In this document: in pieces, positions 1 through 42,350 of the stretch
How the letters are laid out: every line of letters begins with the position of its first letter
Numbering within the stretch: the first letter of the stretch is position 1
Origin: Clostridia bacterium
Lineage (GTDB): Bacteria > Bacillota > Clostridia > Christensenellales > Pumilibacteraceae
Length of the DNA: 42,350 nucleotides
Reading direction: 5' to 3'
NCBI GenBank assembly: GCA_013316045.1
Contig: WSNJ01000003.1
Coordinates: forward strand, 1 to 42,350
The notes under the pieces: model-generated
The model's database searches: none
What the model was told of the DNA's origin: nothing
The model's input: the letters and a program-made list of their open reading frames with translations, nothing else
Translations under genes and position numbers: made by a program

Positions 1-75
1 CTCATTCACATCAAATCTAACTATATTATTTATCCAACTTTTGGGGTTCACATCAGTATCGGCAGCCCTTTTGTT

Positions 76-1920
76 TTACTTTTTGACTATTTTGTAGCCC
101 GTTTTGTGAAGCGCGTAGACTATTGCGTTTTTCCACAGATAGTCGTAAGACTGTACGTCTTCGCCCAAGTATTCTCCGACCTGTTTCAGCTCGTCCCAAC
201 CCACGAGTGAGAGAGAGCGCTTTTTTTCTTCCGACTTGCGGACTTTTTTTTCGGGGGCGCTCAGAGCTTTCGATTCTTCTATGCTCATTTTCGTCCAACC
301 GTTTACGGTGTGAAAAGCGCACCAACGCTTGTGTTCTTCCTTGGCGACGCGTAAGTCGTCTTCGGGCGAGAGCGAGTTCAAGTCGAATTCTTCGCGCGCG
401 TCGCTCAGCTCGGCGATACTCAGCCCCAAAGAATACATTTTCGCGTTCACCGCAAGACCTACGGCGCGGTTCGACGATTTCGTAAATTCCGAAAGTTCTT
501 CCCACGACTTGGCGTATTCGGGGTTTGCCTTGTTGTAGTTTTCGTTTATCGCTTTCGAGAAAACGTCCATAAATTCGGCTACGACTATATCGTAAGAAAA
601 CACCTGACTCTCGTGCCCGAACGCGCGAATCGAAATTCCGTCTTTTTCCGCGCTCTGCAAAAGCGTCTTGTTCTGCTCGCGCCGCACGTGCGCGTAAATT
701 TCGGCTTTCTTATCGGTGCGCGAAAGTACGGCGTCGTAAAGCAGGTTTGCGACTTCTATGTTGCGCTTGTCGTCGCCGAGCGAAACCACGATATAGTTGT
801 TCGGTTTAAGGTATCCGCGCAGTTCCGTAAAGAAATTTTCCGAGTAAATGTTCGCTTGCCTGAACTCTACGTTTTTGTCTTCGTACACGCAAGGGTAGCG
901 CAGGCGGTAGAATCCGTTTTTGTCCTGAGAGTCGAATACGGTAATTTTAAGCGTTATATTTTCGTATTGGTTTGCCGTGTACAGATTTTTGAAAATCTCG
1001 TTGCCCGACCTTCCGCGTCCGAGAATTATAACGTTGATTGCGCGCTTGCCGTTTTCTTCGTACTCTGTTTTATAGCACGGGTGAGAAGTCGCAAGCATTC
1101 TCGCCGTTAAGTCGTGCTGTTTTATAACGTGGACGTTGTTTTTGCTCAGATATACCGAGCCGCCGAATTCTTCTTCGGTCAGCGCGTAAATTTCTATATT
1201 GTCCGACGCATAGTTTTTGCAGAAGGTAATATTTTTTTCACTGTTGTCGTCAAGGCAGAAAACCGAAATTTTCTTATATTTTTTAAGCAGGGGAAATCTC
1301 TGAAAATATGAGTTCTGCCCGACTTCCTTGCCGCCTACGTAAAGGCAAAACCGCTCGTCTTTCAGTTTTCGGAGCAGTTTCTTGTTGTCGTCGGTTTGCG
1401 TGAAGTGATTAAGCGTAAAAGCGATAACGGCTTTTTTGCGTTCTCGGCGTATGGATTCCGCGAGCATAACGGATTTTTCGTTAAGGCAACAGAATGCAAA
1501 CGCTTCTTCCTTGCGCCCGAAGAATATCTTTATCTTGGATACGAGTTTGTAGGAAATAAGCGATATGAGCGTTAAGCTGTACAGAAAGTACGCTATGCCG
1601 AGTACGGCATAGTACAGCGCTTTGAACCACGCGTATTGAGTAAGTACGCCGAGCGACGAAAATTTGTCGTCGAACACAAGCAGACTCATTGTGTTCTGAA
1701 CGCCGCGCACGAGCGTTATACAGTAGTCGAAAGCGTTTTTCGAGCCTGCAATCGCCGCGTCGTAGATAAGCGCGCCTACGTTGAGCGAAAACGCTATTAC
1801 GGCAACCGTTCCGAGCGCTACGACCTGTCTTTTCGCACGCTTGTCGAGATAGTTCGTTACAAGAAAAACAAGAATTGCGAAAACAATTATTATGCCGAGT
1901 ACTTCCGCAAAAATCAGCAT
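76..1920 (-). CDS. Membrane protein with tandem Rossmann/RCK-like domains and C-terminal RyR domain (putative effector)
   Basis: Predicted 614-residue membrane protein, last gene of the TIR operon. Residues 1-22 and 33-58 are hydrophobic helices and about 96-135 holds one or two more, so three or four segments. A first nucleotide-binding-like alpha/beta region spans roughly 138-275. A second, TrkA-N-like one starts near 294 with the glycine loop GRGRSG (301-306). The C-terminus resembles prokaryotic RyR-domain proteins: W473..L and SNR (483-485), then EEHKRW (528-533) with NGW (540-542), then a W-D-E-L and YD pair near 575-592. RCK/TrkA-N domains gate ion channels with nucleotides; RyR domains recur in bacterial conflict systems. 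Inference: an ion-flux or membrane-damaging effector controlled by a nucleotide made by the TIR partners. ATG start with GGAG nine bases upstream, in the gap after the previous gene. Domain calls are by eye; function is unproven. Confidence 0.75.
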   Translation of the reverse strand: MLIFAEVLGIIIVFAILVFLVTNYLDKRAKRQVVALGTVAVIAFSLNVGALIYDAAIAGSKNAFDYCITLVRGVQNTMSLLVFDDKFSSLGVLTQYAWFKALYYAVLGIAYFLYSLTLISLISYKLVSKIKIFFGRKEEAFAFCCLNEKSVMLAESIRRERKKAVIAFTLNHFTQTDDNKKLLRKLKDERFCLYVGGKEVGQNSYFQRFPLLKKYKKISVFCLDDNSEKNITFCKNYASDNIEIYALTEEEFGGSVYLSKNNVHVIKQHDLTARMLATSHPCYKTEYEENGKRAINVIILGRGRSGNEIFKNLYTANQYENITLKITVFDSQDKNGFYRLRYPCVYEDKNVEFRQANIYSENFFTELRGYLKPNNYIVVSLGDDKRNIEVANLLYDAVLSRTDKKAEIYAHVRREQNKTLLQSAEKDGISIRAFGHESQVFSYDIVVAEFMDVFSKAINENYNKANPEYAKSWEELSEFTKSSNRAVGLAVNAKMYSLGLSIAELSDAREEFDLNSLSPEDDLRVAKEEHKRWCAFHTVNGWTKMSIEESKALSAPEKKVRKSEEKKRSLSLVGWDELKQVGEYLGEDVQSYDYLWKNAIVYALHKTGYKIVKK

Positions 1921-1929
1921 AGAAAGCTC

Positions 1930-2952
1930 CTAATCGTCCGAAGTATTTTCGAGAATACTCGGACACAAAAAGTTATTCGAAAATTCGTCTTTGAGCCTGA
2001 AAACGCCGTCCCAATTCGAGTCGGGCAGACTTATGTAAATGCGCTGAGCGTTTCCGCTTTCGGAAATCGACGGCGCAAGGTTTGCGTCTTCGAGCAGAGC
2101 GAACAGTTTATCGCACTGCTTGCTGTCGGCTATGTCGGCGAAAATCTTGAACGTAGTTCCGTATATTTTATGAAGCGGCAGTATAAACGTAAGCTCGTTG
2201 CCGCGCACTATCGCGTTGCCGACCACTTTGTTTATGGCTACGCATTCGGGAAACTTGTCTATATCTGGCGCGTGTGTAAGCGCACAACCGCAGCAGCTTA
2301 CGGGGCAGTTATCGGATTCGTCGAGCGACTGAAAGCAAAGCCCCGTTTCGCCGTAGTTTGCGTTGTAATCGCCGAAATTCGTAACGAGCGCGGTAAAGCG
2401 GTATTCTTCGAGCGCAAGGTCCGCAAAGCCCGACAGAGAAAGAGTAAGGCGCACGGGAACTACGTTCTCGCTTGCGCGCTCCTCGAATTTTTTCTTTGTA
2501 AGATTTGCCGTTTCGTGAACGAACAAATCGGAAAAATAACCCGTCGACTTAACCTTTTCTACAAGCTCGTCCAAAGTTCTTACCACGGGGAATTTGTCGA
2601 GATGGTGTTTGCTTCTCATTTCGCCGAGCAGATTTTTCGGGTCGAAAAGTAAAATGCGTTTGTTCTCGCCCGACAGGACGCCTATTTCGAAGTTAACCCA
2701 GCTCGACGCAAGCGCACCCGCCGTAATTACCACTACGGCAAGCCTGCTCGTGTCTATAAGCCGCTTGATTTCGTCGGCAAAGTTCATAGAGCCGATTTCG
2801 ATTTGCTTGTCCACAAGGTGGGGTACGCCCGCTTTTTCAAACGCTTCGCAAACGCGCAGAAACGTATCGTCGTCGTTCGAGTGCGACACGAATATTCCGA
2901 ATTCCTTGTTTTCTTCCGCCGTGAGCGGGCGAGCCGAAATTCCGTATTTCAT
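1930..2952 (-). CDS. TIR-domain protein (second of pair)
   Basis: Protein of 340 residues with an N-terminal TIR domain (about 17-135). Visible motifs are FGIFVSHSNDD at 18-28, the helix-rich middle, and SSWVNFEIG (83-91), whose E89 sits where NAD-cleaving TIR enzymes carry the catalytic glutamate. TIR domains hydrolyse or cyclise NAD to make ADP-ribose messengers. Residues about 155-340 form a second domain of no family I recognise. It contains a CCGC cluster (220-223) and the segment ILPLHKIYGTTFKIF (257-271), which the upstream TIR protein shares. Lies nine bases before the RyR membrane gene and 24 bases after the other TIR gene, with AGGAGA before its ATG, so it is clearly co-transcribed. 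Most likely a signal-producing or sensing subunit of an immune-type system. TIR fold confident, catalysis inferred. Confidence 0.88.
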   Translation of the reverse strand: MKYGISARPLTAEENKEFGIFVSHSNDDDTFLRVCEAFEKAGVPHLVDKQIEIGSMNFADEIKRLIDTSRLAVVVITAGALASSWVNFEIGVLSGENKRILLFDPKNLLGEMRSKHHLDKFPVVRTLDELVEKVKSTGYFSDLFVHETANLTKKKFEERASENVVPVRLTLSLSGFADLALEEYRFTALVTNFGDYNANYGETGLCFQSLDESDNCPVSCCGCALTHAPDIDKFPECVAINKVVGNAIVRGNELTFILPLHKIYGTTFKIFADIADSKQCDKLFALLEDANLAPSISESGNAQRIYISLPDSNWDGVFRLKDEFSNNFLCPSILENTSDD

Positions 2953-2976
2953 AATATTCTCCTTTGCTGTTTCGCT

Positions 2977-4053
2977 TTACATCGGGAACAGGTAATTGAC
3001 CTTATTTCCCACGTTCAACCCTTCGCCGCTTGCCGTGGCAAGTTCGAGCAGAAAGTAAGCGCGCTGCAACTTTTCGTCCGTTAACGTAAACACGTCGCGC
3101 ACGCTCAAATCGTCTGTGTTGAAGTTCATTTTAAGCAATTCGGTAATATGCTCCCGTTTGAATTTGGAACGTTTTTTAATGGCTATAAACGGCTTGAAGT
3201 CAACGCCCAATATCGTGTGAATGGGCAGTATAAGGTCGGATTTTACGGTTGCGAAAATATCCTTAGCCGTAGAGTATTCGAGAAGTTGCGGCTTTGTGTA
3301 CTTGAAGTTTACGGGGTAGTCTTTCGGAATCATATCCGACTCCGCCATATACGGTGTGTGCGACTTATCGAGATTATCCTTGCGGTTGAATCTGAAAACG
3401 GTACAGCCGCAGGCAAGTTCTTGCAGAAATTCCGCAAGGACTTCCTTATCGCTCTTTTCTTCGGGTTCGAAACGGCTGAGATGCGCGCGCATAGTTTCTA
3501 TGTTTTTGCGGAACACGTTGAAAACGGTTGTCAGCTTAACGTAGAAAATTCTCGGCGACGCGTATCTGTTTATTTCGGTATCCGAGTAAAAAAGGTTTTC
3601 CATTATATTGCACTTGTCTACAAGCGTAAAGAGTTCTTCCGTTGTGCGGCAACCCTGAATCTGTCTTACGGGCGTGCGGTGTATGTATTCGTCTACTTTT
3701 TCCCGCGGAATGTCGAGAAAATACAGAACCGTCTTTTTCCCGAGCCCTATAACGCGACCTATTTCGTACCAGGTAACGTTGCGCATTTTAAGGTTGCGCT
3801 CTTCAAAAAACGTTTTCGACAGCACAACGACCGTGATTTTGCAGGCGTCGATTTCGCGCTCCGCTTCGCTCACGTAATCGTTTTTCGCGCAAAGCTCGTC
3901 GCTTTTCGGAACGGCACGGAAATAAATTCCGCGGCTGCGCAGGGTTTCGGTAATCTCTCCGACTTTTTCACTGTCTTCGTCGAGATACGTTATAAGCATT
4001 TTGCTGCCGATTATTTCGGTATCTTTCAGGACTTCCTGCGAATAAACGTACAT
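2977..4053 (-). CDS. TIR-like protein (first gene of operon)
   Basis: Protein of 358 residues, first gene of the minus-strand operon. Residues about 18-145 look like a divergent TIR domain: KMLITYLDEDSEKV (18-31) at the first strand, KITVVVLSKTFF (72-83) at the fourth strand, and NVTWYEIG (92-99), placing a glutamate (E97) at the usual catalytic site. The canonical serine/aspartate of the first loop is altered, so activity may differ from its partner. The C-terminal half carries CGC (215-217) and ILPIHTILGVDFKPF (275-289), clearly related to 257-271 of the downstream TIR protein. The two genes are therefore old paralogues joined to the same extra domain. ATG start with GGAGGT ten bases upstream and a strong promoter. 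Possible roles are messenger synthase, sensor, or heteromeric partner of the second TIR protein. Confidence 0.8.
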   Translation of the reverse strand: MYVYSQEVLKDTEIIGSKMLITYLDEDSEKVGEITETLRSRGIYFRAVPKSDELCAKNDYVSEAEREIDACKITVVVLSKTFFEERNLKMRNVTWYEIGRVIGLGKKTVLYFLDIPREKVDEYIHRTPVRQIQGCRTTEELFTLVDKCNIMENLFYSDTEINRYASPRIFYVKLTTVFNVFRKNIETMRAHLSRFEPEEKSDKEVLAEFLQELACGCTVFRFNRKDNLDKSHTPYMAESDMIPKDYPVNFKYTKPQLLEYSTAKDIFATVKSDLILPIHTILGVDFKPFIAIKKRSKFKREHITELLKMNFNTDDLSVRDVFTLTDEKLQRAYFLLELATASGEGLNVGNKVNYLFPM

Positions 4054-4093
4054 TTTACGCTTTACCTCCGTTGTAACTTCGGTTTATATTCAG

Positions 4094-4122
4094 ATTATAC
4101 CATATTGCCGCAGTTTTATCAA
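4094..4122 (-). promoter_or_regulatory. Sigma-A-type promoter of the TIR/RyR operon
   Basis: On the minus strand TTGATA (4117-4122) and TATAAT (4094-4099) are separated by 17 bases, close to consensus. It lies about 40 bases before the ATG of the first TIR gene. The strength suggests standing expression rather than tight induction. Confidence 0.75.
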
Positions 4123-4213
4123 GCGCGGGGCGCATTTTTCGAGCCGAAAAACTCTTTTTAACAGCAAATAGCGCGTTAATATTTACATTTGCGAGAAAAT
4201 TTTACAAGAGCGT

Positions 4214-4222
4214 TTCGACAAA
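4214..4222. promoter_or_regulatory. 0A box (Spo0A site 1)
   Basis: TTCGACAAA, the exact complement of the TTTGTCGAA 0A-box consensus bound by phosphorylated Spo0A. It lies about 150 bases before the spo0A ATG in the gap shared with the divergent TIR operon. Confidence 0.65.
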
Positions 4223-4273
4223 TCCGAGCAAAAACCGCATAAACAGACAAAAGTGTTACAAATGTACCGTATC

Positions 4274-4282
4274 TTCGACAAA
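4274..4282. promoter_or_regulatory. 0A box (Spo0A site 2)
   Basis: A second perfect TTCGACAAA, exactly 60 bases after the first and in the same orientation. It is placed just upstream of the spo0A minus-10 element, as expected for autoregulation. Confidence 0.7.
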
Positions 4283-4321
4283 GAAAGACACGCCCGAATC
4301 GACGCTTTGTGCCGATATATA

Positions 4322-4330
4322 TGCTATAAT
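4322..4330 (+). promoter_or_regulatory. spo0A extended minus-10 promoter
   Basis: TGC followed by TATAAT (4325-4330) forms an extended minus-10. No good minus-35 hexamer lies 17 bases upstream, so activation may depend on upstream binding, for example at the 0A boxes. Confidence 0.5.
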
Positions 4331-4364
4331 TGCATAGTAACTAAAAAATAAGGAAGAAATTGTA

Positions 4365-5117
4365 ATGAAAACGAGAATTATGTTGGTGGACGATAACAAA
4401 GACTTTATCAAGGAAGTAAAGGAGTTCTTCGCGGGGCAGGAGCGTTACGAAGTGGTCGGCGAGGCTTACGAGGGCGTAAGCGCGCTTAACAAGTTCGCCG
4501 AGTTGAAGCCCGACGTGTTACTGCTCGACCTTGTTATGCCGCAAATGGACGGCTTTTCCGTTCTTGAACGCATTGTAAAGGACAACGCCAAAATAATAGT
4601 CGTTTCGGCGCTGAGTCAGGACGCGTTCGTGTCTAAGGCGACTGCGCTCGGCGCGGACTACTATATGATGAAGCCCGTTTCGCTCAGCAACTTAAAGGAG
4701 CGCATAGACGAAGTCGTCGCGCCTAAAAGCGTTAAGCCCGCGCACAATACTACCAAACTCGTCCGCAATACGACTATGGACGAGAAAATAACGAATATTT
4801 TCATTACGGTGGGAATTCCCGCGCATATCAAAGGTTATCAGTTTTTGCGCGAAGCCATTAAAATGGCGATAGACAATCCCGAAATAATAAACAGCATTAC
4901 AAAGCGGCTTTATCCCGAAGTCGCCGAAAAATTCGATACGAGTCCGTCCAAGGTCGAACGCGCTATTCGCCACGCGATTGAAGTGGCGTGGAACAGGGGA
5001 AAGATAGAAAATATAAATTCGCTGTTCGGCGTCCGCGTGTACAATCACAACGAAAAGCCGACGAACGGCGAGTTTATCGCGCTTGTGGCTGATAAAATGC
5101 TTTTGGAAAGTATGTAG
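4365..5117 (+). CDS. spo0A: Sporulation response regulator Spo0A
   Basis: Master regulator of entry into sporulation, a 250-residue DNA-binding response regulator. The receiver domain (1-125) has acidic residues D9/D10, phospho-acceptor D55 in LLLDLVMP, and K103 in MMKPVS. The C-terminal effector domain (about 140-250) contains the recognition-helix signature SKVERAIRHAIEVAW followed by RG, which is diagnostic of Spo0A. Phosphorylated Spo0A binds 0A boxes; two perfect ones precede this gene, suggesting autoregulation. ATG start with AAGGAAG upstream. It stands alone: neither spoIVB nor recN lies next to it, although spoIVB commonly precedes spo0A in Firmicutes. Length matches the family. Confidence 0.97.
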   Translation: MKTRIMLVDDNKDFIKEVKEFFAGQERYEVVGEAYEGVSALNKFAELKPDVLLLDLVMPQMDGFSVLERIVKDNAKIIVVSALSQDAFVSKATALGADYYMMKPVSLSNLKERIDEVVAPKSVKPAHNTTKLVRNTTMDEKITNIFITVGIPAHIKGYQFLREAIKMAIDNPEIINSITKRLYPEVAEKFDTSPSKVERAIRHAIEVAWNRGKIENINSLFGVRVYNHNEKPTNGEFIALVADKMLLESM

Positions 5118-5307
5118 TTTGACGGTGCATTCACCACACTCTGCGGGCTACGTGCGCCCGTGTCGGCTCAGTCGTTTATGCGAAATAAACTCCTTTCGCC
5201 GCCTTGCCGCCTGTTGCCCGCATAGCGCGCGACTGCACCGTCAAAGTTTTTGCATTCACCACGCTCTGCGGGCTACGTGCGCCCGTGTCGGCTCGGTCGT
5301 TTATGCG
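5118..5307. repeat. Palindromic and direct-repeat patch after spo0A
   Basis: A perfect 12-bp inverted repeat, TTTGACGGTGCA (5118-5129) and TGCACCGTCAAA (5234-5245), is followed by a short T-run. It could end spo0A transcripts. A direct repeat of about 58 bases with few mismatches occurs at about 5126-5180 and 5250-5307. The patch shares words such as GGCTACGTGCGCCCG and the TCGTTTATGCG...AAATAAACTC core with repeat patches elsewhere, so it looks like a decayed family A element. No gene is seen. Confidence 0.65.
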
Positions 5308-6186
5308 CTACTCCGAGTACGTAACGGCTATGCGTATATGGCTGTTGTAATCGCCGAAGCCTGCGCCGAACAGCATAAGTCCGCTTTCCGTCGCAAGCGT
5401 TATGCGCTCGGGCTTTCCGATAAGCGACAGCGTTTGTCCCGACAGTTTTTCGCCGTCGAGAAACGAGCCTTTACGGGTTATTCTCAGCGTATGGAGCGAG
5501 CCGAATTGCGGCAGTTTGGAATCGTACCATTCGGGATTGAGAAAGCCGCGCCTGTCGGCTTGCGGGGCGAATATTTCGCACGAGCCCAAACCGGTGTCGT
5601 TCAGAACGAACGAAATCCGAGAGCCGTCTATTTTGCCGCCGCCTATAAAGTCGGGCGACATTTCGGCGGTGAATGAAATTTCTTCGATTGCTTTTTTGCG
5701 TCGGAACTCGGGCAAAAGATACGTAAGCGACCCTTTTTCGAGCCATAGCGCGGCGGCTTGCGCGCGGGACGGAGAAAGGAACGCTTCTCTTTCGTCGCGC
5801 AGTCCGATATATCCCGAAACGGAAGTTAAGCCCGAATGCCCCGAAACGGAAAAGTCCGAATAAAGTCCTATCGGCAATTCGGCGGCGTCGCCACCTATGC
5901 CGACTACTTCGTTCGATACGTCTATTAAAATCGCGTCCTGATTTATCGAGCATTGCTTCTGATAGCCGCGCTTGCCTTTCGTAGTCGTAACTTTGATAAG
6001 TCCGACGTCTTCGAGCTTTTTTATATGCTTTGTAAGCGCGCCGTTCGTTAATCGCAGACTTTTTGCAAGCGTGTCGAGATTCGTCGCCTTGTCGCTTTGA
6101 ATATGCTCTAAGATTTCAAGCCTCACGGGGCTTCCTATCGCGTCGCAAAGCTCGAACGCGTCGCGCAGATTTTCGTAGTGTTTCAT
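5308..6186 (-). CDS. ArsR-type winged-helix regulator with uncharacterised C-terminal domain
   Basis: Transcription factor of 292 residues. Residues about 1-90 form a winged helix of ArsR type: IGSPVRLEILEHI, then the recognition helix LTNGALTKHIKKLEDVGLI and a basic wing. The remaining 200 residues are rich in strands and match no ligand domain I recognise. ArsR-like proteins of this layout usually repress a transport or sugar-use gene, and here the divergent neighbour is the ProB-like kinase. The frame opens at a TTG (6199-6201), but the ATG at 6186 is preferred. The minus strand reads TATAAT, then six bases (AAGGAT), then this ATG, with TTGTAA 17 bases further up, so transcription should begin at or next to the ATG. 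Target genes are unknown. Confidence 0.75.
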   Translation of the reverse strand: MKHYENLRDAFELCDAIGSPVRLEILEHIQSDKATNLDTLAKSLRLTNGALTKHIKKLEDVGLIKVTTTKGKRGYQKQCSINQDAILIDVSNEVVGIGGDAAELPIGLYSDFSVSGHSGLTSVSGYIGLRDEREAFLSPSRAQAAALWLEKGSLTYLLPEFRRKKAIEEISFTAEMSPDFIGGGKIDGSRISFVLNDTGLGSCEIFAPQADRRGFLNPEWYDSKLPQFGSLHTLRITRKGSFLDGEKLSGQTLSLIGKPERITLATESGLMLFGAGFGDYNSHIRIAVTYSE

Positions 6187-6192
6187 ATCCTT

Positions 6193-6221
6193 ATTATACA
6201 ATAACTTTTAGCAAATTACAA
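6193..6221 (-). promoter_or_regulatory. Promoter of the ArsR-type gene (leaderless geometry)
   Basis: TTGTAA (6216-6221), a 17-base spacer and TATAAT (6193-6198) on the minus strand. The ATG begins six bases after the TATAAT, placing the predicted transcription start at the start codon. Confidence 0.65.
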
Positions 6222-6241
6222 GTTTTTACCGCTTTCTTTAA

Positions 6242-6271
6242 TTGACGGAAGCGGTTATTTGATTGTATAAT
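6242..6271 (+). promoter_or_regulatory. Promoter of the ProB-like kinase gene
   Basis: TTGACG (6242-6247), an 18-base spacer and TATAAT (6266-6271), followed by a short leader with AAGGAAAG before the ATG at 6303. It diverges from the ArsR-type promoter about 20 bases away, so one bound regulator could affect both. Confidence 0.65.
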
Positions 6272-6302
6272 TATTTATATAAAAGCAAGGAAAGTAAGTT
6301 TT

Positions 6303-7127
6303 ATGAAATTCGATATAGACCTGGTCGGCAAAATAGGTTCTATGGCGCTTATAGACAAAGAGCACAGCGACATAGATTACAACAAATTCGCGCGTTTGGG
6401 GCGGCAGCTCCGTCCCGGTATGATTTGGGTGTCGTCGGGCGCGACCGAAATAGGGCGGCTCGATTACATTCGTCGCACGGGCGAAGAACTTACGGGCAAC
6501 ATCGACGACGTTAAGACCGACTACGCCGCGCAGGGGCAGGCGATACTTATGCAGACGTACCGCAATTTCATAAGCGAGAAGTACGGCGTAAAGCAGGTGC
6601 TTGTGGAGCATTACCACTTTAACGACAAGTCTAAGCGCGAACATATAAAGGAAATGCTGCTCCGCTGTCCCGCGCAGAATACGATTCCGATAATAAACTA
6701 CAACGACGCCGTGTCCTACGAAGAAAACCGCAAAATGGAAATAAGAGAACTTCTCAAAACAAAAGGATATGCGGTCGAACTCGTAGATAACGACGAAACG
6801 GCGAGCCAAATTGCTTGCCTTGTTAAGTCGCGGCTTCTCGTTATTTTAACGGGGCTTGACGGAATTTACAAAAATCTTTCCGACCCGTCGTCGCTTATAA
6901 AAGAAATATCGGGCGCAAACGCCGACGAAGTTATTCGGAATATAGAGTACACGAAAACGCTGTGCAACGGCGCGAGCCGCAAGGGCGCAAACGGCGCGTT
7001 CGCCAAACTCGAATATATCAAACCGTGCGTTATGCAGGGCACGAAAGTTATTATCGCGTCGTCGAAGTACGACCTGCAAGACATTATCGACGGTTCGGCT
7101 CCGAGTACGACCGTTGCGGTAAGATAG
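6303..7127 (+). CDS. Amino-acid-kinase-fold protein, ProB-like
   Basis: A 274-residue kinase of the amino-acid-kinase fold, closest by eye to glutamate 5-kinase (first step of proline synthesis). Matching blocks: KIGSMAL near 10-16 (ProB KVGSS), VSSGATEIGR (phosphate loop), AAQGQAILMQTY (ProB AAVGQ..LMQ.Y), TIPIINYNDAVS (ProB IPI.NEND.V) and LLVILTGLDGIY (ProB L..LTD.DGLY). The usual GTGGM...K segment late in the domain is changed to NGASRKGANG, and the C-terminal PUA domain of many ProB proteins is missing. No proA or proC is adjacent. It may be a divergent ProB or a paralogue with another carboxylate or phosphate acceptor. ATG start with AAGGAAAG upstream; a good terminator follows. Confidence 0.7.
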   Translation: MKFDIDLVGKIGSMALIDKEHSDIDYNKFARLGRQLRPGMIWVSSGATEIGRLDYIRRTGEELTGNIDDVKTDYAAQGQAILMQTYRNFISEKYGVKQVLVEHYHFNDKSKREHIKEMLLRCPAQNTIPIINYNDAVSYEENRKMEIRELLKTKGYAVELVDNDETASQIACLVKSRLLVILTGLDGIYKNLSDPSSLIKEISGANADEVIRNIEYTKTLCNGASRKGANGAFAKLEYIKPCVMQGTKVIIASSKYDLQDIIDGSAPSTTVAVR

Positions 7128-7180
7128 GCGGGCGCGTTATAATTTCATAGGCTGTTCTTCATAAATATATAATAAAAGAA

Positions 7181-7211
7181 GTCCCAAGTTTTTCTTGGGA
7201 CTGTATTTTTT
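7181..7211 (+). terminator. Rho-independent terminator after the kinase gene
   Basis: Perfect 8-bp stem GTCCCAAG (7181-7188) and CTTGGGAC (7194-7201) with a T5 loop, followed by a T-rich tail to 7211. Confidence 0.85.
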
Positions 7212-7220
7212 CATAAAGCA

Positions 7221-7323
7221 CTGTCATTTCGAGCGGAGTGCCGTAGGCACGCAGTCGAGAAATCGCTTTGGATTTATATATTTAAGAGATTTCTCCACTC
7301 GCTTCGCTCGGTCGAAATGACAG
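7221..7323. repeat. Family B MITE-like repeat (copy 1)
   Basis: Terminal inverted repeats CTGTCATTTCGA (7221-7232) and TCGAAATGACAG (7312-7323) bound about 103 bases with an internal GAGAAATC / GATTTCTC pair. Other copies: about 36480-36576 and 36629-36729; half copies near 22410 and 28350. No coding capacity. Confidence 0.8.
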
Positions 7324-7417
7324 AGTCGGGGGTAACGCTTACTACGGTCGAAATGACAGAGCCGGGGCTATCGCTTACTACGGTCGAAATGACAGAGCCG
7401 GGGGTATCGCTTGCGTC
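7310..7417. repeat. Three tandem 36-bp units
   Basis: Units begin at 7310, 7346 and 7382, each opening with GGTCGAAATGACAGAG and continuing with a G-rich and CGCTTACTAC part. The first unit overlaps the right end of the family B element, as if that end had been amplified. Too few and contiguous for CRISPR. Confidence 0.85.
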
Positions 7418-7455
7418 GTAAAGCGGTAGCGACCGACACGACGGATGAGATTGTT

Positions 7456-8235
7456 TTATTCGCCCTTTTCTTTCTTTCCCGCGAACGGAGTTATTTTGAA
7501 TACGTAGATTAAAACGGTCAATGCGGCGGCGACGAGAAACAGAATTATCGCCTGAAATTGCGACGGCGACAAGCCGGGGATAAAACTTCCGCGGTCGTCT
7601 CCGCGGTAGAACTCTATTATAAATCGGAAAACGGAGTACGCAAAGCCGTACAGGATAAGCGGAAAGTCCGTTCTTCCAAACCGTAGCAGAATAAACATAA
7701 TTACGGCGAAAAGCACGGTGAGAAACAGCGCTTCGTAAAGGTTGGTGGGTATTGCCTTGTAGTTTAAGCCGTAGAAAACAAAGCCGAAGCCGTCGGTCGG
7801 TTTGCCGTAGCAACAGCCCGCGCAGAAACAGCCGTAGCGTCCGAACATATGACCTAAAACTATGCAGGGAGCGGCTAAGTTCGCCACGTGCCAGAATTCT
7901 TTTTTCACTTCGGGTTTTGCGGCGAATACTGTTATAAGCACAAACGTAAGCACGCCGCCTATAAGTCCGCCGAAGAAAGTTATTCCGCCCCAGGTGAATT
8001 TTTCGCCCGTCTTTATGCTGTCGATAAGATTATAAAGCTGTTGGAACAGAAACGCGCATATAAGACCTACCGCAATCGAAATTACGGCGTTCAGCGAATA
8101 GAAGTTGTACGGTTTGTCGGCAATTCCGAACTTTCCGCAAAGATAGCGGAACAGAATTACGGCGGCAAAAATGCCCGCGATTATGAGTATCGTGAACATA
8201 TCGAGAAATTCAACTCCGAACAAAGACGGGTACAT
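7456..8235 (-). CDS. lgt: Prolipoprotein diacylglyceryl transferase family membrane protein
   Basis: A 259-residue polytopic membrane protein (about seven helices) of the Lgt family, which moves diacylglycerol from phosphatidylglycerol to the lipobox cysteine of prolipoproteins. Family blocks seen: GGITFFGGLIGG (83-94), GHMFGRYGCFCAGCCYG (128-144) with H129 and R133, and RFIIEFYRGDDRG near the C-terminus. Canonical Lgt has GRxGNFxNGE at the second block; here asparagine and glutamate are replaced by a cysteine-rich sequence, a variant found in Lgt-like proteins, so it may be a paralogue rather than the housekeeping enzyme. The ATG lies six bases after a TATAAT on the minus strand with TTGACA 18 bases further up: no Shine-Dalgarno, leaderless mRNA predicted. 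Divergent from hisH. Confidence 0.75.
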   Translation of the reverse strand: MYPSLFGVEFLDMFTILIIAGIFAAVILFRYLCGKFGIADKPYNFYSLNAVISIAVGLICAFLFQQLYNLIDSIKTGEKFTWGGITFFGGLIGGVLTFVLITVFAAKPEVKKEFWHVANLAAPCIVLGHMFGRYGCFCAGCCYGKPTDGFGFVFYGLNYKAIPTNLYEALFLTVLFAVIMFILLRFGRTDFPLILYGFAYSVFRFIIEFYRGDDRGSFIPGLSPSQFQAIILFLVAAALTVLIYVFKITPFAGKKEKGE

Positions 8236-8241
8236 AATGCA

Positions 8242-8271
8242 ATTATATCATATATTTTGCGTAGATGTCAA
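8242..8271 (-). promoter_or_regulatory. Consensus promoter of the lgt-like gene, leaderless geometry
   Basis: Perfect TTGACA (8266-8271) and TATAAT (8242-8247) separated by 18 bases on the minus strand; the ATG starts six bases after the TATAAT. Confidence 0.85.
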
Positions 8272-8293
8272 TAGCAACTTTTGCTCCAAGCGA

Positions 8294-8322
8294 TTGACTT
8301 AAAGCGATAAATAAGATATAAT
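8294..8322 (+). promoter_or_regulatory. Promoter of hisH, leaderless geometry
   Basis: TTGACT (8294-8299), a 17-base spacer and TATAAT (8317-8322), followed by six T residues and the ATG at 8329. No Shine-Dalgarno is present. Confidence 0.85.
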
Positions 8323-8328
8323 TTTTTT

Positions 8329-8946
8329 ATGATTGCAATAGTGGATTACGGCGCAGGGAACATCCGTTCCGTCGTCAACGTATTAAAGAGCTTTAACGTA
8401 GATTGCGTTCTCGTCAAAAACCCCAAAACATTGTTCAAAGCCGACGGGATAATTCTTCCCGGAGTGGGCGCGTTTGGCGAAGCGTCCGAAAATCTCGAAA
8501 AGTCGGGACTTAAAAGCGCGCTTATTTCGGCGACCGAAAAGGGTATTCCGCTTTTGGGCATCTGCCTCGGGCTTCAACTTCTTTTCGACGAAAGCGAAGA
8601 AAGCGCGTGCGCAAAGGGTCTGGGGCTTATTAAAGGCAAGGTAACTCTTATTAACTCGGGCGGGCGCAAAATTCCGCATATAGGCTGGACAAGCCTGAAT
8701 AACGTAAAAGGCAAACTGCTCGACGGCATAAAAAACGACGAATATTTCTATTTCGTTCACAGCTACGGCGCGCACGCGGACGACCGCTCTTGCGTTGCGG
8801 CAACGGCAGACTACGGCGAGAGCTTTGACGCTTGCATCGAAAAGGGCAATATTTTCGGTTGTCAGTTCCACCCCGAAAAAAGCTCCGTTATGGGGCGCAG
8901 GATTATAAGCAATTTTTTGAGTTTATGCGGAGAAGAAGTGCAGTAG
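8329..8946 (+). CDS. hisH: Imidazole glycerol phosphate synthase glutaminase subunit HisH
   Basis: Glutamine amidotransferase subunit of IGP synthase (205 residues). It releases ammonia from glutamine and passes it to HisF for the fifth step of histidine synthesis, also yielding the AICAR used by purH. Class I glutaminase motifs: GAGNIRS near 9-15, the nucleophile cysteine in GICLGLQLLF (about residue 83), and the histidine-glutamate pair in FHPEKS near the C-terminus. It lies directly before hisF, their genes separated by almost nothing, while the rest of the his pathway is not in this window. The ATG follows a TATAAT by six bases and has no ribosome-binding site, so the transcript is probably leaderless. 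Confidence 0.95.
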   Translation: MIAIVDYGAGNIRSVVNVLKSFNVDCVLVKNPKTLFKADGIILPGVGAFGEASENLEKSGLKSALISATEKGIPLLGICLGLQLLFDESEESACAKGLGLIKGKVTLINSGGRKIPHIGWTSLNNVKGKLLDGIKNDEYFYFVHSYGAHADDRSCVAATADYGESFDACIEKGNIFGCQFHPEKSSVMGRRIISNFLSLCGEEVQ

Positions 8947-9702
8947 ATGAACGCGAAACGTATTATACCTTGTCTTGACGTAAAAGACGGCAGAGTGGTA
9001 AAGGGCATAAATTTTATGCAGCTTATCGACGCGGGCGACCCCGTGGTTAACGCAATGCAGTACGAAAAAGAAGGCGCGGACGAGATAACCTTTCTTGATA
9101 TTACCGCTACGGTGAACAACAACAACACGGTCGCGGATATGGTGCGGCGCGTTGCCGAAAAGGTGTTTATTCCGCTTACCGTGGGCGGCGGTATCCGCTC
9201 GGTGGACGACGCGAAGAATATTCTGCGTTCGGGTGCGGACAAGATTTCGGTAAACTCGGCGGCGGTGCTCCGTCCCGAACTTATTTCCGAATGCGCGGAC
9301 GCTTTGGGTTCTCAGTGCGTTGTGGTCGCGATTGACGCAAAGCGCACGGGCGGAAGCTGGAACGTTTACTACGGCGGCGGCAGAACCGATTCGGGACTCG
9401 ACGCGGTGGAGTGGGCTGTAAAGGCGTGCAAAATGGGCGCGGGCGAGATACTGCTTACGAGTATCGACTGCGACGGAACGAAAAACGGCTACGATTTGGA
9501 ACTTACGCGCAAGATATCCGACGCGGTAAAGGTTCCCGTAATAGCTTCGGGCGGCGCGGGTAAAAAAGAACACTTTTACGACGCGTTCACTTCGGGCGGC
9601 GCAGACGCGGCTTTGGCGGCTTCGCTGTTCCACTATAAACAACTGAATATCGGCGAGCTTAAAAAGTATCTGAAAAATAAAGGCGTGCCGATGAGAGTGT
9701 GA
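8947..9702 (+). CDS. hisF: Imidazole glycerol phosphate synthase cyclase subunit HisF
   Basis: Cyclase subunit of IGP synthase, a (beta/alpha)8 barrel of 251 residues that turns PRFAR plus ammonia into imidazole glycerol phosphate and AICAR. The two catalytic aspartates are present: D11 in [10 protein letters not shown] and D130 in [10 protein letters not shown]. The phosphate-binding loops TVGGGIRS and IASGGAG are intact. It follows the hisH stop immediately; GGAGAAG at the end of hisH serves as ribosome-binding site. GatC begins 16 bases downstream, so hisH-hisF-gatC probably form one transcript, an unusual mixture of histidine and tRNA-amidation genes. Confidence 0.96.
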
Positions 9703-9718
9703 AAAAGGAGTTTTTCAA

Positions 9719-10015
9719 ATGGAAACCAAAAAGATAACAAAACAGGAAGTCGAACGCATAGCTACGCTTTCGCGTCTTAACTTCGACGAAAAAGAAAAGG
9801 ACGAGATGCGCGATTATTTGCAGAATATCTTAAAGCATTTCGAAATGCTCGACAGCGTTGACGCGTCGAAGATAGAAGCGACCGCGCATATTCTCGATAC
9901 CGTTAACGTTTTGCGCGAAGACAAAGCCGCCCCCTCGATGGACAGAGATAAGTTGCTTTCGAACGCGCCCGAGAAAGAAGACGGGTGTTATATCGTGCCG
10001 CGCGTAGTCGAATAG
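9719..10015 (+). CDS. gatC: Glutamyl/aspartyl-tRNA amidotransferase subunit C
   Basis: Small subunit (98 residues) that wraps GatA and GatB together in the amidotransferase correcting Glu-tRNA(Gln) and Asp-tRNA(Asn). Family features: the N-terminal ITKQEVERIATLSRL helix, the long helix around 25-45 and the C-terminal D.....LLSNAPEKEDGCYIVPRVVE-type tail. Strong AAGGAG lies before the ATG, 16 bases after hisF. Usually gatC is coupled directly to gatA; here 504 bases of repeat DNA separate them, so independent expression of gatA is possible. Confidence 0.94.
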   Translation: METKKITKQEVERIATLSRLNFDEKEKDEMRDYLQNILKHFEMLDSVDASKIEATAHILDTVNVLREDKAAPSMDRDKLLSNAPEKEDGCYIVPRVVE

Positions 10016-10519
10016 GTCGGCGGCGCGGGCACGCACATATAAGGCTACGCCTTGGCGTTCGCGCTACGCGCTCGGCTAAGAGCGGCTACGTGCGGCAAGT
10101 CCGCTCGGTCGAGTATTTCAAAATACACTCCCGTCGCGGACTTGCCGCCTGTTACCGCTCTCTGCACGCACCCGCACCGCCTTGGCGGAGAATGTACCGC
10201 TCTCCGCCGCCTTTTGGTTGTTAGTCGGCACCCGCGCCGCCTTGGCGGCATTAGACCTCATCAGTCGGCTACGCCGACAGCTTCCCCTAGCAGGGGAAGC
10301 CTTGATTAAAGATTAAACTTCTAAACAGGCTTCCCCTTTTAGGGCGCGACGCGGCGGCTTGCCGCAAAAAAGCAATAGTATTGCTTTTTTAGCCTAAGCG
10401 CGGCGCAAGCTATGCTTGCGACAGGCAAGGCTGTGCGGTCGCAAAGCGTAACGACCGACTGCACTGATGAGGTTAATTTCCCACACTACAAAAAACAAAT
10501 TCCAAATATCGGAGAGAAT
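10016..10519. repeat. Repeat mosaic between gatC and gatA
   Basis: Gap of 504 bases without a gene. It holds a family A element at about 10016-10170 with a perfect 13-bp hairpin, GCGGCAAGTCCGC (10092-10104) and GCGGACTTGCCGC (10136-10148); CCGCCTTGGCGG-type palindromes near 10180-10245; a family C inverted repeat GGGGAAGCCT (10293-10302) / AGGCTTCCCC (10327-10336); and a terminator-like AAAAAAGCAA (10366-10375) / TTGCTTTTTT (10381-10390). Short open frames here are made of repeat words and are not genes. Confidence 0.8.
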
Positions 10520-11944
10520 ATGAACGATTTACTTAATATGTCTTTGACCGAGTGCGTAAAGGCGCTCAAAGAAAAAAAAGTTTCGAGCGTCGAGCTGACG
10601 AAGGCGTGCTTGAAGCGCATAGAAGAAAACAAGAAACTGAACGACTTTATAACGGTTTGCGCCGATTCTGCGCTTGCCGCGGCGAAAGAGAGCGACCGCA
10701 GGCTCGCGGACGGGCGCGGCGGAATGCTCGAAGGCGTGCCCATTGCCGTTAAAGACAATATTTCGACCGAGGGCATAAGAACGACTTGCGCGTCGAAATT
10801 TTTGGATAATTATATTCCGCCGTTCGACGCGTCGGTAGTCGAAGCGCTCAGACGCGAAGGCGCGGTTATAATCGGAAAAACGAATATGGACGAATTCGCA
10901 ATGGGGTCGGGCAACGAAAACTCGGCTTACGGCGCGGTTAAGAATTTCCGCGACAACTCGCGCGTTCCGGGCGGCAGCAGCGGCGGTTCCGCCAACTGCG
11001 TTGCGGCGGGCGAAGCGTTTGCGGCTCTGGGGTCGGATACGGGCGGAAGTATACGTCAGCCCGCGGCGTATTGCGGAGTCGTCGGCTTAAAACCTACTTA
11101 TTCGCTCGTGTCGCGTTACGGGCTTGTTGCGTTTGCGTCGTCGCTCGACCAGATAGGACCGCTTACGCGCACGGTAAAGGACGCGGCGTATATGCTCGAC
11201 GTTCTCGCGTTTAAGGACGGAAAAGATTCGACTTCGTCCGAGCGAACCGAAAAATGCTACTCGGACTATCCGACGGACGTTAAGGGCAAGAAGATAGGAA
11301 TTGCGCGCGAATATTTCGGCGACGCTTTGGACAAGGGCGTAAAAGACGAGATTATGAAAGCCGTAAAGTTGTTGGAGAGCAAGGGCGCGGAAATAGTCGA
11401 CGTGGAAATCAAGAGCTTTCCCGCGGCTTTGGCAACCTACTACGTGCTGTCGAGCGCGGAAGCGGCAAGCAATCTCGCGCGTTTCGACGGCGTAAAATAC
11501 GGAATAAGAGCCGAAAACGACGACCTTTATTCGCTGTACTACAACAGCCGCACGCAGGGCTTCGGTGCGGAAGTCAAGCGCCGCATAATGACGGGCAACT
11601 ACGTGCTGTCGAGCGGATATTACGACGCGTACTACTTAAAGGCGTCCAAAATACGAACGCTTATAAAGAAAGATTTCGAAAAGGCGTTTGAAAAGTGCGA
11701 CGCGATAGTCGGACCTACCGCGCCTACGGTTGCGTTCAAAGCGGGCGACAAGACGAAAGATTATACGAAAGTTTATCTCGAAGATATTTATACCGTACCC
11801 GTGAACATTGCGGGGCTTCCCGCGATTTCCGTGCCGTGCGGAGTCGCCGACGGCGGTATGCCCGTGGGAGTGCAGTTTATAGGCAAGGCTTTTGACGAAA
11901 AAACTTTATTCACTTTGGCGGAAGGCATATGCAACTCGAAATAG
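10520..11944 (+). CDS. gatA: Glutamyl-tRNA(Gln) amidotransferase subunit A
   Basis: Glutaminase subunit of GatCAB, of the amidase signature family. It supplies ammonia that GatB uses to turn Glu-tRNA(Gln) into Gln-tRNA(Gln). The Ser-cisSer-Lys triad is visible: K78 in VPIAVKDN, S153 in GGSSGGSA and nucleophile S177 in SDTGGSIRQPA. From the ATG at 10520 the protein is 474 residues, the usual length. The frame stays open up to 10412, but GGAGAG lies just before the 10520 ATG and the extra sequence is repeat DNA. Separated from gatC by 504 bases and from gatB by 153. Confidence 0.96.
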   Translation: MNDLLNMSLTECVKALKEKKVSSVELTKACLKRIEENKKLNDFITVCADSALAAAKESDRRLADGRGGMLEGVPIAVKDNISTEGIRTTCASKFLDNYIPPFDASVVEALRREGAVIIGKTNMDEFAMGSGNENSAYGAVKNFRDNSRVPGGSSGGSANCVAAGEAFAALGSDTGGSIRQPAAYCGVVGLKPTYSLVSRYGLVAFASSLDQIGPLTRTVKDAAYMLDVLAFKDGKDSTSSERTEKCYSDYPTDVKGKKIGIAREYFGDALDKGVKDEIMKAVKLLESKGAEIVDVEIKSFPAALATYYVLSSAEAASNLARFDGVKYGIRAENDDLYSLYYNSRTQGFGAEVKRRIMTGNYVLSSGYYDAYYLKASKIRTLIKKDFEKAFEKCDAIVGPTAPTVAFKAGDKTKDYTKVYLEDIYTVPVNIAGLPAISVPCGVADGGMPVGVQFIGKAFDEKTLFTLAEGICNSK

Positions 11945-12097
11945 TGTGTTAAGCTGTGCTTTTCTCGGGTCGTTTATGCGAAATAAACTCCCCGTCGAAA
12001 ATGCTCGCTTGCCTTCTCTTTCGAGTGCCTATGCCTTTCGCCGACGGTGCAACGGCATAGGTGTTTCAAATACGACAAATAGGAGAAACTATATAAA
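11945..12097. repeat. Palindromic spacer between gatA and gatB
   Basis: Contains a TCGTTTATGCGAAATAAACTC-like core also found after spo0A, and an 8-bp inverted repeat CCTATGCC (12028-12035) / GGCATAGG (12054-12061). It appears to be a decayed member of the intergenic repeat set. Confidence 0.5.
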
Positions 12098-13522
12098 ATG
12101 AACGGTTACGAAACTACGATAGGACTCGAAATACATTGCGAACTCAAAACGGAGTCGAAAATATTCTGCTCGTGCGCGAACGTTTTCGGCGGAGAGCCGA
12201 ATACTCATTGCTGTCCCGTTTGCTCGGGACTTCCCGGCGTAATGCCCGTTATAAACAAGAAAGCCGTAGAATACACGGTAAAAGCGGGGCTTGCGATGAA
12301 CTGCGAAATTTCCGAATACTCGAAGTGGGACAGAAAAAATTATTTTTATCCCGATTTGCCCAAGGCGTGGCAGACGAGTCAATACGATTTGCCGCTCTGC
12401 GGAAAGGGGCTTGTGGAATACGAGCTTAACGGCGAGAAAAAGAGCGTTCGCATAAACCGCATTCACTTGGAAGAAGACGCGGGCAAACTCATTCACGAAG
12501 GCGGCATAACGCGCGTTGACTACAACCGTTGCGGCGTTCCGCTTATGGAGATAGTTACCGAACCCGATTTGCATTCGGCGGACGAAGTGCTTGCTTTTCT
12601 CGACGAGCTGAAAAGCATATTGAAGTATACGGGCGTATCGGACGTTAAAATGCAGGAAGGGTCTTTGCGGTGCGACGTGAATCTGTCGGTCGCAAAAGCG
12701 GGCGGCGGAAAATTGGGCACGAGAACGGAAACGAAGAACCTTAACTCGTTTTCGTCGGCTCGCCGTTCTATAATATTCGAAACGAACCGTCAGATAGAAG
12801 TTTTGGAAAGCGGCGGCGAGATTAGGCAGGAAACGCGCCGCTGGGACGACAACAAGGGCGAAGGGTATTCTATGCGCGGAAAGGAAGACGCGCACGATTA
12901 CCGCTATTTCCCCGAACCCGACCTTATGCCCGTCGTGTTGCCTAAGTCGGAAGTCGAAAAAATCCGTGCGTCTATTCCCGAACTTAAAGGAGAAAGAATA
13001 GCGCGCTATACCGACGAACTTTCGTTGCCGCCGTACGACGCTAAAATTTTAACGCAGGATAAGGAAATCGCGGACCTGTTTGACGAAACGGTTAAGGCGG
13101 GCGCGAACCCGAAAAAGGCGTCCAACTATATAATGAGCGAGATTCTGCGCAAGGGCAAAACCGAAGGCGCGGAGGACGTTGTAGTCGGAATAAACGCAAA
13201 GCAATTAAACGATATTCTGAGCCTTGTCGGCGACGGGACTATTTCGCTAGTGGCTTCCAAACAGGTGCTCGACGATATTTGGCTGTCGGATAAGAGCGCG
13301 AAAGAGTCCGTAGAAAAGCTCGGACTCAAACAGAATAACGACAGCGGCGAGATAGAATCTATTTTGCGCGGAATCATAGACGCGAACCCGAAAGTCGTAG
13401 CCGACTACCGCGCGGGCAACGAAAAAGTAACCGCGTTCTTCGTAGGTCAGGTTATGAAAGCGACGAAAGGAAAGAGCAATCCTAAGGTGGTTAATGAGTT
13501 ACTTGTAAAACTCTTAAAATAA
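12098..13522 (+). CDS. gatB: Aspartyl/glutamyl-tRNA amidotransferase subunit B
   Basis: Kinase/amidotransferase subunit of GatCAB (474 residues). It phosphorylates the glutamate on misacylated tRNA and amidates it. Diagnostic start ETTIGLEIHCELKTESKIFC; zinc-ligand cysteines in FCSCAN and HCCPVCSGLPGVMP; RIHLEEDAGKLIHE; central GVPLMEIVTEPD; then YRYFPEPDLMP. The C-terminal 100 residues form the YqeY/GatB tRNA-binding tail ending at KVVNELLVKLLK. AGGAG precedes the ATG. Presence of GatCAB implies that at least one of the glutaminyl- or asparaginyl-tRNA synthetases is missing in this organism. Confidence 0.97.
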   Translation: MNGYETTIGLEIHCELKTESKIFCSCANVFGGEPNTHCCPVCSGLPGVMPVINKKAVEYTVKAGLAMNCEISEYSKWDRKNYFYPDLPKAWQTSQYDLPLCGKGLVEYELNGEKKSVRINRIHLEEDAGKLIHEGGITRVDYNRCGVPLMEIVTEPDLHSADEVLAFLDELKSILKYTGVSDVKMQEGSLRCDVNLSVAKAGGGKLGTRTETKNLNSFSSARRSIIFETNRQIEVLESGGEIRQETRRWDDNKGEGYSMRGKEDAHDYRYFPEPDLMPVVLPKSEVEKIRASIPELKGERIARYTDELSLPPYDAKILTQDKEIADLFDETVKAGANPKKASNYIMSEILRKGKTEGAEDVVVGINAKQLNDILSLVGDGTISLVASKQVLDDIWLSDKSAKESVEKLGLKQNNDSGEIESILRGIIDANPKVVADYRAGNEKVTAFFVGQVMKATKGKSNPKVVNELLVKLLK

Positions 13523-13864
13523 ACGTCGGCGTATACGGGCACGTCTTTCCGCTACGTTTGCCGCGCAAGCTCAATCGAGTACGTCTATGTACTCATTCGC
13601 TTGCGCGGCAACTGTTGCGAAAATCCGCACCCGTCTCCGCCGCCTTTTGGGCGGGTTGAGAAACACCCGTCTCCGCCGCCTTTTGGGCGGGTTGAGATAA
13701 TTATAAATCAGAAAGAAAAAAGTATGTTTGCTTGTTCTTGACCTTAAAAAGGTTTTGCCTACTTTTTCTAAAAGTAGGGCATTGGGGGTCCGGGGACAGT
13801 TGCAAGCCCCCGGCGGCTTTTTTGCTCCACTTTTTTTGCCGCGGTAAAAAAGTGGAATTTAATT
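13523..13864. repeat. Family A hairpin repeat and other palindromes after gatB
   Basis: Gap of 342 bases without a gene. Family A copy at about 13526-13657, with TTGCCGCGCAAGC (13558-13570) pairing perfectly with GCTTGCGCGGCAA (13599-13611). It is followed by two tandem copies of a unit containing CCCGTCTCCGCCGCC and TTTTGGGCGGGTTGAG (about 13630-13696). Further on are inverted repeats CCTACTTTT/AAAAGTAGG (13758-13778) and CCACTTTTTT/AAAAAAGTGG (13827-13855). Confidence 0.8.
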
Positions 13865-15088
13865 ATGTACGAGAAAGTCATATCGCTCGACTTCGAGCTT
13901 TACAATACTAAACACTATTGGTCCGTGTGCTGGGCGGGAGTTTGTCTGGCGGACGAGAGTTTTGCGTTGAGTAATTCGTTCGACGTTATAATTAACCCAG
14001 ATATCGAAGAAAAGTTTGCGGGTCCCGATATGAAGTTTCCGTTTAAGCTGAAAGACCTTAAAAAGCGCGACAAGTTCGGCGCGTATTCGGACGCGATACT
14101 CGGAATAATTTCGCGCGGAACGCTCGTGATAGGGCACGCTTTCGAGAACGATTTGCGAATGATAACCGACCTTTGCAAGAAGTTTGCTATAACGCCGCCG
14201 TCGTTCGATTTTCTCGACACCAATGTTTTGTACAATGCGGTGAGCGGAGAGACGGGCGAGCATTCGTTGAAGTCGCTCGGCGAAAAGTACGGCGTGGAGT
14301 TTTCGGCGCACGACCCGAAAGAAGACGCCCGCGCTACGCTTGCCGTTGCGAAAGGCTGTTTGCAAGGAAAGAGCCTTGACGCATTTTTAAGCGAGTACGG
14401 CGTTCACGTAGGCAAGTTCGAAAACGGAATAGTCCGCAAATGCTATTGCGGTTCGTTTACCGCCGCGCGCAAGGCGAAGATAGAAAATCACAACGCGGTG
14501 TTCGACCTGGTTGAAAGACTCGGGCAGGGCGACGGGCAGTCGTACTTTATCGACAATGCGATAACTTCGGAATGCAACGCGTCGGGGCTTGCGGAAAAGA
14601 TTCTTTTAAGCGGCGGAGCCGTTGCCGCAAGCTCGTATTCGGCGGACGTCGTTATAACGAACAATTTGTCGCTCAAAGCCGACCCTAAGTACATAAGTCT
14701 TAAAACCGCGCTCGACAGGTTTTCGGTTCCTTACGACGGCTACGACTTTACGCCCAACAAGATACGCGACGAGTTCGGCAAGCCGATAAGCCTTACGGAA
14801 TATTATTCCCGCGCTTATAAAAAGTTCGCCCGCGACGGCGCGCTGAACGGCAAGAGCGTTGCTTTTTCAAAAGGCGCTGAACGCAGGCGGGATTTCGACG
14901 ACCTTGTTTTAGGCGTTATAAAAAACGGCGGCAGTATTTGCCCGCGCGTGGATAACGCCGATTATTTCGTAGTCGAAAACAAGTCGGACGTAAAAAAGAA
15001 TTTTTCCGACGGACGGATAAAAGCGTATTTGCACGGACGGCAAGCTACGCTTATGGATATAAAAGAGCTTAAAAGTCTTTTATCTTGA
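13865..15088 (+). CDS. DEDDh 3'-5' exonuclease with C-terminal BRCT-like regions
   Basis: Protein of 407 residues. The first 175 form an RNase T / DNA polymerase III epsilon-type exonuclease: DFE (9-11) as motif I, GHAFENDLRM near 110 as motif II, and HDPKEDA near 160 as motif III with the DEDDh histidine. The part after residue 190 is less familiar. Two stretches, about 235-315 and 330-405, look like weak BRCT domains, the second with GKSVAFSKG, NGG and a later DYFVVE. Exonuclease plus BRCT occurs in clostridial proteins linked to DNA repair. The natural substrate is unknown. Its last nine bases overlap the end of the convergent apgM gene. ATG start with only a weak GTGGAA ahead. Confidence 0.8.
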   Translation: MYEKVISLDFELYNTKHYWSVCWAGVCLADESFALSNSFDVIINPDIEEKFAGPDMKFPFKLKDLKKRDKFGAYSDAILGIISRGTLVIGHAFENDLRMITDLCKKFAITPPSFDFLDTNVLYNAVSGETGEHSLKSLGEKYGVEFSAHDPKEDARATLAVAKGCLQGKSLDAFLSEYGVHVGKFENGIVRKCYCGSFTAARKAKIENHNAVFDLVERLGQGDGQSYFIDNAITSECNASGLAEKILLSGGAVAASSYSADVVITNNLSLKADPKYISLKTALDRFSVPYDGYDFTPNKIRDEFGKPISLTEYYSRAYKKFARDGALNGKSVAFSKGAERRRDFDDLVLGVIKNGGSICPRVDNADYFVVENKSDVKKNFSDGRIKAYLHGRQATLMDIKELKSLLS

Positions 15089-16255
15089 AAACAGTTTTTC
15101 GGTCAGTTTTACGCCGCTTTCCACGGTTATTCCCGTCGAAGCGGCTGTTTTTTCGTTGAAAACCTTTCCGCTCTTTACTTTTTCCGCACTGTCGTACAAA
15201 ACGTAAGGCACGGGGTCGGATACGTGCGTTCTTACCGAAAGCGGCGTGGGGTGGTCGGGCAGTATCATAATGCGGAAAGGCTCTCCGCCGTTTTTAAGCG
15301 CGGCAAAAACGGGCGCGACAATTTTTTCGTCGATAAGCTCTATCGCGCGTATTTTGCCCGCCTTGTCGCCTTGGTGTCCGCACTCGTCGGGCGCTTCCAA
15401 GTGAACGTATACGTAATCGTTTTCTTTCAGCGCGTTTATTGCGGCGGCGGCTTTTCCGTCGAAATTCGTTTCGACCGTTCCCGTCGCGCCGTCTACGTTA
15501 ATTACCTGCATACCCGTAAGCAGACCTATGCCCTTTATCAGGTCTACCGCCGAAATTACCGCGCCTTTCTTGCCGAATTTTTTCCCGAAATTGTCGAGCG
15601 CGGGTTTCTTGCCTTCACCCCAAAGCCATACGGCGTTGGCTTTCGTATCGTTCTCGGGCGAGTTTGTAAGAAGTTTGTTCGCTTTAATAAAGAAATCGAG
15701 AAACAGCTCCGCGTTTTCGCCCTTGGGCAGATAATCGCTTATAACTTTACCCGAAATATCGTGCGGGGGAACAAGCTCCGCGCCGCTCTTGCCGTTGCGG
15801 TATACAAGGCAGTGCCTGTAAGAAACGCCCGCAAACAGCTCGAAACCCTTCGGGACTGTCGGCTGAATCAGTTTAATCAGCTTTTCGGCTTTTTCCGTCT
15901 TTATTTCGCCCGCCGAGTAGTCGAGCATTTTTTTGGCTCCGAAAGGTTCGTCTTCCGACAAGGTAACGAGATTTAACCTGTACGTAACGTCGGCACCGTT
16001 CAATTTTATGCCTATGCTTGCGGCTTCGAGCGGCGAGCGTCCCGTGTAGTAGATTTTCGGGTCGTAGCCCATAACCGAAAGGTTTGCTGTGTCCGAACCG
16101 GGCTTCATACCGTCGGGAACCGTTTTCACAAGCCCGAGTTCTCCGCGTTCGCAAAGTAAGTCCGTATTCGGTTTTTTCGCGGCTTTCATAGGCGTCAAGC
16201 CGTTTTCGTCGTCGTAGTCTGCCATACCATCACATAATATAACGGCAAATTTCAT
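15080..16255 (-). CDS. apgM: Cofactor-independent phosphoglycerate mutase, archaeal (ApgM) type
   Basis: Alkaline-phosphatase-superfamily enzyme of 391 residues that interconverts 3- and 2-phosphoglycerate without bisphosphoglycerate. The metal-binding start ILCDGMADY, the catalytic serine in GSDTANLSVMGYDP, and the metal-ligand histidines in HLEAPDECGHQGD and ILPDHPTP are all seen. The family is shorter than bacterial GpmI (about 510). Some bacterial ApgM-like proteins have been proposed to act as homoserine kinase, but no threonine genes adjoin here, so glycolysis is the default. ATG overlaps the stop of the upstream COG2426 gene by four bases (ATGA), so the two are translationally coupled. 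Confidence 0.92.
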   Translation of the reverse strand: MKFAVILCDGMADYDDENGLTPMKAAKKPNTDLLCERGELGLVKTVPDGMKPGSDTANLSVMGYDPKIYYTGRSPLEAASIGIKLNGADVTYRLNLVTLSEDEPFGAKKMLDYSAGEIKTEKAEKLIKLIQPTVPKGFELFAGVSYRHCLVYRNGKSGAELVPPHDISGKVISDYLPKGENAELFLDFFIKANKLLTNSPENDTKANAVWLWGEGKKPALDNFGKKFGKKGAVISAVDLIKGIGLLTGMQVINVDGATGTVETNFDGKAAAAINALKENDYVYVHLEAPDECGHQGDKAGKIRAIELIDEKIVAPVFAALKNGGEPFRIMILPDHPTPLSVRTHVSDPVPYVLYDSAEKVKSGKVFNEKTAASTGITVESGVKLTEKLFSR

Positions 16256-16917
16256 TTGTTTTCATCTTCCTTTTTATTGTTCGGTTCTTCTTCTTTTTTC
16301 GGTTTATGCAGTATGATTTTTACGATAAGAGCGATTACAACGATTATGGCTATTATACCGATTATAAGAGTTATAAGGTCTACGTAGTCTTTGAACAGCA
16401 CGCACAGAAGCGTTATTATTCCGCTTGCGATAAAGTTTCCGCCTATTACTGCGGCAACGGCTTTCGGGAAAGGCAGTTTCGTTATAGCCGCAATCGCGCT
16501 TCCCGTCCATACTCCCGTAAGCGGAGCAGGGACGGCGACGAACAGCAGAACGCCTATCAGCTTTTTGCGCTCGTTCTTCTTTTTTTCTTCCGCGTTTCCG
16601 TTCTCGCCGTTTTTGACCGATTCGGACTTCTTTTCGAATTTTTCGTACAGCACGTCGCCGATTCGTCTGAACAGCTTCGTTCTTCTCAGGAAATTCACGA
16701 ACGGTATAAGCACAAGCAGTAAAAGCGGTACGATTAAGGACGACCCCAAAAACGCGTAAAGCCAACTCAGAGCGGGGTTGAGTCCGTAGCCTATGCCTAT
16801 CGGTATAGCGCCGCGCGCTTCCACTATCGGCAATATCGAGATAAGTACGGTTACCAATTCTTCAAACTTGAAAACGGACAGCATTCCGTTTCGTATCATT
16901 TCTATAAATTCGCTCAA
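16252..16917 (-). CDS. COG2426 / small multidrug export family membrane protein
   Basis: Polytopic membrane protein of 221 residues with family blocks ILPIVEARGAIPIGIGYG (about 28-45) and LFVAVPAPLTGVWTGSAIA (about 125-143), separated by a charged cytoplasmic loop rich in lysine and glutamate. A final helix pair ends in a lysine/glutamate tail. Family proteins carry the 'putative small multi-drug export' label but their substrate is not firmly known. The frame starts at a TTG (16917) with AAGGAT 11 bases upstream; an ATG seven codons in is the alternative. Overlaps apgM by four bases, forming a two-gene operon with its own promoter. Confidence 0.82.
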   Translation of the reverse strand: MSEFIEMIRNGMLSVFKFEELVTVLISILPIVEARGAIPIGIGYGLNPALSWLYAFLGSSLIVPLLLLVLIPFVNFLRRTKLFRRIGDVLYEKFEKKSESVKNGENGNAEEKKKNERKKLIGVLLFVAVPAPLTGVWTGSAIAAITKLPFPKAVAAVIGGNFIASGIITLLCVLFKDYVDLITLIIGIIAIIVVIALIVKIILHKPKKEEEPNNKKEDENK

Positions 16918-16969
16918 TTTTTATGCAAATCCTTAAATTTTTACGTTTTAATACGTTATTATATATTTT

Positions 16970-16999
16970 ATTGTAACTTATCGCGGGTTATTCTGTCAA
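16970..16999 (-). promoter_or_regulatory. Promoter of the COG2426-apgM operon
   Basis: TTGACA (16994-16999), an 18-base spacer and TACAAT (16970-16975) on the minus strand, about 50 bases before the start codon. Confidence 0.65.
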
Positions 17000-17048
17000 C
17001 GGTTGAAAAGACAAGCGTAAAGATAAATTCTTTTTTTAATTGTTTTGC

Positions 17049-17077
17049 TTGCAAAAAGCCGCTTAAATTGCTATAAT
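17049..17077 (+). promoter_or_regulatory. Promoter of the GH2-like gene
   Basis: TTGCAA (17049-17054), a 17-base spacer and TATAAT (17072-17077), giving a leader of about 45 bases. Confidence 0.65.
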
Positions 17078-17129
17078 TGTAACAGGATTATTATAAATAA
17101 AACGAAAATACGTATTAAAGGGTTTGTTG

Positions 17130-19499
17130 ATGACGGTTTTAGACTTAAACAAAGAATGGAAGGCAATTAAAAACCGCGCGGACGGATTCGATTACGAAAT
17201 CCCCGCCGACGCGGACACCGTAAATCTTCCTTACGATATGTTACCCGAGCTTAATAAAACTTACGACTCGGCTTTCGGAGAGTACAACGGCTTTTACGAC
17301 TCGGCGGCTCTCACGCTTTATAAGCGTTTGCCTAAGACGGACAAAAAGCACAAAGCGGTTTTGGATATTTCGGGCGTTTGCGGCGTTTGCGAGATTTTCG
17401 TGAACGGGCAGAGCGTAAAGGGAGTGTTTTCTCCGACGCGCTGTCTTGTCGATATAACGCCGTATCTTTCGGATACGGAAAATTTGTTGAAGCTGAAATT
17501 CTGTTCGTATGCCGACTCGGGAAAATACACGGGCATAGGAATTTCGGGCGGAGTAAAGCTGCTTACCGCTTCGGGCGATTTGTTTATCACGCCTATGGGC
17601 GTTTTTGCCGAAACGGTAAAGGCGGACGGAAAGGCGCAGATAAATATTTCGGTCGGCGTTAAAAACGTTTCTGCGGAAACGAAACAGTTTGCCGTGCTTG
17701 CCGAGATTTTCAACGCAAAGAAAAAGCGCGCGGCAAAAAAACTCAGAAAAGTAAAACTCGCGGCGGGCGCGGAAAAGATTTTTGAATTGCCCGTAAAAAT
17801 AAGCCGCTATTATCCTTGGAGCATTTACGACCCGTATACTTACTCGTGCAAGGTATCTCTGTCGGAAGCCGACGGCGGAAAAATTTTCGACGCGGCCGAT
17901 ATTAAATTCGGAATAATAACGAGCGGAATAGCGGGTAAGAGCCTGAAAATAAACGGCTCGCCCGTAAAACTGAAAGGTGCGGTAGTTATGCCCGACAACG
18001 GGCTTCTCGGCAGCGCGTCGGAGTATGCCGCGGAGTACAGAAAACTCAAAGCGCTTAAAGATACGGGCTTTAACGCCGTGCGTTATATCGGCTGTCCGTC
18101 CGACGCCGCTTTGGACGCGCTCGACGATTTGGGGCTGTATCTCGTGGCGGATATATTTAACAACTTCGGCACGGGCGGATTTACGAACGACGGGCATCTG
18201 TTCTTTAAGCAGACGTATAAGGAAGTAACCGAATTCGCGGTAAAAACTTTGCGCAATCACCCTTGCTGTATTATGTACGGACTTTGCAACGACGCGCAGG
18301 AAAGCTACGGGCGCGGCGACGGCATTAAAACCGCGAAAGATATTATAAGTATAATTAAGCGGTTTGACTCTAAAAAACTCATAACGGTAAACGCATACGA
18401 GCGCGCGCCGATAAAAGCCGAAACCGACAAGTACGAAATCAAGGTCGGTAAAAATTTATCCGCCGACGAAAACGCCGAGAAAAAACTTATTTCTCTCGCG
18501 CGTGAAAAAGATTTATTCGCAAAATGCACCGAAGAATTTTTCTCGCTCGCGGACGTGGCGGGGTATGCTTATCTTTATCCGCGGTACGGAACGGATAAGA
18601 CGGTTAACGGCAGAATAATTATGGGGACCGCATCGTACCGCGACAAGGCTTTCGACGCGTTGGAAGAAACCGATAAGCACTTGGGCGTTATAGGCGATTT
18701 TACGTTCTGCGCTTACGACTTTATAGGCAAGCAGGACGAAAAGCTTGTAAAGGAAAACGCGCTTGTAAAGCCTTATATAAATACGAGCGGACTGTTCGAT
18801 ATAACGGGCGGGAAGAAAGACGAAGCGTATTACGAAGAAATTCTGCTGGGTAACAAGAACGCGTCTTATATAGTTGCGGAAGACCCCGAAACGGTGGGCG
18901 AGAACGGCGAAATCGGAGAGCTGTCGCATCTTTGGAACTGGCCTAAGCACGTGGGCAAGCCTATCCGCATTTTCGTTTATACGAGTGGCGATATAGTGGC
19001 TCTTAATCTCGACGGCAAATCTGTCGGCAGAAAACTCGCGGGCAAGTTCAACAAGCATATCGCCGAATTCAAGACTAATTTTTACCCCGGCAAGTTGGAA
19101 GCGGTAAGCTACCGCAAGGGCGCCGAAATTTCGCGGTGTTCGGTCGAGTCGGTAACCGCGCCGAAAATGCTTAAAACGGAATGTTCCGAAAAGGTTATAG
19201 GCGAAGGCGGGTTGTGCTACGTTAATATATCGGTGGCCGACAAGGAAGGCAGACTCGTGCCGTATGCGGTGCGCGAAGTCGAAGTAACCGTAAGCGGCGA
19301 CGGCGAACTCGTCGCGCTCGGAAACGCCGACCCCGAATCGCTCGTCAATCCCAAATCGTCGGTGTGTCCCGTCTATAACGGCGTATGCACGGCGGTGGTC
19401 CGCGGCTTTACGGAAGGGCGTATTACGGTAAAAGCCGTTTCCGAAGGGCTTTTGTCGAACAAAGCCACCGTAAAAGTGCGCGCTAAGTCGCATAAATAA
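17130..19499 (+). CDS. Glycoside hydrolase family 2-like protein, probably catalytically altered
   Basis: Protein of 789 residues with the GH2 layout: N-terminal jelly-roll sugar-binding domain, Ig-like domain, TIM barrel from about 280, a DUF4982-like stretch (SHLWNWPKHVG...RIFVYTSGD.VALNLDGKSVGRK) and C-terminal Ig-like domains. No signal peptide is seen, so it should be cytoplasmic. GH2 enzymes use a glutamate in a conserved N-E pair as acid/base; here the pair reads N-D (MYGLCNDAQE, D388). The nucleophile block G-S-E-T-Y aligns with G-T-A-S-Y (RIIMGTASY, A501). Both catalytic glutamates therefore seem lost, suggesting a pseudo-enzyme or a changed mechanism. The TTG at 17124 is a possible earlier start; the ATG at 17130 with AAAGGG upstream is preferred. 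Confidence 0.8.
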   Translation: MTVLDLNKEWKAIKNRADGFDYEIPADADTVNLPYDMLPELNKTYDSAFGEYNGFYDSAALTLYKRLPKTDKKHKAVLDISGVCGVCEIFVNGQSVKGVFSPTRCLVDITPYLSDTENLLKLKFCSYADSGKYTGIGISGGVKLLTASGDLFITPMGVFAETVKADGKAQINISVGVKNVSAETKQFAVLAEIFNAKKKRAAKKLRKVKLAAGAEKIFELPVKISRYYPWSIYDPYTYSCKVSLSEADGGKIFDAADIKFGIITSGIAGKSLKINGSPVKLKGAVVMPDNGLLGSASEYAAEYRKLKALKDTGFNAVRYIGCPSDAALDALDDLGLYLVADIFNNFGTGGFTNDGHLFFKQTYKEVTEFAVKTLRNHPCCIMYGLCNDAQESYGRGDGIKTAKDIISIIKRFDSKKLITVNAYERAPIKAETDKYEIKVGKNLSADENAEKKLISLAREKDLFAKCTEEFFSLADVAGYAYLYPRYGTDKTVNGRIIMGTASYRDKAFDALEETDKHLGVIGDFTFCAYDFIGKQDEKLVKENALVKPYINTSGLFDITGGKKDEAYYEEILLGNKNASYIVAEDPETVGENGEIGELSHLWNWPKHVGKPIRIFVYTSGDIVALNLDGKSVGRKLAGKFNKHIAEFKTNFYPGKLEAVSYRKGAEISRCSVESVTAPKMLKTECSEKVIGEGGLCYVNISVADKEGRLVPYAVREVEVTVSGDGELVALGNADPESLVNPKSSVCPVYNGVCTAVVRGFTEGRITVKAVSEGLLSNKATVKVRAKSHK

Positions 19500-19529
19500 T
19501 TGACTATAAGTCGATAATTGGTGTATAAT
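19500..19529 (+). promoter_or_regulatory. Promoter of the lipoprotein gene
   Basis: TTGACT (19500-19505), an 18-base spacer and TATAAT (19524-19529), starting immediately after the GH2-like stop codon. Confidence 0.75.
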
Positions 19530-19589
19530 TGTGCCGTTAACGATTTATTAAATCTACAATCTCAACTGAAAATCGGAGTAGTATATTAA

Positions 19590-21191
19590 ATGAAGAAAAA
19601 GATTTTAGCCGTTTTTACTTCGCTTATAGTGTCCGCAATGTTATTTGCGGGTTGCTCTGCGAATTTTTCGAAAGTTAAAATAAAGAGCGGTTTCGAGCAG
19701 GATTATAACTACGTTGTAAAGAGCAACGGCGGGAATGCCGTTCAGTACGGCGATTATATTTACTTTATCAACGGCACGCGCGGTTACGAAGATACGGACG
19801 GCAAAAACAACGTGTTCGGCAAAGTGGTAAAGGGCGCGCTGTATAAAGCCAAACTCGTGGGAAAAAGGGACGGCAGAGATTTCGAAGCCGATTTCGACCC
19901 TGCGACGGGACTTAATTTCGTTTCGTACAAGGGCAAGGTTCACTCGTATCTCGAAGAAGATGACGAAGACGAAGAAGTCGTCGATATTGTGGACGTTCAG
20001 GTTATAGCTCCCAAGGTTATAGGAACGAGCGGATACAAGAACGGCGGAATTTTCATTTACGACGATTACGTATACTATGCTTCGCCGAACAACACGAAGA
20101 ACAAGCAGGGTACGGTTCAGGTAAGCAAGACGGACTTTTTCCGCACTAAGCTCGACGGAAGCAAAACTCAGCTTATTTTCACGACCGAAGAAGACGCGGC
20201 GGACAAGCCTTACGCGTTCTATAAGCAGGGAGACAGCGTTTATCTTGTATGCTACTACGGCACGAAGATAGTTTCGGTTAAGATGACGGGCGACAAGAAG
20301 CCCGAAAGCGCGATGGTGCTTGCCGACAACGCTACGGGCGCTTTGTTCCCTACGCGTGATTTCTACGATAGCGAAAACAATATAACCAACGACCCCGAAG
20401 ATTTTATTTACTACACGCGCGACGTTGACGAAAACGATTTGCAACGCGCGGGCAACACGGTCGTTGCTATGCGTCCCGACGGAAGCGAGAGACTCAACGT
20501 TATTATGAACGGCACGACGGTTACGCTCGAAGCCGTTTCGGGCGGCGCGCTGTTTTACAGAACTACCGTAAACACGAACACCGTTATAAAGATGGACAAC
20601 CTGCACGACGTTCTTATGGATAACAGTCCCTCGTACAAGGCTTACGAAGAATCGCTCGAAGCCGACGCGCGTCGCGTTCAGATTCCCGTAGAGTATACGA
20701 CCGTGCTTTCGGCAAGCGATATGTCGACGTACACGAGCCTTTACTGTTTCAGAGATAATATCTACGCAAACGTAGGTCATATTCTCGGCTTTACGAGTTC
20801 CGCGGTATATCTTATTTCGAACGGTTCGCAGAATATGCGCGTTCTGAATTCCGCGGCTACTATGCAGTTTATTAACGGCAACTATATGTACTATACGAAT
20901 TCGGACGGAAATACGCTTTACCGCACCGATTTCACGCTTCCCGATTCCGCTAAGGGCGACGCCGAAACCGTTGCCGACGGTCTTGTAAGCGGCGGACTCA
21001 ACGCGGACTATGCGGCGGGATTCGTTATGTATTTCGGCAAAGTCGACGAGTGGGCAAACGGTTACGCGTTCTTTAAGAATATGGGCGTGGAAGGCGCTGA
21101 CGCGGTAGCTGTTTACGACAGAGCCGAAGCTGACAGAAAACCCGAGCCGAGCGAAGAAGAAACTACCGAAAACACGGACGAAGCGGCTTAA
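19590..21191 (+). CDS. Secreted lipoprotein, DUF5050-like repeats
   Basis: Lipoprotein of 533 residues: basic start MKKK, hydrophobic core, and a lipobox LFAGC placing the lipidated cysteine at residue 22. The mature part repeats short 'YGDYIYFIN' and 'DYVYYASPN' strands typical of DUF5050 or beta-propeller-like proteins, with asparagine, tyrosine and aspartate richness. An acidic stretch DDEDEEVVDIVD lies near 130. The tail is rich in glutamate and threonine. It is likely anchored on the outer face of the membrane; no enzyme motif is visible. GGAG lies 12 bases before the ATG. It has its own promoter, so it is not in an operon with the GH2-like gene. Confidence 0.8.
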   Translation: MKKKILAVFTSLIVSAMLFAGCSANFSKVKIKSGFEQDYNYVVKSNGGNAVQYGDYIYFINGTRGYEDTDGKNNVFGKVVKGALYKAKLVGKRDGRDFEADFDPATGLNFVSYKGKVHSYLEEDDEDEEVVDIVDVQVIAPKVIGTSGYKNGGIFIYDDYVYYASPNNTKNKQGTVQVSKTDFFRTKLDGSKTQLIFTTEEDAADKPYAFYKQGDSVYLVCYYGTKIVSVKMTGDKKPESAMVLADNATGALFPTRDFYDSENNITNDPEDFIYYTRDVDENDLQRAGNTVVAMRPDGSERLNVIMNGTTVTLEAVSGGALFYRTTVNTNTVIKMDNLHDVLMDNSPSYKAYEESLEADARRVQIPVEYTTVLSASDMSTYTSLYCFRDNIYANVGHILGFTSSAVYLISNGSQNMRVLNSAATMQFINGNYMYYTNSDGNTLYRTDFTLPDSAKGDAETVADGLVSGGLNADYAAGFVMYFGKVDEWANGYAFFKNMGVEGADAVAVYDRAEADRKPEPSEEETTENTDEAA

Positions 21192-21207
21192 AGCAAGCGA
21201 TTTTTGC

Positions 21208-21237
21208 TTGACAAGCCGCACATATGTGTAGTAAAAT
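21208..21237 (+). promoter_or_regulatory. Promoter of rplM-rpsI
   Basis: Perfect TTGACA (21208-21213), an 18-base spacer and TAAAAT (21232-21237). The leader of about 200 bases to the rplM ATG is long and includes CGTATTTTTGC twice (near 21263 and 21312) and GC-rich palindromic stretches. Confidence 0.7.
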
Positions 21238-21446
21238 AATTAGGCATTTTGTGTAAAAAGGCGTATTTTTGCTATGCCCGCGAAATTAGCCCTTCGCGCG
21301 CGTAAAGAAAAAACGTATTTTTGCAAAGGGGCGTTCGGCGCTTGACCGCATAGCGTGAAATGTGCGGGCTTGCAAGAGTTTTTACTCGCGTCGGAGTTCC
21401 GTACGATGCTTGAAAAACGTTATAAAAGAAAAAAGGAAAAATCAGA

Positions 21447-21890
21447 ATGAAGACTTATATGGCAAACAGCCAGAACGTAACCCGCAAGTGGTACGTAGTG
21501 GATGCCGACGGAATGCCTCTCGGTCGTCTTGCAAGTCAGGTCGCTGCCGTTTTGCGCGGCAAGAACAAGCCCGAGTTCACTCCGAACGTTGACACCGGCG
21601 ATTTCGTTATCGTTATAAATACGGACAAGGTTATCCTTACCGGCAGAAAGCTCGAACAGAAAATGAAAAGGCACCATACGCTTTATATGGGCGGAATGAA
21701 AGAAATAACCTACAAAAAGTTTATGTCCGAAAAATCCGACCAAGCCGTTTACGACGCCGTAAAGGGTATGCTTCCGAAAAACAGTTTGGGCAGAAAAATG
21801 ATTAAAAAGCTCAGAGTCTACAAAGACGAAAAGCACAACCACGAGGCTCAACAGCCCGAGGTTCTGAATCTTGTAAAGAGGTATAACTGA
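21447..21890 (+). CDS. rplM: 50S ribosomal protein L13
   Basis: Large-subunit ribosomal protein of 147 residues. Family blocks: [21 protein letters not shown], then [22 protein letters not shown], then HTLYMGG and the conserved [15 protein letters not shown]. An early assembly protein for 23S rRNA. The stop is one base before the rpsI ATG. In Bacillus this operon is feedback-controlled through an L13-binding leader; here a long leader of unknown fold precedes the gene. Ribosome-binding site AAAGGAAAA. Confidence 0.98.
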
Positions 21891-21891
21891 T

Positions 21892-22305
21892 ATGGCAGTA
21901 AAACAAAACGCAAAGAAAAAGTTGCAATTTTGGGGTACCGGACGCCGCAAAAAGGCGATTGCAAGAGTAAGACTTATGCCCGGAACGGGAGTTATTTCGA
22001 TAAATAAGCGCACGCTCGACGAGTATTTCGGGCTCGATACGCTTAAATATATCGTTAATCAGCCGCTCGCGGAAACCAATTCCGCGGACAAGTTCGACAT
22101 TTACGTAAACGTTAAGGGCGGCGGATTTACGGGACAGGCAGGCGCTATCCGCCACGGTATAGCGAGAGCTTTGTGCGAAGCCGACGGCACGTATAAAGCG
22201 GCTTTGAAAAAAGCAGGTTTCCTGACCCGCGACCCGAGAATGAAAGAAAGAAAGAAGTACGGATTGAAGAAGGCAAGAAAGTCGCCGCAGTTCAGCAAGC
22301 GTTAG
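21892..22305 (+). CDS. rpsI: 30S ribosomal protein S9
   Basis: Small-subunit protein of 137 residues. Family blocks: [45 protein letters not shown], and the basic tail [18 protein letters not shown] whose last arginine reaches the P-site tRNA. Translation coupled with rplM (one-base gap); AGAGG within the end of rplM acts as ribosome-binding site. A terminator lies about 180 bases downstream, past a repeat patch. Confidence 0.98.
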
Positions 22306-22486
22306 TCGGCGTCGTATACGGGCGCATATAGAACTCGCGTTGCTCGTGGCGTTCGCGCTACGCGCTCGGCTAGTGGCTACGCTCGGTTGCCGCCTTGCTT
22401 TCTCGGTACTGTCATTTCGACCGAAGCGAGCGGTAGCGAACGAAGCGGAGAAATCGCTTAAAACAATCTATAAACTCAAAAAAATC
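22306..22486. repeat. Repeat patch after rpsI
   Basis: Begins with CGGCGTCGTATACGGGCGC, the common left end of family A. It includes a 25-base stretch starting TGGCGTTCGCGCTACGCGC also present near 10050, then a half family B element from about 22410 (TGTCATTTCGACCGAAGCGAG...GAGAAATC). No gene. Confidence 0.7.
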
Positions 22487-22522
22487 AAAGCCGCAGGGAA
22501 TTTATCTTTGCGGCTTTTATTT
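22487..22522 (+). terminator. Terminator upstream of rsmA
   Basis: AAAGCCGCA (22487-22495) pairs perfectly with TGCGGCTTT (22509-22517), followed by a T-rich tract. It ends rpsI transcription 18 bases before the rsmA start. Confidence 0.8.
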
Positions 22523-22539
22523 CGGAAGGAAAACTATAA

Positions 22540-23358
22540 GTGGATATAAAGCAGGTTCTTCAAAGTAGTGGATTTACGTTTTCAAAGCGTTACGGACAGA
22601 ACTTTATTACCGATACGAATTTATTGCGGGCAGTGGCGCTCGACGCGGGGCTTACCGAAAGCGACGTTTGCGTCGAAGTCGGCGCGGGCGCGGGAAGTCT
22701 TACGCGCGAGTTGTGCGCCGCGGCGAAAGAAGTGATTACGTTTGAAGTCGACGAACGGCTTAAAAGCGTTTTGGAAATAACGCTCGGCGATTGCGGAAAT
22801 TGCCGCGTTGTTTTTGCGGACGTGCTGAAAGCGGGCAAAGAAGTTTTACGCGCGCAGGTCGGAGGAAAATACAAGGTTGCGGCTAATCTGCCGTACTACA
22901 TAACCACGCCGCTTATATTCTTTTTTCTCGACGACGAGAATTGCGAGAGCATTACGGTAATGGTGCAGAAAGAAGTTGCCGAGCGGCTCGTATCGCCCGC
23001 GGGCTGTGCCGAATACGGCGCGGTTTCGGCGCAAGTCGCGCTTATGGGCAGCGTTAAAATCACGCGGGTCGTGCCGCGCAATATGTTTTATCCCGTTCCG
23101 AACGTGGACAGCGCGGTTATCCGCATAGATATTGCTCCGAAAATTCGGGATAAAGCAACGCGCGACAGAGTTTCGCGCGTTATAGCCGCCGCGTTTTCGA
23201 TGCGCAGAAAGACGCTTGCGAACAATCTTTCGTCGGCGCTGAATATTCCGCGCGCCGAAGCGGTAAAAGCTATAACTTCGTGCGGTTTTAAGGAAGATAT
23301 TCGCGGCGAACGCCTTGGAGTGGAAGATTTTATCGCTCTCACCGAAAAATTGGGTTAG
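22540..23358 (+). CDS. rsmA: 16S rRNA (adenine1518/1519-N6)-dimethyltransferase
   Basis: KsgA/RsmA of 272 residues, which dimethylates two adenines in helix 45 of 16S rRNA late in 30S assembly. SAM-binding motif I VCVEVGAGAGSLT (about 46-58), the catalytic NLPYYITTP motif (about 114-122), and the C-terminal domain with FYPVPNVDSAV and RRKTLANNL are intact. GTG start with AAGGA eight bases upstream. In Bacillus this gene lies close to veg and ispE; here the purine cluster and pckA lie between. Confidence 0.96.
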   Translation: MDIKQVLQSSGFTFSKRYGQNFITDTNLLRAVALDAGLTESDVCVEVGAGAGSLTRELCAAAKEVITFEVDERLKSVLEITLGDCGNCRVVFADVLKAGKEVLRAQVGGKYKVAANLPYYITTPLIFFFLDDENCESITVMVQKEVAERLVSPAGCAEYGAVSAQVALMGSVKITRVVPRNMFYPVPNVDSAVIRIDIAPKIRDKATRDRVSRVIAAAFSMRRKTLANNLSSALNIPRAEAVKAITSCGFKEDIRGERLGVEDFIALTEKLG

Positions 23359-23388
23359 TCAAATAGTTCGCGCCGACCCGTATACTTG

Positions 23389-23417
23389 TTGACATTAAAG
23401 CGTAAAAAATGTATAAT
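23389..23417 (+). promoter_or_regulatory. Promoter of the purine operon
   Basis: Perfect TTGACA (23389-23394) and TATAAT (23412-23417) with a 17-base spacer. The leader to purE is only about 25-30 bases, too short for a purine riboswitch. Confidence 0.85.
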
Positions 23418-23448
23418 TAAATAAGATATAAACAAAGGCGGTGCGCTT

Positions 23449-23955
23449 ATGGCGAACTTGGGAAACGTAGCTGTTGTAATGGGAAGCAAATCGGACTTTG
23501 ACGTGGTTAAACCCGCGCTTAAAGTTTTGAAGAAATTCGGAGTGAATGCGACCGTTCGCGTTATTTCGGCTCACAGAACGCCCGACGCGGCGCACGAGTT
23601 TGCGGCAGGCGCGAAAGATAACGGAATAGAAGTAATAATAGGCGTTGCGGGTAAAGCCGCGCATCTTGCGGGCGTACTGGCGGCGTTTACTACGTTGCCC
23701 GTTATCGCGTTGCCCGTAAAAACTTCGATGATGGGCGGATTGGACAGCTTGCTGAGTATGGTTCAGATGCCGTCGGGCATTCCCGTGGCAACCGTCGGGG
23801 TCGACGGCGGCGAGAACGCGGGTCTTCTGGCTGTTCAGATGCTCGCGCTCAAATATCCCGCGCTCGGCGAAAAACTCTCGGCTTATAAAAAGGAAATGGC
23901 GGAGAAGATAGAAAAGGACGATAAAGCCGTTCAAGACGAAGCGAAAGAGATTTAA
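23449..23955 (+). CDS. purE: N5-carboxyaminoimidazole ribonucleotide mutase
   Basis: Class I PurE of 168 residues, converting N5-CAIR to CAIR in IMP synthesis. The signature [15 protein letters not shown] and the catalytic histidine segment ISAHRTPD are present, as is the [24 protein letters not shown] block. Class I PurE normally works with PurK, which is not seen here and may be elsewhere, or CO2 may be used. First gene of a purine cluster on a consensus promoter. Ribosome-binding site AAAGGCGG. Confidence 0.96.
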
Positions 23956-23971
23956 CTTTAAGGAGATATAT

Positions 23972-24682
23972 ATGAAAAAGACTACGCTTTTATACGAGGG
24001 CAAGGCGAAAAAGGTTTGGGACACCGACGAAAAAGACGTTGTTCTCGTCGACTATAAGGACGACGCTACCGCGTTTAACGGACTTAAAAAGGGAACGATT
24101 ATCGGCAAGGGCGTCGTGAACAACAAGATGAGTAACTTTATGTTCGAGTTGCTCGAAAAGGAAGGAATTCCCACGCACTACATAAAGCAGATTTCCGACC
24201 GCGAAACGTTCGTTAAAAAGGTTAAGATTGTTCCGCTCGAAGTAATTATCCGTAACCTTGCGGCAGGCTCTATGAGCAAAAGGCTCGGAATTCCCGAAGG
24301 GACGAAACTTCTTTGTCCCGTTCTGGAATATTCGTACAAAAACGACGATTTGGGCGACCCTATGATAAACGATTCGCACGCGCTCGCTATGGGGCTTTGC
24401 ACCGAAGAAGAATTGAATACGATTGCTTCTTACGCTAAAAAAGTCAACGCGATAATGGTCGAATACTTCAAGAAACTCAACGTTGACCTTGTCGACTTCA
24501 AAATAGAGTTCGGTAAGACTTCGGACGGCAAGATAATACTCGCGGACGAAATAAGTCCCGACACCTGCCGCTTCTGGGACAGTACGACGAAAGAAAAACT
24601 CGACAAAGACCGCTTCCGCCGCGATATGGGCGGCGTGGAAGAAGCGTATGCGGAGATGATGCGCCGCTTGGGACTGAACTGA
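23972..24682 (+). CDS. purC: SAICAR synthetase
   Basis: Joins aspartate to CAIR using ATP (236 residues, the compact bacterial form). Motifs: [24 protein letters not shown], the conserved [16 protein letters not shown]-like stretch (here [21 protein letters not shown]), and [14 protein letters not shown]. Begins 16 bases after purE behind AAGGAG. The gene normally following in Clostridia is purF; here only 57 bases lie before purM. Confidence 0.97.
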
Positions 24683-24739
24683 ACGGCGGCGTATACGGGC
24701 TATTGAGAAAGTTACAACATAAACAACAAGGAATATAAA

Positions 24740-25765
24740 ATGGCAATATCTTATAAAGATGCGGGAGTCGACGTTACCGCGGGCTACAAAGCCGTCGAGC
24801 TTATGAAAAAGCACACTGCGTCTACGTTCAACGAGAACGTTTTGGGCGATTTGGGCAGTTTCGGCGGATTCTATTCGATTGCCGGCGAGAAAATGAGCGA
24901 GCCCGTGCTCGTTGCGGGAACGGACGGCGTAGGCACGAAACTCAAATACGCGTTCATTGCGGACAAGCACGACACGATAGGCATAGACTGCGTTGCTATG
25001 TGCGTTAACGACGTTGTTTGTCAGGGCGCAAAGCCGCTTTTGTTTCTGGACTATTTCGCGGTCGGAAAGCTGTTTCCGACGGTTGCGGAGCGCGTGGTTT
25101 CGGGCGTGGCGGAAGGTTGCCGTCAGTCGGGTTGCGCGCTTATCGGCGGCGAAACCGCAGAGATGCCCGGATTCTACTCGGAAGGCGAATACGACCTTGC
25201 GGGCTTCTGCGTAGGCATAGCCGACAAGAAAAAGATTATAAACGGTAACTCGATTAAAGCGGGCGATACGCTTATAGGGCTTGGCAGCAGCGGTATTCAT
25301 TCAAACGGGTTTTCGCTTGTGAGAAAGCTGTTCGGAGAGAACAAAAAGGAACTCGAAAAGGTTCATCCCAAGCTCGGGCATTCGCTTTTGCAGGAAGCTC
25401 TCACTCCTACGCGCATTTACGTTAAAACCGTTCTGTCGCTTATAGAAAAATTCGAGATTAAGGGTATAGCGCACATAACGGGCGGCGGCTTTATCGAGAA
25501 CATTCCGAGAATTTTCCCGAAAGGTATAGGCGCGGAAATCAATATAAATTCTTACGAGCTGCCCGCAGTGTTCGGACTTTTGAAAGAGCTGTCGGGGCTC
25601 GATAACGGCAAGATTTACAACACGTTCAATATGGGCATAGGAATGGTTCTCTGCGTAGATTCCGCTATTGCCGCGGACGTAGTTAAAGCCGCCGAAGCGC
25701 TCGGCGAAAAGGCTTGCGTTATAGGTAAAACTGTTAGCGGCGAGGGCGTTACTCTTGTCGAATAA
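24740..25765 (+). CDS. purM: Phosphoribosylformylglycinamidine cyclo-ligase (AIR synthetase)
   Basis: Closes the imidazole ring of AIR (341 residues). Motifs: start [32 protein letters not shown] (ATP-grasp-like PurM fold), [29 protein letters not shown] and [18 protein letters not shown] before the ATG. Its last 11 bases overlap purN. The 57 bases upstream begin with the CGGCGGCGTATACGGGC word that opens family A repeats. Confidence 0.97.
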
Positions 25766-26399
25766 TACGGGTAAAAAAAGGCTCGCCGTGCTTGTTTCGG
25801 GCGGCGGGACGAATATGCAATCAATTATCGATGCGACGGAGCGTGGAGAAATCGACGGCTCCGTTGTAGTCGTTATTTCGTCTAACGAAGAAGCGTTTGC
25901 GTTGAAGCGCGCCGAAAAGCACAATATACCCGCGTTCGTCTGTTCGCTTAAAAACGGCGTAAGTCGGGAAGAGCGCGATAATAAAATACTTGCGCTGCTT
26001 GACGAGTACCGCGCCGATTACGTAATCCTGGCGGGGTACTTGGGTATTCTTACGGATTCGCTTATAGCCGCTTACGACAACAGAATATTGAATATTCACC
26101 CCGCGCTGTTGCCCGCTTACGGCGGCAAGTCGTTCTTCGGGCTCAACGTTCACAAAGCCGTTATCGCGGACAAGTGCAAGTACAGCGGCGCGACGGTGCA
26201 TTTCGTCGGGCGCGGCGGAATAGATACGGGGCTTATAATTGCTCAGGAAAAACTCGAAGTTTTGCCCGCCGACACGCCCGAGAGCTTGCAACGGCGCATT
26301 CTCGACAATATAGAGCATAAGCTGTTCGTTCGCGTTATACGCGACCTTTGCGCGGGAAAAATCAGGGTAGAGAAAGATAAAGTAATTTACGACAAGTAA
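25755..26399 (+). CDS. purN: Phosphoribosylglycinamide formyltransferase
   Basis: Formyl-tetrahydrofolate-dependent GAR transformylase (214 residues). Motifs: [28 protein letters not shown]; and [24 protein letters not shown], containing the catalytic N-H pair, with the aspartate in GGIDTG. TTG start at 25755 overlaps the end of purM by 11 bases, with GAGGG eight bases upstream inside purM, implying translational coupling. Confidence 0.95.
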
Positions 26400-26423
26400 G
26401 ATAATTTTCATAGGAGATAAAAA

Positions 26424-27971
26424 ATGGAAATGAAGAAGCGCGCGCTTATTTCGGTAAGCGACAAGACGGGCGTTGTGGAATTTGCGAAAGATTTGGTCGG
26501 TTTGGGCTATGAAATCATTTCGACGGGCGGCACGGCGAAAGTTCTGTCCGACAACGGCGTAAAGAATATAGGCATAAGCGATATTACGGGTTTTCCCGAG
26601 TGTTTGGACGGCAGAGTCAAGACGCTCGACCCGCACGTTCACGCGGGACTTCTGGCAATGCGCTCGAATCCCGAGCATATGGCTCAACTCGAAAAGCTCG
26701 AAATAAATACGATAGACATCGTATGCGTAAACCTTTACCCGTTTAAGCAGACGATTATGAAAGACGGCGTTAAGTTCCCCGAAGCGGTGGAGAACATCGA
26801 CATAGGCGGACCTACGATGCTCAGAAGCGCGGCGAAGAACTATCAGGACGTTCTCGTTCTGATTGACCCTGCGGACTATAAGACGGTCGTTGAAAAGCTC
26901 GGAGCCGGCAAAGTCGATATAGAGTTCAGAAAACTGCTTATGTACAAGGTTTTCCAGCATACGGCCGTGTACGACGCTATGATTGCCGATTATCTGCGCG
27001 GCGATTTGGGAATAGAATTCCCCGATAAAATTACGTTCGCTTACGAGAAAAAGCAGGGCTTGCGTTACGGCGAAAACCCGCATCAGAACGCGGCTTTCTA
27101 TCAGGACGCAATACCCAAGGCTTGCTCGCTTTCGGCGGCTGTTCAGCTTAACGGAAAAGAATTGTCCTACAACAACATCAACGACGCGGGCGGCGCGCTC
27201 GATTTGCTCAAAGAATTCGAAACGACCGCGTGCGTTGCCGTAAAGCACTCGAACCCGTGCGGCGTGGCTTTGGGCAAAGACGCGTTCGAAGCGTATAAGA
27301 AAGCCTACGAGTGCGACCCCGTTTCGATTTTCGGCGGAATAGTCGCGTTCAACCGCAAAGTAGACGCCAAAACCGCGGAAGAACTCGTTAAAATCTTTTT
27401 GGAAATCGTTATCGCGCCCGACTTCGACGACGACGCGGTAGAGATTTTGAAGAAAAAGCCGAATTTGCGCGTGTTGAAGCTCGCGGGGCTCGATAAAAAA
27501 CAGGATATGCACGGCGTTCTCGATATGAAGAAAGTTTACGGCGGAATGCTCGTTCAGGATAAGGACGCCGAACTTTTCGACGAGAAAGAAATTAAAGTCG
27601 TTACAAAGAAAAAGCCCACGAAAGAACAGCTCGAACAGCTTAAATTCGCGTACAGAGTTGTAAAGCACACTAAGTCCAACGGCATAGCTTTGGCGAAAGA
27701 CTTTTCGGCAATCGGCGTGGGCGGCGGTCAGACGAACAGAATCTGGGCGACCAATCAGGCGATAGAGCACGCGGGCGACAGGGTTAAAGGCGCGGTTCTT
27801 GCGTCCGACGCGTTTTTCCCGTTCTCGGATTGCGCCGAAGCCGCGGCAAAAGCAGGCATAACGGCAATTATTCAGCCCGGCGGCAGCATAAGAGACCAAG
27901 ACAGTATTGACCTTTGCGACGAAATGGGAGTGGCGATGGTATTCGTCGGTATGCGCCACTTCAAACACTAA
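26424..27971 (+). CDS. purH: Bifunctional AICAR transformylase / IMP cyclohydrolase
   Basis: Catalyses the last two steps to IMP (515 residues). The N-terminal cyclohydrolase (1-200) starts [18 protein letters not shown] and includes STGGTAKVL and [16 protein letters not shown]. The C-terminal transformylase has [22 protein letters not shown] with the catalytic K-H pair, and the ending [25 protein letters not shown]. Uses AICAR from both the purine and histidine pathways. GGAGAT before ATG. Confidence 0.97.
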
Positions 27972-28424
27972 GGCGGCTACGGCGGCGTATAGCGGCACGT
28001 CTTTCCGCTACGCTTGCCGCGCAAACTCGGTCGAGTACGCCAAAGTACACTCGCTCGTTTGCGCGGCAACTGTTGCGAAAATCCGCACCACTCTCCGCCG
28101 CCTTGTGGGGGGGGATAAACGGCAAACCGACTGTTGCCCGTCTCTACACACATTTTAACCGCCTTGGGCGAGAGAGATACACCGTTTTCCGCCGCCTTGG
28201 GGGGGGGATACACCGCCTTGGCAATATAAAACCGTCTCCGCTCTCCGCCGCCTTGCTCACGGTACTGTACTCAGCCGACATCGTAGACGCGAACGCCCTT
28301 AGCCAAGCGAAGCGCACGCCACGAGCAATGCGAGTACAGCCGTAGGCTGTCATTTCGACCAAGCGACGAAGTCGCGCGTGGAGAAATCTTTCGAAATTAT
28401 CCATAAAAATAAACTATTTAATAA
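27972..28424. repeat. Repeat mosaic between purH and purD
   Basis: Gap of 453 bases without a gene. Family A copy at about 27979-28100: TTGCCGCGCAAAC (28014-28026) pairs perfectly with GTTTGCGCGGCAA (28057-28069). Then come several CCGCCTTG-G(n) units with two G-runs of eight or more (near 28107 and 28201), and a half family B element from about 28347 (TGTCATTTCGACC...GAGAAATC). It interrupts an otherwise compact operon. Confidence 0.8.
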
Positions 28425-29702
28425 GTGAGTAATAAATTGAAAAAACACAACATTTTGGTAATAGGCGGCGGCGGACGCGAACACGCGATTGTGTGGAAGT
28501 TGTCGCTTTCGCCCAAGGTAGGAAAGATTTATTGCATTCCCGGCAATGCGGGAATAGCCGAAATTGCGGAGTGCCGCGGAGATATTGCGGCGACCGATAT
28601 AGATAAGATTTTGGAGTTTGTGCGCGCGCATAAGGATATTTATCTTACAATGGTTGCGCCCGACGACCCGCTTGCTTTGGGGCTTGTGGACAGGCTCGAA
28701 GAAAACGGTTTCCGTGCTTTCGGACCGCGTGCGAATGCCGCCGAGATAGAAGCGAGCAAGGTATTCTCGAAAAACCTTATGCAGAAGTACGGCATTCCGA
28801 CGGCGGCGTACAGGACTTTTTCGGATTATTCGGAAGCGGCGCGGTACGTAAAAGAATGTCCGCTCCCGACCGTTATCAAGGCGGACGGGCTTGCGCTCGG
28901 CAAGGGAGTGCTTATATGCAACACGCGCGAAGAAGCCGAAAAGGGGCTTAAAAACATTATGCTCGACGGCGCGTTCGGCAAGGCGGGCAACGAAGTCGTT
29001 ATCGAAGAATTTCTTAGCGGGTTCGAAGTGTCGGTGCTTGCGTTTACCGACGGCAAGACCGTGCTTCCTATGGCGTCGAGTCAGGACCACAAGCGCGCGC
29101 TCGACGGCGACAAGGGGCTTAATACGGGCGGAATGGGGACGTACAGCCCGTCGCTTAAATATACGCGTGAAATGCAGGATAAGGCATATAAGGAAATTTT
29201 TATTCCGACTATCCGCGCTATGGAGCGCGAAGGTCGCACGTTCAAGGGCGTTATTTACTTCGGACTTATGATAAGCGGAAACGATATAAAAGTACTCGAA
29301 TACAATGCGCGCTTCGGCGACCCCGAAACTCAGGTTATTCTGCCGCGAATGGAAAACGACCTTTTCGACGTGTTCGAAGCCGTAATAGACGGAACTCTCG
29401 ACAAAGTGGATTTGCGCTACCGCAGCGACGCTTGCGTGTGCGTTATAGCGGCGAGCGGCGGTTATCCCGAGAAGTACGAAAAAGGTAAGGAAATCTCGGT
29501 AGGCGCGCTCGACGACGGCGTTGTGCTGTTCCACGCGGGGACTGCCGTAAAGGACGGCAAGCTCGTTACAAACGGCGGCAGAGTTATAGGCGTTACGGCG
29601 CTCGGCAAAGATTTGGCGGCGGCGCGCGAAAAGGCTTATAAGAATATAGAAAAAGTAAAATTCGAAAAAATGCACTATCGCACCGATATTTGCAAGTTAT
29701 GA
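28425..29702 (+). CDS. purD: Phosphoribosylamine-glycine ligase (GAR synthetase)
   Basis: ATP-grasp enzyme of 425 residues joining glycine to phosphoribosylamine. Motifs: NILVIGGGGREHAIVWKL, PDDPLALGLVDRL, ATP-binding LPTVIKADGLALGKGV, VIEEFLSGFEVSVLAF, and FGDPETQVILPRME with metal ligands. Start is uncertain: GTG at 28425 has no obvious ribosome-binding site, while TTG at 28437 has GTGAG upstream and would begin MKKHNILVIGG. First gene after the repeat gap. Confidence 0.95.
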   Translation: MSNKLKKHNILVIGGGGREHAIVWKLSLSPKVGKIYCIPGNAGIAEIAECRGDIAATDIDKILEFVRAHKDIYLTMVAPDDPLALGLVDRLEENGFRAFGPRANAAEIEASKVFSKNLMQKYGIPTAAYRTFSDYSEAARYVKECPLPTVIKADGLALGKGVLICNTREEAEKGLKNIMLDGAFGKAGNEVVIEEFLSGFEVSVLAFTDGKTVLPMASSQDHKRALDGDKGLNTGGMGTYSPSLKYTREMQDKAYKEIFIPTIRAMEREGRTFKGVIYFGLMISGNDIKVLEYNARFGDPETQVILPRMENDLFDVFEAVIDGTLDKVDLRYRSDACVCVIAASGGYPEKYEKGKEISVGALDDGVVLFHAGTAVKDGKLVTNGGRVIGVTALGKDLAAAREKAYKNIEKVKFEKMHYRTDICKL

Positions 29703-29739
29703 CGACTTTATCCGATAAAAAAACAAATGCAGGATTGTT

Positions 29740-32700
29740 ATGATTAAAAGATTATTCGTAGAAAAGAAAGAGAACTACCGCAGTCAGGCGGCGAGCCTTA
29801 AAAGCGACGTTAAGAACGTACTCGGAATTGCTTTGCAAGACCTGAGATATATTTTGCGCTACGACGTGGACGGAATCGAAGACAAGCATTGGAAGAAAGC
29901 CGTTAACGGCGTATTTTCCGAACCGCCCGTAGACGACGTAACCGAAAGCGAGAGCCTGCTTGTAGGCGACGGTTACAGGGTATTCGGAACGGAATATTTG
30001 CCGGGGCAGTACGACCAGCGCGCCGACAGCGCGGCGCAATGCGTTCAGCTTCTTACAAAGGCGGCGCGTCCGCTGATAAGATGCGCTACCGTTTATGCGG
30101 TAAAGGGCGCGGACGAAGAAGAATTCGAAAAGATTAAGCGTTACTTTATAAATCCCGTGGAATCGCGCGAGTGCTCGATGGATATGCCTACGACGCTTTC
30201 TATGCCCGTAAGCGACCCCGAACCCGTGCGAATGGTGGAAAATTTTACGGATATGAGCGAAGACGAGCTAAGGGAATATCACGCGGGCTTCGGCTTTGCT
30301 ATGACGCTTCAAGACCTTATGTTCGTGCAGGCGCACTTTAAGGCGGAATACCGCAACCCCACGGTTACGGAGCTTAAAGTTATCGACACTTATTGGTCGG
30401 ACCATTGCCGTCATACTACGTTTATGACGACGCTCGAAAAGGTCGATATCAAATCGGATATTCCGCAGATAAAGGAAACTTACGAAAACTATCTGCGCCT
30501 TTTCAACAAGCACCACAAGGGCAGGGCGGACAAGTATCCTAACCTTATGGACATTGCGACTATGGGCGCGCGCGAGCTTAAAAGCCGCGGACTTCTCGAC
30601 AACTTGGACGAATCGGACGAAATCAACGCCTGTTCGGTTAAGGTTACCGCGGTTGTCGACGGCGCGGAAGAAGAATGGCTCGTTATGTTCAAGAACGAAA
30701 CTCACAACCACCCGACCGAAATAGAACCGTTCGGCGGCGCGGCTACGTGCTTGGGCGGGGCTATCCGCGACCCGCTTTCGGGCAGAGTTTACGTTTATCA
30801 GGCAATGCGCATTACGGGCGCGGCGGATATAAACGCGCCTTTCAACAAGACGCTTAAAGGCAAACTCCCGCAACGCGTAATTTCCAAAACGGCGGCGTCG
30901 GGCTTCTCGTCCTACGGCAATCAGATAGGGCTTGCCACGGGCATAGTTAACGAAATGTATCACGAGGGCTTCGTTGCAAAACGGCTCGAAACGGGCTTTG
31001 TGGTCGGCGCGGCTCCCGCTTCGAACGTAGTCAGAAGCAAGCCGCTCGCGGGCGACGTCGTTATGCTTATAGGCGGAGCTACGGGGCGAGACGGTTGCGG
31101 CGGAGCTACGGGTTCGTCGAAAGCGCATACGGTGGATTCGGTATCGGAGTGCGGCGCGGAAGTTCAGAAAGGCAACCCGCTCACGGAGCGCAAAATTCAG
31201 CGTCTTTTCCGCAACCCCGAAGTTACGCGTCTTATTAAAAAATGCAACGATTTCGGCGCGGGCGGCGTTTGCGTGGCGATAGGCGAGCTGTCGGACGGAC
31301 TCGATATAAATCTCGACGCGGTGCCTAAAAAATATCAAGGGCTTTCGGCTACCGAACTTGCCATTTCCGAATCTCAGGAGCGAATGGCGGTAGTTATCGC
31401 AAAGAGCGACGCGGAGAAAATGAAAGCGCTTTGCGACGAAGAAAATCTCGACGCGACGGAAGTGGCGACGGTTACCGACCGCGGACGGATGAGAATGTAT
31501 CTGGGCGGCAACCTTATAGTCGATTTGTCGCGTAAATTTTTGGACAGCAACGGCGTGCGCCAATCGGCGGAAGCGCTTATAAAAGAAAAAGCCGTTAAAT
31601 TTTTCTCGGCTCCCGCGCCCGCGGCGAAAGGCGCAAAGACGAATGCGGAAAAGCTCGGTCGTTTGCTCGGCGATTACAATACCGCAAGTCAGAAAGGACT
31701 TTCCGAGATATTCGATTCCACGATAGGCGCGAATACGGTTCTTATGCCGTTCGGCGGAAAATATCAGCTTACGCCCGCTATCTCTATGGCGGCTAAATTG
31801 CCCGTCCAAAAAGGCGTTACAGATACCTGCACCGTAAGCTCGTGGGGTTGCGACCCTCAGCTTATGAGCGAATCTCCGTTTACGGGCGCCGTTTATTCCG
31901 TTTTGCTTTCGGTTATCAAAACGTGTCTTACGGGCGCGCCGCTCAGCACGGTCCGCCTTACGTTTCAGGAATTTTTCGAGCGGCTCAGGGACGAAAAAGA
32001 GCGTTGGGGCAAGCCGTTGAGCGCATTGCTCGGCGCGCTTCACGCACAGCTTAATCTGGCGCTCGGCGCAATCGGCGGCAAAGATTCTATGAGCGGTTCT
32101 TTTGAAAAGTACGACGTTCCGCCTACGCTCATTTCGTTTGCGCTCGGTATTGCCAACGCGTGCGATATTACGGACAACGTGCTTAAAACGGCGGGACAGA
32201 AGATTTACCGTTACCGCTTGAAGCGCGACGCGGCGGGTCTGCCCGATTTCAAGGAACTTATCGACTTCCTTAACCTTTACACGGGCGAATTGAAACGCAG
32301 GAGAATAAGTTTTTCAACCGTCGTGGAAAAGGGCGGCGCGGCGGCGGCTGTCGCAAAATCCGCGCTCGGCAACGGACTCGGCTTTAAGTTTGAGAAAAAT
32401 GCGAAAGACCTTTTCTTGCCGCTTTTGGGCGATATTCTGATTTCGACCGACAACGCCGACGACTTTATCGGCTACGGCTTGGAGCTTTTGGGCGAAGTTA
32501 CCGACGACGGGCAGTTCGACTTCGGGAACGGCGATATTCTGAAAACCGACGCGGCAACGGCGGCGTTTACGGGTACGTTTGAAAGCGTATATCCGACCAC
32601 TGCGGGCGCTACGGGCGGCGCCGAAAATATTTCGTATTCGGCGAAAAATATTATAGTTACTAAAAATAAGGTTGCAAAACCGCGCGTGTTTATTCCCGCT

Positions 32701-33474
32701 TTCCCGGGTACCAACTGCGAATACGACACAGCGAAACGCTTTATTCTCGCCGGCGCGGAACCCGAAATTTTCGTGGTCAAAAACCGTAGCGCGAAAGATA
32801 TTGCCGAAACGGTCGACGCTATGAGCAAAATCATAAAAACCTGCAATATTATAGCGTTCCCCGGCGGCTTTTCGGGCGGCGACGAACCCGACGGCTCGGG
32901 TAAGTTTATCGCCACTACGTTCAGAAACAAAAAGCTCGCCGACGCGGTTAACGATTTGCTTTACGCGCGCGACGGATTGGGGTTGGGTATCTGCAACGGA
33001 TTTCAGGCTCTTATCAAGCTCGGACTGTTGCCCGGCGGAAAGATAGGCGAGCTTAAAAGCACTTCGCCTACGCTTACGTTCAACAACATTTCGCGCCACG
33101 TTTCCACCGTCAGCTACGTGCGCGTAGCAAGCAATCTTTCGCCGTGGCTTTCGGGCGTTAAAGTCGGCGACGTTTACGCCGTGGCGGTTTCGCACGGCGA
33201 GGGTAAGTTCGTGGCAAGCGACGACGACGTGAAAAAACTTATCGCAAACGGGCAGGTCGCTACTCAGTACGTTGACCTGAGCGGAAACGCTACTATGCAA
33301 AGCCCTTACAATCCTAACGGTTCGGTTATGGCGATAGAGGGCATAACGAGCGCGGACGGCAGAATTTATGGCAAAATGGGGCATTCCGAGCGTATCGGCG
33401 AAAATATTATGAAAAATATAGATATGCCGAGCGATATGAAAGTGTTTGAAAGCGGCGTGAATTATTTTAAGTAA
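29740..33474 (+). CDS. purL: Phosphoribosylformylglycinamidine synthase, single-chain
   Basis: FGAM synthase of 1,244 residues uniting synthetase and glutaminase, the large form common in Clostridia rather than the PurL/PurQ/PurS form of Bacilli. Synthetase half: TYWSDHCRHTTF (ATP/FGAR site), FKNETHNHPTEIEPFGGAAT, GGATGRDGCGGATGSS. Second PurM-like half: SSWGCDPQLMSESPF and AIGGKDSMSGSFE. Glutaminase domain from about 985: FIPAFPGTNCEYDTAKRF; nucleophile cysteine in GLGICNGFQALIKLG; histidine in VAVSHGEGKF; C-terminal GKMGHSERIGEN. It is the last gene of the purine cluster and is followed by a terminator. Confidence 0.97.
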   Translation: MIKRLFVEKKENYRSQAASLKSDVKNVLGIALQDLRYILRYDVDGIEDKHWKKAVNGVFSEPPVDDVTESESLLVGDGYRVFGTEYLPGQYDQRADSAAQCVQLLTKAARPLIRCATVYAVKGADEEEFEKIKRYFINPVESRECSMDMPTTLSMPVSDPEPVRMVENFTDMSEDELREYHAGFGFAMTLQDLMFVQAHFKAEYRNPTVTELKVIDTYWSDHCRHTTFMTTLEKVDIKSDIPQIKETYENYLRLFNKHHKGRADKYPNLMDIATMGARELKSRGLLDNLDESDEINACSVKVTAVVDGAEEEWLVMFKNETHNHPTEIEPFGGAATCLGGAIRDPLSGRVYVYQAMRITGAADINAPFNKTLKGKLPQRVISKTAASGFSSYGNQIGLATGIVNEMYHEGFVAKRLETGFVVGAAPASNVVRSKPLAGDVVMLIGGATGRDGCGGATGSSKAHTVDSVSECGAEVQKGNPLTERKIQRLFRNPEVTRLIKKCNDFGAGGVCVAIGELSDGLDINLDAVPKKYQGLSATELAISESQERMAVVIAKSDAEKMKALCDEENLDATEVATVTDRGRMRMYLGGNLIVDLSRKFLDSNGVRQSAEALIKEKAVKFFSAPAPAAKGAKTNAEKLGRLLGDYNTASQKGLSEIFDSTIGANTVLMPFGGKYQLTPAISMAAKLPVQKGVTDTCTVSSWGCDPQLMSESPFTGAVYSVLLSVIKTCLTGAPLSTVRLTFQEFFERLRDEKERWGKPLSALLGALHAQLNLALGAIGGKDSMSGSFEKYDVPPTLISFALGIANACDITDNVLKTAGQKIYRYRLKRDAAGLPDFKELIDFLNLYTGELKRRRISFSTVVEKGGAAAAVAKSALGNGLGFKFEKNAKDLFLPLLGDILISTDNADDFIGYGLELLGEVTDDGQFDFGNGDILKTDAATAAFTGTFESVYPTTAGATGGAENISYSAKNIIVTKNKVAKPRVFIPAFPGTNCEYDTAKRFILAGAEPEIFVVKNRSAKDIAETVDAMSKIIKTCNIIAFPGGFSGGDEPDGSGKFIATTFRNKKLADAVNDLLYARDGLGLGICNGFQALIKLGLLPGGKIGELKSTSPTLTFNNISRHVSTVSYVRVASNLSPWLSGVKVGDVYAVAVSHGEGKFVASDDDVKKLIANGQVATQYVDLSGNATMQSPYNPNGSVMAIEGITSADGRIYGKMGHSERIGENIMKNIDMPSDMKVFESGVNYFK

Positions 33475-33507
33475 GGTAATTATGCCGAACATATTCGGTT
33501 ATATAAA

Positions 33508-33536
33508 AAGGTTCTCGCGCTTGCGGGGGCTTTTTT
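33508..33536 (+). terminator. Terminator after purL
   Basis: AAGGTTCTCGC pairs with GCGGGGGCTT (several G-T pairs) around a short loop and is followed by T6. A smaller CCGAA/TTCGG hairpin lies just before it (33484-33497). Confidence 0.65.
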
Positions 33537-33582
33537 ATTCGCTCTTATTTACAACAAATATGCCGTCAGCACATAAAAACGC

Positions 33583-33611
33583 TTGCGGAATTTGTATTTT
33601 TGTACTATAAT
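33583..33611 (+). promoter_or_regulatory. Promoter of pckA
   Basis: TTGCGG (33583-33588), a 17-base spacer and TATAAT (33606-33611). The leader of about 115 bases contains CGGCG/CGCCG and repeated AAACCGAAA words; no known riboswitch is recognised. Confidence 0.6.
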
Positions 33612-33732
33612 TGTATTGGTGGAGATTGGGTGTTTGCTTTTTTTCGTGAAAAACCGAAAACGGCGTCCGCCGATTGAAACCGAAACAAAAAACCGAAAGA
33701 AACAGAAATTTTTTAAGGAGTAAGAATACATA

Positions 33733-35319
33733 ATGAACACTTACGGAATCGAAAAGTACGACATCGTTAAGCCCAAGAACGTTTACCGCAATCTTTCCCC
33801 TGCGGTTCTCACGGAAATGGCGCTTAAAACCGAAGATTGCCGCCTTATGGATAAGGGCGCGTTGCTTGTTAACACGGGCGCGTACACGGGCAGAAGCCCC
33901 AACGACAAATTTACGGTATACGAAAGTTCTTCTTGCAACGACATCAACTGGGGCAAAGAGAACAAAAAGCTGACGGAAGAACAATTCGCGTCTGTTTACA
34001 AGAAGATAACGAAGTACCTTTCGGGTAAAGACGTATACGTGTTCGACGGATTTGCGGGCGCGGACGAGAAGTACAGACTCAATATAAGAGTTATCAACGA
34101 ATACGCTTCGCAGAACCTTTTTATGCACGATATGCTTATCCGTCCCACGAAAGACGAGCTTGCAAAATTCTCGGAAGACTTTACTATCATTTGCGCGCCC
34201 GGACTTAAACTCGACGCCGCAAAAGAAGGCATAAATTCCGAAGCCGCAATTTTGGTAAACTTCGGTAAGAAAATGGTTCTTATCGCAGGCTCCAAGTACA
34301 GCGGCGAAATGAAGAAGTCCGTATTCTCGGTTATGAACTACGTTTTGCCGAAGAAAGGCGTTCTCGGAATGCACTGCTCGGCTAATATGGCTCTCGACGG
34401 AAGCGGCGACACCGCGCTCTTCTTCGGACTTTCCGGAACGGGTAAAACCACGCTTTCGGCAGACCCGAACCGCGGTCTTATCGGCGACGACGAGCACGGT
34501 TGGTCCGACGACGGTATTTTCAATATCGAAGGCGGATGCTACGCTAAGTGTATAGACCTTACCGAAGAAAAAGAACCCGACATTTACAGAGCTATCCGCC
34601 ACGGCGCGGTAGTCGAGAACGTTGTGGTAGACACCGAAACGGGCGCGCCCGACTATTCCGACAACTCGCTTACCGAAAATACGCGCGTAGCTTATCCCGT
34701 TCATTTTATCGACAACGCGGTTATTCCCGGAGTAGGCGGACATCCCAAGACCGTTATTTTCCTTACCGCCGACGCAAACGGCGTTTTACCGCCCGTTGCC
34801 AAGCTCACGAAAGAACAGGCAATGTACTATTTCGTTTCGGGTTATACCTCGAAAGTTGCGGGTACGGAACGCGGAATTACCGACCCGGTATCGACTTTCT
34901 CGACTTGCTTCGGTTCACCGTTCCTTCCGCTTAAATCGAGCATCTACGCGGAAATGCTCGGAGAAAAGATTGAAAAGTTCGGTTCGGACGTTTACCTTAT
35001 CAACACGGGTTGGTCGGGCGGACAGTACGGAGTCGGCAAGCGTATGAGCCTTAAAGCTACGCGCGCTATCGTTACGGCTGCTCTCAACGGAGAACTTGCT
35101 AAGGCTAAGTACGAAAAGGACGCTTATTTCGGGCTCGATATTCCCAAAACCTGCCCCGACGTAGACAGCGAAATTCTTAACCCCATCAACACCTGGGCGG
35201 ATAAGAAAGAGTACGACAGACTTGCAAACCGCCTTATCGCGGCATTCGAGGAGAACTTCAAAAAATACGACCATATGCCCGCGGAAATCGTAAACGCAGG
35301 TCCCAAAAGCAAGAAATAA
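33733..35319 (+). CDS. pckA: Phosphoenolpyruvate carboxykinase (ATP)
   Basis: Interconverts oxaloacetate plus ATP and phosphoenolpyruvate plus CO2 (528 residues). In many anaerobes it runs toward oxaloacetate; in others it serves gluconeogenesis. Motifs: TGAYTGRSPNDKF, the PckA-specific MHCSANM, the P-loop FFGLSGTGKTTLSADP, DDEHGWSDDGIFNIEGGCYAK, ARVAYPVHFI-like (here TRVAYPVHFIDN), and INTGWSGGQYGVGKRM. Strong AAGGAG 13 bases before ATG; own promoter and terminator, so monocistronic. Confidence 0.98.
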   Translation: MNTYGIEKYDIVKPKNVYRNLSPAVLTEMALKTEDCRLMDKGALLVNTGAYTGRSPNDKFTVYESSSCNDINWGKENKKLTEEQFASVYKKITKYLSGKDVYVFDGFAGADEKYRLNIRVINEYASQNLFMHDMLIRPTKDELAKFSEDFTIICAPGLKLDAAKEGINSEAAILVNFGKKMVLIAGSKYSGEMKKSVFSVMNYVLPKKGVLGMHCSANMALDGSGDTALFFGLSGTGKTTLSADPNRGLIGDDEHGWSDDGIFNIEGGCYAKCIDLTEEKEPDIYRAIRHGAVVENVVVDTETGAPDYSDNSLTENTRVAYPVHFIDNAVIPGVGGHPKTVIFLTADANGVLPPVAKLTKEQAMYYFVSGYTSKVAGTERGITDPVSTFSTCFGSPFLPLKSSIYAEMLGEKIEKFGSDVYLINTGWSGGQYGVGKRMSLKATRAIVTAALNGELAKAKYEKDAYFGLDIPKTCPDVDSEILNPINTWADKKEYDRLANRLIAAFEENFKKYDHMPAEIVNAGPKSKK

Positions 35320-35377
35320 TTCCGCTCATATAAGGTAAAGAAAATCCTTTGATTATACAGCGGATTCATAGGAAAAA

Positions 35378-35416
35378 CCGTCGCCCGAGCCGTTTGGGCG
35401 GCGGTTTTCCGTTTTT
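35378..35416 (+). terminator. Terminator after pckA
   Basis: CCGTCGCCC (35378-35386) pairs with GGGCGGCGG (35396-35404), one T-G pair, followed by TTTTCCGTTTTT. Confidence 0.85.
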
Positions 35417-35459
35417 ACGAAAATTTTAACGTATTTTTTGAAAAATTGCATTAAAACAG

Positions 35460-35488
35460 TTTACAAAACGCGCATAAATGAATATAAT
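35460..35488 (+). promoter_or_regulatory. Promoter of the acidic zinc-ribbon gene
   Basis: TTTACA (35460-35465), a 17-base spacer and TATAAT (35483-35488), about 40 bases before the GTG start. Confidence 0.7.
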
Positions 35489-35529
35489 ATTTCCGAAATT
35501 AAAGTATAAACCAACGGAGAACGGAAAAC

Positions 35530-36024
35530 GTGAAAAAAGAAGAAAAACAACCCGTATATATTCTTTGTCCCAGATGCGAGCTTAACTATATAAACAAGAA
35601 AGATAAACTCTGTACGGTTTGTAAAGCCGAAATGGGACTTATCGACAAAGATATACTGCTTCCCGACGAAGAAGAAATAGGAGTTGAAAAGCTCTGTCCC
35701 ATTTGCCACGTAAATTATATAGGCGAAGACGAAGAGATTTGTTTTTTGTGCCAGAAAGAGCGCGACGAAAAATCCGAGCATAAGAACGACGATTGGGACT
35801 ACGATTCCGAAACCGACGACGATATTGACGACGACGTTGACGACCTTGACGGAATGGTTCTTTCCGACGAAGATGATATGAGCGAGGAAGAAGAAGAAAA
35901 CGAGTTTGCGGATTCTTATAAAGAACCCGACGACTACAACTACGAAGTAGACGAAGAAGACTTTTTGGGCGGCGACGAAGAAGACGACGATGACGACGAA
36001 GAGAACGTTGACGACGAAGAATAA
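35530..36024 (+). CDS. Acidic protein with two duplicated CxxC zinc-ribbon units
   Basis: Hypothetical protein of 164 residues. Two similar units each hold two CxxC pairs: CPRC (13-16) with CTVC near 28-31, and CPIC near 55-58 with CFLC near 70-73. Between the pairs both units read NYI followed by a charged turn, so this is an internal duplication. From about 80 the protein is extremely acidic, with long runs of aspartate and glutamate to the end. The shape (metal-binding head, disordered polyanionic tail) resembles nucleic-acid mimics or factors binding basic partners, but I recognise no family. GTG start with GGAG upstream; own promoter; lies before veg. Confidence 0.75.
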   Translation: MKKEEKQPVYILCPRCELNYINKKDKLCTVCKAEMGLIDKDILLPDEEEIGVEKLCPICHVNYIGEDEEICFLCQKERDEKSEHKNDDWDYDSETDDDIDDDVDDLDGMVLSDEDDMSEEEEENEFADSYKEPDDYNYEVDEEDFLGGDEEDDDDDEENVDDEE

Positions 36025-36054
36025 TTTATAAAAAGCACGCAAGTATCGAAACGG

Positions 36055-36093
36055 CTCCTTAGGGTTATAATTAAATCCTAAGGAGTATTTTTT
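36055..36093 (+). terminator. Terminator-like hairpin carrying the veg ribosome-binding site
   Basis: CTCCTTAGG (36055-36063) pairs perfectly with CCTAAGGAG (36077-36085), followed by TATTTTTT ending at the base before the veg ATG. The 3' arm contains the Shine-Dalgarno AAGGAG. The 13-base loop contains TATAAT (36066-36071), a possible minus-10 for transcripts that would lack the 5' arm. Confidence 0.75.
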
Positions 36094-36333
36094 ATGAGAA
36101 AAAGTTCGATGAGCATAGACGAAGTAAAAAGTTATATAGGGTCGCTGAAAGGGCGTGCGCTTAAAATAAGCGTGAATAAGGGCAGAAAGCGTATTGTCCG
36201 CTACGACGGCAGTATAGAAGAAGTTTACCCGTCCGTGTTCACGCTTAAAATTCACGGGGATAAAAACGTGAATAAGCTGTCGTGTTCGTATTCGGACGTG
36301 GTGTGCGGGGATATTAAGCTCGACTGCGTATAG
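36094..36333 (+). CDS. veg: Veg family protein
   Basis: Small protein of 79 residues. It matches Veg across its length: start SSMSIDEVKSYIGSLKGRALKI, central NKGRKRIVRYDGSIEEVYPSVFTLKI, and end VNKLSCSYSDVVCGDIKLDC. In Bacillus subtilis Veg is strongly expressed and influences biofilm formation and spore outgrowth; the molecular role is unsettled. AAGGAG eight bases before ATG is buried in a hairpin. Synteny with sipL, ispE and spoIIR supports the assignment. Confidence 0.93.
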   Translation: MRKSSMSIDEVKSYIGSLKGRALKISVNKGRKRIVRYDGSIEEVYPSVFTLKIHGDKNVNKLSCSYSDVVCGDIKLDCV

Positions 36334-36859
36334 CGGCTCGACTGCGTATAACGGCACGGATGCGAGCTACGAGCGGCAAGGTCGGCTCGGTCATTTATCG
36401 GGAAATAAACTCCCGTCGCCGACCTGCCGCCTGTTGCCCGCCTGCGCACCGCTCTCCGCAGTCGAGCTATAAGCTTTTATGTCATTTCGAGCGGAGTGCC
36501 GCAAGGCACGCAGTCGAGAAATCTATAAGAAAGAAAAGATTTCTCCGTGCGCGACTTTGTCGCTTAGTCGAAATACTCGCCGTTGGCTCGTGGCTCGGCT
36601 AAGGACAAGAGAACGCAAAGCCCTGTGGTGTCATTTCGACCGAAGTGAGCGGTAGCGAACGGAGTGGAGAAATCTATAAGAAAGGAGAGTTTTATTTGAA
36701 AAGATTTCTCGGCTACGCTCGAAATGACAAACAAGGGAAGTCGCTTAGTCGAAATACTCGCCGTCGTCTCGGTCCTTAGTCGAGCAAAGCGAATGCTGCG
36801 GAGCGAAACGAAGTATTTATCGGAAAATAAATCTTATAAAAAAATCCTGAAAAATAATT
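36334..36859. repeat. Repeat mosaic between veg and the sipL-like gene
   Basis: Holds a family A element (about 36349-36440): GCGGCAAGGTCGGC (36373-36386) pairs with GCCGACCTGCCGC (36418-36430) leaving one bulged A. It also holds two family B elements, 36480 to about 36576 (right end decayed) and 36629-36729 with perfect TGTCATTTCGA / TCGAAATGACA ends. Short open frames are repeat-derived. A sigma-E-type promoter follows. Confidence 0.8.
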
Positions 36860-36889
36860 GTCATATTCGGGGCACGTCCGCTATACAAT
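36860..36889 (+). promoter_or_regulatory. Sigma-E-type promoter of the sipL-like gene
   Basis: GTCATATT (36860-36867) and TATACAAT (36882-36889), 14 bases apart, fit the Bacillus sigma-E elements (minus-35 like GTCATATT, minus-10 like CATACA-T). This would restrict expression to the mother cell, as expected for a SipL-like spore coat protein. Confidence 0.65.
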
Positions 36890-36950
36890 ATAGTGTTGCG
36901 GGCAGACAACCCGTGCAGGGAAGGGACAAATTATTTTTTAGGAGGCTCTT

Positions 36951-38465
36951 ATGGCTTTTGAACCTGTATTTGAAATGACCAAGCCTGAAAGTTTAAGACG
37001 ACTTTGCTCGTCGCAGGCGGTGGTCGAGGCAAAACTTTTGCCGTCGTCGGGGGCGACGATTGCGCGGGTGCTGTCGATTGCGACGGATTGCACCGTGTCG
37101 CCGAGCGAAGTGTTTGCGGGCGAAGCGCGCTACAACGGCAGAGTGTGTTTTAAGGTGGTGTTTGCCGATTCCGAAGGCGGCAATCACAGTATGGACTACA
37201 ACGCCGATTTTACGGATAAACTGAGTTGCGAGCAAATCGTTGCGGGAATACGTCCCGTTATAAGCGCGAGCATACTCGACACCGACGTAGTGGGCGTGGA
37301 CGAGCGCGAAATCAAGCTCGCTTGCGTTGTGGAAGTAAATCTCGACGCTGTTATGGGTAACGGCGTTAATCTGCTTACGGGCGGCGGAGAGAACATTTAC
37401 ACGCACGACGACAAAATCGAATACACGCGGCTTGTGTGCGACGGTACCGACAGCTTTGCGGTTTCGGACAGTATGACCGACGTAAAGTGCAAAGACATTC
37501 TGCTCGCAGAGCCGAGAATAATTCTTTCTTCCGTCCGCGCCGGACTTGACAGCGTTGTGGTGGACGGAAAAATAATATGCGACCTGTGTTGCGAAGGCGA
37601 CGACGGACTTATTATGAGTTACCGTCAGACGACGGGCTTTATGCAGGAAATTTCCTGTTCGGGAGTCCGCGACGACAATTTCGCTATCGGCAGAGCTTCG
37701 CTTACGACGTATAAAGCCGTTCTCGAAACGAGCGGCGAGCAATCCGCGATAACGTTCGATTACGGCGTTTCGGTAAGCGTTCAGGCGTTTGCCGACGAAT
37801 CCGTAAACGCAATCGTAGACGCGTTCAGCGTTCAGAACGAACTGCTTACCGCGGGCGAGTCGTTTGCCGTTTACCGCAACAGACTTTTCCAGACTTTTTC
37901 CGACAGGGTGGACGGCTCGGTAACTCTCGACATAAATATGCCGATAGCCGACAATGTTCTCGCCGTTACGGGGTCGAAACTCAACGTAGCCAACGCCACT
38001 GCGTCGGACGGAAAAATCACGTTCGAGGGCGTTGCGTCGTGCAACGTTATATATTACAGCGCGGAAGCCGATACGAACAGCTCGGTTGCGGTAGAACTTC
38101 CGTTCTCGTTCTCCACGACGGCAAAGGTCGGAGAAGGCGACGAGATTACGGCGAACGGCACGATAACCTCGGTAGTGGCTAAAATCCGCCGCGGCAACGA
38201 AATCGACATAAAAGCCGAGATAGAAATAGAAACGCTCGCAACTTCCGTCGACACCGAATACGTTATTACCGAACTCAAACTCGGCGAAGAAAGAGCGCTG
38301 CCCACGAGCGCGTTCAGTATTCATATAGCGCGCGGCGGCGAAACTCTCTGGGACGTCGCAAAATCGCTCGGAACTACGCCCGAACTCGTTCTCACGCAAA
38401 ATCCGTCGCTCTCTTTACCGCTGTGCGGCGGCGAAAGAGTAATCGCTTACAGGAATTTGAAGTAA
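36951..38465 (+). CDS. sipL: SipL-like spore coat assembly protein (DUF3794 repeats and LysM)
   Basis: Protein of 504 residues. Most of it is made of beta-rich DUF3794-type repeats (about 1-150, 160-300, 310-440). The C-terminus is a LysM domain of about 45 residues with the IHIARGGETLWDVAKSLGTTPELVL sequence split over 451-476 and ending near ERVIAY. This is the layout of SipL, which in Clostridioides difficile holds SpoIVA on the forespore surface through its LysM domain. Strong AGGAGG before ATG. A sigma-E-like promoter and the order veg - this gene - ispE - spoIIR support a sporulation role. No signal peptide, consistent with action in the mother-cell cytoplasm. Confidence 0.82.
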   Translation: MAFEPVFEMTKPESLRRLCSSQAVVEAKLLPSSGATIARVLSIATDCTVSPSEVFAGEARYNGRVCFKVVFADSEGGNHSMDYNADFTDKLSCEQIVAGIRPVISASILDTDVVGVDEREIKLACVVEVNLDAVMGNGVNLLTGGGENIYTHDDKIEYTRLVCDGTDSFAVSDSMTDVKCKDILLAEPRIILSSVRAGLDSVVVDGKIICDLCCEGDDGLIMSYRQTTGFMQEISCSGVRDDNFAIGRASLTTYKAVLETSGEQSAITFDYGVSVSVQAFADESVNAIVDAFSVQNELLTAGESFAVYRNRLFQTFSDRVDGSVTLDINMPIADNVLAVTGSKLNVANATASDGKITFEGVASCNVIYYSAEADTNSSVAVELPFSFSTTAKVGEGDEITANGTITSVVAKIRRGNEIDIKAEIEIETLATSVDTEYVITELKLGEERALPTSAFSIHIARGGETLWDVAKSLGTTPELVLTQNPSLSLPLCGGERVIAYRNLK

Positions 38466-38469
38466 TTGC

Positions 38470-38498
38470 TTTACTTAAACTGCTTGCTGTGATATAAT
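38470..38498 (+). promoter_or_regulatory. Promoter of ispE, leaderless geometry
   Basis: TTTACT (38470-38475), a 17-base spacer and extended TGA-TATAAT (TATAAT at 38493-38498), followed by TAACCA and the ATG. The six-base distance puts the transcription start at the ATG. Confidence 0.8.
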
Positions 38499-38504
38499 TA
38501 ACCA

Positions 38505-39389
38505 ATGGATAGACAGAAGATAAGTGTAAAGATTGCCGCAAAGGTCAATTTGTCCCTTAACGTCTTAGGTTTGTACGAGAAGATGCACTCCTTGGATTCG
38601 GTGGTGGCGTCTACTGACATTGCAGACGTTATCACCGTAGCCAAGCGACGGGACGACGATATAAATATAAAGTTCTCTTGCGGGAACGTGTTCGGCGCGG
38701 ATAATTCGGTTACCCGTGCCGTTAACGTTATGCGCGGCGCTTTCGGCGAAGTCGGCGGACTCGATATATTCGTGGAAAAAAACATACCCGTGGCGTCGGG
38801 TTTGGGCGGTTCTTCCGCAGACGCGGCGGGCGTTATACGCGCAATCGACTATCTTTACGGTTTGGGCAGGTGTAATTACAACGAGTACCGCACGGCGCTG
38901 AAAGTAGGGTCGGACGTTCCGTTTATGCTGTACGGCGGTTTTGCGCGTTTATTCGATTTGGGCGCGAAAGTAATGTCGTTTGAATCTACTACCGAGCTTA
39001 ATTTCGTTGTGGCGAAAGGGCAGAGCGGAGTTCTTACGGCGAGCGCTTACAAGGAGTTCGACGCGCTTCATCCCGACGGAATGAGCGTTTGCTCGGATAA
39101 TGCTATGCTTGTCGAAGCCCTTAAATGCGGCGACGTCGAAACCGTTATCGCGCTTACGGACAACGCTTTGACGGAAGCGTCCTGCAAACTGAATCCCGAA
39201 ATTCTGACTACTCTATCCGCTCTCGACGCGCTCGGAGCAAAACGGAGCATAATGTCGGGGAGCGGCTCGGCGTGCATAGGCTTTTTCGACGATTACGACG
39301 GGGCTTTCCGCGCGGCAGGCAAAATGAGAGCGCAGGGCTTTACCGCCGCTCCGCACGTAACTCTTAAAGAAGGCATTCGATTTTTTTAA
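38505..39389 (+). CDS. ispE: 4-diphosphocytidyl-2-C-methyl-D-erythritol kinase
   Basis: GHMP kinase of the non-mevalonate isoprenoid pathway (294 residues). Motifs: substrate-binding AAKVNLSLNVLG near 12-23, ATP-binding PVASGLGGSSADAAG (about 92-106), VPFMLYGGFAR, and the C-terminal IMSGSGSACIGFF loop. The start is set by the ATG six bases after TATAAT; no ribosome-binding site is present, so a leaderless transcript is likely. IspE sits between sporulation genes, as in other Clostridia, where the neighbourhood is conserved although the enzyme is housekeeping. Confidence 0.96.
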   Translation: MDRQKISVKIAAKVNLSLNVLGLYEKMHSLDSVVASTDIADVITVAKRRDDDINIKFSCGNVFGADNSVTRAVNVMRGAFGEVGGLDIFVEKNIPVASGLGGSSADAAGVIRAIDYLYGLGRCNYNEYRTALKVGSDVPFMLYGGFARLFDLGAKVMSFESTTELNFVVAKGQSGVLTASAYKEFDALHPDGMSVCSDNAMLVEALKCGDVETVIALTDNALTEASCKLNPEILTTLSALDALGAKRSIMSGSGSACIGFFDDYDGAFRAAGKMRAQGFTAAPHVTLKEGIRFF

Positions 39390-39395
39390 TTAAGA

Positions 39396-39424
39396 GTATA
39401 TATTTTATATAATCGTCCATAATC
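39396..39424 (+). promoter_or_regulatory. Possible sigma-F/G-type promoter of spoIIR
   Basis: GTATA (39396-39400), 17 bases, then CATAATC (39418-39424), similar to forespore sigma-G/F elements (GYATR and CATNNTA). A start about seven bases downstream would fall inside the 5' arm of the adjoining hairpin. A TATAAT (39408-39413) overlaps and is the sigma-A alternative. Confidence 0.35.
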
Positions 39425-39458
39425 TCCGTACCTGAACTTATCGGTACGGAGATTTTTT
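39424..39458 (+). terminator. Terminator hairpin carrying the spoIIR ribosome-binding site
   Basis: CTCCGTACC (39424-39432) pairs perfectly with GGTACGGAG (39443-39451), then A and six T residues reach directly to the spoIIR ATG at 39459. The ribosome-binding ACGGAG lies in the 3' arm. It ends ispE transcripts and, if transcribed whole, hides the spoIIR start. Confidence 0.8.
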
Positions 39459-39992
39459 ATGAAAAAGAAAAAAATTATTGCTTTAATAACGATTATTTTT
39501 ACGTTTGCGTCTATATTTTGCGGTTGCGTAGGCAATACTACAAAGGACGAGCCTAAGCTGATTCGTATTCATATACGCGCCGACAGCAACGAAGAAAAGG
39601 CGCAGGCGGTAAAACTTAAAGTGCGCGACAAGGTATCGGAGTATCTTGAAAGCGAGCTTGACGGCGTAAACGATTTTGAAACGGCTTATAAACTGCTCGA
39701 AACGAAACTTAAAAAACTCAAAGAGATTTCGGACGGAGTTTTAGAAGAAAACGGTTTTTCTTACAAAAGCAACGTTCGGCTCAATAACGAGTTTTTTCCG
39801 ACGCGAAGCTACGAAAACGTAGTCGTGGAAAGCGGTTACTACGACGCGCTTATAATAGAACTCGGGTCGGGCAAAGGCGATAATTGGTGGTGTGTAATCT
39901 ATCCGCCGCTGTGCTATCTTGAAGCAAAGGGAAGCGGGCGGGTGGAATACAAATCGTATATCGCCGAACTGTTTGAAAAGTATTTTAAGTAA
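39459..39992 (+). CDS. spoIIR: Stage II sporulation protein R
   Basis: Secreted forespore signal that activates SpoIIGA and thus pro-sigma-E in the mother cell (177 residues). An N-terminal export helix (MKKKK then hydrophobic to about 22) ends in IFCGC, so the cysteine at 23 may be lipidated. The SpoIIR core begins with the diagnostic LIRIHIRADSNEEKAQAVK and continues to NWWCVIYPPLCYLEA near the C-terminus. In Bacillus it is made under sigma-F. Its ribosome-binding site is buried in a terminator hairpin. Eighteen bases before sleB, so probably co-transcribed with it. Confidence 0.94.
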   Translation: MKKKKIIALITIIFTFASIFCGCVGNTTKDEPKLIRIHIRADSNEEKAQAVKLKVRDKVSEYLESELDGVNDFETAYKLLETKLKKLKEISDGVLEENGFSYKSNVRLNNEFFPTRSYENVVVESGYYDALIIELGSGKGDNWWCVIYPPLCYLEAKGSGRVEYKSYIAELFEKYFK

Positions 39993-40009
39993 AAGGGGAA
40001 AGAAAACAA

Positions 40010-40687
40010 ATGAAGAAGAAAAAAATTATTTTGATTGTAACCGCGTTTATTCTTTGCGTCGGCGTTATGCTTACGGCGGGCATTACCGTAGCGAGCGCCA
40101 AGAATATCGTAAAAGGCGATACCGCGGAGAACAACCGCATAGTTCAGCAACGGCTTCTTGACCTTGGCTACTACAAGGGCAAGGTCGACGGTATTTGGGG
40201 ACCCAAGACGCTTGCCGCCGTAAAGAGTTTTCAGAGAGCGAAGGGTCTTGTTCAGGACGGCATTGTCGGAGCAAAGACCGAAAAAGCGCTCGGAATAACG
40301 CTGAGCTCGGGCGGCAGTACGTCAAACTCGAACAGTACGGACGTCAATCTTTTGGCTAAGTGCGTTTACGCCGAAGCGCGCGGAGAACCGTACACGGGAC
40401 AGGTTGCGGTAGCCGCAGTCGTTCTCAACCGCGTGCGTTCGCCGAAGTTCCCGAACACGATTTCGGGCGTTATATATCAACCGTGGGCATTTACCGCCGT
40501 AAACGACGGGCAAATCAACTTAACTCCGAACGACCAAGCGTATAAAGCCGCCCGCGACGCCTTAAACGGCTGGGACCCTACGAACGGCTGTTTATACTAC
40601 TACAATCCCGCAACCGCCACAAGCAAATGGATTTGGTCGTTAAAAGTGGAATTGACTATCGGTCGCCACAGTTTTGCACGCGCTTAG
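40010..40687 (+). CDS. sleB: Spore cortex-lytic enzyme SleB
   Basis: Lytic transglycosylase that breaks muramic-delta-lactam cortex peptidoglycan during germination (225 residues). Signal peptide about 1-30; peptidoglycan-binding domain about 40-95 (QQRLLDLGYYKGKVDGIWGP...VKSFQ); catalytic Hydrolase_2 domain from about 112, with CVYAEARGEPYTGQVAVAAV containing the key glutamate, GVIYQPWAF, NGCLYYYNP and GRHSFA. AAAGGGGAAAG before ATG. Follows spoIIR by 18 bases and precedes its partner ypeB, from which a family A repeat separates it by 186 bases. Confidence 0.96.
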   Translation: MKKKKIILIVTAFILCVGVMLTAGITVASAKNIVKGDTAENNRIVQQRLLDLGYYKGKVDGIWGPKTLAAVKSFQRAKGLVQDGIVGAKTEKALGITLSSGGSTSNSNSTDVNLLAKCVYAEARGEPYTGQVAVAAVVLNRVRSPKFPNTISGVIYQPWAFTAVNDGQINLTPNDQAYKAARDALNGWDPTNGCLYYYNPATATSKWIWSLKVELTIGRHSFARA

Positions 40688-40860
40688 CGGCGGCGTATAC
40701 TGGCGCGCCTTTCCGCTACGTTTGCCACGCAAGCTCAATCGAGTATGTTAAAATACACTCATTCGCTCGCGTGTCAACTGTTGCGAAAATCCGCAACCCG
40801 TCTCCGCCGCCGCAGTACCGGCATTTAAGAGCACCGCTCATAAAAACAATAATTATACAA
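40688..40860. repeat. Family A hairpin repeat between sleB and ypeB
   Basis: Copy at about 40688-40815 opening with GGCGGCGTATACTGGCGCG. TTGCCACGCAAGC (40722-40734) pairs with GCTCGCGTGTCAA (40765-40777) with two mismatches; relative to other copies one G-C pair has become A-T on both arms. Confidence 0.75.
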
Positions 40861-40873
40861 TGGGGAAAAAGAT

Positions 40874-42247
40874 ATGAAAGATACCGTTAAAACCGAAAAC
40901 ATAGAAGAAATAAAGCGTCGCAGCAGGCGCAAGACGATTGCGCTTTGCGTAATTGCGGCAATATTCGTAGCGGCTCTTATCGGGTGGATAGTGTCGCTCG
41001 AAATCGAAAACAAGAAGCAGAGAACGCGCCTTGAAAATATGTACGAGAGAACGTTCTACGAGCTTACGGACGCTACGAACAATCTCGAACTCAATCTGTC
41101 GAAGTTGCTCGTCGCGTACTCACGCGAGCAGAGCAGCGCGCTCACGCTCGAAACGTACAAGCATTCGCAAGCGGCTCTCGACGCCGTAACGCGCTTGCCG
41201 CTTTACAGGGTGAATTCGTCTGACGCGGAAAAGTTCTTTAATCAGGTAGCCGATTTTTGTTTAAGCTATAACCGCGCGCTTGCGTATAACAAGGACGATT
41301 CGGCTTACCGCGAAAGATTGGAAGATATGTATATTACGGCGCGGACGATAAACAATCAGGTAACTTCGGAAACGGCGGATATGCAGAACGGCGGGCTGAG
41401 CGTTTCGGACTCTCTGGAAAAGTGGGACAAAGCAAACCGCAACAGAGCGGAAAGCGGCGGTACGGACGGCGACGAAAAAGATTACAGCTCGGTCGAGTAC
41501 CCCGAACTTATTTACGACGGTCCGTTCTCCGACGGCGTATCAAACAGATGCTATAAGGCGCTTGAAAATCTCGAAGAAATCGGCGTTGAGCAGGCTTGCG
41601 CAAAGGTGCGCGAACTGCCGTTTGAAATTACGGAAGTTACGAAAATAGGCGAAAAAAGCGGCGAAGGCGCGGCGTTCGAACTTATGGCGACTTCTTCCGT
41701 CGGCGATATTTATTGCTCGGTTACAAAGCGCGGCGGAAAGTTCCTTAACATATCTTTGAGCCGCGACGTTACCGACGTTGTTCTTACGGAAGACGGCGCA
41801 AAGGCGGCGGCGGAAGAATTTACTCGCTCGCTCGGGTTTGACGTTTCACCCGTGTGGTATAACGTTATCGGCGGCGTTGCAGTCGTTAATATGGCTCCCG
41901 TCAAGGACGGCATTACGTACTATACCGACCTTGTGAAAGTAAAAATCGCGCTCGACGACGGTTCGCCGTGCGGTTTGGAAACAACGGGCTACTGTATGAA
42001 TAATTGCGCCCGCGACTTAAAACCCACTATGAACGAAAAAGCCGCAAAATCGGTTCTTCCCGATTATCTTACCGTCAGCGGAGTGCGCCTTGCGCTCATT
42101 CCCGACGGTCAAAGCGAGCTTCTGTGCTACGAATTAGCCGCCGAGTATAAAGGGCTCGATTACTTTATCTACGTAGACGCTCACGACGGACGGCAAATCA
42201 ATATTATGAGGGTTATTGATGAGGACCAGGGGAAAATGGTCATTTAA
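40874..42247 (+). CDS. ypeB: Germination protein YpeB
   Basis: Partner of SleB, needed for SleB to be placed and kept stable in the spore (457 residues). A single membrane helix (about 17-38, IALCVIAAIFVAALIGWIV) is followed by a helical N-terminal region (about 45-190) and PepSY-like domains in the C-terminal half (about 215-450), with the YpeB family ending on DAHDGRQINIM. GGGGAAAAAG before ATG. Synteny with sleB is typical of spore formers, though a repeat element has entered the gap. Confidence 0.93.
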   Translation: MKDTVKTENIEEIKRRSRRKTIALCVIAAIFVAALIGWIVSLEIENKKQRTRLENMYERTFYELTDATNNLELNLSKLLVAYSREQSSALTLETYKHSQAALDAVTRLPLYRVNSSDAEKFFNQVADFCLSYNRALAYNKDDSAYRERLEDMYITARTINNQVTSETADMQNGGLSVSDSLEKWDKANRNRAESGGTDGDEKDYSSVEYPELIYDGPFSDGVSNRCYKALENLEEIGVEQACAKVRELPFEITEVTKIGEKSGEGAAFELMATSSVGDIYCSVTKRGGKFLNISLSRDVTDVVLTEDGAKAAAEEFTRSLGFDVSPVWYNVIGGVAVVNMAPVKDGITYYTDLVKVKIALDDGSPCGLETTGYCMNNCARDLKPTMNEKAAKSVLPDYLTVSGVRLALIPDGQSELLCYELAAEYKGLDYFIYVDAHDGRQINIMRVIDEDQGKMVI

Positions 42248-42350
42248 CGCTCGCGCCGCTCGCTTTTCGCCCAAACGCAAGTCGGGTCTGCGCGACTGCG
42301 CTTACGCTTGCGCTTGCCTGTCCCGACTTGGGCGAACTCTGAGTCGGGAA
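42248..42350. repeat. Palindromic sequence after ypeB (cut by window end)
   Basis: TTCGCCC and AAGTCGGG (about 42267-42286) pair with CCCGACTTGGGCGAA (about 42322-42336), forming an interrupted stem. Probably another intergenic repeat or a terminator; the window ends before it can be judged. Confidence 0.4.

Follow-up and report, generated by a model that had tools for sequence, protein, structure and literature searches.

The intergenic repeat described here appears to belong to a family of small mobile hairpins, not described before, from one Clostridia group. The chances seem about even that it is a mobile DNA hairpin of the non-autonomous kind, which would be recognised through its bottom strand, folded as a single strand, placed at the ends of genes and swapped among copies. 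Its fold, strand bias, site bias, gain and loss, and module exchange were each computed. The window, i.e., the whole stretch of 42,350 nucleotides that was analysed, is contig C25 of draft genome G000 (1.89 Mb, 94% complete), which comes from a gut bacterium. In this window the covariance model R1, which was built from 21 copies, detects six full copies, all on the + strand. The copies and their associated features are as follows.

5120..5244, + strand: element copy with outer helix TGACGGTGCA/TGCACCGTCA; covariance model score 58.8 bits
10018..10183, + strand: element copy past the gatC stop codon, interrupted; covariance model score 71.3 bits
12098..13522, + strand: gatB, host gene; its stop codon adjoins the element copy at 13524
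13524..13648, + strand: full element copy, starting 1 base past the gatB stop TAA; covariance model R1 score 136.8 bits
13628..13699, + strand: two 36-bp units in tandem carrying the element's 3' arm, the second being a solo 3' arm
27980..28104, + strand: full element copy, 3' of a purH-like gene; covariance model score 146 bits
36339..36465, + strand: full element copy with a unique outer helix, CTCGACTGCG/CGCAGTCGAG; covariance model score 86 bits
40688..40812, + strand: full element copy directly after a TAG stop codon; covariance model score 128.9 bits

All five copies cited by the first-pass annotation are present, about where it had placed them, and the arm pairs it quoted are correct; the sixth, at 5120-5244, had been overlooked. 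Part of the 5' end of the 36339 copy is duplicated in tandem immediately upstream. The 5' half of the 5120 copy is duplicated directly (57 bp, 96%; 5126-5182 and 5251-5307), with the second half reaching about 5312. The copy at 10018 is interrupted at 10041-10081, where a different palindromic repeat (AAGGCTACGCCTTGGCGTTCGCGCTACGCGCTCGGCTAAG) contributes approximately 41 bp, and this insert recurs in copies at G000:C35 near 3730 and at L024, seemingly at the same internal position.

With the 13524 copy as BLAST query, 43 matches were obtained in the genome. R1 detects approximately 57 distinct full copies in G000, the other listed matches being opposite-strand matches to the palindrome, fragments and weak matches. 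At the family level, copies were found by R1 in 36 of 61 sampled genomes (12 of 18 genera), and at the order level, under strict filters, in 44 of 297 genomes (20 of 126 genera). Copy length is nearly always 124-127 nt across both the family and the order. When 84,980 species were scanned with a strict pattern, 41 contigs were returned, every one of them titled Clostridia, Clostridiales, Bacillota, Christensenella, or Pumilibacter muris/Anaerocaecibacter muris (Pumilibacteraceae). The viral contigs, phages and plasmids searched held no match to the element. Rfam 15 gave no window match above the gathering score, and permissive Rfam thresholds returned sub-threshold miRNA hairpins only, in three loci. 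The family was not found described in the literature searched, in which coverage of subscription journals was limited.

Each copy forms a single long hairpin, an imperfect palindrome of approximately 125 nt. On the bottom strand the order is P1 (8-10 bp), AGA/TAT, P2, a second AGA/TAT, P3, a mismatch site, P4 and a terminal loop, which holds a small inner hairpin. The mismatch site between P3 and P4 comprises A.A, followed by A.C and G.A (CAACAG/ACGTAG). Among 61 diverse copies, standard pairs occupy 93.5% of pair cells against 69.0% after shuffling, and both-side changes are found in 41 of the 45 pairs. Double-change cells number 639 in these copies against 177 when shuffled, and 71 against 18 in a set of 21 copies, a level reached in none of 500 shuffles in either case. 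The shuffle ignores the kinship of copies; a slide control, which retains it, lowered pairing in the 61 copies from 93.5% to 26-40% when the partner was shifted by 1-3 columns. In the first-pass annotation, covariation had been taken to imply that the folded form is either under selection or copied by some mechanism, and the strong covariation across copies under both controls supports this suggestion.

A constant outer frame had also been proposed, which is not borne out, the outermost helix being highly variable. P1 at the ends is among the parts least conserved in sequence, whereas the terminal loop and the internal mismatches are conserved, the latter most of all. On the bottom strand, purines predominate at the three conserved mismatch sites: G.A is found at both AGA/TAT sites in 50 of 61 copies, the A.A mismatch in 59, the A.C in 57 and its accompanying G.A in 48. 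A host-templated outer arm, in which the 3' arm would be copied from the gene end, was rejected as a rule, pairing past the model ends being raised for 1-2 bases only (0.57 and 0.42 against 0.31 and 0.25).

By folding prediction, the bottom strand is the stabler one in 110 of 114 copies with RNA parameters (mean -11.9 kcal/mol) and in 112 of 114 with DNA parameters, these being related copies rather than 114 independent tests. The same was predicted for 11 of 11 copies from other families of the order. In the sense orientation of the 114 copies, A.C exceeds G.U by 170 to 51, with one fixed G.U pair excluded, and T.C exceeds G.A by 159 to 16; on the bottom strand, a sense A.C becomes a wobble G.T and a sense T.C becomes G.A. 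The covariance model was built in the sense orientation, and any bias would run towards the opposite of the bottom-strand result. Counted by pair, the wobble asymmetry is not significant (sign test, 23 against 13 pairs, p 0.13).

The copies are placed closely at gene ends. In G000, 55 copies have an upstream gene that could be scored; for 52 of them this gene is co-directional, and 40 of these 52 start -4 to +9 nt from the stop codon, 12 exactly after it. A rough null gives approximately 5 sites expected within 9 nt of the stop against 35 observed, for 38 hand-picked sites from which distant ones were left out and with a median element-free spacer of 99 nt. The putative host genes, named by sequence inspection, include gatC, gatB, gyrB, lysS, nusG, rpsL, rpsF, dnaB, tpiA, purH and guaB. 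An in-frame protein-coding insert, like the Rickettsia palindromic elements, was rejected, as copies occur in all frames relative to the stop. Three unrelated proteins (G000:C12:6879, C12:2499 and C18:9651) end in GGA[G/D]THI, and there the element supplies the last codons and the stop.

Orientation is also uniform along long contigs. In four long contigs of three genomes, 25 of 25 counted copies lie along the majority gene strand, which carries 71-82% of the genes in those contigs (chance of 25/25 about 5e-4 at 0.74), and local GC skew in the element orientation is positive in 93 of 101 copies. Following the majority strand and positive GC skew, the copies thus present their stabler bottom strand as the leading-strand template. 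In 25 of 30 chromosomal integrons, the bottom strand is reported to lie likewise (PMC5371416).

Mobility, raised as a possibility in the first-pass annotation, gains support from presence and absence between sister species and from near-identical copies at unrelated loci. Here gatB is separated from its neighbour gene by about 340 bp, element included; in G001 and G023 the gatB site is empty, and the same neighbour gene follows within tens of bp. At nusG, G065 carries a copy that its syntenic sister G002 lacks, the two sites being near-identical through the stop TAA and then unrelated. Another copy is likewise restricted to G065 in this comparison, and at pflB there is a full copy in G002 and a truncated one in G065. 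One copy common to both genomes keeps its core, P1, P2 and P3 having been replaced, with compensatory changes. Some same-genome pairs at unrelated loci are 97-99% identical in the core and 53% in the outer helices; in others the outer part is the more alike (93%, against 62% for the core), and pairing is kept in both kinds. These mixed identities indicate that part of the compensatory change is the replacement of a contiguous inner segment rather than stepwise mutation. By eye, no target-site duplication was seen at the copies, and neither an excision product nor a split copy around a transposase was recognised. Sites common to several genera include gyrB, lysS, nusG, pflB, dnaB and secA, and approximately 4 of 24 sampled G009 copies are at shared sites. 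Retention or preferred sites therefore also exist; retention or a host function becomes possible, which counts against a mobile hairpin.

For a mobile DNA hairpin we infer a single-stranded substrate, an enzyme and a choice of target. The enzyme would recognise the folded single-stranded bottom strand through its mismatches and shape, not through stem sequence, and would insert or exchange the folded hairpin at gene ends. Compensatory change may then have two sources, namely selection for the fold and the exchange of entire paired modules for versions copied from other loci of the genome.

Copies that follow co-directional stop codons would, by position, be transcribed with the upstream gene; many of these genes have housekeeping roles, and a very stable fold is predicted for the sense RNA as well (mean -65 kcal/mol). 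Such features would suit an RNA hairpin formed by the sense strand in the 3' UTR of housekeeping mRNAs, serving as a stabiliser, processing site or insulator under ordinary compensatory evolution. This explanation appears unlikely, since the better antisense fold in 110 of 114 copies argues against an mRNA hairpin, the sense excess of A.C over G.U is the reverse of what RNA selection leaves, and elements are gained and lost between sister species. The RNA-structured element of the first-pass annotation is accordingly disfavoured in the sense direction. The strand asymmetry that suits bottom-strand DNA would equally suit an antisense-strand RNA as the functional molecule, with G.U pairs outnumbering A.C by 131 to 43. 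We hold such an RNA to be quite unlikely, as promoters that would read the antisense strand are not enriched in the 3' flanks (best match 7.79 of 12 against 7.81 shuffled, for the sigma-70 consensus only), conserved sequence was not seen beyond the element and no Rfam family was matched.

A folded or cruciform chromosomal DNA site that serves the host near leading-strand gene ends, for instance in replication-transcription conflict, supercoiling or recombination, and that is spread by gene conversion rather than transposition, would be consistent with the orientation uniform with replication, with retention at some orthologous genes and with module exchange between copies. Nevertheless, such a site is improbable, as no more than 20 of the order's 126 genera gave detections under strict filters and a congener has an empty gatB site. 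Matched arms could in principle also arise without selection, by hairpin-templated mutation (quasi-palindrome correction): double changes far exceed single-sided ones (71 against 10 in the 21 copies), and P1, P2 and P3 were replaced together at one orthologous site. However, such mutation would erase the mismatches too, and these are the most conserved part, which rules it out as the sole cause of the matching arms; it is largely refuted and very improbable as an explanation.

ERIC and other MITE-like palindromes are intergenic, imperfect and about 125 bp long, and so is the element; by description, it differs from them in stems that are almost wholly replaceable, in its tight placement at stop codons and in its strand-specific fold. 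It resembles attC and REPIN as a palindrome kept by compensatory change and departs from both on the tests that define them. In common with attC sites (e.g., Vibrio VCR, about 126 bp), it is palindromic, lies just after a stop codon and is oriented with the gene; attC is recognised from the shape of its folded bottom strand and not from its sequence, and the element's bottom strand is likewise predicted to fold better. The top strands of attC sites end in RYYYAAC/GTTRRRY boxes, none of which was seen in the element by inspection. Unlike attC sites, the copies form no cassette array and stand singly after gatB, gyrB, nusG, rpsL, lysS and other genes, kilobases apart. Chromosomal attC sites are without a bottom-strand stability bias (PMC5371416), whereas the element has one. 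With REP and REPIN sequences it shares the form of dispersed extragenic hairpins, and the earlier label REP-like holds as an analogy only, the unit being 125 nt instead of 20-40. Compensatory changes have been reported for REPINs (PMC3116915), so this feature alone is not new, and GTAG REPs may provide stop codons from their ends (PMC3733652). Compared with REP/REPIN, the element is one fixed-length 125-nt hairpin with conserved internal mismatches rather than conserved ends; two conserved REP ends inverted around a variable spacer were not found, the ends (P1) being variable.

The search for a partner enzyme covered several families. The first-pass annotation had suggested looking for a REP-associated transposase, and Y1_Tnp (RAYT, PF01797) has no match in G000 (94% complete) nor in five other copy-bearing genomes, G001, G002, G126, G121 and G154; it is present in some further copy-bearing genomes. 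The integron integrase model TIGR02249 was above cut-off in 0 of 10 genomes (best 42.7 bits against a cut-off of 265), and reverse transcriptases are missing from several copy-rich genomes. None of these three is found in every copy-bearing genome tested, and each was rejected as a common partner. G000 carries only seemingly ordinary tyrosine recombinases.

Tentatively, the element may represent a novel type of DNA site, mobile or recombining, that is read purely as a folded single strand, occurs as single copies at Clostridia stop codons and is served by an enzyme other than an integron integrase or Y1/RAYT. If folded single-stranded DNA is the substrate, gut Clostridia would possess a further structure-read recombination system alongside integrons and IS200/IS605/REPIN, and the enzyme could be looked for by setting closely related genomes that carry active copies against those that lack them. 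Repeats can covary strongly without being RNA, and strand-specific mismatch types can separate folded DNA or an antisense strand from mRNA, which bears on covariation-based RNA discovery.

Partial and neighbouring repeats accompany the full copies. Solo 3' arms (CACCCGTCTCCGCCGCCTT..) lie downstream of full copies in the window at 13628-13699, 28086, 28180, 28228 and 10195, and solo 5' arms are seemingly rarer. A second dispersed repeat, TGTCATTTCGACCGAAGCGAGCGGTAGCGAACG..GAGAAATC, occurs in the window at 22410-22455, 36629-36674 and near 28349, often adjoining element copies. At 7299-7412, three 36-bp units in tandem (GGTCGAAATGACAGAGCCGGGG..) are similar to this second family.
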